A stretch of 64,000 bases of DNA from Paramarasmius palmivorus (taxonomy: Eukaryota; Basidiomycota; Agaricomycetes; Agaricales; Marasmiaceae), in NCBI GenBank assembly GCA_037176845.1, contig JAYKXP010000045.1:124001-188000 (forward strand). The letters are read 5' to 3'. The notes below the pieces were generated by a model, which was given only the letters and a program-made list of their open reading frames with translations, was not told the origin of the DNA and searched no databases. Each line of letters starts with the position of its first letter. The first letter of the stretch is position 1. Positions 1-64,000 of this stretch are shown here, in pieces. A program made the position numbers and the translations under genes.

Positions 1-1288
1 ATTGTGTTGTCATCTGTCCATTGATTTTTTTTCTCTTATATTCATAGTCCTTGGGTTTGCGAGTGTGGCGTGTGTATTAATATTTAATTGATATTGCCGA
101 ACTTCGGCACCTTTCTATAATGAGGTACTGACAGTGAGGCGGCATTCGTCGGCCTTCGAACTGCAGGACCGTGATGCGTGACACTTGTTCTTTCCATCAA
201 CTGTCCATCAACACCATTCGGGCAATGCGAAAGATCCACCACTTTCGTCCCTTGTCCTTTGCAGTGCCTCCCGGCCGCGGTCCTAGGAGCAAGGAAACAT
301 TTGGCCGTCCTGAACCGAGGCAATATGCTGCCATTAACCAAACAGGCGGGGCCCGAGCTTCAGTCCTCAAGGTCTCAAACTTGAACTTCCCGGATCTTCG
401 TTACCGTTGAAGCAATTGTGGGCTTGACGTCAGCATTCAATTGAGTGAGTACTGATGAAAGCCCAGATACAATCATCTATTGATGCGCTTTCCGTTCATC
501 AATGTATTACGGCGCGCTGTGTTTCGCTCATCACAGCCCAAATTCTCGCCAGCTATGAAACCAGATCCTGCGCAAGATACCTTTTTTTGAAGTTCGAGCC
601 GATTTACAACACAGGGATTCTGATAGATGGTCCAGTTGAGCGCCTTTGCACGAGATTCACAGGAATAACTCACAATAATATCTCAAAACTCAGCACGTAA
701 TAGGAGGCCAGCAACCTGATCAGAATGGTGAAGATTCCAGGGCAGCTCCTGTTTGTCAGACAACCGTACCTCATCTTTTCACCTTAGCATGCCAGACCTT
801 TCCGTGGTTGCTTGCCAACTCTATAACTTCTTTTCACGATTAATCAACAACCAATGTGAGGGACCCACAAGATATCGGCAGGATCTGCCGAAAGTCTAAA
901 GGTTCGTATCTCATAAGATCTCATTCAAACTACAAGAGATGAAACTTCAACTACTGGACAGGTACACAATATTCCTCTAGTTCACCCGGTTGAAGAGACT
1001 AACCCATGAATCAGCTGGTGTTTCTTGCTACGAGTGAGAATCTCATTTTCTCAATTGACTCAAGACTATTACTGGCGCTACTGTAGCCGAATGAAGGTTC
1101 TCAAGCCTGTCGCTTGATGATATTCAGCTTAACAAGGTACATTTCATCTTTCAAGAAAAGTATCTCCTAACCGTCCAATTGCCATATCAACACCTTCCTC
1201 AGGACCAGGCTGCTCGAATACTACTCCTCTGGGAGAGACATTGAAATCCTTTTGCCTGTATCTTTGTCGTCAAGCGCGATTTTGCCTC
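1..1288. other. Intergenic, left edge to laccase promoter
   Basis: No supportable gene was found. The open frames here are short (110 codons or fewer), overlap on both strands, and show no recognisable motif. The last few hundred bases presumably carry the laccase upstream region. Confidence 0.5.
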
Positions 1289-1298
1289 GTATATATGC
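1289..1298 (+). promoter_or_regulatory. TATA-like box of the laccase gene
   Basis: A GTATATATGC stretch lies about 50 bp before the laccase ATG at 1346. The spacing matches other TATA-like boxes in this window, before the P450, SDR and oxalate decarboxylase genes. Confidence 0.5.
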
Positions 1299-1345
1299 TG
1301 AGTGAAATTTCTCACTTTTTAGATCAAACGCTTTCAGCTCTAGGC

Positions 1346-3793
1346 ATGCACGGCGTCTTCAAAGTGCTCTCAGCTTTTCTCTTCGGGCACGGATGCATTG
1401 CTGCTATTGGTCCAATTGCAAATCTTGTTATCAGCAATAAGGACGTGAGTCCTGATGGATTCACTCGTGGTGCTGTGGTCGCTGGTGGGAGTACTATTGG
1501 TCCACTCATTGTCGGACGCAAGGTTCTTATAATTGCACGTGATTTTCTACACTTACTGAATTCCCAAGTATAGGGAGACACGTTCAAACTCAATGTCATC
1601 AACAAACTAAACGACAATAGCATGTTGCAGTCAACAACCATTGTGTGTGGAATTACATGCGACACTTTTCATCGCGACTAACACTTGTATGTTATAGCAT
1701 TGGCATGGATTTTTTCAAAAGGGTACTGCATGGGCAGACGGTCCTGCGTTCGTAACTCAGTGTCCCATAGCCAAGGGAGACAGCTTCCTGTACGACTTTA
1801 GAGTACCCGATCAAGCTGGGACTTTCTGGTACCATTCGCATCTATGTACAGTGCTCAATCTCGTCGCTAACAGCCACATGTTGATTTCTTGACAACAGCA
1901 ACTCAATATTGTGATGGTCTGCGCGGTGCCATTGTTGTTTATGACCGCTTTGATCCTCATCGACTGTTGTACGATGTGGATGATGGTAAGGATTTCCACA
2001 TATACCTGATCGGTTTAATGATGTGATGGTGGCGCTACAGAGTCCACTGTCATTACGCTTGCCGATTGGTATCATGCCAAAGCAAAGACTCTTACCTTCC
2101 CGTATGGTCCTTTAGGATTACCTGAGATGGATGTTTCTGATGACGTTTATAGAACACCAGACTCTACACTTATCAATGGTCTTGGTCGTTGGTCTCAAGG
2201 CGGAAGAACTCCTTTATCAGTAATCAAGGTTCATTGGGGTAGAAGGTCCGTATGTTCCACAGTCTGTTGCCTTTTGCTGTCAAATGTGCCGCCACAGATA
2301 TCGCATCCGTGTTGCTAACATAGCCTGCAATCCTCATTATACATTTTGGATTGACAATCATGACATGTACGAGCATTTCTCCTGACTGATACTAAATGAT
2401 TGCGCTGATGGGCGCTATGTCCGCAGGACGATCATCGAGGTAGACAGCGTAAATGTTCGTCCGAAAAAGGCAGATTCGTTCGAGATCTTTGTTGGTGAGT
2501 AACAGTCCGTGTGGGTTGCGTGAGTGGCGGTTTACTGTATCATGAGGCCAACGCGTTTCCTTTGTGGCAAGTATGCTTTGCTGTGTTCTGTGATCAGTCG
2601 GTGCTAATGTTCATCCACTGAAGTTGCATGCCAACCGGCCAATTAAGAATTATTGTAAAGTCTCTTTGTGCTTCGTCGTTCCCGCGTCTGACACGTTTCT
2701 AGGGATCCGTGCCAATCCTAATACAGGCACTACTGGGTTTGATAATGGGATTAACTCCGCTATACTTCATTATATCGGAGCGCCGAATACCGAGCCCGCA
2801 CCATCAACGTTTGGTCCGTCGGACACCATGAAAGAGTCAGAGATCAGAGTACGCAAGATTCATATTCAAGCCCGTCAAATCTTACTCACTTGGTTGACTT
2901 TTTAGCCATTGCTATTCGCAGGTGCACCTGGGTTTCCTGAACCGGGAAAGGCTGATGTCAACATCAACCTGAACTTTGGATTTGTCAGTTCTTCATTATA
3001 TTTCCTCTACCATATTTTGTCTAATCCTTGCCAGAACCAATTCGGTAAATTCACCGTGAACGGAGTTGAATATGTGAACCCCACGGTTCCGGTGCTCTTG
3101 CAGATCCTCAGTGGGGCTCAGCGCCCGAACGATCTACTCCCGTCTGGTTCAGTATATCAGCTGCCGCCGAATAAAGTCATCGAGATATCCATGCCGGGCG
3201 GGCTTCTCGGCATCGAGGTTAGTTGTAATGCTATAATGATTATGCTCCAGCACTTAATACTCGGCGTCCCAGCATCCTATTCACCTGCATGGGGTTTGTG
3301 TTATGAATTTCCTCTCCCGAAAATTGCTGAATCCATGGAATTCAGCACACTTTTGATGTCGTCCGAGTAGCCGGAAGTGACCAGTACAACTTCCTAAACC
3401 CCGTAAGACGCAATTTATCTGACCTGATTTCGCCATCATTGACTTCTCCCTTGTAGATTCGGCGTGATGTTGTGAGTATAGGGAACGCTGGAGATAATGT
3501 TACCATTCGATTCCGTACGGACAATCCGGGGCCCTGGTTCCTTCACTGTCACATTGACTGGCATCTTGAAGCGTACGTGCTGTTTTACTTCCTGTTTGTT
3601 GAGTTTACTCATTGCATCACAGTGGGTTTGCTGTTGTTTTTGCAGAAAGAACAAGTGAGTGGAGACATGATATCGATCCCTCTCGTGCGTTATTATTGCT
3701 TTGCATCAAATGCTGTCGGAATGAATCTCGTTTACAGGTGCTTGGGATAAACTATGCCCAAAATTCAACTCTCTTGGACCTGAGGATCTTTAG
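1346..3793 (+). CDS. Laccase (secreted multicopper oxidase)
   Basis: Multicopper oxidase that oxidises phenols and reduces oxygen to water, expected to be secreted. Seventeen exons join in frame to 530 residues, the usual size for a basidiomycete laccase. The ATG at 1346 opens a signal peptide (about residues 1-20, ending CIAA), followed by the mature start IGPIANL. All four copper motifs are present: [15 protein letters not shown] (exon 3), [16 protein letters not shown] (exons 3-4), HPIHLHG (a 21-nt exon, 3273-3293) and [16 protein letters not shown] (exons 15-16). The residue ten after the type-1 Cys is Phe, as in high-redox laccases. Exons: 1346-1522, 1574-1642, 1698-1845, 1899-1985, 2041-2245, 2298-2366, 2427-2494, 2547-2566, 2624-2654, 2703-2848, 2906-2983, 3035-3217, 3273-3293, 3346-3402, 3457-3572, 3623-3684, 3738-3793. 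The intron 2567-2623 has a GC donor. The gene looks intact. Confidence 0.93.
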
Positions 3794-4841
3794 TAGTGGC
3801 GTATCAGATATCGTCTTCTTGCCACGGACATATTTATTATATTTATTATTTATATGGAACAATTCTACTAAGTTATCGGTGAAGCTTAACAGTCTAGGGT
3901 CGATGTGCGGACGGAACTTCACCCTCGGCTGAATCACCTCGTCTATCGTAAACCCTACTGGCTCGGACTCTGCTCGTTAGAAGGCCTACGACATTCCGTC
4001 AGGCACTAGTATGCATAAGCTGTAACATTGGACCTCCTGAAGAACTTCTTGGATTTCTCGGCGGTCCTGAGGCATTGAGGATATTTGAGACTAGAGATTT
4101 GATAATCATCTCAGATATCTTTTCCAGTGCAACTCACTATCCGCTACCCATCTAACAAGTATACAAGTAACCCAAAGCGCGGGCCTGGGTTGACAGTCGC
4201 GACGCGTCTTTACCACGCCCCGTGACACGTGGCGTAACTACACTGCCTTTTCCAAACGTGACGTAGTTACACGTTGATTTCTTACACCGCTTTATTCATT
4301 TGCTGTTCAACTCTATCCATTCCATGCCGTTTTTTGCCTATAGCAGCTGTGAAGATTTCGACGAAGGATCAATTGGAACATCCGGTGTCCCTCAGGTTTC
4401 AAGCTCTAGTGTCGGAGTCATTGGAGTTCTCGCCATGGAGATATATTGATGTTCGTTCGAGATTGAGCTAGACCGATTGAAGGAACTATGGCTCGCAGAT
4501 TTACCATCGGAAGGTAAGTCCTATTTGAAATCATTCTGGAGGTATCTTGAGTCCGTTTCAGGTACCATACTTTTACTCCACCCGTCGTTTATCGGTGCCG
4601 TTCGTGACTCGAATAATCTTCCAGCCCACGGGAGGAGGCACAGTTTTCTGCGTAGAATCCGTAGTTCGATGTCTAACTGTCAAGCAACCGACTCAAAAAG
4701 GTAATCGCATTGAGTCACAGGTGTTTTGATGCGCTACTGGTGTATGTGGTTCTTTGACGCTCATAGCACTGCACAGCCTCGGGTTATCGGCTGCGTTGCA
4801 GTCAAGCCGAAGTATATCTCGCTTCGTTGTAGTGCAAACTA
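3794..4841. other. Intergenic, laccase to P450 number 1
   Basis: No gene is supported. Several overlapping ORFs of 60-75 codons between 4274 and 4904 have no family features and no sensible splicing. Confidence 0.5.
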
Positions 4842-4849
4842 TATATAAG
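4842..4849 (+). promoter_or_regulatory. TATA box of P450 number 1
   Basis: TATATAAG lies 56 bp before the ATG at 4905. Confidence 0.6.
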
Positions 4850-4904
4850 GGCAAGGATTCCCGAGTCAGTCTTGCCAACACATTCATTTTCCATCGGTTC
4901 ACCA

Positions 4905-6782
4905 ATGGAAACCACCGCAGTACTCAATGTCACCCTCAAGCTAACGGGCCTGTCTGCACTAGCTGGTGTGGTGAGTAATCTTCGTGTCGAAGATATAGTA
5001 TCTCACTGACGTTCCACAGGGTACACATCAACTCTTTCGAAGGAATGAACCCACACGGCATACCTTCCTACCCTATCTTCTTCTCCTTGCTTTGGCGCCT
5101 ATGGGGCTATGCCACTACCTCGACGTTCTCGATACCATGTCGCTTGCCATATCATATGCCTCTTTCTATCTCTTCATGACAATATCTGTCATTGCCTACC
5201 GACTATCCCCCTATCATCCATTAGCCGATATTCCTGGACCAACCATGTTCAAGGTTTCAAAGCTCTGGCGAGCTTATATCTGCTGGAAAGGCCAACAGCA
5301 TCACATGCTGAAGGCACTGCACGATGAATATGGTACCGTTGTTCGAACTGGTATGTTCCCTTTTTCTGTTTTGAGATTTCATCTGACTCATTTTGCGATA
5401 GGCCCAAACGAGATCTCAGTCATTGATGTTGACTCTATGAAGGCCGTTCTCGGACCCAACGGGCTTCCGAAAGGTCAAGGTAAATTAGTGTTTTAACTAT
5501 TTTGCTCCATATATCTAACGATTCCATTATAGGTTACCAAGTTCGTCGCGATGAACGCACTGATGGTTCTCTTCTCGAGCTTGTTGGTGATCCCCATACA
5601 GCTCGCCGACGCCTTTGGAACCGCGGAATGAGCACCGAGTCACTTCGCGAATACGAAGAGATTATCCACCACCGTGCTGTCCAGCTCGTCGAAGGTCTCT
5701 CCTCTCGATCTCATGTCGACCTTGGAAAGTGGCTCGCCTACTTCTCCGTCGACTTCATGGCAGACATGGCATTTGGTGCAGGAAGCTCTGGCCCCCAGAT
5801 GCTAGTGAACGGCGGAGACAAACACGGATTGCTTGAATTGATTGCGCAAGCGGCCAAGACTTCCGAAATCCTTACTCATATTCCTTGGCTGAGGCACTTC
5901 CCCGGATATCAGACTGTCCTTGCACAGAATGTTCAGCGGATGTTGGATTTCGGCAGAACGTGGTCTTCAGCCCGTGTTACCAATGGTGCTCGTACCAAGG
6001 ACTTGTGGTACCATCTCACTGATGAAGCCGGCCTTGAGAAGTCACCTCCATCTCTCGAAACGGTTACATCAGATTCCGCACTGGCTATTGTTGCAGGGTC
6101 GGACACCACTGCTTCTGCGATGAGCTCGCTATTCTGGTTCCTTCTCTCCAATCCGGAATGGTATAAGCGCCTGCAGAAGGAGGTCGATGAAGTATATCCC
6201 GAGGGAGACGATGCTCTCGATGCATCTCGTCACGGAAAGATGAAGGTCTTAGGAGCATGTCTCGATGAGTGCCTTCGTTTGGCTCCTCCCGTACCTTCTG
6301 GGGGAGCACGAACTGTTGTAGAACCTCGGGTGATTGCCGGTCATCTTTTGCCTCGCGGTACCCAAGTCTACGTTCCGACATACTGTGTTCACCGCCGAGC
6401 ATATCACTTCTACCCCAACACAGACGATTTTGATCCTTCACGGTGGTTGGTCGACCCCAACTTTAATCCAACTTCAAACGCTCCCTCGTATACGCCTCCT
6501 TCGAATGCCGACGAATCTCTCTCTCCTTCGACGCCATCTATCTACTCCCCACCGCAGATACTAGATTACGAGGCGTACATTCCTTTCTCGTATGGCCCAG
6601 CCAACTGCGTCGGTAAGAACCTTGCTCGAAGGGAAATGATGATGGTCATTTCACTTCTCATGCAAAAGTTCGAGTTCAGGTTCAAGGAAGGCTTTGAGTG
6701 GCAGAGCTGGCCGGACAGAATCGAGGATTACTTTGTTGCTTTGAGGGGGCCCTTGGAAATTGAAGTGCGGGCACGGCGGTAA
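4905..6782 (+). CDS. Cytochrome P450 monooxygenase (number 1)
   Basis: Haem-thiolate monooxygenase, expected to be ER-anchored; substrate unknown. Four exons (4905-4970, 5020-5350, 5402-5479, 5533-6782) join to 574 residues. The N-terminus is hydrophobic with more than one membrane segment, followed by YRLSPYHPLADIPGP, a proline hinge typical of basidiomycete P450s. Further motifs are the I-helix AGSDTTAS, the ExxR helix DECLRLAPP, the FDPSRW region and the haem loop FSYGPANCVGKNLA with its Cys ligand. A Ser/Pro/Thr-rich insert (around positions 6470-6550) lies between FDPSRW and the haem loop. It is clearly related to the P450 genes at 28691 and 46942 (same hinge and 'GPNE' and 'GLPKGQ' segments). 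The start is supported by the upstream TATA box. The CYP family was not assigned. Confidence 0.92.
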
Positions 6783-7036
6783 ACGAACTCTATTGAACTC
6801 ACGAATATTTATCAAATAACGATGTATTCTTATTGTCTAAGTAATTTTTACCACCCGTTTGTTATTATAGTGTACATTACTAGTATAAAGTAGCTAACTG
6901 TATCCCTCGAATTATACAATACAATTGAATGTGTCATATCTCAATGTGTAGCAGCCCCGTGAGTACAGGAAGTTCTTCAAGACGAAAGCCATGGTAGTCT
7001 CCATTTACAGAACAATATTCTATTCTCGTGTATCCA

Positions 7037-7468
7037 TCATATCTGCTCTGCGTCTAAAAAGCGTTGAGAACGAGAAGAAAGATACCGCATGTTAACGAAC
7101 CTCATTTCCGCTCGACATGCTTCCACTGCATCCATAGCTCCGGAATTAGCCGCCCTTGTTGCGAGCTGAGATAGGTCTTCAAGGGTGATGTGATCTTCGC
7201 TCAGGTTTGGAGGATCTTTATGCATGAACCTGAGCAGCAAGAGAACAACGCTTTGTTTTGCCGGAATATTCACAGTCCGAGTCTGGGGTGGAAGCGTTAT
7301 GATTGCATGTATAGGGTGCAAAAACTCCAGGATCTCGTAGTGAGTGTGTATCTGGGTACCATCAGAGCACCTGACGACGTAGTCCAGAGGCTTGTCGCAG
7401 TGGCTTGATACTATTTATATGTCAGTGTTGCGCGGATTACTGGGCTGAGATGACTTACAGTTGCACAT
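7037..7468 (-). CDS. Short BTB/POZ-like protein
   Basis: Two exons are proposed: a 10-nt first exon (7459-7468, ATG at 7468) spliced to 7037-7410, giving about 127 residues. The protein carries features of fungal BTB/POZ proteins: an early 'DYVVRCSDG' strand, a central hydrophobic helix (SVVLLLLRFMHKD), an acidic 'LSEDHITLEDL' helix and a C-terminal helix with 'DAVEACRAEM'. BTB domains mediate protein dimerisation, but this one is short and has no partner domain. A TATA box lies about 65 bp upstream on the minus strand (7527-7536). The tiny first exon is inference; the main exon could also start at an internal ATG (7321). Confidence 0.5.
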
Positions 7469-7526
7469 TTTTTCTGTTTGGGCAGCGATCAAGGGGGAAT
7501 TGGGGCAAGATAATAAGACATTGTCG

Positions 7527-7536
7527 TTTATATATA
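7527..7536 (-). promoter_or_regulatory. TATA box of the BTB-like gene
   Basis: Read on the minus strand it is TATATATAAA, about 60 bp before the proposed ATG at 7468. Confidence 0.5.
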
Positions 7537-7828
7537 CGGGGAGGGATGAACCAACGGCCTTTGACCACAAAGAGTCACAGCCACAATTTCCTTGTTTTTG
7601 GAACTCGGACTAGCTTGGGACGTGGCCTACTGCGAACAAAGGTCAATGGTATGGAGCGGAGTTTTTTCGGCCTGTGAATGTCAGGCCTATGCCACTCGAG
7701 TATCCAGTGGCATCCAGTGGCATCGTTCACGACCGATAAGCGCTGAAAATTGAATACGCGTCGCGTCGTATCACTTGATCTAGAGCACACTACCACGTGA
7801 CGACTGTTTATCTTCCTCTGCAACGGCC

Positions 7829-8284
7829 ATGTCGACGATTCCTTTTTTTCCATATCGGCTCTTCTTTATCTATATCGAGCCTATCTCCGCACTAGCAGGG
7901 GCGTACTATGGTGCTGTACGTCCACAAGACTATCTCAAAGACCTCAGCCTTCCAAGTGCACCGCCAGACCCGTCGACGACGCTAACGACACAAGTATGGA
8001 TGTCCATCCTTCAGCTATCGAACCTCTACCTCCTTTTTGCGCTGAATGAGCATCTCGTATTATCCTCCACGACCTCTCTCAAGACCTGGCGCAGATTACT
8101 CTTCGTCCTTCTCGTTGCGGACTTTGGCCATCTTCTATCGATGGCGCCACTTGGACCGGGAGTGTATTGGAGAGTATGGGAATGGAATGCGATGGTTTGG
8201 GGGAGTGTTGGCTTTGTCTATCTGGGCGCTTTGACGAGGATGATGTTCCTTGCAGGAGTTGGGATCCGGGCGCGCCGTAATTGA
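7829..8284 (+). CDS. DUF7704-type integral membrane protein
   Basis: Intronless, 151 residues. It has four predicted membrane segments: about residues 8-30, 55-75, 88-108 and 122-142. The sequence resembles the fungal DUF7704 family as I remember it: 'YIEPISALAGAYYG' near the start, 'LQLSNLYLLFALNEHLVL' in the middle, 'VADFGHL' before the third loop, and a final 'VGFVYLGALTRMMFL' helix. The family function is unknown. The ATG at 7829 gives the full family length. The tail is short and basic (RARRN). Confidence 0.8.
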   Translation: MSTIPFFPYRLFFIYIEPISALAGAYYGAVRPQDYLKDLSLPSAPPDPSTTLTTQVWMSILQLSNLYLLFALNEHLVLSSTTSLKTWRRLLFVLLVADFGHLLSMAPLGPGVYWRVWEWNAMVWGSVGFVYLGALTRMMFLAGVGIRARRN

Positions 8285-8554
8285 TGTTGTGGGGTTTCGT
8301 GTGAGTCCGTCCTCATTTTTGCCCCGTGGTCTTTCATCTTTGTGATTCTCTGATAGAGTGCTGTTCAAGAAGAAACATTGTTTTCGATAGTTCAACAGCG
8401 GAGAGTCCTCGTGAACATTCCCTGTCAAAGTTAGACGCTTAAACATTGCTGCCGAGTCGACAAACCCTTTACCACCTTCTCCCTTCTCCCTTCCCCTTCC
8501 CTTACACACGGACTACCACCCATCTCGATTCGCCTCACTTTCCGTAAACCCACA

Positions 8555-9547
8555 ATGATCAATGGCGGTCGCGGCTTCACTATCAATGGCGGAGCCTTCA
8601 ATAACGTTCACGGAGCCCAATATAACAACAGCGGAAACACCAACAACCATATCGCCGGCGATATGAATTCCTATCATACAGAAAATCACGGAAACAACAA
8701 TGTCACTAACAACGGGGCCAACCATGCTGCCAGGCCAAGAAGAGGTGAGTTCTTCACGGAGTTTGTGCAGATGCGATGCTGACGGATACGAAACAATCTA
8801 GTACCGAGACGACCTCCTCCAGCTCCTCGATATGAGTATGGGTACGAAGACGAGGAAGAATATTATCGCGGTAGACCAAGGATGCCATACTACCCCGCAT
8901 CAGACCCCAGTTATGGGCATCACCCACCTCCTTCTATGGGCTATGGTGGTTATGGCCCAGAGCCACCTTATCAGCGAAGGGAACACTACGATCCCAATGA
9001 TGCTTATGATACTCGTCATAGACCACCTCCTCGCCAATATGGGCCTGCGCCTCAGCGAGACGCTTATCCCGATAATTACGACCCGCGGTACAATCCACAG
9101 CATCAAAGCTACCGTGATGATCGTCAGCAACCGCCGCCTCGTGACTCTTATGACCCCCGAGGCTATGCACGACCGCAACAGCCTCCCCCTCATCACGATC
9201 AATATTATGATCCACAGTCGCCCGATCCCCAGTATTACCCTCGGAATTCACCTCCTTCGGGCGCATCGAGGCCTGCTCCACTGCATATGAGCTCTGCGCC
9301 AGGGGAAATAGAACAAAGCCTTCCGAATCAGTATTCTCCGCAACCCCCTCGCTCACACACTTCTACCTCACAGCCGCGCCCGTCGAAGAACCCATTTCAT
9401 AAACAGGCAGCTGGACCAGCGGACCAGGAAGTATCCGAAGACGAAGATGGAGATGATGCGGAAGGGAGCACCGGGGCTGGAGACCGTGCAGGTGCAGGCG
9501 GCAGCGGAAATGGGGAACCCACGGTCAGGAGATTGGGACCAAGATAA
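8555..9547 (+). CDS. Gene A: Asn/Gly motif fused to Pro/Tyr-rich protein
   Basis: Two exons (8555-8744 and 8802-9547, joined in phase 1) give 311 residues. The N-terminus carries the motif shared with genes B, D and F: NGGAFNNVHGAQYNN, then more Asn/Gly-rich sequence. The rest is low-complexity Pro/Tyr/Gln/Asp-rich sequence (YDP, YYP and PPP runs). It ends in an acidic stretch (EVSEDEDGDD), a Gly/Ala run and a basic tail (TVRRLGPR). There is no signal peptide or membrane segment and no enzyme domain. The composition suggests an intrinsically disordered, possibly phase-separating protein; this is inference. Unlike B to F it lacks the GNGNT-type repeat. Confidence 0.75.
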
Positions 9548-10257
9548 TTCGACTGTTACTTACCTTCTGCTTTCTGAGTGATTATGTTATCGGGCGCTCG
9601 CATTGCTATTCAAGTGTTTTCGCAATCTTCTGTGTTCTGGACTTATTTTACTTTGAAAATAGTCTTTGATACCCCAGGACGTGCCGAGATTCTGGTCGAG
9701 AACATCTTCAGCCACTACGAGGGACATCATAGGTCCAGACGGTATATCCATACACGGTACATGTCAACCACCAATGGAAAGGAAGCAAGTTTTATTTCCA
9801 GGCTATGCGTTTTGCAGGGTAACGCGAAAAGATACCAAAATGCTGTACCAGATCTCGTCGAATGCGGTCGGTTTGTGCAAAACATCGATCACGAACGAAG
9901 TCGTAAATGGCTTATCACTGCTGTTCTGTACATTCATTCTCAGAAACGCCCAACTCAGATTTCTAGATAGCTTCTTTTGACATTTGCTTGACCTGCGAAT
10001 TATCTGTACCTGTGTGGCACGGGGTATGCTGTTAGGACGTCTTCCAAAGACATGCGATGTTGTCGGTCACGGTGGCGTCAAAACTTTGAAAAATGCGAAG
10101 TGCGCATTGAATTCTAATTTAGCAATACCGGCAGGTGCAATCAACAGCCTTGCCTGTTCATTACGAAAGAGCGACAACGCAGCTCGCTATAAACCCCCAC
10201 AGAAATTGCTCCTTTTGCCACCAACTAAATCTTGTATACAGTGCCTTGCTTCCTTTC
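9548..10257. other. Intergenic, genes A to B
   Basis: No gene is supported. The forward ORFs of 104-141 codons across this stretch overlap each other in different frames and show no motif. Confidence 0.45.
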
Positions 10258-10997
10258 ATGTTCAACGGCTGCAACGATTTTCAAACCAACGGTGGGGCGT
10301 ACAACAATGTAAATGGGTCACAATACAACAACAAAGATGGGCCGATGAACAATACTTGGGACTCTTCTCGTACTACAGCCGTAGGAAACGGGATAACGCT
10401 GGGAGATAGGAGAGGCAAGGGAAAGACTACAGTTGGAGGCAACTGGGAATACTCGGGCAATGAAACAGGTGCGTCCTCGCTATTGCGTTGGGATTGAATC
10501 CGAATGACCGTGACCCTTTTCACATTCAACAGAGAACGGTAGCATTGTTGGCAATGCCAACACTGGTGGAAACTATGATGTCGAAGGAGATCAGAACGTG
10601 AGTGGAGATTGGAAATATCGTATAGGTGGGCCAGCTTGTATTTCCTTGCAAGGTCAAGCATTGATCAGGTTTGAATATAAACACGGCAGGCTCAGAAGGA
10701 CTGGGGAACCGGCGCGAGGGAAACAATATCAGCGGAGAAAGGAGCGATGATAGGATGTCTCGCACCCAAAGAAATCTATCCGCAGAATCCCCAGATGGAA
10801 AAGATTCAAGGAACCCATCGGGTGAAAATCCCCCGGCGTATGCAGAGTTGGCAGTTAAGAATAAGACTCATACCCCCTCTACGAATCGGCCACCTGATAT
10901 TGGGCATATACTTGCAGTAGTTGGGGCCATTAGCGGGATTGCATTTTGCGCTGTTGGTGTTTACGTCTCAGCCAAGTTTGTATACGGATTACTATAG
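10258..10997 (+). CDS. Gene B: Asn/Gly repeat protein with PPxY motif and C-terminal anchor
   Basis: Three exons (10258-10468, 10533-10625, 10690-10997), all joined in phase 1, give 203 residues. Order: N-terminal motif NGGAYNNVNGSQYNN; repeat 1 with core VGNGIT and end GGNWEYSG, basic in the middle (GDRRGKG); repeat 2 alone on exon 2, core IVGNANTGG and end SGDWKY, acidic in the middle. A degenerate third repeat (GNNISGE) follows, then a polar linker with a PPAY motif. The last segment, about 25 hydrophobic residues (HILAVVGAISGIAFCAVGVYV), is very near the C-terminus, suggesting a tail anchor with the repeats in the cytosol. PPxY motifs bind WW domains of Rsp5/Nedd4 ubiquitin ligases in known proteins; applying that here is inference. 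Function unknown. Confidence 0.8.
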
Positions 10998-11619
10998 CCT
11001 CGACGGGTAGATGATGCTAAATATGGTAGACCTTCACGATACTGATTACTTGAATATGGCCGCATATTATTTTGTGTGTAAGATTATGATGTGCCAACAC
11101 AAGTCAGTACTTCGTATCGAAGAAACAGCGATGATCTAAGATGTCCGCAGCCAAACAAAAATTTACAACAGTCTGAAGCTGTCACTAAACGTTTCCATGT
11201 CGTTGATATTCTTACTTCAGCGCTAATCTAAAGTCATGGGATACACAAATGCGCCAGCTCTGTTTGAGCGGTAAGCGGTTCCTGTTGCTCAAATTGATGC
11301 CTTCATTTTCGTCTCGTGGAATCTGTCAAAGCAATGTGGAGGGGAGCTGACCATAATGGCGTTTGTATGCTGATTATACTCCTTGCGCCACCAATGGCAC
11401 CATTACTAAATACAGTCGCGGCTTATATTCCAATGGACATCGGAAAAAAGAACGAGCCTCCACTCAAATCAATACTGTCACTGACAGAACCTTAAAGATG
11501 ATTAATACTCTAGAACATAAATAGTCTATTATAACCATATCTTTCAGTTGTGCCACAGCCCAGTCGCCTACTAGCACACCTACTCATTCTTCACTACCGA
11601 GCGTATACCGAACAGCGCC
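10998..11619. other. Intergenic, genes B to C
   Basis: I see no gene. AT-rich segments just before 11620 (around 11500-11535) may hold the gene C promoter. Confidence 0.5.
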
Positions 11620-12053
11620 ATGAGTGAACAAAGCTCTTCTCCTTGCAAGATAGTCGGTAATGGGAACACGCGTGGTACGTCAGGGGGACAAGGAACAAGA
11701 ACTATTTCCGGGGATTGGGAATATCGAGGTGGCGGTCGAAATGGTGGATTTAGTTTCGTATCTGTCGTGACGCAAATTGACACACTTGGCCTGCTACTGT
11801 AGATTCTTCCATAATCGGAAACGGTAATACTGGCGGGGACAACAACTCGAAGGGAGGAGAGAATATCAGCGGTAGCTGGAGTTACTCTTCAGGTATGGCC
11901 ATGGTCGTGTGGCAATAAACACCGTGCTGATAAGTATCTCTTAATCCAGCAAGATCTGATGGCGAAGAGTGTCTCATGAGCTTGGGAGGACAGAAACGTG
12001 ACACTGTTTGTCCTGGTTCGAAACCCACAATGAACCGAGAGAACAGAAAATAA
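11620..12053 (+). CDS. Gene C: minimal two-repeat protein
   Basis: Three exons (11620-11728, 11803-11892, 11950-12053), all joined in phase 1, give 100 residues. It lacks the N-terminal NGG motif and starts almost directly with repeat 1 (KIVGNGNTRG, ending ISGDWEYRG). Repeat 2 (SSIIGNGNTGG, ending ISGSWSYSS) fills exon 2, which is 90 nt and symmetric. The third exon codes a short polar tail without a membrane segment. It may be the minimal form of the family or a reduced copy. No known domain is recognised. Confidence 0.7.
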
Positions 12054-12347
12054 TGTATGCTGGTGCAGCTGAAATTGTGTACTTCACTGATTCATTGGAT
12101 CTGGTTCCCATTTTTGTGGCATGCGACTGGTATTGCTTTGATACATAGATGTGTATTGTGACATTACTTGGGTATCCCAAAGCTGATGGCATCGAAATGC
12201 GGCATGACTTTATGCACTTAGGATCTGATGGGCTTCATCCATGGACTGAGGTACCGGTATAAGCCGAAAATCATGCTATAATCCCGAGAGACTTAAAAGG
12301 TGTCCATTGTGTGAACACTTCATGCTAACTATCGCGACGCACTGCTC

Positions 12348-12931
12348 ATGTTCACCAATTGTGGGGAATTCCACACTAACGGTGGTACATTCAATCATGT
12401 GTATGGCCAACAGTATAACTCCACGCATCGTCATCAGGGCTTTCGAGGAAAGGCAATAGGCAATGGGATTACAATTGGTAGAAGAAAAGGGCAAGGCAAC
12501 AGACATGTTCGCGGTAGTTGGGCATATTCTGAAAGCTGCAAAGGTGCGTACTTCTTCATCTATTGTGAGTACGCCCCGAAGACACGCTTGAAGATTTATG
12601 TAAAGGTCTATTGGTTGGGAACTGCATTACAGCCGGGGATGAAGAAGTCGCTGGCGACGATACAATTGGTGGTGATTGGACATTCGAGACAAAAGGTCAG
12701 CGGCATGCCTTGCCGGGAGATGACAACGGATGTAGTAATACATATCCGACGGGAATCCGTCCGTGGAGGTGCCTGGATCAAAGAGGTGTTACGGTGCTCT
12801 TACTGGGTATAGTCATGGTGCGTAGCATACAGCATTCTGAAAATGTGAACATCAACATAAAACGCTGTTGTGATAGATTAATCTCCAAAATCCACAAATC
12901 ATCAAAAATATTAATTTCAGACTCCTTGTGA
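12348..12931 (+). CDS. Gene D: two-repeat protein, 3' end uncertain
   Basis: Exon 1 (12348-12543) codes the N-terminal motif (NGGTFNHVYGQQYN) and repeat 1 (AIGNGITIG, basic RRKGQGNR middle, end RGSWAYSE). Exon 2 (12606-12695, 90 nt, phase 1 at both ends) codes repeat 2 (LLVGNCITAG, acidic DEEVAGDD, end GGDWTFETK). Beyond that the frame stays open to 12931 and includes a short hydrophobic run (VTVLLLGIVMV), but a further intron or loss of the original last exon is equally possible. Compared with B and F the tail looks eroded, so this may be a decaying copy. The two repeats themselves are well preserved. Confidence 0.6.
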
Positions 12932-13709
12932 AAATGCGCACAGTATTTGTGCGTCTATTTTGGCAATGAGTTACATCATCTAGACTATAGTCTATAGCTG
13001 TAAAGACTAGCGAAGCAGAATTCTCCATTGCGCATGTATCCTAGAACTGATGATACGAGAAATCAGAGGGCTTATGACACTGTCCGGTTCTATCGCTGAA
13101 CTAATGGTGTCGCATCCAGGTGTCATTGAACGCTGTCATTGCGCTTCTTCCGGTTAGCATCAAATCAGGCGTGATGGGTCTGAGCGCTTTACAAAGTTGA
13201 ACACATGGTAGCCGGTGCTTTCCGTTGGGAGGAGGGTTCGAAACTCCGAGCGCTAAAAGGGATCAATCTTTTACTCACATATTTACTGTCTGTTCAACCG
13301 TGACACAGCGGAAAGCTTCCTTTGCATCGTGCTGTCAGAACGAGCTTCCCAACCGAGACTGTGGCGTTCATTGCAGTGAAATCTTAATGGGTACAAATGC
13401 CGTCCCAGTATTATCATTTCATCGTACACACCTACAGCAAGCGTTAAATCTGAATAGCCACTCATGTGCTACTTTAGGGCTCGCATCTCATGCTGTATGA
13501 TAGAAGCTAAATATGGGATATAGCTGTTGAAGAGGAGTGGAAATCGCATGTTGGAAACAAGGTGATTGGACTATCCTTTTGGCGCATGCTCAGGATGCCA
13601 AAAGTTAGTTTTGCATAAGTACAGAGTGATCAGACTGTGAGAAGCCTCACCACCGTCTGTTATATTTTCTGTCTCTTCACCTCAGTCACAGCCTCTATAC
13701 TCACTCCCA
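12932..13709. other. Intergenic, genes D to E
   Basis: No gene is supported; the ORF of 91 codons at 13225-13500 has no motif and is overlapped by a minus-strand ORF. Confidence 0.45.
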
Positions 13710-14339
13710 ATGGAAGCTATCTTGAACTACCTTTGGCCAAAAAATACATCCGCCACCCCTATGGATGACAATAACAAAGTTCATCACAAGCCCAATCCAG
13801 CAATACAAAGGATGATTGGGAACGGCAATATACGAGGAAGCCGCAAAGGAAAAGGAAACCAGGACATCAACGGCAACTGGACTGCTCGACTTCAGGCTCA
13901 GCCTGATACCAACTCGGGTTAATTCTGTGTGCATTTCTCTGGAGATAGGTCACTGATGAGTGAACATTGCATAGATGATATTGTTGGAAATGGAAATGTC
14001 GATGGTGACTGCGAGGACGAGGGTGAAACGAAAATCGGGGGTGATTGGACTTATGAGAATGGTACGTTGGTCTACGTGGCTTATTTTTTCATGATACATG
14101 ACAAATTTAGTAACCGAAGAAGACCAGAAGGAAGTGGACAAGACTGAGGAGACAGGTACGTTCATCCTGAATACCTGAAGTTAACACTACTGAGTACTGC
14201 TTTAGTGGGAAACACTAGTGGTGAAAAAGTACCTGATGGAACGAGATTCCCAGGAAAAGGGGAGAAGTTGGGAGCTGAACCGGTATATGCTATGAGTGCC
14301 ACCGCAACTAACACCGCGAGCGGGAAGTTGAGGGCCTAA
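13710..14339 (+). CDS. Gene E: two-repeat protein without anchor
   Basis: Four exons (13710-13917, 13975-14061, 14111-14155, 14206-14339), all in phase 1, give 157 residues. The N-terminus differs from A, B, D and F (no NGG motif). Repeat 1 has core MIGNGNIRG, basic middle SRKGKGN and end NGNWTARL. Repeat 2 fills the 87-nt exon 2: core IVGNGNVDG, acidic CEDEGE, end GGDWTYEN. A 45-nt third exon codes a charged linker containing EEDQKE. The C-terminus is polar with no membrane segment. Exons 2 and 3 match gene F in length (87 and 45 nt), so E and F are close relatives despite opposite orientation. Confidence 0.75.
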
Positions 14340-14788
14340 TTTATTATCAGAACTGGAAATTTTTGTGTGGATATCTAATATGAATCTAGCTTGTTTATTG
14401 ATAGTAGATTAACGGATCTCGCCCACAATGAAGGGCACACTCAGGCTGTACTATCTCGGAAGGTCATGATCACAGGGCAAAAAATCTTCAACCCTCGCGG
14501 GGCGAGCGTTAACGTCCCGGCACTTGCCCAAATTCTAATCCGCCAACTACCATGCAAGCTGTGGCATTAACGATGGCAGCAATTTCTGGTCATGGGGCGC
14601 GGATACCCGCCATACTCGGCAACCTGGGCTGATCGCGTCGGTCCACAGCAGGTTTTCTAATATCTAATATCAATGCTTTGACCTCGCGAGCACTGAGACA
14701 GCCGGTTATGGATACTCTGAAACTTGCAATATCCACTATATAAGGTGAAGAAACTAAATTTGTACAGCATATCCAATGGATCGCCTCA
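14340..14788. other. Intergenic, convergent genes E and F
   Basis: This is the space between the 3' ends of gene E (+) and gene F (-). I see nothing in it. Confidence 0.5.
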
Positions 14789-15541
14789 TTACAGAAAAAA
14801 CCCTCTTAATATATAAGCAACAATAAGAAGAGAAGGAGCGACGAAAATTATATCAAAGATTCTCCAACCTCCTAAATCTACGTGATGAGGAGGGTCTCCC
14901 GCATCTTGTGATGGCGTTGCCCGAATATTCCCTTTACTACGGTCATGACAACAGCCTATCTTTCCCTTCGGTGTACTGTTAAAGGAATGACCGTATTGTT
15001 CATACTGGCCATTGCTCGTTGCTACAGTCAGCAGTTCAGTGGTGGACCGTGGCATACTCTAGCTATCAATGACATACAAGTTGTATTCATATTATTTTTC
15101 TTCTGGTCCCGCTCTCCCGCAGCTGTTATTATTGGTTAATATCGAGCCGAAATGTTAAGTGGCTTTGCTCGTAGACATACAAGAGACGTAAGTCCAGTCA
15201 CCGTTGATAGTATCATTACCCTCGGCCTCGTTGTCACCGCCAATATTGCCGTTTCCTACGAGTAGTCCTCTGTATGAATCTACATTGCATACATAAACTG
15301 CTTTGACACCGACATTCTACTGCTCACCCTCCTGGCTATCTGATTGATACTTCCAGCCACCACTAACGCTTCTGTCACCTTTCCCTTCCCTATCCCCAAT
15401 TGTATTGCCGTTCCCAATCACTTTTCCTTTGAATTCTTCTTTATATGTGTTTGTGGTGTTGCCGCTGTTGATGTATTGTGGCCCATATACGTTGTTGAAT
15501 GCATCCCCGTTATTGTGTACGTTACTGGAGTTGTTGAACAT
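14789..15541 (-). CDS. Gene F: Asn/Gly repeat protein with C-terminal anchor
   Basis: Four exons on the minus strand (15328-15541, 15181-15267, 15078-15122, 14789-15021) join in phase 1 to 192 residues. Order: N-terminal motif NNGDAFNNVYGPQYINSG; repeat 1 (VIGNGNTIG, GDREGKGDR, end SGGWKYQS); repeat 2 on exon 2 (LLVGNGNIGG, acidic DNEAEGND, end NGDWTYVS); a 45-nt linker exon (GERDQKK); then a polar segment and a hydrophobic C-terminal helix (IIFVAPSLLIVAYILRGFFL). Like gene B it looks tail-anchored, with the repeats facing the cytosol. Acceptor and donor choices keep every junction in frame. Function unknown. Confidence 0.75.
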
Positions 15542-17126
15542 GGGTGAAGAAGGAATAACAGGGCGGTATGGAGCAGTGCCTTGTTGGGACTTTAACGTGT
15601 TCAAAGGATGTTTAACATGTAATGACCCTCGTATATTGCAAGGTGTTACCCAAGTGTTACCATAATTAGTATGCTTCACCCCAGCACTAGGCGTGACTCG
15701 GCGGCAGCTCTAGAATCAATTGGCTAATTAACAGCGCGGAATATGTCCAGTCAGAGCCAGACCTCTTTATGTGGACTAAAGTCAAGGCAAGTGGATACCG
15801 ATAGCTTTCGATCTAGAAGGGTCTCATCAACGAGGTCGTGGAAATAGTGCGCTGCCAGTGGGTACAGGATTCGTTACGACTCGGAGTACAGCGTGCAAAC
15901 TTCAGTTCATGTTCTCGATCATATCTAGATATCGGCATTAATGTCTTCGTACCGTTTCTAGGTTAATGAGCTTCTTAACTTTGTTTTAGACGCCCCATTT
16001 CGCATTTCTCCAGTCCTATGACAGACGAAATGAAGCATATTACATACATCCGGGCTGTTATGTACCCAAGTCCTCACTTCCCGGCGCCTAATACTTTTCC
16101 AGGATTTTGAATTCATTCAGTCGTAGATGCTGCATTGATACACGAGGTGATCGGGAGCCAGTAGGCTAGGGAAAAGAAGGGGAGCTGTTACGAGAATGCT
16201 ATTAAGCACCAGCATCTACCAGTACTAGTACTCACTTCCGTAGTTACCGCGATGAAAGGTCCAGTCCGGATCGGATGTACTTTATTATCTCCGGTGTATT
16301 GCTTGCCTAGTTCAATTTTCAATGATGGGTAAGGATCATGACTATGTATTGAGCCATTGTCACCTCCCTCTATTTCCTCGAGTTTCCGCGAGTCTGACTG
16401 GGAGCGTTAGATCAGCGCTGGTGCCGGCTTAATAGTATGGTACATCCTTATCGTTAGTACAATTTGAATCGATGAATCGTTGTTTTAGGACAGCAAACGA
16501 AAATTTCGGACTTCATGTGCACCGCCACCAAAAAAACCCCAAAAAGGGTATACATTCCGTCTGCTTACAGGAGACTAATCCAAAAAATCGCTCAAATTTC
16601 GCATGACCATCAAAATTGAAGAATGGGCTTAACTGTAACGCACCCCCTCAATTTGGTTTATCTTGCTCTTTTATCAGTTATCTGCTTGTCTTTATTTACC
16701 TACAGCCTCGTACCTATAACGCTATTCCCATCTTACTGCCACGCTCGCGTTTCGAGCCTCTTGTCGGCGTACGAGCCACCTTACAATCACGGGGGTAAAT
16801 GACATCGAGGTACTATTGATCCGAGAAGTAATGTGGTAACCTTGCAGATAGGAATGATACTTACTGGCAACTTACTGATTGCTAGAAAAAGACAAGGTAA
16901 AGTACTGTACGCTCAGGCTCAACCAGTGTTGCAAATTAAGGGGTTATTAACCCACCTCTAAACCTCCTCAGGAGCTTATTACCTTACTCAGTTACTGTGT
17001 TTTGACACCATTGCACCTCTTCGCTTCGAAATACCGAGGTAAGATCGAGGGGAGATATGACGGCAACTTGGTATGCAATATGGCTATGGTACGATAGCAT
17101 CCTGGGATTAGCGCACATCACCTGTT
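15542..17126. other. Intergenic, gene F to tRNA-Ile
   Basis: No gene is recognised and ORFs are few and short. No clear repeat was seen. Confidence 0.5.
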
Positions 17127-17200
17127 GGCCGACTAGCTCAGTTGGTTAGAGCGTCGTGCTAATAACGCGAAGGTCTTGGGTTCAATCCCCACGTTGGCCA
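17127..17200 (+). tRNA. tRNA-Ile (AAU)
   Basis: A 74-nt cloverleaf without intron. The acceptor arm GGCCGAC pairs with GTTGGCC (one G-U), the discriminator base is A, and the D-arm has TAGCTCAGTTGGTTAGAGC. The anticodon loop CTAATAA gives AAU, and the T-arm carries GGTTCAATCC. Confidence 0.92.
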
Positions 17201-20200
17201 CTATCGCCTGGTACATACAAAAGTTCAGTTTTTGAATATGGGATTCAGAATCACAACCCGAGGGCTCAACTCAAGTGCGACCCCTAACTCCGAGCTAGGC
17301 TCCGAGATGCCCGTATATCCCATAATTCGCTAGCATCGCTGTACGAAACATTTTGTACGACCAAACACTTTCCACACAACTATGTAGCATTCGGATAGCT
17401 CACAGGTGGATACCATTCCATGTCAACAGTAATTCTATCACATCACATGATTGCTAGGCATCAAGACATGCAGTTTATTCGTCTCTTGGTCATGCAAAAT
17501 TCAAATGCATGTAGATGAAGTGAGGACGTAGGACTGACTGTGTATTTCGAGCTTTGACTCGGATGTGCTAACAGGAGAAAACAGTACATATCACCATACA
17601 AAGAACCGCACGAGCTCAACACATCAGTTACCTCATTTACTAGGATCTAAGGCAAAGTTCAGGATCGGTCGTGAGCGAGTGTCAAGTGACATCGTATCGC
17701 TCATGATTACTGGCAAGGAATTGGGCACATATTGCATAAACAGAACACATTAACCTTCTTGATTCACTTGTTGCAAAGGCACGGGATACTGAGAAGTTAG
17801 ATTTCAACTTGAACTTCGCGGTGTTGAGTGGCACTCAACACCGCGAATTTTAGACTGGTCCTCACTGCTTTTCCGACCAAACAAGCCAACAGACATGTTC
17901 AAACTTCAAATACGTGGACTACATTCACGCTCCCTTGGGGGCTACGAACCGTACAGCGAATATGGACGCGTCGGGCTGAGGATACGTTCGATATGGACTC
18001 CGCGTTGGGGCCTTGAATATACATACCTATACACTGTGTACAGAGAGCCTGCTCATAGGTACGTGGTATACACTCGGATACTTTTACTCCACATTTTTAA
18101 CCACACTGTACACAGATGTCGATATAATACTGTAGAGATCCTACATTTTGAAAGGCTGAGGCTACACATCATTTCACTTTTTCCTGATGTGGATGCAAAC
18201 GTACTTTGAGGCTACCCTGTATTTGCATCCTCAATTTCAAGATGAACGGGAAAGGTTTTTGTAACACAAGTCTCATACGTCATCTGCATCAGCGATAGTG
18301 ACAATCACCCTGGAAGAACCTTGCTTGTGATGAATGAAACTTGAGGGTTATCATTAATCAATATTAATCACGCATACCTTAGCGGCCAATGATTTCGTGT
18401 AGTGTAAACTAGTGCCACGCCACCCAGAGAAGCTTTGTACAAGATAGCAAGCATAGAACAAGAGCTCAACCCAGCTAGTGCTTCCATCCAAACTATTGGT
18501 CTCCATAAACAAGGGGCCCGGTGTTCCACAGCACTGGAAACAAACGAGTGCCGAAAAGCTTGCGAAATGAGAGAAGGTGAGCTGGCGTTAATCTCCGCTG
18601 GCAGTGGTTTATCTTTGACGCCACTCCCACCTGCAAAACTTGACATTCTCTATATGTATTCCTTTGTGAATCTGCTTCCAAACGGAAGCTTTTGTTACAC
18701 AGTTCGGCGGAGTAGGGCCTTTGGAGCAAAGCAAAAGAAGCGAAGGCCAGTTCTTCTATTTTTGTCTTTCACTTACACAGCCATTTGACCGGAATTCTAC
18801 CCCTTGGTACCGGGGAACTTCCTGTGTTCGACCTTGCGATTCCCGAATCAGTGACCGACATAGCGTGGGAGCTGTCCTGAATTTGGCGCCTCTGTCAATC
18901 AAGTTAGCGCCGATCTCTCTCTTCTTACCTCCATGTTACTCATGCTGCGGCAGGATTTACGCTACCCATTTTTATGCATTTGAAGATATGTCATGCTTGA
19001 ACCTGGATTCTTGAATCGATATTAACGGCTAAACTATGATTACAGATGCCCACAGTGAAGGAATACTAAATAGACCATTCATGGTCTGATGACTCGATTA
19101 GTACGGGTGTCATTTCGTATCCCCGACCCTATTTGTAAGTTCTATCACAAATTTCACAGACGATTGCGCCGAAGTATCAAAAACAAGTTCTATTCTTGGT
19201 TTATTCCGCTGATTCGGTATACTTCTTGAGACTGAAGCCGCTCGTACTACTGTGACGGCTGGCGAGCAAGGTATTGGCAGAATCAGCAAAATCAACCGAA
19301 ATACGGATCCGCAGTTCGCAATTACTCACGAACTCCTAGAATCATGTTGCGGATGACGAAGAACCACAATAACATACTCTAATCCTCGTCATCGAGCCGT
19401 AACAAAAGGTTCTGGGTAAGGAGAAACGAAGCTCGATTAACCTGCCGAATATGTTCTAAGCTTCTTTTCAGGTCGGTCAATAGACAGCAGAGACGACACC
19501 ACCCCAGGGAATTTATCTACCATGACGTCGCTCGAAGACCAATGATTCGAATTCGGCTTGTCTTACAAGCAATGCGTCTGACGTCTAATGGTCAGTTCGT
19601 TCATTCCAATCCATGCACCTGTTGCCCAGGAAACGCCTATATGAATAGACATATAGGTGAGGGAACCTCTGCACCACTGGGAAAATTCTTCGCAATTTTA
19701 ATGAGCAAGACAGCTTGAATAGTGTCAAAAATCGTCTCAGCAATGCTTCGCACCGTTTTTGGAAGAAGGATTATCTTTGAACCATGGTCACGGTGGCGAC
19801 GCCTAACAATGCATGGCTCCCTTAATGTCTACACTTCACTGAGCGGCCAATCGGAAGTTCATGGAAGCAAAATAACGCTATTGTGATGATTGGATCTTAG
19901 AGCGCTCTCCGGAGACCACGCGGAGGTACGTGAGTATGTATTGCGCGTCTCCATTACATCGATGGTTCCTACAGGAAGCCGTTGTGGCCGTGCACTAAGA
20001 AGAGACCCTCCTTGACCACCCGGCAGGTAACCCCAGCTTGATAGCAATCTGGTGCTGCGGATATTCGTGTCCTTTAGAGCCCGAGTGCTGTGCACATGCT
20101 GTGCTGCTATTTTTACTTTGACCAATATCCGGTGTCAATATCGATCCTTCCGCGAGATAGGCCGATTTGGGGCTGACTTTCGGTGGGTAATAGATCGAGA

Positions 20201-20447
20201 TTGACGGTCGTTTCTCGCCTATTTTCACGCCATATGGGATGCACCACCTATGCCAGAGTGTATTGGGTATTTGCAGCAAGCGAATAACACCATCGCTTCA
20301 TCTTCAGAGTCTGTACTCTGGGTGGAGACTTTTGATGACCCGCCTTCGACGCTTATCCCCAATTTGCTCCCGCGAACCTCCTTCGGTCTCGCCTAATTCA
20401 TCCGTGGCTAAGAACCGTTCGCTTCCTATTTCGACCCAACTACCAAG
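17201..20447. other. Gene-poor intergenic stretch
   Basis: No supportable coding gene was found in about 3.2 kb. ORFs of up to 117 codons overlap on both strands without motifs. A 33-bp palindrome lies at 17815-17847. Confidence 0.5.
17815..17847. repeat. 33-bp near-perfect palindrome
   Basis: Arms of 16 bp, TTCGCGGTGTTGAGTG and its exact reverse complement, are separated by a single G. There is no gene within about 600 bp. It could be a recombination remnant, a dimeric protein-binding site, or the end of an inverted element. Confidence 0.85.
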
Positions 20448-20455
20448 TATAAAAG
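20448..20455 (+). promoter_or_regulatory. TATA box of oxalate decarboxylase
   Basis: TATAAAAG lies 58 bp before the ATG at 20506. Confidence 0.65.
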
Positions 20456-20505
20456 AGGTGTTCAGTTCTGTGAACGAATTCGTTGAGATTTCTTTCGAAT
20501 ACTCG

Positions 20506-22799
20506 ATGTCTCTTCTACGAAGCTCCGCATCTCTTGCTCTTCTTGCTCTGTGCCAGCTCGCTATAGGGGCTCCCACATCCCCAAGCTCCTCAGCTGATGT
20601 GTCCACAACGACGGTAGCATATGCAAGCACAGACTCCAACTATCCTCTCTGGGGAATCGACAGCGATGCTTCTGTACCAAAGCCTGTGCGAGGCTCACTT
20701 GGTGCTTCGATTTTAGGCCCAGATAACGTTCCACTGGAATTGGAGAACCCTGATATGCTCGCGCCTCCAACGACTGATAATGGTCAGGTGTACGTACTCC
20801 GATTCATTTCCTGCATCCATATCAAGGTCTCTAACACAACTCCCGTTGTCAGTGGAAATGCGAAATGGCCCTTCAGCTTCAGCACCAATCGTATCCAAAC
20901 AGGGGGTTGGGCCCGACAGCAAAATGGTACGCATTGTCAATATTTGAATGTGGTTGTCAGCTGATACCGTATCGAATGTCTAGCGGGAGTGATGCCAATT
21001 GCAAAAAGTAGGCCCGTTGATCGACGGGCTCTGATCTCTTGTTTATTAACTTCGTATAGATATGGCTGGGGTTAACATGAGGTTGGAGGCAGGAGCCATT
21101 CGTGAAATGCACTGGCACAAAACATCAGAGGTTTGTTTTGCCTGTTCGCGTACTGAAACGCATTTTAACTTGCTCTTACATGAAAGTGGGCATACGTGCT
21201 CAAGGCAAGTTGGATTGAAACAGGTCATACATGGTTACAATCCTAATTGATATACAATAGGGTACCACACAAGTTTCGGCGGTTGATCAGGAAGGCAGGA
21301 ATTTTGTAGCGAACGTAGTGCGTATCATGCAACGAGGGCCCAGAGCGAGTATTCTGACAGGACACCTCTATTAGAAAGCCGGCGATCTTTGGTTTTTCCC
21401 AGCAGGTATCCCTCACTCCCTACAGGCAACCGCAGACGATCCTGAAGGCGCCGAGTTCTTATTGGTACGTTACCAAGTGGCGAATTCGGCTTCAGTTATT
21501 CAGCTGCCCAAATCTAGGTGTTCCCTGACGGAGACTTTAGCGAGGATGAAACTTTCCTTGTGGGCTAAACGACTTCCATGCGTCTAAACCACTCTGACAC
21601 GTAGAAAACAGCTCACCGATTGGCTTGCTCACGTACCTGCCGAAGGTTGTAGTTCCTCGATGTTGCTATACAATGCTGCTAACTATCTTCTTAGTTATTC
21701 AAAAGAACTTCCAAGTCAATAACCCTGAGGCGTTCTCTCGCATTCCTTCCAAGGAATTGTATATCTTCCCTGGAAGTACGTACTTCGAACGAAAGTGCAG
21801 TCATTGGCTAATCACCGCGAATTTTCCTCCATCAGCACCGCCCACGACTGCAGAAGCTCCTTCAGACCCCCAAGGGCAGGTACCGGATTCCTACGCGTTT
21901 TCACTGTCGGAAGTTTCTCCTACACCCCTTGCTGGCGGGAGCGTAAAGATTGTTGACTCGACGACATTCAAGATTTCCACTGCAATAGCCGCTGCTGAAG
22001 TCACTGTTGAGCCGGGTGCCCTTCGGTGAGCCTTAATTAGCCTTTATGTCATTCGATATTTAACAATTCTCATAGCGAGCTCCATGTGAGTAGCATGACG
22101 TTTGTTTGATTGTGCTGACTCCGTATTTTGTATCACAGTGGCATCCAACAATGGACGAGTGGACATTCTTCCTGTATGTTTTATAATTGACAACCATCCA
22201 GTGCCATCTCACTTTGCTACAGGGAAGGTGAAGGCAGAGCGACCATCTTCGCATCTCAGGGAAATGCCAGAACGTTCAACTATCAGGTGAGCACAGCCCA
22301 ACGATCTCAAAGCACACAGAACTCATGTTTCGTGAATGATAGAGCGGAGACATCGGTGAGTACCGGCCTGAGTGTCCCTCGATCACGACTGACTGCGGCA
22401 TACATCTCTTCTCCAGCGTATATTCCGGCTTCCATGGGTGAGTAACACCTTACGGACAAGGTAAACGTTATTGAACATTGTAATTCTAGGTCACTACATC
22501 GAAAACACGGGCAATTCCACATTGAAGTTCCTTGAGATTTTCAATACTGGTGAGTTTGGTTGGCATTTAAAAACTTCATTCGCATGTTCAATGAGGCCTA
22601 GACCACTTCCAGGATATCAGCTTGACCCAGGTTCGTATCGTAATAAAATCTACATCTTTTTCTGGCTCATGATCCTCGTAACCAGTGGCTCGCTCTGACA
22701 CCATCCGAGTTGTTGAAAGCTCACTTGGGATTGGATGACGAAACCATCGCTAATCTGAACAAGACCAAAGCGACAGTTGTGGCCCCTGTGAAAGCGTAG
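20506..22799 (+). CDS. Oxalate decarboxylase (bicupin)
   Basis: Mn-dependent bicupin that converts oxalate to formate and CO2; expected to be secreted. The ATG at 20506 opens a signal peptide (LASLALLALCQLAIG-type core, about residues 1-20). Cupin 1 carries EMHWHKTSE then WAYVLKG and GDLWFFPAGIPHSLQ. Cupin 2 carries ELHWHPTMDEWTFFL then GDIAYIPASMGHYIENTG. The C-terminal helix region is typical (SLTQWLALTP). The gene has many short introns. An 18-nt exon (21187-21204) codes WAYVLK and is followed by a GC-AG intron (21205-21260). Early exons: 20506-20789, 20853-20926, 20984-21007, 21060-21130. The intron after 'DETFL' (GTGGGC donor) joins to 'LTDWLAH'. The two metal sites look complete. It fits oxalate turnover in a wood- or litter-decay fungus. 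Confidence 0.92.
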
Positions 22800-23478
22800 A
22801 AGGACTATCGTACACATTTGAATCGTAACTAGACAGGACGAAATTAAAACCAATGCATTTAATTTACCGTTAGCCAGGGCGTCCACAGTTCCATTCGATG
22901 CATCGATATCTCGATACCAGCAGGATATCGGTCTTGGTCCTGGGTATATTAGGCAACCATAGAGACAGCGACGATCACCACCGACAGGCATGACAGAATA
23001 CCGAGAACTCCGAGAAGGTGTCTACAATCACCCTTGTGTTGAGGCGAGTCACTTGGCAGCAATCGAACACAAGCTTTAGGTCTTGAAAGCCTCGATACGC
23101 GAGAAGACACTTCAATGTGTGGATGTGTGTTCCCCGGTCGTTTTCTCGTCGAAGATGTGAAGGGTGATACCCGTAATTTGTCCGTAAGAAAAGAGCGAAT
23201 AGCGCTTTGATTCATGGTGACAGTGAAACAGGAGCAATGTGCTTTTGGAGGATACTGTAATGCGCAGGGGAGTTAAGGCATGGCGAAAAAGTAGAGGAAC
23301 ATCGATGCGGGAACACATAGTTGTCAAAGATACGATAAGGCAAAAAGCCTTATACAATCAACATCTTGCAAGTTGGGGTTCTATCATGAGGGTAAAGGTA
23401 TGACGATTATAATGCATTTTCTTGATGTTTCGCATCGAAACCTGAAGGCCTGACGAACAACCTGGTGCCAATCTTCAA
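22800..23478. other. Intergenic, oxalate decarboxylase to MITE
   Basis: No supportable gene; minus-strand ORFs of 75-113 codons overlap and have no motif. Confidence 0.45.
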
Positions 23479-23480
23479 TA

Positions 23481-23730
23481 CTGTACCATTTCGATCACTT
23501 CGACAGGCGCTGTGACCAAACTGACGAAGTCTCTCCTTCGTCAAATCGGCCCTTGGACTGTGACAAAAGGGAAAAATTGCCGAAAAATTGCCATTTTGGG
23601 CGGCATTTTTCGATGTCCGAGCAGCCCGAAAGACCGTCAACAGGCTCAGTGACCTGTGACTGACCGTGACTTTCTACGACGAACGAAGCATCTGTGACCT
23701 GTGACTGTCTAAGTGATCGAAATGGTACAG
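23481..23730. mobile_element. MITE-like element with TIRs and TA duplication
   Basis: A 250-bp segment begins CTGTACCATTTCGATCACTT and ends with its exact reverse complement. It is flanked on both sides by TA (23479-23480 and 23731-23732). A 20-bp perfect TIR, short length, no coding capacity and a TA target duplication fit a Tc1/mariner-type MITE. Inside are short repeats (GACCTGTGACTG) and a hairpin (GACGAAG with CTTCGTC). The family is not named. Confidence 0.75.
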
Positions 23731-23732
23731 TA

Positions 23733-24083
23733 CTTCAGTCAGAGGATCGAAGCCCACCAAATGAACCCCGTACCATTTTCTGATTGATAACCCGTCGTCA
23801 TTTCAAAGCAATTCAATCCATGGATAGGGTGACTCTAGAACGACCTCCAAATCTTAAGCTGTATGTATTCAATATGGAAACAGATAGAAAAAGAACTTTT
23901 TCTCACCTGCCGAGTCGGAGAACATGGAGGTTTCATGCAGAGTGCACTGAACGTGACTGTGACGCACGTGCACAATATCGGGTAATACTAATAGGCCCAC
24001 GGATCTATCAACCCGGACCGTGGATCAAACGAAAATTGCAACAGCTCCCATTCCTTCTCATACCACCACAGTCACCACTAGAC
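23733..24083. other. Intergenic, MITE to F-box gene
   Basis: The F-box reading frame is open upstream to 23784, but the sequence before the ATG at 24084 has no F-box-like features, so it is treated as a 5' leader. Confidence 0.45.
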
Positions 24084-25674
24084 ATGGTGCACCCCCCATC
24101 ATTACCAGCCGAAATCATCGACGAGATCTTCCAGTATACATCACAATCCACCCTGGCATCTCTTTGCCTGACTTCCAAGGTGTTCAAAATCGCTGCGACG
24201 CGGCTTCTATATCACACTTTGTCGCTCGAAAAGCCGTCAGAGACCGTCCGTTGCCTGAAGACCCTTTTGAGGAACACTCTCGCCGCAAAGTCGTGCCAAA
24301 CCTTCTTTCTGGAATACTTGTATGTCGACGAATAGTTTCAGTTTATGACAAAGGCTAAACCGATAAAATTCGTTACCAGCATCGAGGTGATTCCACAGAA
24401 AGCGGAGCTATTTCATGCCTTTTTCCGCCTCTTGTCCAGAGCTCTCCCAACTCTGATCAATCTCCGGAATATCTCAATGTCCATAGCACACTATATTCCT
24501 TCTGGAGCAAAGTATGCCCATTCCGTCGACTTCGTCTTTCAGGAATGTACGTTTCCTCGACTAGAAAACATGCGCATTTCTGCGCCTATCACGCCCGGGC
24601 TCGCCCGATTCCTCGAACGACACCAGCACAGTCTCACTTCCGCATCACTATGCCCAGTAGGGTTTCACAGGAATCCGACCTTCGACCACATCACGTACCA
24701 CTTCCATAAGCTGAACACCTTGGATATCAACGCTACCGCTGCAATGTTGTTTTTCGCCTCTGCCCCGTCGACACTACCAGCGATAGAGTACTTGACGCTC
24801 GACTGGTCATTATTTGAATATGAGTATAGCCAGTTGATCACTATGGTCGGGGAGAGATGCACACACGAAGACTTGGAACTGTCGTGTAACCGAAAAGGGT
24901 GGAATTTCGACCTCTTGACAGATATCGCCGCCAAGATTCCTCGGATTGCGGATCTTTCAATTGATTGTTCACCGTTAATCGAAGATCCTGAGGACCTGAC
25001 CGAGGTATGCTTTGATGGATCTCAACAAATGCCTACTCACAACGTTCCGATGATAGGATGACTTCGCACAAATCGCCCAGATTCTGAAGAAGTTTCAACA
25101 GCTATCCGACTTCTCGTGGACCGCCTCCTGCCACTACAAAGGAATCGAAGAACTCGATGGAAAAGATGCAGAGCTGCATCTCACCCGTGTCATGTCCGTT
25201 GCGGCTTCTTGCCCTTCGCTTCGTCGTTGCAGGATACTGAGTGAGTCTTCTCAATCCTAGCAACGGGTTCCTCATCTCAATACGTATTCAGACAGTGTTT
25301 ACTTCCACCGTTTCCTGGAAAATTTTTGGTTCCCGTATAAATTCGGCGATGACGATCCACGCATGTTCCAATACATGTTCGACGCGGTCAACCAGAGAAA
25401 ATATCCTCCGCTAGAGGAGCTCCTGCATTACATAGGGTACTACACCAGGCTACATGGCTGCATTCAAGAGATCTTGAAGAGGTTCAAAGAAGCAGAAACT
25501 CTAGATGTTGCGAACGGTGGAAGAAAAGAAGCAACGATGGATTTGTTGGCTATCGGTCAGGGGTTGGGGTTCTGGCCATACCCTGAGTTTGAGAACCATC
25601 CTGTAACAAAACAGCTGCTTCAGGCACGCGAGGAGCTGAGTCAGGTAGAAATAGACGGCAGTATGTATACGTGA
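24084..25674 (+). CDS. F-box protein
   Basis: Four exons (24084-24319, 24380-25004, 25057-25240, 25292-25674). The N-terminal F-box (LPAEIIDEIFQYTSQ, then LASLCLTSKVFKIAATRLLY) would bind Skp1 in an SCF ubiquitin ligase. The long remainder has Leu-rich, loosely repeated segments, as in the many agaricomycete F-box proteins whose C-terminal part recognises an unknown substrate. Splicing the 60-bp first intron keeps the frame. The ATG at 24084 is chosen because the F-box starts a few residues later. No stop or frameshift was seen. Confidence 0.8.
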
Positions 25675-25775
25675 TACTAATGTCATTTGCGTTGATGAGT
25701 TACTCTCAAAACCTATGTAGCGTAAGGTAAATCCAATAACCATGCAACATATAGTCTACTTTTAAACGTAGTTGG

Positions 25776-27514
25776 TTATGCAGCTAGTTTAACTCGCTTT
25801 CCAGCTTCCTTCGACGACAGGACAGCCTCTGCTGCTCCATCCTCAGTAATAGACCGCTTGGTCGGAACAGTCGGTGCCTGTGCAACACCCATCAATCCTG
25901 GTGCACCGTCTACAGCTCCCACATTCACCTGACCATCACCTTCTTTCGGTTGGGGCTTCTTCGTAACCCTGAAATACGGCTGCGCCAGCCAATGCGGTAA
26001 GATGCGCAATCCGGTGCTCTCCTCTGTCGCAACCAGCTCCTCCACGTCTTGACCGCTTGCCGCAGCGTCAACGGCATCCTTATCCATCCGTCGTTTCATC
26101 TCCCGACACACCTCAACATACTCCCACAAAGGCGACTTGTCGTCCATGCCCCATTTACCACCACCTTCCCACTCTTTGCTTCGAACCTTGGCCTTGCCTA
26201 AACGTTCCCTCAGGTCGGTTTCTCGAGTCAAGGCCGGTCGCATGATTTTGAAGAGGTGGCCTTTGATAGCGCTGACGGCGGTGCGGGTGCGAAGGGAGTG
26301 AACGATTTCGAGGTACTCCAGAGCAAGGTCAGCATGGTTGGGATGTGTTGTGGATGTTATGGGAGTATGTGATGATGAAGGCGACGTTAACGACGTTGGA
26401 GGTGTTGATGAAGTGACAGAGGACGACGACGAGGACAGTGCTTGCTCCGAAGACGCCAATCCGTTGAACAACGCAGCGTTGTACAATTGGCCTTCGGCAC
26501 TCATAACTCCGTCACACCCTGTTTCGTCGAGACATCTTTGGATGTCTGACTGGAAGAGGATGTTGCCGTTCGCAAAAACGGGCACAGAGACGGCTTGCTT
26601 GACCGCGCGAATCTTTGCCCAGTCAGCGAGACCCTGATTGATAGTAATGTAAGCAAGGAAAAGGTATAACACAATGATGAATAAACATACGGCATTCTGA
26701 CCTCTTTGCTCTCTCAGGCGACCATGACAAGTAAGAATCTGCGCTCCAGCGGACTCGAGCATCTTCGCATACTCTACGGTCTTCTCCACAGTGGGAAACA
26801 CACGGAATTTAGCCGTCACGGGGATAGACAAGTTTTCGTGGAGTGTGTTTACTAGGATGACACACGTCAATCTAGGAAGCATTCAAGGAAATGTCAAACT
26901 CACTCAGACGATAAATTAGGTCCCAATCCTCCATCAGAAAAGCACCGTATTTCCCCTTCTTTGCAATGTCTTGCGGACAACCTAGGTTGATATCGATAGC
27001 GTCGCAGTAGCCTTCTAGTGCCTGTGCAGACTCTAATAGCTTGTCTGGATCATTGGCACAAAACTGTATGACAAGTGGCCGATCCGATGAAGGGTCGCCT
27101 TCCTCTCCAGACGCAACATCGAATGCTCCCGTTCGGTAGGCATTGTGCCTTGGGTCTGCCCACATCTAGTGATATCCTTGTATGAGCAAAGATTCTTCAG
27201 GAAAAGGAATTCGTGCATGCCTTTGCATTGATCATGGGAGTGTATATGAGCTGTAGGATGGTGTCAGCCTAACGGCAGATTGACGATGCAGAGACAACTC
27301 GCCTGTGCTCCATAACGCCTACTGAGCCTTCTCCAAGCCTTCAGAGAAAGTCAATCAGCCTGAGAAAACTGATGGAAAGTAAACACACCAGCTCACTCTG
27401 ATCTACCATCGGCGCTACGATGTATTTGGGACTGCCTAGAATTTCCCGATAGAATTGATAGCCTTGCAATTTCCTGGGTTTATCTGGAGCTTGACTTGAC
27501 GAAGCTGCAGCCAT
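25776..27514 (-). CDS. DUS1: tRNA-dihydrouridine synthase (DUS1 type)
   Basis: Flavoenzyme that reduces uridine to dihydrouridine in the D-loop of tRNA. The ATG at 27514 begins a short tail, then the conserved opening [20 protein letters not shown]. Later motifs are [28 protein letters not shown] (with the catalytic Cys), PVTAKFRVF, the FMN/RNA-binding [13 protein letters not shown] and VFANGNI. The C-terminal part is a long, less conserved extension ending in a basic RVKLAA tail. Exons 1-4: 27389-27514, 27303-27338 (36 nt), 27221-27250 (30 nt), then from 27165. Introns 27251-27302 and 27166-27220 both appear to have GC donors. A Ser/Thr-rich insertion follows 'NGLASSEQ'. Confidence 0.9.
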
Positions 27515-28640
27515 GACTTGACGGCGTGTAGTTCCTGGGTTTGTGCCCTTTAGGCTGGCGAAAAAAGGAAAGAAACGAGCAAGAGACAGGATTGACGATG
27601 GACGAGGACAAGGAGCAAAAAATCTTTGTTTGCTCGTGTAGATTTCGGAGGTTCCCTGTCACGCCACGTGGAACTTGGAATTTTTTGTGATCGATTTCAT
27701 TCCTTGACGCCGTTCCCAGCCGTTCCCTTTCTTTCTTTGACAATGACAGTGTGTGCCTTGGTGGACTATAAAACTTGACACCGAATTATCATACGCTACA
27801 TTCTGCCTTTATTGAAGTATATCTGATTTACTCTTCCTTCTCTCCCTTCTATCTGTGTCCGGCAGTTCGCACAACAAGTTCGGCCGAGAGCTCCCAACGA
27901 ATAAACCACAGGTGAATACATACCTTGCGCAGGTCCGAGTCGGAAATTTCTGAGAGAACTATTCCCACAGCTCGCACTTCGCGCCTATGGACGTTGTATT
28001 CTTGTGTTCCGACTCGGACACGTTGCGACACCGGGTCGTAATCATAGGCTCTCTCAACTGTCACTGTAAGCACAAATAACTAATCGCCTTTCTCTCTCCG
28101 TTGGAGATCTGATATTCATCGTTATCATCAGAACAGGAGTGGGTTCTGGGGCTAACACGATCCTTGTTCCTTAGATCGCATTGAATTCCGAATTCTGTCA
28201 TTAGGCAAAGGCCACCAACGAATAAGCTTCTTGGTATCAACGAAGCTGCTGAAGGAGATTCAATTTGTCAAAGTGAGGGAAACAGCACAGTGAGGAACCC
28301 ATGCGATGCTATCATCAGCGATTCCGAGTCGGACCAAGGGACGACGCCCAGAAATGATATACCAGCCGTTCTTATCCCCTCCAGGAGTTACCCTCAATAC
28401 AAACAACGCCTCAGGTGATTCTCATATACGGGGTCCTTCGATAATTGAATAATCTCAGCTTCTCCGAACTCAACGTTCTCGTCTAGTACGTTGCGTACAT
28501 GTTTATACAGATTTGATAAGGCTTACGCTTGTCATTTCATCAGGACTTCTCCTCCTTCTCTTTTCGTGCTTTTGTAGGCCGTATACAAAGAGAAGGATTC
28601 ATTCAGGGCTCCCAAAAAGTTCAACACGTGGCTGGCAGGG
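27515..28640. other. Divergent intergenic, DUS1 to P450 number 2
   Basis: Shared upstream region of two divergent genes. No other gene is supported. Confidence 0.5.
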
Positions 28641-28648
28641 TATATATC
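28641..28648 (+). promoter_or_regulatory. TATA-like box of P450 number 2
   Basis: TATATATC lies about 50 bp before the ATG at 28691. This supports that ATG over upstream in-frame codons that would place the TATA box inside the gene. Confidence 0.5.
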
Positions 28649-28690
28649 CAAGAAGACACCTCCTTGTGCTTCGAATCTTTCCGGCTGGTG

Positions 28691-30878
28691 ATGCAAATGT
28701 TTGTCGCTGACGATATTGTTGCCGTCGCCGCTCTGGGCGTGGTAAGTGTCATAAGCTCATTGCTTTTCGATTCTCTCACCATCCCACACCTCAAGATTAA
28801 CCACATCTTATTTCACAAGTATGAACCCACTCGTTCGACGTTGTACATCACCATTGTGTTCCTGGTTTTAGAGCCTCTATTTCTCTCCATTTACTTCCTC
28901 TATACTTCGCCTGTCGTGGCTAACGCCTCTGCCATTGAAATCCCGATTTTATTATTCCGGTCGTACACAACGTTCTACGCCACTATCATATCCTCAATAG
29001 CATGCTATCGGCTTTCTCCCTTCCATCCACTCGCCCATGTTCCTGGACCAACACTCCACAAGCTTTCCAAGCTTCCAGCTGTATGGTGGACCTGGAAAGG
29101 TCAACAGCACATCCTCAACAAAAAGCTCCATGACATCTACGGTCCCGTCGTCCGCACCGGTAAGCCCTGTTTGATTACGTTCTGTTTACTACAAATGGCC
29201 TCACCTTCAGCTTTGATCTGCCGCCTATAGGCCCCAACGAGATATCGACTATTGATAGCAATGCGGTTCAGACAGTCCTCGGGGCTAGTGGTCTTCCCAA
29301 AGGACAATGTGAGTTTCTCTACAGTCCAATCAGCTTGTCTCATTGTTCACTCGCTTCAGGGTACACTGTACGTCAGGACCTTAGGGCACCCAAGAACCTT
29401 CTAGCAATTACTGGCGACGAACATGCGAATAGGCGACGTCTTTGGAATCGAGGGATGAGCTCTGAGGCATTAAAGGAATACGAAGATGTTTTGAAAGGGA
29501 GATGCAGAGACTTCGTTGACGCTCTTAGGAAGCAAGCTGCCTACGGAGGCGAGTTCGACATTGGGAAATGGCTAAACTATTTCACGTACGCCCATCTCGG
29601 TTCATTGCTTGTTCAACATCTGCTTAGTTCTGCATAGGTTTGACTTCATGGGTGATATGGCGTAAGCTCTTAGACTTGGATGTCTATAGGAGCGCATCTC
29701 ACCATATTGCAGGTTCGGTGGTGGCTCTAGCATGGTGAAAGACGGGCACGATAAGGATGGTTTGTGGGATGAGCTCAAAAACTTTGCCAGGTACGCTAAG
29801 AGAAGCTTTATCCAACGTCTGTCTACCTGACTTATTCTATCGTTCTCTGGCAGAACACGCGCCATTTTGAGCCACATACCATGGACATTTGGCTTAGCAC
29901 ATATTATACCATATACCTCCAGACAACTACTCAGCTTTCGTGAATACGGAATGACATGTGCTAGCAACAGAGTCAAGCAAGGATCACAAGTGAAGGATCT
30001 ATGGTATCATCTCGTGCGTGCGCTACATCTCTTTCGTATCCTTAATTGATTCCCCTTCCAACCTTTCACTGTACAGGTCGATGAAGCTGGCCTAGAGAAG
30101 ACGAAACCTCCACTGAGCAACGTTTTAGCAGACGGAATGGTGGCAGTCATTGCAGGAGCAGATACCGTTTCCGAAGCCATGACTGGCATCTTGTGGCTAC
30201 TGCTTTCACATCCCGAATGTTATAAACAAGTCGAAGAAGAAATCGATCGAGTATATCCTCCAACGGAAGACCTCCAGGAAGATTTGGACACCTCACGGCT
30301 CGAATCTATGGTGTATCTTAACGCTTGCATGTGAGTCGGATCTGCATGCGTGAATGCTACCTCACTCAATTTGGCGTAGAAACGAGAGCCTTAGACTTTT
30401 ACCACCAGTAATGACAAATGGTCCGAGACAGGTGCCTTCTGGAAGCGGAGGTAGGTTGATATCAGGCTAGTGAGTTTGTTCCGCACTTCGTTGAAGCCAA
30501 AACACTAAACTGCCTATCAGCTTCCTCGCAGAAGGCACCCAAGTGTACGTTCCTCCGTACACGATGCACAGAAGTCTGCAGCACTTCTCACCCGAACCTG
30601 AATCGTTCATACCCGAGCGGTGGCTTTTCCCGGACAATGCGACCTTCACCCTTGACCAAAGCGCATTTATGCCGTTCTCTTATGGCCCAGCAAACTGTGT
30701 TGGGAGAAATCTGGCACGCATGCAAATGAAGATGCTTACCATCATATTACTTCGACAGTTTAAACTCGAATTCGCGGATGGATTTGATTGGGAGAGCTGG
30801 CCGAATAAAATGAGGGACTTTTTCGTAGTGGCTAGAGATCCTTTGAAACTAACTTGCCGACCGCGTATACTCCATTGA
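28691..30878 (+). CDS. Cytochrome P450 monooxygenase (number 2)
   Basis: Membrane-anchored P450 with several introns. Three or four hydrophobic N-terminal segments precede the hinge YRLSPFHPLAHVPGP. Further motifs are GPNEISTID, GLPKGQ, RRLWNRGMS, the I-helix AGADTVSEAM, the ExxR helix NESLRLLPP, the PERW motif FIPERW and the haem loop FSYGPANCVGRNLA. Most junctions splice cleanly; exon 1 ends at 29159. One intron splits 'LISGY' from 'FLAEGTQVYVP' (donor after GGCTA). It shares exon-level similarity with P450 number 1. Substrate unknown. Confidence 0.9.
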
Positions 30879-31017
30879 TACTAAATTTTACATGCTGTGG
30901 CGCTGTATACATACCCGAAATGAATTCGAACGTTCAGGGCTAAATTGACAGGAGGTCTCGACTTTTTGACGTCTCGGCTAACCCCGGGTTGCACACCTTT
31001 TCTTCTCTACCATCACC

Positions 31018-32214
31018 ATGCGTAAACGGAAACTCGAACAACACGACGCCGACTCGGAGGAAGAGCCTCGAAAAAGAGAAAAGGGAACCAAATCTCTTTC
31101 AACGACTGAACTACGTCATCTCCTAGACCTTTCTGCTCTTGATACCACGTCGGAGATCCATGGACGTTTTGACGAGATCGCCGAAGCATTGTTGAACGCG
31201 TTTCATATGATCATTCATACGAAAGACGGCGCCGAGGTAGTCTATCGCATAATGGAGCTCGAATTCTACCTGTGGAAGAATGGGCACCATGAAGATCCGT
31301 TCACACACGGGAGTGAAGAACAACGTTTAAGCGGGCGATGGTAATTGTCATTCATCTTCGATTTACAACTGAAGCATTATTCATTAGGCTTTAGGTACTT
31401 TCATCGAGCTCCGAGAAAGTCTGCAGATTCTTCGCGGAGTCTAACCTCTTTGACTGGATATAGAGGCGGAACTCGCAAAGGGCTAGACTTGACATTCGGT
31501 GGACGATTGGCCACCACTATCAACTCTCCCTACTTCTCCCAGCCTGACTCCCAGGCTAATCAAACCGACACCTCAAATAATCACGGAGGAATCCTTCTCC
31601 GCTCTATACGTCGCATTTGCGACGATACCGTGATATCCGGCCCCTCGTTGCTCGTAGACGAAGTTCTCAAGCAATCCGGCAGCACCAACATAGCCGATGT
31701 CGTTGAGAACTGTTGGAAAGGGAACATTAGCGCTTTCAAGGAAGAATCGGACGGAGAGCGTATGTTTTTCAAGCCGATACCTGCTCCAGAACAGGAACAA
31801 TCAGTCACTAAAATATATCGTTCTCCCCGTATTGGGCTGGACCTCTCACACCCCGGCACACTTCCGGAACCGTCTCATCCTCGCGTCGCGTTTCTTAGCA
31901 GAGGATATCGGTACTTCGTCCAGCCAGACCGGTTGACGGTGAACGGTAGACCACAGACATTCCTTGGAGTGCTAAAATATGCTGCTCCGTTATCTGGTGG
32001 AGGCCCTCGATGTCTTTCGAGGAAGCGTATGACCGAGCTGACTGGTATCACGGAACAAAGCGTGAATAACTATTTGGGATACTATCTCAATGGGTATGAT
32101 AAAGGAAGTTTGAAGAATTTCGTTGGCCCTGCCGGGAAGGGAGCTGGAGGTTCTCCCTCGTCATATCTTCAGATGATAGGCACAGTGACGAAAACGCGGA
32201 ACGAAGATGTCTGA
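31018..32214 (+). CDS. Fungal protein distantly like alkyladenine DNA glycosylase
   Basis: Two exons (31018-31340 and 31395-32214) join in frame (W-Y-F-H-R across the junction) to about 380 residues. The first 30 residues are charged and Lys/Arg-rich, possibly nuclear targeting. The core carries GYRGGTRKGLDLTFG, GGILLRSIRR, ISGPSLLVDEVL and SPRIGLDLS. From memory these resemble alkyladenine glycosylase (MPG/AAG) segments, where a 'LLRAL' strand, a 'GP' helix start and an 'RxG' strand line the DNA-binding face. The likeness is weak and catalytic residues were not aligned, so a base-excision role is a hypothesis. No stop or frameshift is seen. Confidence 0.7.
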
Positions 32215-32282
32215 GAATACAATTTGGTACGTATACAAGACATAATTACACCTTGAAAGACCTTTCTTATGCAACATTCCTT

Positions 32283-33202
32283 TCATACCCTATGCAGAAC
32301 GCCTAGTGGTAGCCTTCCTACTGGCTTCGGCTCGGCAGCAATAAGCTCGCTCAAGCCTATGTAAAACGCCACCAATCCAGTAATGATCCCGAATATACCA
32401 CCAGCCTTCATGACACTTCACAGGAACGACATTAGTCATTTAGACTTCACTAAGCAGGAAATTTGATGAAACGTACCGAGCACTCGCTGTCCATTCTGCA
32501 ATACTGAGTAACAGCAGTGCGACGTCCAGGACGGTAAGGAGAACTGTGAATGCGATGTGTCGGCGTATAACTGCCAGCCTGAATGTGAAATGAGAAATGA
32601 AACTGATGTAAAGGTGCGGAAACATACAAGAAGAAGGTAGTAATGATGAACCAAGTGATAAGGAAGATTCCGAGAGCGTTGTGAAATTCCTGCTCGTCAG
32701 CGAAGCTATCCATGATTCCAGAAGCCGGAATGTTGATCGCAGCATATGACATCCAGAATGAACCGTAAGAAGTGAACGCTGATAGGTGTTGATTCAGCCT
32801 TTTGTGGGAGGTAGTGTTGCAAACAGAGGATGTCATTCTCACCTGTAGCTCCAAACACATTTCCTCTAGGAAACTCCCACATGCCAGCCACGAACTGTGT
32901 GAGACCGCCTGCGAATATAGCCATGCCGACAACAACGTTGGGGTGCTGTATGTTGCGAGTATGAACGTTGTACATAGATAGCATGAAGGTGGTGGCCGCG
33001 AATGCGAAAACTCCCCTAGTGAAATCGTGAGTATCGAAGAGACTAGCTTCGAATGAAATGATGATACTCACAGTGGCCCAGGATTGGCTATCTTTGTCGG
33101 GTAGCGTTGGTAAGATACTGGGTCGGCATTAGCGCTGTATTCATCGGATTCCGCGACACGAGCTTTCTCCGTAGGTCCTCCGTTGGTGGAATGCAACGCC
33201 AT
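32283..33202 (-). CDS. GPR1/FUN34/YaaH-family transporter
   Basis: Six-helix plasma-membrane protein of the family containing yeast Ady2 and Aspergillus AcpA (acetate/ammonium transport). The N-terminus carries the family signature NPGPL followed by GVFAFAATTFMLS. Later come NVVVGMAIFAGGLTQFVAGMWE, given here in two parts (NVVVGMAIFAGG and LTQFVAGMWE), then FPRGNVFGATAFTSYGSFWM. The C-terminal part has FYIGLSELIAAEPKPVGRLP, another recognisable segment. At least four introns separate these blocks. The ATG at 33202 (MALHSTNGG) is preferred; the frame is open a little further upstream. The real substrate is not shown by sequence. Confidence 0.88.
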
Positions 33203-34859
33203 GATAGCCCGAGTCGAGACAAAAGACGAGGGCAGACGTTTTCTTCGACGCAAATTTATACCGGTGGAGACCAACTCCTGGATATTTTTGTGTGGGAGGC
33301 CAAGACGTGCCCTGAGAGCTTTGGAAATGAGAAGCCAAAACGAATCGCCACAAATGGATGGAACATAAGGAAGGGACTGCGAACCAATATTAAGCTGTTC
33401 GAGAATAGAGCTGCGGAAGCTTAGAGCAGGCTATCTTTCGAGAGATGTACGCAGGAGGACAATGATAAGCCAAACACCCTGAGAAGTGATTCCTTTCGAT
33501 CCTTGTAGACTAAGCCGCCGAGAACCGACGGGAACTGGAGTTATGATTAAGTATTGTATTCATTATGCACTGTGAACCCAAACGAGGTTGAATTTCATTC
33601 AACTTTTGGCTGAAATTCACATTCAATGAAGATTTGCTTGAAATCGTTTCGGATCTCATCAATCCGGTTTCCATAATTTGCCTCGACCCGAGGTATGTTT
33701 GGCAACTTTGGTTGAAAATATTGCGTGCGCGGTCAGGAAACCGAGGGATGAGGTGATTTTAACTCCGATAAAATTTCTTTCCGCATCTTCGACGACTTGG
33801 ACTAGGAAAAGCTAGGGTTGATCTCTGTCTTCCTCAGAACCTCAGGACCTCAAGATTGCAACTCTTCTTCTCGCTAGTGAATATCAAGTGCCTCAAGCTA
33901 TTTTCATCAATCTATGGGTCTCCTGGCTAACTGGCTCTATTCCCCGTGTACTGGCTTGTTTTTATGACTGTCACTTGGCCATACAACCACGAGGGCTTGA
34001 GGATGGGCAGTAATCAACTGTCAGGCAGTTGTAAGGCTTCGGAAGGGTGACGGGATGATGGCAACGGGATGAAGCAGAGACGACTGGAAGGTACGTGAAC
34101 ATCTGTTCCACCTGCGTTCTATTGACCAATTTATTAAGGTAGATCGCCTAGCTACCATCATGAACATCTATTTCTGCAAGTCGACTTACAAACGTTCACT
34201 GGTCGACAATCCTTCATCTCACCTACATGTCCCACTGTCTCCGAGCTCTGTTATACACATGTAATCTTCCCTATTTCATTTGCAATTGTAATACAGAAAT
34301 GAAGAGGTTCTCTGTCCAAGTTTTCGGCCAAAAAAGTAAATGCTCAACCAGTAACAGCCTTTGCCGAGCCGCTACCAGCCTACCGTTGGCGGCTTTTGCG
34401 TAGGTTGAAATCGGACATTTTTGGTTGAATTACAACCTCCTGACAAAAAGGTTGCTTTTCAACCTAAGCAGGTTGACTTTCAATGTCCGCCAGGTTGATA
34501 ATCGAGCTATCGGAGGTTGAATTCAGAGCTTGAAATTCAACCTTTCTCACAGGCGCAGTGATGGATGCTTGCTTTTCCAGACTCGAAGGTCAAATCAAAG
34601 TGATTGGTAGTTTCGTTGTCCGCTGAGAGGCTATGTCTGCTGAAGCCTGAGAGGCTAGAACTGCTGAGAGTGACAAAACAAAGATGGTGACTTGTCAGCT
34701 GGTGTGTGTGATTGGTTCGGTTATCAACCGACAACCGGCAACAACAAAGCGCCGGCGCCGGGGACGCGTCATCCTCCTTCGCTACTAAGTGCTAACAAAC
34801 AACGCTATCGACGACACCAAAGGCATACGTCGGTCGTCGGCATCAGCGACTTACTCGCA
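33203..34859. other. Divergent intergenic with GGTTGA/TCAACC clusters
   Basis: No gene is supported. Many copies of GGTTGA or its complement cluster at 33585-33720 and 34400-34545. No transposon ends were found. Confidence 0.5.
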
Positions 34860-34866
34860 TATAAAA
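34860..34866 (+). promoter_or_regulatory. TATA box of the SDR at 34922
   Basis: TATAAAA lies 62 bp before the ATG. Confidence 0.65.
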
Positions 34867-34921
34867 TGGACTTTCGCAGGGATCCCACTTTTCATACCTA
34901 CCATATATTCCAGTTTTCATC

Positions 34922-35920
34922 ATGGCCTTCGCAGCAATCCGTGCACTGAATTCGAAATATCTTCAAACACTTTCCTCTCTTCCCGTAGGGGTCTTCGTTG
35001 GGGGTACTTCTGGGATTGGCCAAGGCATGGCTGAAGCATTCGCGACACATACCAGCGGAAACGCCCATATTGTTATCATCGGAAGAAACAGATCAGCAGC
35101 GGAATCCATCATATCCAAATTTCCTCGGCCTTCTTCATCGGAAGCCAAACATGAATTCATCCAATGCGACGTAACCCTAATGAAGAATGTCAAGAAGGCG
35201 ACAGACCAACTTCTAGCGACGGTCCCAGGAGGGAAGATCAACTACCTCGCCATGTCGCCTGGTTATGTCACGGTGAAGAATCGAGACGAGTCAGAGGAAG
35301 GGATCGACAGGAAGATGGCGGTACATTACTATGCCAGGTGGAAGTTCATCAATGATCTACTACCCGCGCTGAGGAAGGCGAAGGAGTTGGGAGAAGACGC
35401 AAAGGTCTATTCGGTGGTGTCAGCAGGGCATGGTGGAAATATCAACATCAACGACTTGGGGATGAAGAAGTCATATTCTAAGACACAATTTGCACTAGCC
35501 GGTCCGACATACAACGATCTCATGATGGAGGTGAGTTCTCTATGAAGCATCCGTATACAAGTCCAGATTAATCATTTTTTCGGTACACAGGAGTTCTTCG
35601 CTCAAAACCCCAACGTCACTTTCATTCATGCCTGCCCAGGATGGGTACGCACCAATCTTGGATCTAACGCCGATTCATTGGTGTTACGAGTTGCTTCACC
35701 CATACTCTACGGCCTCCTCTGGCCATGGACCGTATCTTACGAAACAAGCGGCGAGTACATGCTCCACGGCATGTTGAACACGGCTAAGGAACCGCGAGCT
35801 TGGAGAATCGATGATCATGGTGATGATATTGGTATGAAGAGATACTATGGATCGGTGTCGGAACGCAAAGCTCTCTGGGAGCATACTGTAGAGGAAATGA
35901 AGATCGCGGAGAAACGATAA
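34922..35920 (+). CDS. Atypical short-chain dehydrogenase/reductase
   Basis: Two exons (34922-35530 and 35591-35920) give about 312 residues. The Rossmann signature VGVFVGGTSGIGQGMA is present near residue 20 and the later acidic strand end (HEFIQCDVT) is conserved, so NAD(P) binding is likely. In the expected catalytic region a Ser is found (VYSVVSAGHGG), but the usual YxxxK is not: the aligned stretch is AGPTYNDLM with no Lys. A C-terminal segment has CPGWVRTN, as in fungal SDR relatives. The enzyme may therefore work differently or be a non-catalytic binder. Substrate unknown. Confidence 0.85.
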
Positions 35921-36018
35921 TCCCAGTGCTCGAATTAGATGATCATGATACCAAGTGCGTCCTATACCTGTCTACATTATGTACAGTTAATGCGCATGTA
36001 GATTTACATATAAATATA

Positions 36019-37128
36019 TTATACAGTCTTTGGTCCGTAAGAATCAATGCTCACTGTCTCTCTCCCGTTCTCATCTCGGTAAACACCATCAGGAATTCGC
36101 ATCGTATCTCCCGATCCTCCGAAGTATCTAGTACCAACATTGACAACCGAACCCGGCCTGGTAGTCCTGATAATCGTGGTATTACCTCTCCGTGTAATAG
36201 TTGCACTAGGAAGTTCTTCCCGGTCCTGGCTCGGCGGATTCTCAGCATGGCTGTCAGGCTCTCTCCGAGTTGGTGGCTCGCTTGGTTCAGATGGCTGTTG
36301 GATACTGCCACTTCCCAACCGTTCCTTTAAGCGCGAGAAGACCTCCTCCACTAAGTGGTCGAATTCCTCATCTCTCAGGTCGAGGGAACGATGATTAGAT
36401 GGCGAATGTGTGGCAGATGACAGTCGTCGCTCGAGTAAGCTAAATGTCTCATCAAGATCATCTGGCTCAGTCGTTTGGGATTGTAAACCGCCTTCTACAT
36501 CAGCATCGTTGGTGCCATCGTCGTCGTGTGCGGGGCTGTGGACCACAGGAAGGGACGTTATCTGTGCCTCATCTGAGTCAAAGGCGAAGTTGCGTCCATT
36601 ATTGACAACATTCCCGAAGCCTCGATTGCGGGTAACGTATCTGGCATTGCCAGATTCGTAGATGGTTTCCTCCATTTGATAGTCCTCGGTAGCACCGCCG
36701 TGGTGGCGAAGAGTTTCGGCACCGATGGTGATGGTTTGCCCGTCCACCTGGGTCGGTAGTGGTGGAGGGTTCGAGGAATGGTCCTGTGAGTTACTTCCAC
36801 TGGACTCCGTGCTATTGGCACCGTTGCCACTACGGTCAAGGTATTGTGGCGTATGTGGAAAACCATTATCTTCTGTATCAAAGATGACGGTACTGTCTAC
36901 TTGAAGGCATAGTTGACCAGTGATGCCTTCGTCACTGGGGCATAGTTGAATGATCCAGCCATCGACTTCATTCTGGTGGATGAACTGTAGGACTTTGCTG
37001 AGTGGAAGAACAAGATGCTCGAGGTGTAGGTTGTTGATACGAGAAACGGACATTGCTGGATAGTGTAGAATGACCTTTTGCTCTGGTTTTATATCATGCA
37101 GTATAATATAGCATGCTGCAATTGACAT
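36019..37128 (-). CDS. Hypothetical protein, charged and low-complexity
   Basis: One long intronless frame of 369 codons. A second ATG at 37053 (MSVSRINNLHLEH) gives 344 residues and has a better-looking start. The N-terminal third is ordered (LEHLVLPLSKVLQFIHQNEVD). The middle is Ser/Asn/Gly-rich and contains RGFGNVVNNGRNF. It is followed by acidic linkers, a charged helix (FDHLVEEVFSRLKERLG) and a C-terminal part with Arg/Thr-rich strands (GNTTIIRTTRPGSVV and TRYFGGSGDTMRIPDG). I do not recognise a family. The two Asn/Val/Gly segments faintly recall the motif of genes A, B, D and F, but this could be chance. Confidence 0.6.
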   Translation of the reverse strand: MSIAACYIILHDIKPEQKVILHYPAMSVSRINNLHLEHLVLPLSKVLQFIHQNEVDGWIIQLCPSDEGITGQLCLQVDSTVIFDTEDNGFPHTPQYLDRSGNGANSTESSGSNSQDHSSNPPPLPTQVDGQTITIGAETLRHHGGATEDYQMEETIYESGNARYVTRNRGFGNVVNNGRNFAFDSDEAQITSLPVVHSPAHDDDGTNDADVEGGLQSQTTEPDDLDETFSLLERRLSSATHSPSNHRSLDLRDEEFDHLVEEVFSRLKERLGSGSIQQPSEPSEPPTRREPDSHAENPPSQDREELPSATITRRGNTTIIRTTRPGSVVNVGTRYFGGSGDTMRIPDGVYRDENGRETVSIDSYGPKTV

Positions 37129-37445
37129 CCAAGTTGCTGTCCAGGCAACACGCTAGAATCTTTGAATACAACAAAAGGACATGAAACAAAGGGATTTTGT
37201 TGTATATGATCCGCAAGCATGAACAGTTATGATTCGGCTGTCGATAGGAGTGTGCAGCAGCAAACCGTGGTCAACACTAATATGTACAGGTCTGGATGCC
37301 CTTGCATATCAGTTCTGAGACAAATCAACAGCAATTATGTACCATTAACCAAACAGCATTAGCGACTGAGATGCAGGGCCTGCATCTCAATCATGCAGGT
37401 AGACGCTCGGTGATATAACATATCAATGGATTGCTCATTCACGGT
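37129..37445. other. Intergenic before the repeat block
   Basis: Nothing recognised. Confidence 0.5.
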
Positions 37446-37543
37446 AGCCTACCACGAGGATAAACTCGCAGCCCTTAGATTCCGCTTACTCTACAGTTAA
37501 GAGTTTGACGCTCTTAAATAGTATACTGAGATATAGCCGCCCC
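37446..37543 (-). pseudogene. Decayed tRNA-Lys(CUU) copy
   Basis: On the minus strand the segment keeps the order of tRNA-Lys: a degraded 5' arm, GAGCGTCAAACTCTTA (anticodon region CTT), an intron-like stretch, then CTGCGAGTTTATCCTCGTGG. The acceptor arm and T-loop carry several changes that should break the cloverleaf. Confidence 0.65.
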
Positions 37544-37579
37544 AAACTGCTAAATTTGGGCAACCCGTATCAAGGTTTC

Positions 37580-38233
37580 GGATTATCCTAGGCCTGTGAC
37601 CGACCCCTACGTGACGCGCAAGCGAAGTACGTAGGGGCCTGTCGAATTGGCAAAGATTTGGCTGAGGACATTTTTGGGATTTGCCGAACCGAAACGAATG
37701 TGATCACAAGATCACAAGCGCTCAGCGGCGCCTATCCACTGGAAGAGACTTGCTACAGGGATTTTTGCGTATCTCGACACACATGCAGCATTGAATACTA
37801 GTATAAGGCTCATTGTACCCATATGCGATCTCATGGGAAAATGTTCTAAATAAACGCATTGGCAGGGTAGTATAGCGAAGATTTGGCGAAGATGCCTAGT
37901 AACCGACTTAGCTGGAGACCGTAAAAGTTATAGAGAATCGTAGAAATCAGCCAAAATGCTTTCCGAACCAGTAAATTGCTATTTTCTCAAAAGCCAAAGG
38001 GTTGAAGAGGCAGGAAATCATAAATCGAGGTAGAATATGCTTGTGGCCAATTACGCTGACGTGAAAAGATATGACAGATGACGTGAAACCTATGACATTA
38101 CCGACCAAAAAAGGATTGTTTGGGTTCCGGCAAATCCCTAACATGTCCTCAGCCAATTTAAACCCAGATCGATAGGTCCCTAAGTACATGCTTGCTCGTC
38201 ACTTAGGGATCGGTTACAGGTCTAGGATTATCC
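37580..38233. mobile_element. Non-coding element with about 115-bp inverted ends
   Basis: The left arm (about 37580-37695) and the right arm (about 38118-38233) are inverted copies with roughly 85% identity by eye. Both contain GGATTATCCTAGGCCTGT-like and TTGGCTGAGGACAT-like blocks. The 420 bp between them do not code. It may be a MITE or a degraded TIR transposon; exact ends and target duplication were not resolved. Confidence 0.65.
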
Positions 38234-38369
38234 CCCCATCATGATGACCTGCCAGTGTTGGTGGACTTTTACCAAACCTCGAAATTTTCGACCTTGCGAC
38301 CGTGACCATTCAAAACGAATGTAATGCTGTACGGCCCACTTAAGCTAAAAAAAAACGAGGCGTCCGTTC

Positions 38370-39750
38370 CGGGATCTAGACATCAAATATCTTTGACCAA
38401 AGTTGTAAGTATCTCAGGCCGCTCAGTATGTCAGTGCATGGCTCGGAAATTTTCTAAGCAATCATTCAGCACTACTCCACAAGGGCTATGTCTTGGTATT
38501 ATATCCTGGTGACTGCCCACTGACGGAGCCTTTTGAGCAGAATTCATTTCCCAAAGATAGTAGATATCACTTGCATCCAGTGCATCCAGTCTTAGTCTCA
38601 GCGAGTCAACGGGATCTCTATCACTAGGAGACGCTGGATACTGGTTGGCAGCATGTATAGTAGCGTAACTGGTGTTTGGGCGATACAGTGATGTCGAGGG
38701 AGTGCACAGTAGCTGGGTTGTTCTTAATTTGCCCCAGAATATACTATACTGTATCATCGATTTTAGACGAGCTTGCGAGTCTACAAAAAATTAATTGCAT
38801 CAGTAGCAAGCTCTGCATATTTATGATTCATGATTCATGATTACCGTATTATAAGCACGACAAGTTGATATGTATAAGGTAAAAAGTTTCCGCTGTGTTT
38901 CGGCGATGGCTAATGGGTGCAACTGGGCTGGGGGACGTGAGATGACAATCAAGAGAAAAGCTGTTAATATTTGCTTCGAGACGTATGACACGGCGACCGA
39001 GGCACATGACAATTCCCAACGGAAGGAAATTGCCGTGACGTTGACGCTGGAGACCTGTGACTGACTTTGGCTGTGTACCCTCAGAATCAATGAAAATTAT
39101 GAGATATCTGGAGGTGCTAACAAAGGGCGACCTCCCCAAAAACTTTTCCTTCAGATTTGATGGACTGATGTACCCCCATCAGTCCAACAAATTTGTTGGT
39201 TTACTTGGGCACCATACAACGGAGTGGTTGATCTCGCAGCATACAGATTCTGCCTACTGTCCAGTTCAGAGTCTGAGGATCTATGCGGTTGAACTAGGCG
39301 GGCTGTACTTACGCTATTCTTAAACTGTATCATCACTTTCACTTCGGATATACTAGGCGTCCGAAACTGCCGAATTTGGACAACTCGCGGATCTCCGGTG
39401 GACCGCGACTGTGGCCAAACAAAATTTTTCGGAAAACTTTGGGCTTGCGACCGTGAGCAAATTTCCGAGCCGTGCACAATTACGGTGCCGGTCAAAGATA
39501 TTTGATGTTTACTGGTAGATCCCAGAACCTATTTTGTTGATTCAAGTGGCCCGTGGCCACTGGCTAACCTTTTGAGCAGAATTCATTCCAAAAATTTATG
39601 CGTACCGAAGAAATATGTTAACGCAGGTGATTGGATGATAGATATCAATTGCATCCAATGCAGCCCAAATGCAGCCAGTCTTACTAGTAGTCTCAGCACG
39701 TCAACGGGATCTCTATCACTGGACGCAGCTGGCCACTCGTTGAAGTTTCC
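38370..39750. repeat. Composite repeat block (direct and inverted copies)
   Basis: A direct repeat links about 38528-38652 with about 39566-39745: both hold CTTTTGAGCAGAATTCATT and GTCAACGGGATCTCTATCAC. An inverted pair, CATCAAATATCTTTGACC at about 38381 and its complement at about 39486, lies nearby. The copies have diverged. This looks like a decayed repeat family; no coding sequence was found. Confidence 0.6.
39213..39303 (-). pseudogene. Second decayed tRNA-Lys copy
   Basis: On the minus strand it starts GCCCGCCTAGTTCAACCG, very close to the intact tRNA-Lys genes. It continues with TCAGACTCTGAACTG and ends in GCTGCGAGATCAACC, where the T-arm is disrupted. The acceptor 3' strand no longer pairs. 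Confidence 0.65.
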
Positions 39751-39829
39751 GATGGTTACTCATCATGGTGGCAAGATATCTTGATATTAGGCTGTTGAAG
39801 AACTGACTTTCCACTTTACCTCAAACCAG

Positions 39830-41477
39830 ATGCCATCTCTTCTACACACTCCACAGGAGCTTGGTCTCCGCCAGCAACACACTCTTCAAGTTCGTCGTCG
39901 TCGACGACGAGTCATCCTCACTATTTTCAGCTTCCTTTGTCTCTTGGTCCTTGTTACTGGCGCTCTCTTTGCTCATCCAAAAACACGAGGGTACGCCAGG
40001 AACCTCTTCGGCGACAAATTCGATCCAAGTTCCATAGACCCTGATATCCTCGCACTGGGAGCGCCACATTATGACTCGATACGAGAATACGAGAAGAGCT
40101 TACCCCAACATAATCTGTCCCTACCATTTCCAGAGGGACAGGAAGGCAGATACGTCAAGTTTTCGAATCAGGTCAAGTTTTTGGGATGGAATAATTGTCT
40201 GAACGAGGTGTAAGTTGATCGCTCTTTGTCTCCAGAATAATACGGCTCAGGTCTGAACAATGACTAGATTAATGAACGCACACCTTGCTTATGCCTCAGG
40301 GCGAGCATATGTCTTTCAGGACTATTTCTGGGCTGAAAATCATTATCGGTGGCCCAAGGAGAAATGGGTAGACCCTGGTGAGTGCGAACCGTATTGTTCT
40401 GTTAGCAGTGGTTAAATCAAAGGCGCTCCACATTTCAGAACCCCGTACACCCCTCAACGCGATTATTTCGGGGCCTACAGCTGGAGGGCTTTGGGAGGCT
40501 GGTGACCCGGCTCCTCGCAGCATTTCAGATTCATGGTTCGACATTGTTTGTCCCCCGTCAGAACGGCGGATTGTTGATACCCGCCAAATCAAACCTTACG
40601 TCTCGAGCGCTCCTGGCAACGAAGTGTTTCACACATGGAGAAAGGTTCTTTTAGAAGCACCCGATAAATGCATAGAGATCCAATCACCATCACGAAAGGA
40701 AGACACACATCCCCAAACCTTTGATCAGCATCTGTGGCTCAACTACACACGACTTGAATCGCTATGGGCGATCTTTCTCGATTCACCCACCTCGAGATTG
40801 CTCCAACCTTCGCCGCTCGTTTTGTCAGCGGTGGATAGGAACGAATATTTGTTTTTACCTCGAAGTCCTCGCACTCAGAAATCTTCCCCAGCCTCGTGGC
40901 ATCGAATGATGGCGATTCACCTACGAAAAGGAGACTTTAGGAAGCATTGCAAAGCACTGGGAGAAATAAAGTCGCCGTGGTATGGGTGGAACGAGCTTGA
41001 ATTCCTGCCAGATAGATTGACGCCCGGGACTGGGATGGAGGTCCACATGAAGCGCTGTTGGCCTTCCGTTTCCGAGATCGTTCACAAAGTACGCCAAGCC
41101 AGGTCCGAATATTTTACGTCGCAGGAAACGGACAGCCATAGTGGGGTCTTGGATATCATGTATCTGATGACAAATGATCACAGCGAATTCGTCGACCAGA
41201 TCACCAACGCGCTTCGAGGAGAGGGATGGTTTACCATAAGAACCAGCAACGATTTAATGCTGGATCAAGAACAGACAGATGTCAGTATGGCTGTGGACAT
41301 GGAGATTGCAAGCAAAGCTGCTGTATTTGTCGGAAATGGGGTGAGCAACTCGAATCATCATGCTCTGAGAATAAGTGGAGCTCATGATCTTGCCCATAGT
41401 GGTCATCTTTTACTAGTAGCATTGTTCATCGACGCCTGAAAGATGGAAAACAACCAATTAGTATCAGGTTCTTCTGA
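39830..41477 (+). CDS. O-fucosyltransferase-like type II membrane protein (copy 1)
   Basis: Probable Golgi glycosyltransferase related to GDP-fucose O-fucosyltransferases. A basic N-terminus (RRRRRR) is followed by a membrane anchor (VILTIFSFLCLLVLVTGALF), then a luminal domain. Motifs include HYDSIREYEKSLPQHNLSLP, LGWNNCLNEVLMNAHLAYA, GRAYVFQDY and the nucleotide-sugar loop MAIHLRKGDF. Later come VDRNEYLF and DVSMAVDMEIASKAAVFVGN. Junctions: exon 1 ends at GAGGT; the last exon begins with W-S-S-F-T-S and stops at 41477. The family is large in mushrooms and mostly uncharacterised. It is the upstream member of a tandem pair. Confidence 0.82.
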
Positions 41478-41945
41478 CAGAATCCAGATGTCTGTCATAG
41501 CGTATATTGGGATTGGCTAGTATAGATTGCTAGTGGAAGAGCCAAGAAAGGACTGTAGACTCAGAGTCCGCGCACGGCGGCGTACCAACAACTCTTGTAG
41601 TCACGTTACTTTGTTCCGATTCGGCTCCCACGGCTCCTACCAGTGCGAATTCTATCAATGTTACCATTGTTACGGATGGGCGTACTATAGTTTTCACCGC
41701 ACCTACATATGCTCTTCAACCCTGTAAGTACACGTACTACTTTCTGAGTCTCGTCGCGCTCGGGATCGTGACCCTGCCCACAGCTTCTCATCAGATTCAA
41801 GATTTATATCTCGGACCAGGGCCGATGATATTAGGCGCTAACTTTCTGTTGCGCGCTGCCAACGCACTGGTTTTGATGATCAGTAATTTTTCCACATATG
41901 TGCTAATCTCCCATATGGCCGTCCTTTCTCCCTTTCTTTCGCCTC
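41478..41945. other. Intergenic between tandem transferases
   Basis: One open stretch (about 41529-41735) would code a Thr/Ser/Val-rich segment (VTIVTDGRTIVFTAPTY), but it has no start, no clear exon partner and no known family, so no gene is called. Confidence 0.4.
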
Positions 41946-43606
41946 ATGCCTTCGAATTGGTCTTACCAGCGTCTGGAAGCGGACGCTTCGAACTCCCCCA
42001 CCGTCAAGCCTTATAACTCAGACCGCCAACGTACCCGCCGTAGGGCTATAATCATATGTGGATCCATAACACTCCTTCTCATAATCATCTTTGGCTCCCT
42101 TCTTGCACATCCAAAAACACGAAAACGTGCAAAGGATATATATCAGGAAAGCTTTCGCGAAAAACTCACTCCAGAGTCTAATCTTCGCCATGTCATCGAG
42201 ATGGGCCCACCACATTACAACTCTATACATGAATACGAAAGGAACCTGCCCCAGCACAACTTGAGCTTACCGTTTCCTGAGGGAAAAGATGGGAGATACG
42301 TTTGGTTTGCGAACCAGATAAAGCTCTTAGGGTGGAATAACTGTTTTAACGAGGTGTGAGTGCGATACTTCAGATTCGGACATGTTTCTTTCTCTGACTG
42401 GCTTTATCATGAGGCAGCCTGATGAATGCACACCTAGCCTACGCCTCGAATCGTGCATATGTGTTCCAAGATTATTGGTGGGCAACAGAGCATTATAGAT
42501 GGCCAAAGGACAAGTTCTTGGACGATTGTGCGTAATGGACATGCAGGTTGCTTCGGAAAAAAAAAACAGCTAATGCCCCTATGTAGATCCCCGTACACCT
42601 CTCAACGCTATTATCGCCGGTCCTACCGCAGGAGGACTTTGGGAAGCTGAAGACACAGCGCCCCGGAGCATATCCGAAGAATGGTTCAAGGTCGTCTGCC
42701 CTGAATCTGAACGTAGGATTATCAACACCCGGGAAGTGAAACCCCTGGTTGCTACCGCTCCAGGAGGTGAAGTCTTTCACGCATGGCAGAAGAAACTTTC
42801 CGAAGCGCCGGAGAAGTGTATTGAAGTTAGAGGAGCGGAAGAAGATTCCTACAGTCAAACGTTCGACCTGATCCTATGGGGCAACATCACAAGATTAACT
42901 TCACTCTGGGACATCTTTATCAAATCTCCTACGTCAAGATTGCTGGAAACATCGCCGCTCGTCAGGTCCGCTGTGGATAGGAACGAGTACATCTTCCTGC
43001 CTCATGGACCCCGGCCGCCAACATCATCGCCGAACCCGTGGGATCGATTGATGGCTATACATTTAAGGAGAGGGGACTACGAGAGACATTGCGCAGGACT
43101 GGGATACATGAACGCGACGTGGTATGGATGGAATCAGCTAGAATTCCTTCCTGACAAGTTCGAGGCCGGCAATGGTATCGAGGAGCATATGAGGCATTGC
43201 TGGCCTACAATAGACGATATTGTGCTCAAGGTTCGGGAGGCGAGATCAGAATTTCTCAGGTTAAGGGCCGATGGCGGAACTTTGGACGTGATGCATCTCT
43301 TGACAAACGATCAAACCGAATTCATTGATAAATTGGCCGATGCATTGAGACGGGAAGGATGGTTTACGATTCGGACAACGAAAGATTTGCTTTTAGATCA
43401 AGAACAGACCGATGTCAGCATGGCTGTCGATATGGACATTGCTAGAAAAGCTGCGGTGTTCGTCGGTAATGGGGTGAGTGTTTACTCCTCTACATTAGAA
43501 AGCTGACTGACATTTATTGGGTATCAAGTGGTCATCTTTCACGAGTAATATTGTTCATAGACGTCTCAAAGATGGGAAAGACCCAATTAGTACAAGGTTC
43601 TTCTAA
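41946..43606 (+). CDS. O-fucosyltransferase-like type II membrane protein (copy 2)
   Basis: Tandem paralogue of the gene at 39830 with the same architecture: basic start, membrane anchor (IIICGSITLLLIIIFGSLL), then HYNSIHEYERNLPQHNLSLP and LGWNNCFNEVLMNAHLAYA. The nucleotide-sugar loop is MAIHLRRGDY. The C-terminus again has AVDMDIARKAAVFVGN, then a final exon W-S-S-F-T-S-N-I-V-H, stopping at 43606. Intron positions match copy 1. The body is more conserved than the N-terminal tail. No disabling change was seen, so both copies may be active, perhaps on different acceptors. Confidence 0.82.
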
Positions 43607-43785
43607 TACTCTTATAATGGTAGAATGACAAGGCGCCTTGGGGGCAAATATTTGGATCGATGTACATATGGGATGTCGCCATTGAAACCCGTGTCAAGGT
43701 TCACTTGGTTACAATAAGAGCGCCATGACGATAACCTATCTCGGAAAGCGGAGTGGAAGATGGCCATTGCAAAAGGGATGTTCGT

Positions 43786-43878
43786 AGCCCACCGCGAGGG
43801 TCGAACTCGCAGCCTTCAGATGCCCTTGTAAGCCAGTGCTTAAAAGTCTGACGCTCTATCCGATTGAGCTAGGCGGGC
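43786..43878 (-). tRNA. tRNA-Lys (UUU) with 19-nt intron
   Basis: Acceptor GCCCGCC pairs with GGTGGGC (one G-U). The anticodon stem TCAGA/TCTGA encloses C-TTTT-A, giving UUU, with an intron of about 19 nt after position 37. The mature part is 74 nt and matches the genes at 44081 and 50298. Confidence 0.85.
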
Positions 43879-44080
43879 ATAGTGAAGTACGACAAACATA
43901 ACCAATGATCTTGTGCAAGATGGCTACGGCACGTTTTCTTCTGCATCCCTTTTTAGTTGTCGTGCATATAAATGCTTTATAGACACCCACTGGGTGGGAC
44001 GAAAAGTAGTGTACTGAGGCATGCTCACTTTTTGATGATGAGTTCTGAAGCCCTTCTTCGCGGACAAAAATCACTGAACT
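43879..44080. other. Spacer between two tRNA-Lys genes
   Basis: About 200 bp; nothing recognised. Confidence 0.5.
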
Positions 44081-44164
44081 AGCCCACCGCGAGGGTCGAA
44101 CTCGCAGCCTTCAGATCCCGCCTTTGTAAGAGTCTGACGCTCTATCCGATTGAGCTAGGCGGGC
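44081..44164 (-). tRNA. tRNA-Lys (CUU) with 10-nt intron
   Basis: Same mature frame as the neighbour at 43786, but the anticodon loop C-TCTT-A gives CUU. An intron of about 10 nt follows position 37. Acceptor, D-arm and T-arm pair well. Confidence 0.85.
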
Positions 44165-45747
44165 AGATAGAAATCGATCCCACGGGTCCACCAACTGGTC
44201 GTCGTCATGATCCCTATAATAACTAAGCATAGGGAGGATCAACTCATAACGAAAGACTCATTGACGTCTCGTCGCCTATGAAGCTCTGGTTTCTGTTCGT
44301 TAGATTTTCGTGTGAAAGGACCTCGATATCGGATAAGAAGCGCAGTCCTGCAACTGCGCGGAATGAACACGATTACGTGGATGCTCATGGATCCACATTC
44401 ATTTGCTGCGATCAGCATTCTCTCGTATCGTGATCAAAAGGTTCGAATTCTGTTCGGGGCTGCGGTGACTTCGGCATATATGCTGTCTGTCTGGGGATTT
44501 AGGAGCTTCGGCACAGGTGGTATATATATCTGGTGTCATAGTGGCCTATTACAAGTTTAACTCAGCGCCCAGCTCCCCCGCATCATAACCAACTCTAGCA
44601 GTACTCACCATGTATGCTGCAATCCATAAACCCAGAAGCCACCTATCGGGGTTGGCCGAGCTCATCCACGCACCCGAAGCTACCACGTCTTCTTATTCCG
44701 CGCTGTCATGCCCGACGATAACGATTCCTGTCCCATGTTCATGGGAGTCGACGAAAACTGGAGTACCGATTATTCATTACGAGCAGCGGGCAGTCGGGAG
44801 AGAATATATGCCATACTTCATGCTGGAGCAGTACGAGAGTCGCGAGCCAGGCGTATTGAGTTCATTGTTGTGGTCGGAGGAAGGTTGGGGGCATGGACAG
44901 GGAGAGTGAATGGTGAAGGAAAGTTTCTGCGAAGGCCGTCAGGGATGCTTAGGAATAGGATAAGGATTTGACTTAGTTGTATAGCTGTACTATAGTAATT
45001 CGGAATTACGGTTGTGTATGAGAATACGGATTAGAACAGGAATGGCAATACTACCATCAGCGAGGAAGAAAACGTTTGGATAGCGCCGGGAAAAGGGTAC
45101 GCGTAAGCCTGGGAAAGTTTTGTTCAAGACGGAAGTTCTAGGCCCTGATCAGATCAACGCTTCTTCCGCAACTCTCAAGACGCTCCAACCGTTGCACTCT
45201 CGGCTGCTTCTAGCACTTAGTATCTTAGTCTTCCGTCTCATATAGCTTGGGCAAGAAAAAAAAGGGCGATGTTACTATAGCGAGTCACTTTAGCATCCGA
45301 GTCGCAATCCCCGGCAGCCGCAGACTTGAACGCACTTCACCAGTGATTGTGGATGTTAGCTCTCTAAAAATCCGAACATTTTTTCTTTGGCCCTGGATCT
45401 AGAATTCCCGCTGTTTCAACTTTCCTCGGTTTTCCCTTCACTGTGGGCTCCTCAGCTACTGAGCTCGAAGCTTGAAGCGTTGCTACCATCGATTTTCGAT
45501 CGTCAACCTTACAAGTCCAACAAAGTTTTTCTCTCACAAATACTGGTATTTGCGGGTCTGAATATTCGAAAACAACCTTCCGGAAGGTCTGCCGCATATT
45601 CATATTCACAATCAATGGCACAGCTGTCACTTATAACAAAGACCTGTCCTAAGCGGAGTGGCAGACAATATGTCTGGCCCTAGGGCCTACATAGGACAAT
45701 GGAAAATAAAGCGCCTCATGGACGCTTGCTTGGACCACAGACGCTCA
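44165..45747. other. Intergenic, tRNA-Lys to unknown ORF
   Basis: ORFs of 82-99 codons at 44312-44971 and 45387-45683 have no motif or splicing support, so no gene is called. Confidence 0.45.
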
Positions 45748-45756
45748 TTTATAAAG
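45748..45756 (+). promoter_or_regulatory. TATA-like box of the ORF at 45791
   Basis: TTTATAAAG lies about 40 bp before the ATG. Confidence 0.4.
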
Positions 45757-45790
45757 CAGTACCTCACGCACTTTCATCCCAAAATACAAC

Positions 45791-46534
45791 ATGTTTCGTA
45801 CGTCGTTTCCCAAGAAACCGAAACACGCTTCACCACCACCTCTACCTTTGCTACCAATTATCATCACGGCTACTTCCGATTTGCCAAATACTCGAGACGC
45901 TCACATGAAGATTCAGCATCCATCAAGGCATCGGCAGATTCTCGTGGTGAAAGATTGTGGCACTTTCAAGCAAACTCTACCGGGAAACGCTGAAAGACGC
46001 GCAGAGATGGAGTGTGCTGGTTTCTCTCTGAACTCGTTCACGCCAGAAAACGTGCGTCTTTGCACCTCCACTTCATGGGTCGTCGCTAAAATGGTTGATT
46101 CCAAGGAACCATATCTCACTCTTCCAGCACTGACATTTTCATTCCCTCGACTACCAGAAGCAACTGGTTTATGGAAGTACATCAGCTACCCCTTCATTAC
46201 CAAAGAGACCCAACCAACTTCATCCACCGAAACGATCACAATAGACATCAGTCTACCTGCCTGTAAATTCAAGCGTTGCGCAACAGTTGAGTTCGACAGA
46301 TGCGGCGTTCGAATATTGTTCGACGAGCACAGTCGATGCGTGGTCTTTCATCGCGACCTTCCGGTACAACCAATAGCTGAAACGCATCGTGGTGTCTTAG
46401 ATATAATTGCGATAATATGGGAGAGTCATGGCGAAGTAAGTGAATTTGCTGTTCTATCGGATAACTACATTGTATTCACCGAGTATATCCAGGGGACTCT
46501 GTCAATTGTTCCGTGTTATTTCTATCAAACATGA
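45791..46534 (+). CDS. Hypothetical protein, 247 residues
   Basis: A long intronless frame, unusual among its intron-rich neighbours, with an upstream TATA-like box. It starts MFRTSFPKKPKH, then a Pro-rich segment. A middle and C-terminal part follow with alternating hydrophobic strands (ETITIDISLPACKF and FAVLSDNYIVFTEYI) that suggest a beta-rich fold. No signal peptide or membrane helix is evident. Several Cys residues occur, but I recognise no family. It could be lineage-specific or a decayed larger gene. Confidence 0.5.
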   Translation: MFRTSFPKKPKHASPPPLPLLPIIITATSDLPNTRDAHMKIQHPSRHRQILVVKDCGTFKQTLPGNAERRAEMECAGFSLNSFTPENVRLCTSTSWVVAKMVDSKEPYLTLPALTFSFPRLPEATGLWKYISYPFITKETQPTSSTETITIDISLPACKFKRCATVEFDRCGVRILFDEHSRCVVFHRDLPVQPIAETHRGVLDIIAIIWESHGEVSEFAVLSDNYIVFTEYIQGTLSIVPCYFYQT

Positions 46535-46941
46535 GCTACAGATTGAGATCATTTGGTCAGCGGTGTATATGTAAACTGTTACTTGTAATATATCTATGTA
46601 TAATATTTTGGGAAATTTGTCTGCTGAGGACTGCTCATTTTGGCGGAGATTCCAGGAATCGACTCGGAGCGCTGCATCGAAAAGGTGCCACTTAGGCGGA
46701 CCGTCGCCGAATCCAAGAGACTTGGAGATGTGATAGAAGATTTTTTAGTCTCGTCTTGGCCATTGTGCCTCGTTCCGGAATCCATATCACCTGGTACATA
46801 CATATTGCATGCCACCAATCCTGGCTTGTGAATTCTTCGTTGTGCCACAACCTCGGGCATCGTTCGGTGATTACATATCACCCGGGTCTCAACCAAATGA
46901 CATAAGGTTCCAGTTCTCGGTTCGACTTGCTCTCGTCCACC
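46535..46941. other. Intergenic before P450 number 3
   Basis: Nothing recognised. Confidence 0.5.
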
Positions 46942-48445
46942 ATGATCCTCACAGATAGCTTGCTCGTTGTTGGTGCAAGTGGTCTCGTATGTAGTCTTAC
47001 TATATTTTTTATTCTTTCTCACACTAATTTGACAGGTTGCCTACCTGGTATTCAAACGCACCGAAACGATCAAGAGCACACATTTGCTCATTCTTCTACT
47101 TGCCATACCCTCTGTACTCTCAGGATTTGTAACGATCTCGACGGGACACATATCAAACATTCTTCTCGTGTTTGCTGGATATCTCTGCACAATCCTCACG
47201 TGTACAGCGATCTACCGAATCTCGCCTTGGCATCCTCTAGCCGCGTATCCTGGACCTTTACTTTGCAAGTTGACCAAGTTTAGGGGAGCATTCGAAGCAC
47301 CATCTGGGAAGCAGCATGAGTGGTACAAAAGGTTGCATGAGCTGTATGGGGATGTTGTTAGGATAGGTGTGTGGTTTTCTAGTTGTGTCAAGGTTCTGTT
47401 AATGCGGTTGGACATCCAGGGCCGAATGAACTTTCCTTCTCCTTTCCGGATGCGATATCGCCAATCATGGGTCAGAACGGGCTACCAAAGGGTCAATGTG
47501 AGTCATACATCACTCTTCGTTGTCTTGCCCGCTGTGCTAAAGATGTCGTACATAGTTTGGGACGGTAGATTCCCTGAAACTCAGAAAGTTTTCCCGATTA
47601 CTGCACTTCAAGATACTGAATTACATCGTCAACGACGTGGGCCATGGAATAAAGCTTTCGGCTCGGCTGCCTTAAAGGAATACGAGTTGTTGGTTGCGCA
47701 GAGAACGGCGCTCTTGGGAGACAGGCTTGCGGAAGTGAGTGGAAAAGGGAAGCCCGTGGAATTTGGGAAATGGATGGGGTGGTATACGTGAGTTTGACAT
47801 TCTGATCAAGGAATCACGGATACTGATATTGGCACTATAGATACGACTTGATGTCAGATTTCGTGTGCGTATATCTAGTCCCCAGTGATGCATAAAGTGC
47901 CTAACACCACCCATAGTTTCAGCGGTGGCTCGGAGATGCTTCGCCAGGGTGATACAGAAGGCTTAATATATGACATTCGTAGTGGCCTCCCGTGAGTTTT
48001 ACACGTCCCTATGATGTTCCTGGACTGATGTCATGACAGCAAAGCGATCTTCATGTCTCATGTTCCTTGGCTCGGTCGGCTATTATATCGAATTCCCGGG
48101 GGATTGTACTCTGCCCAGCTGAAGTTTAGACAAAACTCGTACTCGAAGGCGATGCAGCGGAAGGAGAAGACTGGCGAGAAGAAAGATTTGTACTACTATC
48201 TCGTAAGTCGAGCTCCTCGGCATCTTGTCGTTTAACTGTTTCGCTTCTTAGTTGGATGAAGGAAACGATGTGAAGGCTCACACAGGTCCAGAAGTGATAG
48301 CTGATGGTTGGTCTTCATCCCACGTTCTTACGCAAGCTCATGAAGCGTCTCCGTGATCTAGCTTCTGCCGCTGTAATTGCTGGCTCTGATACCACGGCCA
48401 ACACTATGACGCTCGCGTTATATTACCTCCTTACACAACCCAAAG

Positions 48446-48671
48446 TGTAACGGGTCATTCTAGAAAGTACCCCCGGCGTCATATAATGCCGGACCCTTAT
48501 ATAACGGGGGACGGTATTCCGCCATTTCTTTAGTCTTTCTTCTCGCACATTAGCCTTACCCAGACGCTTGTACGTCCTTACACCTCGTTTTCTATGCTAT
48601 AGAACGGGTTTGTTGTATATTGGTTCGAGGCACCGCGAGATCGACTCACGCGCTTAATATGGCGCGTTACA
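48446..48671. repeat. Left LTR (226 bp)
   Basis: Begins TGTAACGGGTCATTC, contains a TATATAA stretch and ends GGCGCGTTACA. It matches the right LTR base for base by eye. Confidence 0.9.
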
Positions 48672-49314
48672 TATTTTTTACAACACCTGCTCTTCTACCT
48701 CACGGCCTGAAGAGCTGTAGCCGGAAGACGAGTTGTCGGGACGCTGCTGGAGGTGTTTGAAGGGTTTTTAAGGCTGACTATGGGTCATATTCAATCATTA
48801 CGACGTCACTCTTTTTCCCTTCGACTTCTCTCGCAGCCATCATTTCCCAATCACTCGACATCGCTCGCAAGCTCGAACGAGCTCTCGTTGGACGCTACCA
48901 CGACCACTGTGGTACCATTAGCTTGGATCACCACCACCTACTCTCCTGACAACACCGCCCCATGTTGTTACACCATCTCATGCCTCACCGACACCATTTG
49001 ACGTTCCAAATCCGACCTAACTCCTACGTGCCTCTACGTATTGGCTAGGAGTCACCCTACGCGTGTTCCCAGGACGCTTTTACCCTGGAGCAGATAATCT
49101 CTGTGTTGGACACCTTGGAGAAAACGGCCCACCAGCGCAGGAAGCCTTGGAGTGCGCCAATGATCTGCAGGGCTGAGGAGGAATTCAGTTTCACACCAGA
49201 GTCTTCGTCTCTGCCTTTCTACTTCCTTCTGACGGTTTTGTTGTTGGTGTTGAAGTTGGGTTGAAGTTTTTTAGTTCTTTTCGAAGACCTATGCAAGGTC
49301 TTGGTGGGGGAGAG

Positions 49315-49540
49315 TGTAACGGGTCATTCTAGAAAGTACCCCCGGCGTCATATAATGCCGGACCCTTATATAACGGGGGACGGTATTCCGCCATTTCTTT
49401 AGTCTTTCTTCTCGCACATTAGCCTTACCCAGACGCTTGTACGTCCTTACACCTCGTTTTCTATGCTATAGAACGGGTTTGTTGTATATTGGTTCGAGGC
49501 ACCGCGAGATCGACTCACGCGCTTAATATGGCGCGTTACA
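49315..49540. repeat. Right LTR (226 bp)
   Basis: Second copy of the LTR, followed directly by the duplicated CAAAG. Confidence 0.9.
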
Positions 49541-50297
49541 CAAAGCATACGAGAGGCTCAAAGTGGAGATCGAAGAGGCTGGTGATGAATGGAATGATGT
49601 TGGTGTACAGGCGAAGATGGCATACTTGAACGGCGTCATGTGAGTAGTGCTTTCAGTATCGAGTTTGGCTACAGCTTGCTTATACAGAGTACATACCCAG
49701 AAACGAAACTCTCCGTATGTGGCCTGCTGTGCTCAGCGGAAGTCAACGTAGAGTACAAGCGAACACTCAAGGCAAGATGGTCAGCAAATAGTGAGTCTTT
49801 TTTGTGACATACTGTGTTCATATGAACTAAAATGACTTCCTCGCCACTCAGCTATGTTCCGCCAGGCACCAACGTTGTCATTCCTTTCTATGCTCTGCAA
49901 CGTGATCCGCGCAACTTCAGCCCTCTGCCAAATGAATGGATACCAGAACGCTGGCTCGACGAAGCACACCGCAATAAAATCGAGCCTCAGTTATCCTCAT
50001 CACCGGAGTATAAACATGACATGAAAGCATTTGTCGCGTTTTCTTCAGGGCCAGCAAACTGTGTTGGGAAGAGCTTGGCAATGATGGAAATGCGGGGTGT
50101 TTTGTGCATGCTGATCAAGAGGTTTGAGATGAGACTGTCGAACTGTGAGGAGATTAAGAGGAAGTTTGAGAAAGGGATGAAGGATCTATGGATCATGCAG
50201 ACGGACGATCTGTGGGCGGAGTTTTGGGAGAGGAAGAATTGACGGAGCTTTGGGATGTAACACGGATGGGTGTAGATGATCATATCACATTGCCAGC

Positions 50298-50397
50298 GCC
50301 CGCCTAGCTCAATCGGATAGAGCGTCAGACTTTTACGGCGGTGCTTTGCTTACCTCGAAATATCTGAAGGCTGCGAGTTCGACCCTCGCGGTGGGCT
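50298..50397 (+). tRNA. tRNA-Lys (UUU) with 26-nt intron
   Basis: Same mature 74-nt sequence as the two tRNA-Lys genes near 44 kb, but on the plus strand. The anticodon is UUU and an intron of about 26 nt follows position 37. Confidence 0.85.
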
Positions 50398-50590
50398 ACA
50401 TTGAATGACTTCATTTTTCTACAGTACCTTCACGTCGTAAAGTTCACGAACGAACGATGATAACTGCGCATGCGCATTTCGAAGTCGTGGTCCGTTTGCC
50501 GATTTCCAGCGGCACTTACATTTCGGCTATGTCCGAGAAGGGCCCAGAGCCTGGGAGATTCATCACTGCGGCTGTTCTCTTGTCTGATTC

Positions 50591-50669
50591 AAGAGGTGTC
50601 AGATTTCCCAGATTCGTATACGCGAAGTTTCGCGTGGCAAGGTGATTGGCGGGACGGCAGGCCATGCCG
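50591..50669. repeat. Left arm of 79-bp inverted repeat
   Basis: Contains CCCAGATTCGTATACGCGAA; the complement occurs at 51475-51553 with only a few mismatches. The pair could be a TIR of a non-autonomous transposon or a dispersed repeat in opposite orientations. Confidence 0.75.
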
Positions 50670-51474
50670 ACGATGACATAAACAGCATATTTCTTTCCCT
50701 TTTACCGTCATCGCAGACTACAATGCACCCTGTTTTCCTCAGCTTCCTCCCATTCTCATCTTCCGCACATCTGTAAATACAAGATTCGCGTACAAGAAAG
50801 AAAATCAAGAGGCTGATGAAGTAGATTCCTTAGTCTACCTTTGTTCATTCTTTTGGAACTGGAGCTCCGGAGTGACTAATGACTAGTGACTGCCGCAATT
50901 GAGCTACGAAGTTGAGGTTCGATGTGGTATCATGGGACAGTGAACTAGACCATAATGACGGTAGGTTCGCTCTGATATGCTCTGGTCATATTTCTTCGCA
51001 TTCGCAGACTCTGGCTCTCAAGGCGCGATTGATATATGCAACCTTCAATTTGCCCGTTTTCGGACGTGATACTTGGCTGTCAAACTCGAATGGTTAAATG
51101 GATGAACATGGCTCTGATGCTCATGCGACTAAACAGCATACACTGGATGAGCATCTACTCACTGGCCTGACATCCCGAAAGAATGCGAAGCCCGGACATG
51201 CGATAATCATTATTGAGGGAATAGGAACGGTAACTGGGTCATTGGCATAAGGAGAGGCGGAAAGAGTGATTATTTGAGGTGCTGCTGAATGTCCGCTCGA
51301 ATATGTAGTTCCCAAGGGAAGACGTCATGTATAGATAAATAATACAGAAATCATGTATCCGTTGTGAGCTCAGGACAGGGCATTTCCGGGACAGAATTGG
51401 CCTCACATTCAAGTTCAACGAAGACAGACGTGTTGTATGTAGAAACACTGACAGAAAACAAGATGCGCGCTGTC

Positions 51475-51553
51475 CGGCATGAGCTGCCGCCTCGCCTATC
51501 ACCTTGCCACGCAAAACTTCGCGTATACGAATCTGGGAAATCTGACACCTCTT
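51475..51553. repeat. Right arm of 79-bp inverted repeat
   Basis: Inverted copy of 50591-50669, highly similar by eye over the whole length. Confidence 0.75.
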
Positions 51554-51737
51554 GGTCTGATTCCCAACATTCCCAACATTGTTCCTCGCTTTATGGGCGC
51601 GCCAGGGACGCGCTTGGCTTGCAATTCCTGCCTACAACTTTCATCTTTCTGTCTCTTAGGGTGATTACCTACCAGGTGCGTTTTGGATAAGATGTCCTAA
51701 AGTGTTGATACTGAACGACTCTTCAGTTTAGACACTC

Positions 51738-53186
51738 ATGTCGTCGTCAGAGGCAGAGGAACCCCTCGCGGTTCATATTCAAGATGAGCAACTTTTTCAG
51801 CATGCCGAACGTGTCAAAGACAAGGTTGTCCTGATCACTGGTTCGTTTTCCCGTCGATGGAGCGATTTTTGAGCTGAAGTCTGGTTTGTAGGAGCAGGGA
51901 ATGGTATTGGAAAGGAAGCGGCTTCGAAATTTGCTTCGTATGGGTGCGTTGTTAGCTCTTGCTTGTCGAAACGTGTTTAGTAACTCTTTCCAGGGCCAAG
52001 GTTGTCATAGGTGATCGCGACGTGGCAGGATCAGAGAGAACTGTCGAAGAAATCAAAGGTGCCGGAGGGTCAGCTATGCTCTTACCTCTCCCTATGTCTA
52101 TCGCTCAGACTATTTCCTCAGTCAAGCGACCTTCATCAAGTGCGATGTCACAATATTCGAAGACAATGTCGCGCTCTACGAACATGCAATGAAAACGTTT
52201 GGCTCCGTCGATGTCGTCGTGTGTTCAGCTTTCCCTTCCGTCGTACGAGCTAGGTCATAATCCTTTCGCAGATCCCCAATGCAGGCGTCGCCGAGATGGA
52301 AAACTACTTAGCAGTGTCACGCGATGAAAACGGGAAGATTCGACCACCAAAATACAAAACGATACACGTCAACCTTCTTGGGGTACTGAACAGTGAGCTC
52401 CGTGCCCTCATGAACATATCTTCCATTCTCTAACGAAGACACCATTTAGCACTTCACCTCGCTCAGCATTACCTGCTCCAAAATCATACACCAGGCTCAC
52501 TTAAAGCTGTCGTGCTCATTGGGTCTATCGGTACCTTCGTCACTCAAACGCCGTCGACCTGTCACTGACCCTTTCGTTTAGCCTCCTGGCAAGCTATCCC
52601 TATCGGTCCAGAGTACAGCGCCAGTAAACATGCTGTTCTGGGTGTCATGCGCGCACTCCACCCCATCTACCTCCAAGCAGGCATTCGAACTGCGTGTATA
52701 CACCCATTCTTTGCAGGTTCGTCCCGCGTAACTCTACTCTTGCCTCATCTGATCATTCTTCCCCAGATACCGACATCCTCAGACCCTTAGCTAAGCTTTT
52801 CCTCGCAGGTATCCCGCTTACACCTGTCCCTCGTGTCGCAGGTGCCATATTCTACGCAGCTACCGACCCTTCGATGGAGACAAGCGGAAGTGCCTTCCTT
52901 TTACCGGATAACGGTCCTGTCTTTATGATACCGAAGGAAGAGTTCAAGCTAGGCGTGTATGCTATGATCGATAGACGTTCGAATGCCCTTTTGAAGTACG
53001 TGCTCTTGCTACCCTGAAGTTCTGTTAATGGTCGGCTGACAACGATAACTACGTAGGGGTGTTAGTGGGTTGGCTTTCTATGTCCGAGCGGCGAAAACCT
53101 GGATGAAGATATTGGGAAAGCCGATGCTGATGCTGGGCTTGGGGGTGACTGCTATGGCTATATTATCCTATAGAGTTTTCCATTAG
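51738..53186 (+). CDS. Classical short-chain dehydrogenase/reductase
   Basis: SDR with a complete set of motifs: the cofactor loop LITGAGNGIGKEAA, DVTIFED, the NAG motif IPNAGVAE, a catalytic Ser in VVLIGSIASWQ and YSASK with catalytic Tyr and Lys. Several short introns separate them. The ATG at 51738 leads into MSSSEAEEPLAVHI. After the SDR core a C-terminal extension ends in a hydrophobic segment (LMLGLGVTAMAILS) and stops at 53186, suggesting membrane attachment. The motif order resembles classical fungal SDRs such as 15-hydroxyprostaglandin dehydrogenase-like enzymes. Substrate unknown. Confidence 0.87.
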
Positions 53187-53525
53187 GTGGTGCTGTACTT
53201 GTTCACACGTGGAATGCAGCAACATTACGCTTTTGTCAAGGTCAGATGGGCTGGAAAGTGACAGAAAAACGATCTGAAGATGTACTTATCAGTTATACGA
53301 TATAGGTGTGACAGTGCATACGCTAAAGTAAACCAGACAATAGAGAGCATTATACACAATGTAACAAAACATGAAAGCGCTTGAGCCACAACAGAGCAAC
53401 AAAGCGATAGCACGACAATTATAGACCATCAAGAAAATATAACGAACGACTTCCTCGAACAACTGGGTATAAAATATCGCCTGCAACAGCAATCACGAGT
53501 ACACTCCACGCCACGACCACTAAGC
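53187..53525. other. Intergenic, convergent SDR and Pro/Tyr-rich gene
   Basis: Nothing recognised. Confidence 0.5.
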
Positions 53526-54203
53526 TTATCGACGAACGGTATGTCCTTCATCAGTATCCTCGTCTTCATTGTTCTCCTCACCTTGGTTTGATTCTCGTTT
53601 GACTGACCTCTTGTTTTCGCTCTCAGCACGGCGAGCCTGGCGCATTTGTTGTTGCACGGGCACATGTGCAGGATGTCCTTCCGCACCATAACGGTGCACA
53701 TGTGACATGGAGGTGCTGGTGTCAAATTGGGGAATGCTGGTGTGCTGTGGAGCACGTGTAGCTTGCGAAGGAGCATATGACGCTGAAGTGTAATCCTGCC
53801 GGGCGTATCCAGCACCTGGTCTGGGACCATGGTCATGCTCTCGAGAGGCAGGTCCTGCATATTCGTAATGACCGGGAACTCCCGTAGAGCAATTGGGTGA
53901 AGGATCATAATCATAAGTAGTCGCGTCAGGTGGGTTGCCGCGATGCGTATGTGGTGCATATCGAGGGTCTGGATAACCTCGGAGACGTACATGGCCTGGT
54001 CCGTAGTCTGACCGGCGCCCAGTTTGAGTATATGAACCCTCATAGCCAGTATCTGGAGGTGACCAAAAAGATCCATAACCACCAGATGTCCGATAACTGG
54101 CCGGGTCAGTCGCAGGACAATGGGGCGGGCCGGGCCGGGCATCTAGTAAAGCATTCTAAACGAGCCGCTGCTATCAGAAAAATAGAAGTCTACCTTGTCT
54201 CAT
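53526..54203 (-). CDS. Pro/Tyr/His-rich disordered protein
   Basis: The main exon (53526-54142, minus strand) codes about 205 residues rich in Pro, Tyr, His, Ser and Gly (YEYAGPASREHDHGPRPG-like composition). It ends in a long basic/acidic tail (EENNEDEDTDEGHTVRR). A tiny first exon (54194-54203, MRQ) would supply the start, but this is weak; the true start may be missing. Composition, the acidic stretch and the final TVRR parallel gene A at 8555, so the two may belong to one fast-evolving family. The longer overlapping minus-strand ORF in another frame (53429-54142) is judged a shadow because it lacks this composition. Confidence 0.45.
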
Positions 54204-56497
54204 AGGCGGTGCATGTTTTCTGCTACCGTGCTGTCACAAGCCGAAAGTGAGAGAAGAGAATTGGCTATTATCACTGTGATTTGTGTGACAACGGATGTTG
54301 TACTATCCGACTGTGCAGGTGCCACGTATATCCTTGAAGTAATGATACTGCTTTCCATCAAATCCACAATATCAACAGGACTACAGGGGCCCATCGAGCT
54401 AGACACGGACAGCATTGAAGGCGTGGACCTGTTCGGCGACACGAATGAAAGGGCCTCCGATGAACACAGAGATGTCGAAAGTCTTTTCTTGTCCGTGGAT
54501 GGACACTCCCCTTGATAGGCTGGCGGACTGGCAGCGCACACGATAGCGAGTACAGCGGCAAGATCCATGAAACTGAGAGGGCTGAGTACTCCTGACCAAT
54601 TTTTCCTGTTCAATGTCTCGTGGTATAAGTTATCTCCTCGTACTGGCGCTATATGTCTCCAGTCCTGCACGCCATCAAGATCGAGAACCACGAGTGGCAC
54701 GTATATCACTGGAGGCTAAACTCTATGAGAATTGGAACCCTTGTTCTGGTGCCAGACTCCTTCCTTCAGGATAGAGCCTGTGACAACCCAACGCCAGTGA
54801 CAGGACCTGCTTGTGCCACCTCATCTGGTCGACTATTACGCAAATGCCAGCGGTTCGAAGATGGTGGCGGCGCTGAGGTGAGTCTAAACCCGACATCATA
54901 TGACCCAACAAAAGAGGCGATAGTTTGTCTAAGAAGAGTCGGAAGTCGGAAAATCCCACTATCCGACTGGATAGAGTAGCGCAGTCGGAGTCTGTACGGA
55001 AACTGGTGAATGGAGGCTGCAAAGTATTTGCGCTCGAAAAACGCCCGGAGTGATAGATGTCACTCATATGTACTAGTCGACGTGCAGATTGAGTTGGAAC
55101 AGTGAGTCTTAGAACAGGTCGTGAGATATCAGCCAAACAGTAGGACCACAATAGTTACCCCTAGACGTGTTCGTGATATCCAAATCATGCCTTTGTGCAC
55201 CGGGGTTCACTTTCTACTAGTATCCCGAGATCGCGGAGCCAGTGAAATCTAATCACGCGTATGGTTGAAACCGGTTATGTGACATGTCTTCCTTACAACG
55301 GAAAGGTGTTTTTTTTGTCGCGCTAGAGTAAAATGAGCATATGACCAAAACTCAAAAGACTTAAACGTACACCAGTGCGTAGGTGTACCCTTCTATGTCC
55401 ATATGTGATCCCCACAATATTCCTTGAATCATGATAAATCTACGAGCATCCATATATCCATATACCCAACAAAAGGGTCGTTGGGCTTCAAGTTCCGCGT
55501 CATGTTGGATGCTGTGACTACCAGAGCTCCCAGATCTGAGATGGAAGAATCATTCTACCATTAGCTGTGAAAAGACCGGGAACGCTTGCATCGACCGGTC
55601 AAAATTGTGATGTGATGTCCGTAGGGCGATTGCGCACGTGGTAGATCTTATCGACTATCCCCCAACGCTCCTACAAACAGGATTTTGAGCTAAGTATCTA
55701 GAAATAAAAAAGAGACTTGCCTTACTATGGAAAGTATGTACAGAATATAGGGAACTGTGTAAAATGCACAAAAAATGCATGGGATGCGGGAGAGAAGTAT
55801 CAGTCACACCGTGACTGTCACCTCTGTGATGTAGAATGTTCCGGCCCGAAGTTCAGCCGTCGGTTTCCCGGTGCTTCCGGCCCTATATGGCGTCACTGTC
55901 GTGTCTAATTCGCAGCTAAAGTCGCGGACAATCAACAGGGCAACCGGACAGCGGCCAGATGAGTCTCCCTCAAGCTTCTAATGCGGCCCTTTCTGCTTCT
56001 GCCTATGATCCTTAGATATCAGGTAGGTGTGTATCTAGCTCTATTATGCCCGTGCATCGGAGATTTTCTTCGTGATCATCCTCCTCGACTTGTTCATCAA
56101 AATCTTACCTGAAGGACTGCTTCAAAGTGGCTTCCTATGGGCAACCGACGATCGACTCCGACTTATCGGACGTCGATCGTGGTCGAGGAGAGCACGTGAA
56201 GAGGAACCAGGAGAATCTGCATAGGATAACACACTTCAATGAGTAAAATGTACTGTTATTCGTTTCCTTAAACCTTCTATCTCGCTTCTGCGGTAAGATA
56301 GTACATGTGTTGTGGCGGCAAAAGAGAGCTATGTAATGCAAAGCGAGCAACGCATCCATTATTTGTTCACCTCGGGCTTTTCCCCGCTCTCGAGGTAGCT
56401 TGCGAGGCCCACGCGGGGAGCCAGTGTTTGTAACGTTTCTCCGCAAAAACTTGGGAAAAGGGTAAGAGACTTTATTCAATACACAGGATTTGGAGAA
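54204..56497. other. Intergenic, no supported gene
   Basis: The largest frame is 169 codons on the minus strand (54200-54709); it is not accepted as a gene. The rest is AT-rich and holds nothing recognised. Confidence 0.45.
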
Positions 56498-57072
56498 TTA
56501 CCCAATATTATTCGTTCCTGGGTTGATCAAGAATCTGCGAATTCCAAACTTGTCAGCTTTGAAACATGAAATATCGAACCTCAGACCAGATGTTTTGCAT
56601 AATACTCACATGAATCCTCGCTCTCCTGGTATCCCTAGCTCCTTGTGCATGAACTCCGTGAAGAACGTGATAGCTTGTTCGTTATATTCGCCGTGACCAG
56701 CTTTCGCAGAGATCTGGAAGTGGTTATTATTGGAGAAGAAAAATGAGAAACGGAGAATATAAACACGCACCATGGTGCACGTATAGGTTCCTTCGGCCGT
56801 ACCACCAAACACTATACCTTTTCTCTGCTCGATGGCTACCTGGATGAACTTTTCCTTGGTGTCTAGCGGTCCGAAGATTGGTCCAGAAGCCTAGAGATGC
56901 ATATTTCAGCATGAGAGACTCGGAAATAGCCAGCTGGATATATGGACTTTGGAGAGCTTTGCGGCGAGGACAGCTTCGTCTGCAATCTGTTCGGTTTTCA
57001 GTACATCTTGCAGCATAGATAGAGGTGTGTAAATCTTACCTGGACGTTGGTTTCGATTCTGATATGGGGCAT
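56498..57072 (-). CDS. MIF/tautomerase-superfamily protein
   Basis: Small protein of the macrophage migration inhibitory factor/tautomerase type. The ATG at 57072 gives MPHIRIETNVQ, so Pro follows Met as the expected catalytic N-terminal proline. Later exons code FGPLDTKEKFIQVAIEQ, IVFGGTAEGTYTCTMV, the helix NEQAITFFTEFMHKELG and a C-terminus GERGFIFLINPGTNNIG that stops at 56498. Five short exons are needed. The second exon boundary (around AKLSK) is the least sure. Total length near 115 residues is normal for the family. Fungal members have phenylpyruvate- or dopachrome-type tautomerase activity at most; the role here is unknown. Confidence 0.75.
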
Positions 57073-58351
57073 TTGATAGGAAAGTAGTCCCCACAGGAAG
57101 GTATTAATACTCAACGATAATGGCGGGCAGCCGAAGATCCTCTGTGATGGCTTTACCAAAGTACGGGTTGTATATCGGTTGCGAGATAGAGCCCGTGAAG
57201 AACACACCCAGAAATTAGAGTAGGATCTCTTGTGTTAATCGTCGAACGTGCGATCGCTGCACTGAAGCTCTTGCCAGTGAATTGAATTCGAGATTCTGTC
57301 ACCACATCGACGCAAATAAGATGAATTGGGATGATAGCTTCGGCTACCCCCGACTCGGACCTATAGAATGAAAGTTGGTGAAGAGTCACATCATCATGGT
57401 AATGGTACAAGTTCCAGGGCCTAGATCGTTCCGAGTCGGGGCACGTGGTTTAATTTCCCAATACGGCCGCCAGAAAGCGCCCGATTTTTTGCAAGCTTTC
57501 TCTCATGACACGTTCGGCCAACGTTCAGCCCCAGAGTTTTCACTTACAGAGAAGGTGAAAAACAGAACGAGCCGACCATATGCAGTTACTTTACGTCCAC
57601 CAGGTCACCGCTGGCACGAGTAGAGCTTTGATCCTGGCTTGGCGGCATTGATGAGAGGTATGTGGCAAACCTGACGACAAACTCCCGCAGATGCCTCTGA
57701 GATTCACCCGGATGACCGTCGAGACTATCGCTTCATTCAGCTTGGAAGGACATTGGTTTTGGTTCTCCCGAGTCCCTACTAGCCAGGATCTTCAGCTTCG
57801 AGTTTGATAAACATCCAGTCACGGCCATCGGTACGAACATGTGGTAAAACTAGTATGTACTCCCTTCTAACTGTTTAGCCCGAAAGCTGTTGACTTTATT
57901 CAAAGTAGCGAAGAAGCAGTGCACCTCAACTTCGAACAACCCGTATCCATTGATGCACCACCCGAATTCCAAATATCCCAGTAACTGTACCTGCGAAAAA
58001 CACTGGTAAGTATCTGAACTTGTGGAGTATATCAGGCTGCACCAACCTGACTTCCCGCTCTCTCAGACACAGAATAGAGTACCATAGGCGAGAAAAGTGC
58101 GAGGAAGCATAGAATCAAGGCACCACATTCGCGCATTATCGTCAATATTTCGTCAGGGTCTCCACACCGCCACTGATACCCATCTCAACAGCAGCGGAAA
58201 ACGTATTTGCTCCGCATAGCATCATTTATCCACCTGTATCGGCAACCGAGATGCTTATAACGGCTGAGGATTCGGGGTTAAGCACCAATATTCCTTACCT
58301 ATTCTTATTTGACGACTTTACGAAGACACGACCAGCAACTCGAAAAACAAG
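57073..58351. other. Intergenic before glycine-rich pair
   Basis: No gene is supported; short ORFs only. Confidence 0.45.
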
Positions 58352-59512
58352 ATGTACTTTCCTCTAATCAGTTCTCGTGCTACGACTCTCGAACGTCGAA
58401 AAGGTGGCGGAGGCGGAGGTGGAGGTGGAGGTGGAGGTGGTCGAAGTGGTGGTAGCAGTGGCGGCCGAAGTGGTAGCAGTGGTGGCCGAAGTGGTGGTAA
58501 CAGCGGGGGAAACAGTGGTGGTCGAAGTGGAGGAAACAGTGGGGGTTCGACAAGTGGTGGTGGTAGCACGAGCTCTGGATCCCGAAGCTCGCCTATCTCT
58601 GTCGGTGGAACTTCACGGTCTGTTTCGTCGTCCAGTAGAGGTGGTGGAACGCCTTCCAACATACCTTCGGGACAGATGTTTGCTGGACGACCGGTTGGGG
58701 GAGGAACTAGAGACCAAGTTTATGGGTCTAGGTAAGATAACCTAAGCACGTCCATCAACGCCGAGCTGACCTACACATACTATTAGGCAATATGGTAGCG
58801 GATACCCCGGTGTGAACGGTAGAGGTGTTGCAGGTCGAGGATTTCCATTCTTTTTCTGGCCTGTAGCCTGGGGTGGTGCTGCTGGTGCAGGGACTGGAGC
58901 TTACTTGCACAACCATGAGGTATTGTCTATCGCTACCCTGACTTCAAATCGAGTTTTGACTCTCCTTTCTAGTATGGCCGCCCCGACAACTCTAGCCGGC
59001 CAGGAGGACCCCTTTACACTACATCGTTTTCCTCCAACTCCTCTGCAACCAACCGATCCACATTCCACCTTCTTGCCGACAACACCACCGTTACCAACCT
59101 CGCTGATATCATTGACGAGCGCTGTGCATCGTTCTTGAATAGCACTAACTCGTCTACGCCCATCGCCTTTAACGAAAATGCAACCAACGCACCCAAGCCT
59201 GAGAGCGCCATCCAATACTACCGTGCTAGCAGTGTTGTGTTGACGCTCGATGGCTACAACAACTCGGCAGTCTTCTCGGAAGACGAGAAGGCACAAGATA
59301 CTCCATTGCCCACCAACCTTGATACCGGTCTTCTTGACTGTCTAAACAAGACAATTGGGGGGAACGTTCCTCTTGTGGAGGCATCGACTACCTCTGGTAG
59401 TAGTGCTTCTGGTGGCTCTTTCAATGATGCAGTTGGACTGGGTGCGCATGGAGGTAGCACGCTAGCGCTTGTGCTGGTTCTGGGGCATCTACTATCTCAT
59501 ATTATGATTTAG
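58352..59512 (+). CDS. Glycine-rich membrane protein (copy 1)
   Basis: Three exons (58352-58731, 58787-58919, 58973-59512) give about 350 residues. It starts MYFPLISSRATTLERR, then a long Gly/Ser/Arg tract (GGGGGGG, SGGRSGG repeats). A hydrophobic, Trp-containing module follows (GFPFFFWPVAWGGAAGAGTG), then AYLHNHEYGRP and a domain with many N-glycosylation sequons (NSS, NST, NAT). A conserved block is SAIQYYRASSVVLTLDGYNN. The C-terminus is hydrophobic (STLALVLVLGHLLSHIMI), like a GPI or tail signal. No N-terminal signal peptide is seen. Family function is unknown; I recall similar uncharacterised basidiomycete proteins. Confidence 0.8.
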
Positions 59513-59618
59513 AACCTCAGACACTACCCGATTTCACTTACCATACCCCAACATGTAACTATACTACGTACGTCTTCAGTAATGTGAAGTTTGCCATGCA
59601 ATTGGAAGCCAAAAAGGT
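59513..59618. other. Spacer, copy 1 to tRNA-Ser
   Basis: About 100 bp; a TTTTT (minus strand) just beyond the tRNA 3' end would be its Pol III terminator. Confidence 0.6.
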
Positions 59619-59712
59619 CGTCACCTGTGCGATTCGAACACACGCGCTCAAAGAGCAACCGCTATGCTTGGCTAATAGCAGGCGATCCCGTTAACCACTC
59701 CGGCAAAGTGAC
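59619..59712 (-). tRNA. tRNA-Ser (GCU) with 12-nt intron
   Basis: A class II tRNA of 94 nt. Acceptor GTCACTT pairs with AGGTGAC. The anticodon loop gives GCU. An intron of about 12 nt follows position 37, a variable arm GCTC-TTT-GAGC is present, and the T-arm has GTTCGAATC. A T-run follows on the minus strand. Confidence 0.85.
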
Positions 59713-60254
59713 CTGGCGATCCGGTTGCTCCCAGTCCCCACAGCCTGACAACGCGCCATTGCGATTCACCTTCAGTGTATCCGCCCACTTTCTTGAACCG
59801 CTTCCTTCTGACATCCATCATCACCATCACAGTCTAACGTCTAACATCGATACCATTGCATTTCTTCGTCGCTTGTTCGACTCATTCACGATGCTTTTCA
59901 TCAATGATGATCACACGTGAACGGTAGGTTCCACCAATTCTGAGTCGTTGCTAGCTTGCAGAGACACTGAAATTGTTATAGAGTATACCATACTGCCAAC
60001 TGGCAGCGATGTCGACTTTGATAGTCATATTCTCAAGTCATGCCAAGGCGCGCTGGCGTCGATACCTGATTCTTATCAGACCTATGGATGGGATACATAT
60101 ACTCGGGAGTTTTCGCAAAATCTCGACAGCAAACCAGTCCTCGTTTCCCGAGGGAGTGTTTGTAAACTATTGCCTGCGGACTCTTCGAACCTGACCGACA
60201 CGCCTATTCGACGACACCGCTTTCCTTCTCTTGGAGCTCGATTGCACGATAAGG
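59713..60254. other. Intergenic before glycine-rich copy 2
   Basis: No gene is supported; ORFs of about 109 codons in two frames have no motif. Confidence 0.45.
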
Positions 60255-61340
60255 ATGTACTTTCCCTTTATCACTAAACGCGGAACCAAGGCCAGGTCTG
60301 AAAAGGTTCGACGCAAAGGTGGAGGTGGAAAGGGCGGTGGAAGGGGTGGTAGTGGGGGGAAAAGCAGGGGTGGCAGTGGAACCAGTACTGGTGGCGGTAG
60401 AGGTGGAAGTGTTATCTCTGGCCCAGCGGTTTCGGTCGGCGGTTCCAACAGGGTCGCTTCTTCGATGTCCTACGGAGGCGGTCCACCTATATTCATTCCT
60501 TCCGGGGCTCCTTTCGCTGGACGTACATCTGGAGGGGCGAACAGGACTGACGTTTACGGGGATAGGCGAGTTCTATGTCCTTGTTTCTCCCAAACACAGA
60601 TGCTGATTTCCGGTACCATAGGCAATATGGAAGCGGCTACCCTGGTACGACTGGTGCAGGTGTTTCTGGTCGTGGATTTCCCTTTCATTTTTGGCCTATA
60701 GCATGGGGAGCAGCTGCAGGTGTTGGAACAGCAGCTTATCTCCATAACAGTGAAGAAGTGCGTTTCCTAATCCCTTCTCACCTTATTAATTCTCACCCGC
60801 ACATCTTTTGTATAGTACGGACAGCCAAACAATGCAAGCCGCCCCGGTGGATCCCTCTATACCGCTTACTTCGTATCCAAGACCGACACCTCGTGGAGTG
60901 CTACCACTTCCTCGAGGAACGCTCCCACGTCCACGTTCCGTGTGGTCTCAGATGAAAGCACTGTAAAGAGTTTAGTAGGGACTATATTCGATAAATGTCG
61001 CTATTACATGGCGCGAAACTCTCAATCCCAATCCTACACTCCATTTGGCACTATACCGAAGCCCGAGAATGCTATTCAGTATTATCGAGCTAGCAGTGTA
61101 GTTCTGACTTTGGATGGATACAACAACTCTGCCGTCTGGTCGGACGATCGGAATGCTCCGCATACGCCATTGCCGATGAATGTGAGCCAGGGATTGTTGA
61201 CCTGTTTGAACGAGACTATTGGAAAGGACGTACTCTTGGTTCGGCCAAATGGAGTAGGCAGTATCATGACCAGTGGACTGTCACCAAAGCTTGCACTGGC
61301 AGTGGTTCTTATGCGTCTCTTCTTATCGTTCATCACATGA
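60255..61340 (+). CDS. Glycine-rich membrane protein (copy 2)
   Basis: Tandem paralogue of the gene at 58352 with the same three-exon plan (60255-60565, 60622-60757, 60816-61340). The start MYFPFITKRGTK matches copy 1, the Gly tract is shorter, and the hydrophobic module is conserved (GFPFHFWPIAWGAAAGVGTA). AYLHNSEEYGQP and AIQYYRASSVVLTLDGYNN follow, and the C-terminus is again hydrophobic (LALAVVLMRLFLSFIT). The intron 60566-60621 has a GC donor (GCGAGT), while the same intron in copy 1 uses GT (GTAAGA). The Gly tract is the most divergent part. Confidence 0.8.
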
Positions 61341-61500
61341 ATCTTATAGCTATACACCTAAATCATTGTACCATTTCGGATTCCCTGCGACGTGTACTAT
61401 ACTTATTGTCACAAGTTACAACAGCAATAGTATTACATTGAGCCCTTCAAACAGAATGTAGATTTACATAAACGAACGTGGGTCTCATCCACCTTTGTAT
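61341..61500. other. Spacer, convergent to AAA+ gene
   Basis: About 160 bp between two 3' ends; nothing recognised. Confidence 0.6.
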
Positions 61501-64000
61501 TTAGTTTCTACGTTCGGAAGCAAAATCTTCTAAAAACTTTTCTTGTGCTTTGACCACGACGTGGATGTGATCCATCGTCAACGACATATTGCTATCAATA
61601 TAGCATCAGTCGACCGTTATTCATCTGGGCAGGTCCAACTTACGCAGATAGAGCAAGGGCTTGGGCTGTGCGCACAAGGTTCTTGATCGTTCGACCTGTT
61701 GGACCGCTAGCGTGAGTGATCTGTGCCACGGCTAGAAGCAACGGGAGTGTTTACCATTGAAGTTTTTCTCAGCGAGATCCTCGATAGACTTCCTCGGTAT
61801 GACCTTTTCGTTCAAATCGTCGTTCGTGACAAATGGAGAAGCAACGATCTTGTAGCCTGCTAGCTCGAGGAATCTCGACCAAATCAGGTACCTTCCACCT
61901 TTGTTGAGATCCGGATACTTGATAGCTGCGCAGATAGGTAGGTAAGACCAGAGCTTCTATCACTGAAGAGAAAAATGGTTCATACCAATGGAGAAGCGTG
62001 ACAGGAATGCTTCATCGAAGACCTTGATTCGGTTGGTGGTGAGGAAGACCACTCCACGGTGATACTCCAAAACTCTAAGGGCTGCGGAAACGAGGGCATT
62101 GCGTTCAATCTATAGAGAAAAGGTTACAGGTGCCTCTCCGTTGAGAATGCTGATCTATACTGACCTCATGAAGACTTCTTTGTTCAAGGAATACCTGTAA
62201 ACTCATTAGACATGCCTTTGGGTGGGGCAGAATGACTATACATCAGCTTCGTCAATCAGCAAAACTGCATCCCAAGAGGTAGCCAACTAATGTGTCCAAT
62301 GTCAGCGGTGTCTGAAACGAAGGAAAGGAGCTTACGTTGAGGGTATAGTTGAGTTTATCCTCCATCTGCGATGGTTCCCTAGGAAGGTCCGACGAGCCAA
62401 CAACCAAAAGTGGACGCTGAAGAAGCTCGGCAACAGCTTCTGCGGTAAGCGTTTTGCCTGTGCATTCGAGGGTAAGTGGCCGGACGAACAGCTTAGGACA
62501 TCAAACATACCAGTTCCTGGAGGACCATACAGAACGGCGGTCTGCGATGTTTTTGTGAGCAATCTAAAACAACAAAAAAGACAGTAAAACATGCCAATCC
62601 ACCGCCCTTGCGAGCGATTACATCGTTCACCAACACTCCCGATTCCGCAACAGATTTAGTGGTGACCTCGACGAGGCCCTTAATAAGCGTCTACAAGGAA
62701 TACTCAGACAGGATTATCAAGGGAAGGATAATTCGTCAACACGAACCTTGACTTCTGCATCCAATACAAGATGATCCCAAGCTCGCCTGTCGTACTCAAC
62801 AGGTCGTATCGCTTCGAGCGGAAATACAGCCCAATCCTTCTTTGCAAGATTATAACCGTACACCTCAGTTGGAAGGAAGCATAACAAGCAATCATCCAGA
62901 ACGGTGGGATCCCAAGGGGACCAATTGAGGCTTTCTACCGAGGATGAAGGTGAAGCAATAGGTGAAGCAATAGGTGGAGGAGCCATTGGAACTGGCGGTG
63001 GACAAGGTTGAGGCGGCGGAACATACCGGCCCCAGTCGTCATAAGAGTCCCTTCGACGGCGCTTGTCTCGCTTGGAACGACCCATCTGAGTTTGGTCCTT
63101 GAGATAGCCACTGCGGTCGATAACGATTCTGTCACCGTTGCCTGGTAGCCAACGTAAGCGCCGCTTATACATTTGCGAAAGGAAGAGTGATACTCACAAG
63201 TACGATAGTAGATGCCTGCTAGGTCTTTGTATAGTTTGCCGCGCGCTGTATTGACGTCAAAAAAAGTTATAATGCTGCACGGCCATGTTTGCTTACCCGC
63301 TAGCTGCTCACGCTTTTCATCAGTGAGCATTCTGACGTTCAACTTTGAAAGTTCTTGTGTGCCCTGGATATTGAGATAAGTTCCTTGAAAGTGCGAATGG
63401 ACGAAGAGCACATACCGGGAAGGAATAAATTCTTTCGCTGAGTGTCACAGAACCCCAGTGAGATCCCTCCCAATTATACCCATAGCCTTCGATAGACACA
63501 GTATGGAAACCATGTGACTCTCCACTGTATCCGTGATTAGAGAAGTTGAGCGAGGAAACGAGTATGTACTCACGGCGTCATGAAGCTCTCACTAACATTG
63601 ACCTGTGTCACTTTCATCGCGAGCTATAAAATTCTTGTTAGACATGGACAGGAGCTTGCAAGAAAGAAGAACATACATCACCGCCTGGTCTTACAATGGA
63701 AACCTCTTGGCCACGTTCGAAATAGTAGGGTAGAAGGTCGAACTCCATATACCCGTATCTGATGGCACTTGCCAGCCTCTCTGCACTGTAAGAACGGAGT
63801 GAGCAAATGAAACACAGAAGGTACAAGATACCTACGTAGGTTTGAATTTTTCGTCCAGGTATCCGACAAACACACAAAGCTGCTTCTCCAGGTTCTTCAA
63901 GAATTGCTGCATCTCGCTCTTAGGTGTATCTACCAAGCTCCGGTCAGCCCCAAGCGAAACGAAAATCATTAGAGTACTCGCTCTCGTCAACCGTCATATG
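61501..64000 (-). CDS. AAA+ ATPase (5' end outside window)
   Basis: Minus-strand gene whose N-terminus lies beyond the right edge; the stop is at 61501. The N-terminal part resembles the DUF7025-type region of fungal AAA proteins (RMLTDEKREQLAG, LLCFLPTEVYGYNLAKKDW). The AAA core has Walker A split by an intron: GPPGTG ends one exon (around 62520) and KTLTAEA begins the next (around 62450). Walker B (TSWDAVLLIDEAD) follows (around 62255), then the sensor/arginine-finger region (VVFLTTNRIKVFDEAF, around 62030). About ten short introns are needed. It would use ATP to remodel an unknown partner; the C-terminus ends FLEDFASERRN. N-terminal exons near 63.6-64.0 kb are incomplete. Confidence 0.82.

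Follow-up and report, generated by a model that had tools for sequence, protein, structure and literature searches.

Five small genes (B-F) in a 64,000-nucleotide stretch of the Paramarasmius palmivorus (Agaricales) genome, hereafter the window, each encode a pair of repeats whose charges match in register inside the gene, and three of the five begin with a motif common to NACHT NLRs of the same genome. The presence of this motif on immune-type receptors, together with an oppositely charged repeat pair, suggests an undescribed self-assembling signalling module. We tentatively read the family as paralogous small signalling proteins, cytosolic or membrane-tethered, that are made of assembly modules and act as NLR-linked, self-complementary beta-stacking adaptors; this reading, taken whole, we place somewhat short of an even chance.

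Gene models

Gene A (8555..9547, + strand) has a motif exon (8555-8744), a phase-1 intron and a Tyr/Pro-rich tail; it carries no repeats and has only the N-terminal motif and linker in common with the family. Gene B (10258..10997, +) was modelled as 203 residues in three exons: 10258-10468 (motif and repeat 1), 10533-10625 (repeat 2) and 10690-10997 (a tail with a hydrophobic helix at its end). The NCBI protein VNI00_010849 (P0001) agrees fully with this model up to residue 102, after which it runs on into intron 2 unspliced and has no helix. Gene C (11620..12053, +; 100 residues) has exons 11620-11728 (repeat 1), 11803-11892 (repeat 2) and 11950-12053, without the N-terminal motif. Gene D (12348..12931, +) has exons 12348-12543 (motif and repeat 1) and 12606-12695 (repeat 2); its last exon is uncertain, being placed at 12813-12931 in one of three models. 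Gene E (13710..14339, +), also without the motif, has exons 13710-13917 (repeat 1), 13975-14061 (repeat 2), 14111-14155 and 14206-14339, and NCBI VNI00_010850 (P0002) equals this model from its residue 18. Gene F (14789..15541, - strand; 196 residues) has exons 15541-15328 (motif and repeat 1), 15279-15181 (repeat 2), 15122-15078 and 15021-14789, and its model ends in a C-terminal hydrophobic helix.

Repeat 2 thus occupies its own exon between phase-1 introns: in all five models a phase-1 intron separates repeats 1 and 2, and the length of the repeat-2 exon is a multiple of 3. The C-terminal helices, present in B and F and absent from C, D and E, come from predicted gene models with no transcripts behind them (the NCBI model of B has none), and hydrophobic stretches arise by chance at 0.61 per kb per strand; on these models, B and F are possibly membrane-anchored. 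A sixth gene with the repeats lies on another contig (C23, locus L009). This C23 copy holds a hydrophobic stretch in all three frames, and relative to F it has a one-base deletion in the exon of the second repeat. Its intact exon 1 was used for comparison, while its DNA was aligned to F unaltered and read in three frames, leaving the shifted exon uncorrected. Over exon 1, F and the C23 copy gave dN 0.30 and dS 1.18 by NG86 and 0.44 and 0.43 by YN00, a ratio that is not decisive.

Repeat unit and charge matching

The repeats lie at 10375..10452 (B1, net charge +2) and 10541..10618 (B2, -3), 11647..11724 (C1, +1) and 11808..11885 (C2, -1), 12450..12527 (D1, +6) and 12608..12685 (D2, -6), and 13809..13886 (E1, +4) and 13977..14054 (E2, -7) on the + strand, and at 15347..15424 (F1, +2) and 15188..15265 (F2, -5) on the - strand. 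The sequence-only reading had described six genes built from a pair of repeats of about 28 residues, with ten repeats in five genes (B-F, two per gene) and an N-terminal motif in A, B, D and F. The ten repeats are real and the motif was found where it had been placed, but the conserved unit is 26 residues, aligned ungapped in 10 of 10 repeats (11 of 11 counting repeat 1 of the C23 copy), and gene A, which has the motif without repeats, falls outside the description that fits B-F.

Residues G4, N5, G10, G16, G22 and W24 are invariant across the ten repeats, and the pattern [VI]GN(4)G(5)G(5)G.W, which was composed after the repeats had been seen, matched 10 times in the six frames of the window versus 0 times in 30 order-1 resamples. 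Identity at codon positions 1, 2 and 3 was 0.63, 0.65 and 0.34 (all 45 repeat pairs), so it is the protein rather than the DNA of the repeats that is conserved. The linkers between repeats 1 and 2 are 8, 3, 6, 11 and 11 residues long. Profile comparison lent no support to a common origin of the N-terminal motif and the repeats.

All five first repeats are net positive and all five second repeats net negative. With the two repeats of a gene set face to face at register 0, 16 facing cells held opposite charges and 2 held like charges, versus 3 to 9 opposite cells at every other shift between -4 and +4. Pairing repeats within their own gene scored highest of all 120 re-pairings (score 14, mean 5.4) in a test that was designed after the pattern had been seen and that covers five related genes. 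Facing pairs of two first repeats or of two second repeats carried mostly like charges. The charge of residues 9-18, like net charge, separated first from second repeats fully (1 of 252 labellings), a result that ancestry alone could yield, and the correlation of net charge between the two repeats of a gene was weaker (r -0.78; 8 of 120 permutations were equally strong). Mean identity was 0.50 among first repeats and 0.49 among second repeats, and between first and second repeats it was 0.40 when both came from one gene and 0.425 when they came from different genes.

N-terminal motif and NLRs

The motif of B, D and F has the core F-x-I-x-G-G-x-F-N-x-V-x-G-x-Q. A majority form of the motif, 33 residues built by hand, was used as a protein query of the genome and gave 76 matches; the reversed query gave 0. 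A listed NACHT/NPHP3_N domain follows 15 of these 76 copies on the same strand at a distance of 167-220 bp, whereas no copy lies downstream of such a domain or beside one on the opposite strand. By tblastn, 18 of the 76 stand ahead of an NLR gene, and 4 form the C-terminal end of polytopic membrane proteins. An unnamed family carries 21 of the 76 copies. The annotated NLR VNI00_007829 (P0003, 916 aa) carries the motif at its start. In an alignment of 17 rows, assembled from pieces of window genes and other genomic loci, the V-x-G-x-Q core was present in 17 of 17, usually followed by x-N; by eye, the rows show hydrophobic alternation and then an invariant G, with D or N as the next residue in 5 of 17.

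Of the 90 window frames, the 20 that were scanned showed no NACHT domain, and none falls in the window among the genome matches listed; among those matches, the closest on the contig is approximately 50 kb from gene A. No NLR carrying the repeats was found, all 12 repeat matches being in the six small genes. Text searches of the literature found no mention of the motif core, no work linking amyloid signaling, Agaricomycetes and transmembrane proteins, and nothing relevant by title on tail-anchored fungal NLR or amyloid proteins.

Family distribution and structure prediction

Across the genome, 12 repeats were found, one pair per gene in B-F and in the C23 copy, and all 12 matches of a second-repeat query (the best 12 of 12 candidates scored) fell within these genes. 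Two of genes B-F are annotated in the P. palmivorus assembly, both as hypothetical proteins, and a protein search over 2280 candidates returned two proteins, both from P. palmivorus. Further protein searches (2 and 1 candidates, weak evidence for absence elsewhere) gave no protein and one protein of this species, respectively; the family is so far seen in P. palmivorus alone. No named family for B-F was found in Pfam, PADLOC or PDB sequences, in keeping with the earlier statement that the repeat is not a named domain: the Pfam scan of A-F gave nothing over cut-off (gene E had one sub-threshold match, E 0.13), and Pfam scans of genes and neighbours, PADLOC and PDB sequence searches brought nothing useful. 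Among PDB sequences, the top match of the repeats (E 1.1, 13 residues) was set aside as chance.

AlphaFold was run in two jobs of five models each, and reached mean pLDDT of 41 and 46 with no confident fold, the beta-solenoid suggested by the sequence-only reading staying a candidate; in both low-confidence models, strands were located in the repeats. For the first job, repeat 2 of VNI00_010849 had been aligned by MAFFT with first-repeat exons, those of F, C and D, and the resulting model is weakened because of this misplacement.

Interpretation

NLR-linked amyloid signalling has been described for ascomycetes and bacteria. Basidiomycetes, according to passages of PMC9815663, have many NLR-side motifs and fewer effector-side ones, and the present family supplies concrete non-NLR carriers of an NLR-type motif, coupled to a second module. 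In the adaptor reading, an activated NLR would recruit the small protein by way of the N-terminal motif, acting as a homotypic amyloid-like hook. First and second repeats would then alternate in a stack, with salt bridges holding together a two-rung beta module, a testable prediction, and the stacked repeats might amplify or relay assembly. The C-terminal hydrophobic helix of B and F, and perhaps of the C23 copy, may set the assembly on a membrane, and charge matching would make each paralogue favour itself. The membrane proteins with motif copies at their C-ends are further candidate partners. Standing against this reading, C and E lack the motif, which leaves 2 of the 5 genes hookless; no fold was confident; and no NACHT domain was found in the 20 window frames scanned or, for the window, among the genome matches listed. 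The stronger claim, that we are looking at a new kind of fungal signalling assembly (an NLR-type hook, a separate two-rung beta stack with a charge code and, for some members, a tail in the membrane) in which each paralogue recognises itself specifically and which serves as a relay or minimal executioner, we hold to be rather doubtful.

Other readings account for parts of these data. The repeats may serve in binding as a small, constitutively formed beta structure of non-amyloid type, either two stacked rungs or hairpins, with the motif merely localising the protein. Strict six-residue glycine spacing, the invariant Trp, matched charges and predicted strands in the repeats would all suit such a structure, but confidence in the models is low, a segment of 52 residues rich in Gly and Asn would provide little core, and the linked NLR motif favours assembly, so that we consider it rather unlikely. 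Also unlikely, and slightly more so, is that the HET-s (HRAM) motif itself has diverged in basidiomycetes into these repeats, which would work as a prion-type switch independently of the N-terminal motif. The two charge-complementary repeats, their clustering by order and the presence of repeats without the motif in C and E speak for it, as do linker lengths and terminal aromatics of the kind given in parts of PMC4518210; against it stand a 26- versus 21-residue unit, HRAM spacing in 0 repeats, and the lack of a PF11558 match on the genes, of a HeLo domain and of a repeat-bearing NLR in the searches made. Least probable of the three is that the family expanded recently, is now decaying and plays no present role. 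The deletion in the C23 copy, the absence of the motif from C and E, and the failure to find relatives outside P. palmivorus (the 2280-candidate search and the weak 2-candidate one) point that way, whereas six residues have stayed invariant despite diverged third codon positions and charges are matched within genes; the dN/dS of F and the C23 copy does not decide the matter.

Comparison with known systems

HRAM is defined in passages of PMC4518210 as a 21-residue unit with hydrophobic residues at 5, 8, 10, 16 and 18 and an invariant G19, with reported linkers of 6-18 residues, and PF11558 is stated there to match just 38 of 155 HRAM proteins. An HRAM follows a HeLo, HeLo-like or sesA domain on its C-terminal side, and its cognate NLR, most often a neighbouring gene, bears the same motif. 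The repeats of B-F resemble it in being two pseudo-repeats with complementary charges at facing positions, in clustering by repeat order (a modest gap in mean identities, 0.50 and 0.49 versus 0.40-0.425), in their NLR link, and, against that part of the source, in linkers that fall within 6-18 residues in 4 of 5 genes and in aromatic residues at repeat ends. They differ in a 26-residue unit with glycine every six residues, a Trp and another hydrophobic spacing, and in that the NLRs here have the N-terminal motif in common and not the repeats. A scan of A-F for HRAM spacing (A, D and F cut after the motif or repeats) matched only the terminal helix of B. PF11558 gave no match on A-F and one sub-threshold match in the genome (contig C58), and no HeLo domain was found in A-F, the single genome match to HeLo (PF14479) at E <= 0.01 being on contig C14. 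A cognate NLR with the same repeats was likewise not found among the 12 repeat matches and the 20 frames scanned. The family thus fails most of the HRAM membership features tested. The earlier idea of HET-s-like self-templating draws support, short of proof, from in-register charge complementarity and the NLR motif.

Like the PP and RHIM motifs, the N-terminal motif has a short Gly/Gln/Asn core at NLR ends; its core is V-x-G-x-Q, not NxGxQxGxN as quoted in a passage of PMC9815663. The same source, in the portion available, proposes as an HRAM-like signalling amyloid a group of motifs (NLR05/08/22/29/44) that stand at the very start of agaricomycete NLRs and are defined by three hydrophobics and then G[DN]. 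The motif here likewise sits at the extreme N-terminus of agaricomycete NACHT NLRs, with hydrophobic alternation and a late Gly, and it is probably the motif of that group. Unlike the group as described in that portion, it also occurs on small repeat proteins, an unnamed family and polytopic membrane proteins.

Repeat genes and their genomic extent

Six-frame reading of the window confirmed ten repeats in five genes within 8555-15541, where the sequence-only reading had put them; B to E are read from the + strand and F from the - strand. Exon models of B-F put the first repeat (r1) in exon 1 and the second (r2) in a separate exon, with the r1/r2 intron in phase 1 in 5/5 models and an r2 exon length that was a multiple of three in each (93, 90, 90, 87 and 99 nt). 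All ten units were aligned over 26 residues without gaps; G4, N5, G10, G16, G22 and W24 were invariant in 10/10 repeats, giving a glycine every six residues. Identity by codon position over all repeat pairs was 0.626/0.648/0.337, placing the constraint at the protein level.

A search of a 5.8-billion-protein set returned two matches, both annotated as hypothetical and both from the agaric Paramarasmius palmivorus (Marasmiaceae). The NCBI protein of gene B (P0001, VNI00_010849) was identical to our B model over 102 residues spanning both repeats and diverged after r2 because intron 2 is retained in it; that of gene E (P0002, VNI00_010850) coincided with our E model from residue 18 onwards. In the window's own assembly (68.3 Mb, 393 contigs) we counted 12 repeats: besides the ten of the window, a single gene on contig C23 (locus L009, 2880-3765, - strand) carries two. 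Relative to F, the C23 copy has a one-base deletion in the r2 exon, with exon 1 still open, and the deletion marks either an inactive gene copy or an assembly error.

Pfam scanning of 20/90 longer, largely non-overlapping window frames matched P450, DUF7704, dihydrouridine synthase and short-chain dehydrogenase, with O-fucosyltransferase below cut-off and no NLR among these frames. The closest NACHT match on the contig, among matches listed, was ~50 kb from gene A.

N-terminal motif shared with NLRs

The motif that opens A, B, D and F is shared with NLR-type genes. Its 33-residue majority form, used as query (E ≤ 10), matched 76 genomic places, and the reversed query gave zero genomic matches. 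As NLR-type reference we used 150 NPHP3_N matches scored of 246 candidates, a large NLR-type repertoire, to which ten NACHT matches from 85 listed were added, chosen by eye as non-overlapping with the NPHP3_N matches. Among matches listed, 15/76 motif copies lay 167-220 bp upstream of an NPHP3_N/NACHT domain on the same strand, 0/76 lay downstream of one, and 0/76 had one within 1 kb on the other strand. The motif is also the start of the annotated NLR VNI00_007829 (916 aa; PF24883, PF05729). Classing by tblastn, with at least 1.4 kb of downstream DNA for 73/76 copies and queries picked after the loci were viewed, gave 18 NLR, 21 unnamed family, 4 polytopic membrane protein, 3 another family and 30 unclassed, the window's own genes falling among the last.

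The polytopic membrane protein (L068, C328:18500-21000; L069, L070, L071) has the NLR-type motif close to its C-terminus in all 4 cases and five hydrophobic segments within a 485-residue frame; it had no match in a Pfam scan and is a candidate effector-side partner. The unnamed multi-copy family (L048-L058 and others) begins with a variant form of the motif; Pfam scanning matched none of three pieces, and a PDB sequence search with one piece gave no clear match. Gene A (8555-9547) has only the motif and a short linker in common with the repeat family, followed by a Tyr/Pro-rich tail resembling tails on contigs C63 and C41. A set comprising gene A, L059 and the C63 copies (nine occurrences of the motif, spanning 71359-247050) has motif and linker followed by Asn/Gly-rich sequence, Tyr/Pro-rich where read.

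Charge matching between repeats

Charges of r1 and r2 are matched within genes. Net charges from B to F were +2, +1, +6, +4 and +2 for r1 and -3, -1, -6, -7 and -5 for r2. At register 0, facing positions held 16 opposite-charge pairs and 2 alike, against 3-9 opposite-charge pairs at other shifts from -4 to +4. Common ancestry was allowed for by re-pairing r1 and r2 across genes (score, opposite minus alike): in this test of five related genes, designed once the pattern had been seen and excluding the C23 copy because its r2 is interrupted, within-gene pairing scored 14 against a mean of 5.4 over 120 pairings, and 14 was reached by the true pairing alone. The net-charge correlation (-0.78) was equalled by 8/120 permutations, and the position-wise match is therefore the stronger signal. 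Like-charged facing residues predominate in r1-r1 and r2-r2 comparisons, which would disfavour like-repeat stacking and favour r1/r2 alternation.

Predicted structure and proposed mechanism

AlphaFold2 models of P0001 with eight sequences (mean pLDDT 41) and of F exon 1 alone (46) were unreliable, and both placed strands in the repeats. A C-terminal hydrophobic helix was modelled in B (203 aa) and F (196 aa), with best 19-residue Kyte-Doolittle means of 2.28 and 2.17, and in none of the C, D and E models. The C23 copy has a hydrophobic stretch 3' of its repeats in each of three frames, one resembling F's tail by eye and stopping at the aligned stop codon. Such stretches also arise by chance at 0.61 per kb per strand over the whole window, and the tails are predicted from gene models; through them, these proteins may be membrane-tethered.

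The reading we favour is of a signalling adaptor with two modules, in which an NLR-type hook in B, D and F would be followed by a self-complementary two-rung beta stack and, in some members, a membrane tail. The motif held in common with NLRs and the matched charges are computed results; templating, the way the repeats stack and any part in immunity or cell death are inferred.

Comparison with known and proposed amyloid motifs

In agaricomycete NLRs, Wojciechowski et al. 2022 (PMC9815663) delineate a group of motifs, NLR05/08/22/29/44, whose 05/22 members mostly sit at the extreme terminus; they suggest that the group is a basidiomycete form of the HET-s-related amyloid motif (HRAM) or a homolog of it. 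Judging by position and pattern, we take the N-terminal motif to be a member of this group. For the repeats themselves, several results speak against HRAM membership: spacing and unit length do not fit HRAM, Pfam scanning of genes A-F found neither HeLo nor PF11558, and the genome search found no NLR carrying the repeat. The opposed r1/r2 charges recall the charge anti-correlation between repeats of HRAM proteins described by Daskalov et al. 2015 (PMC4518210). The repeats may function in an HRAM-like way while falling outside HRAM itself.
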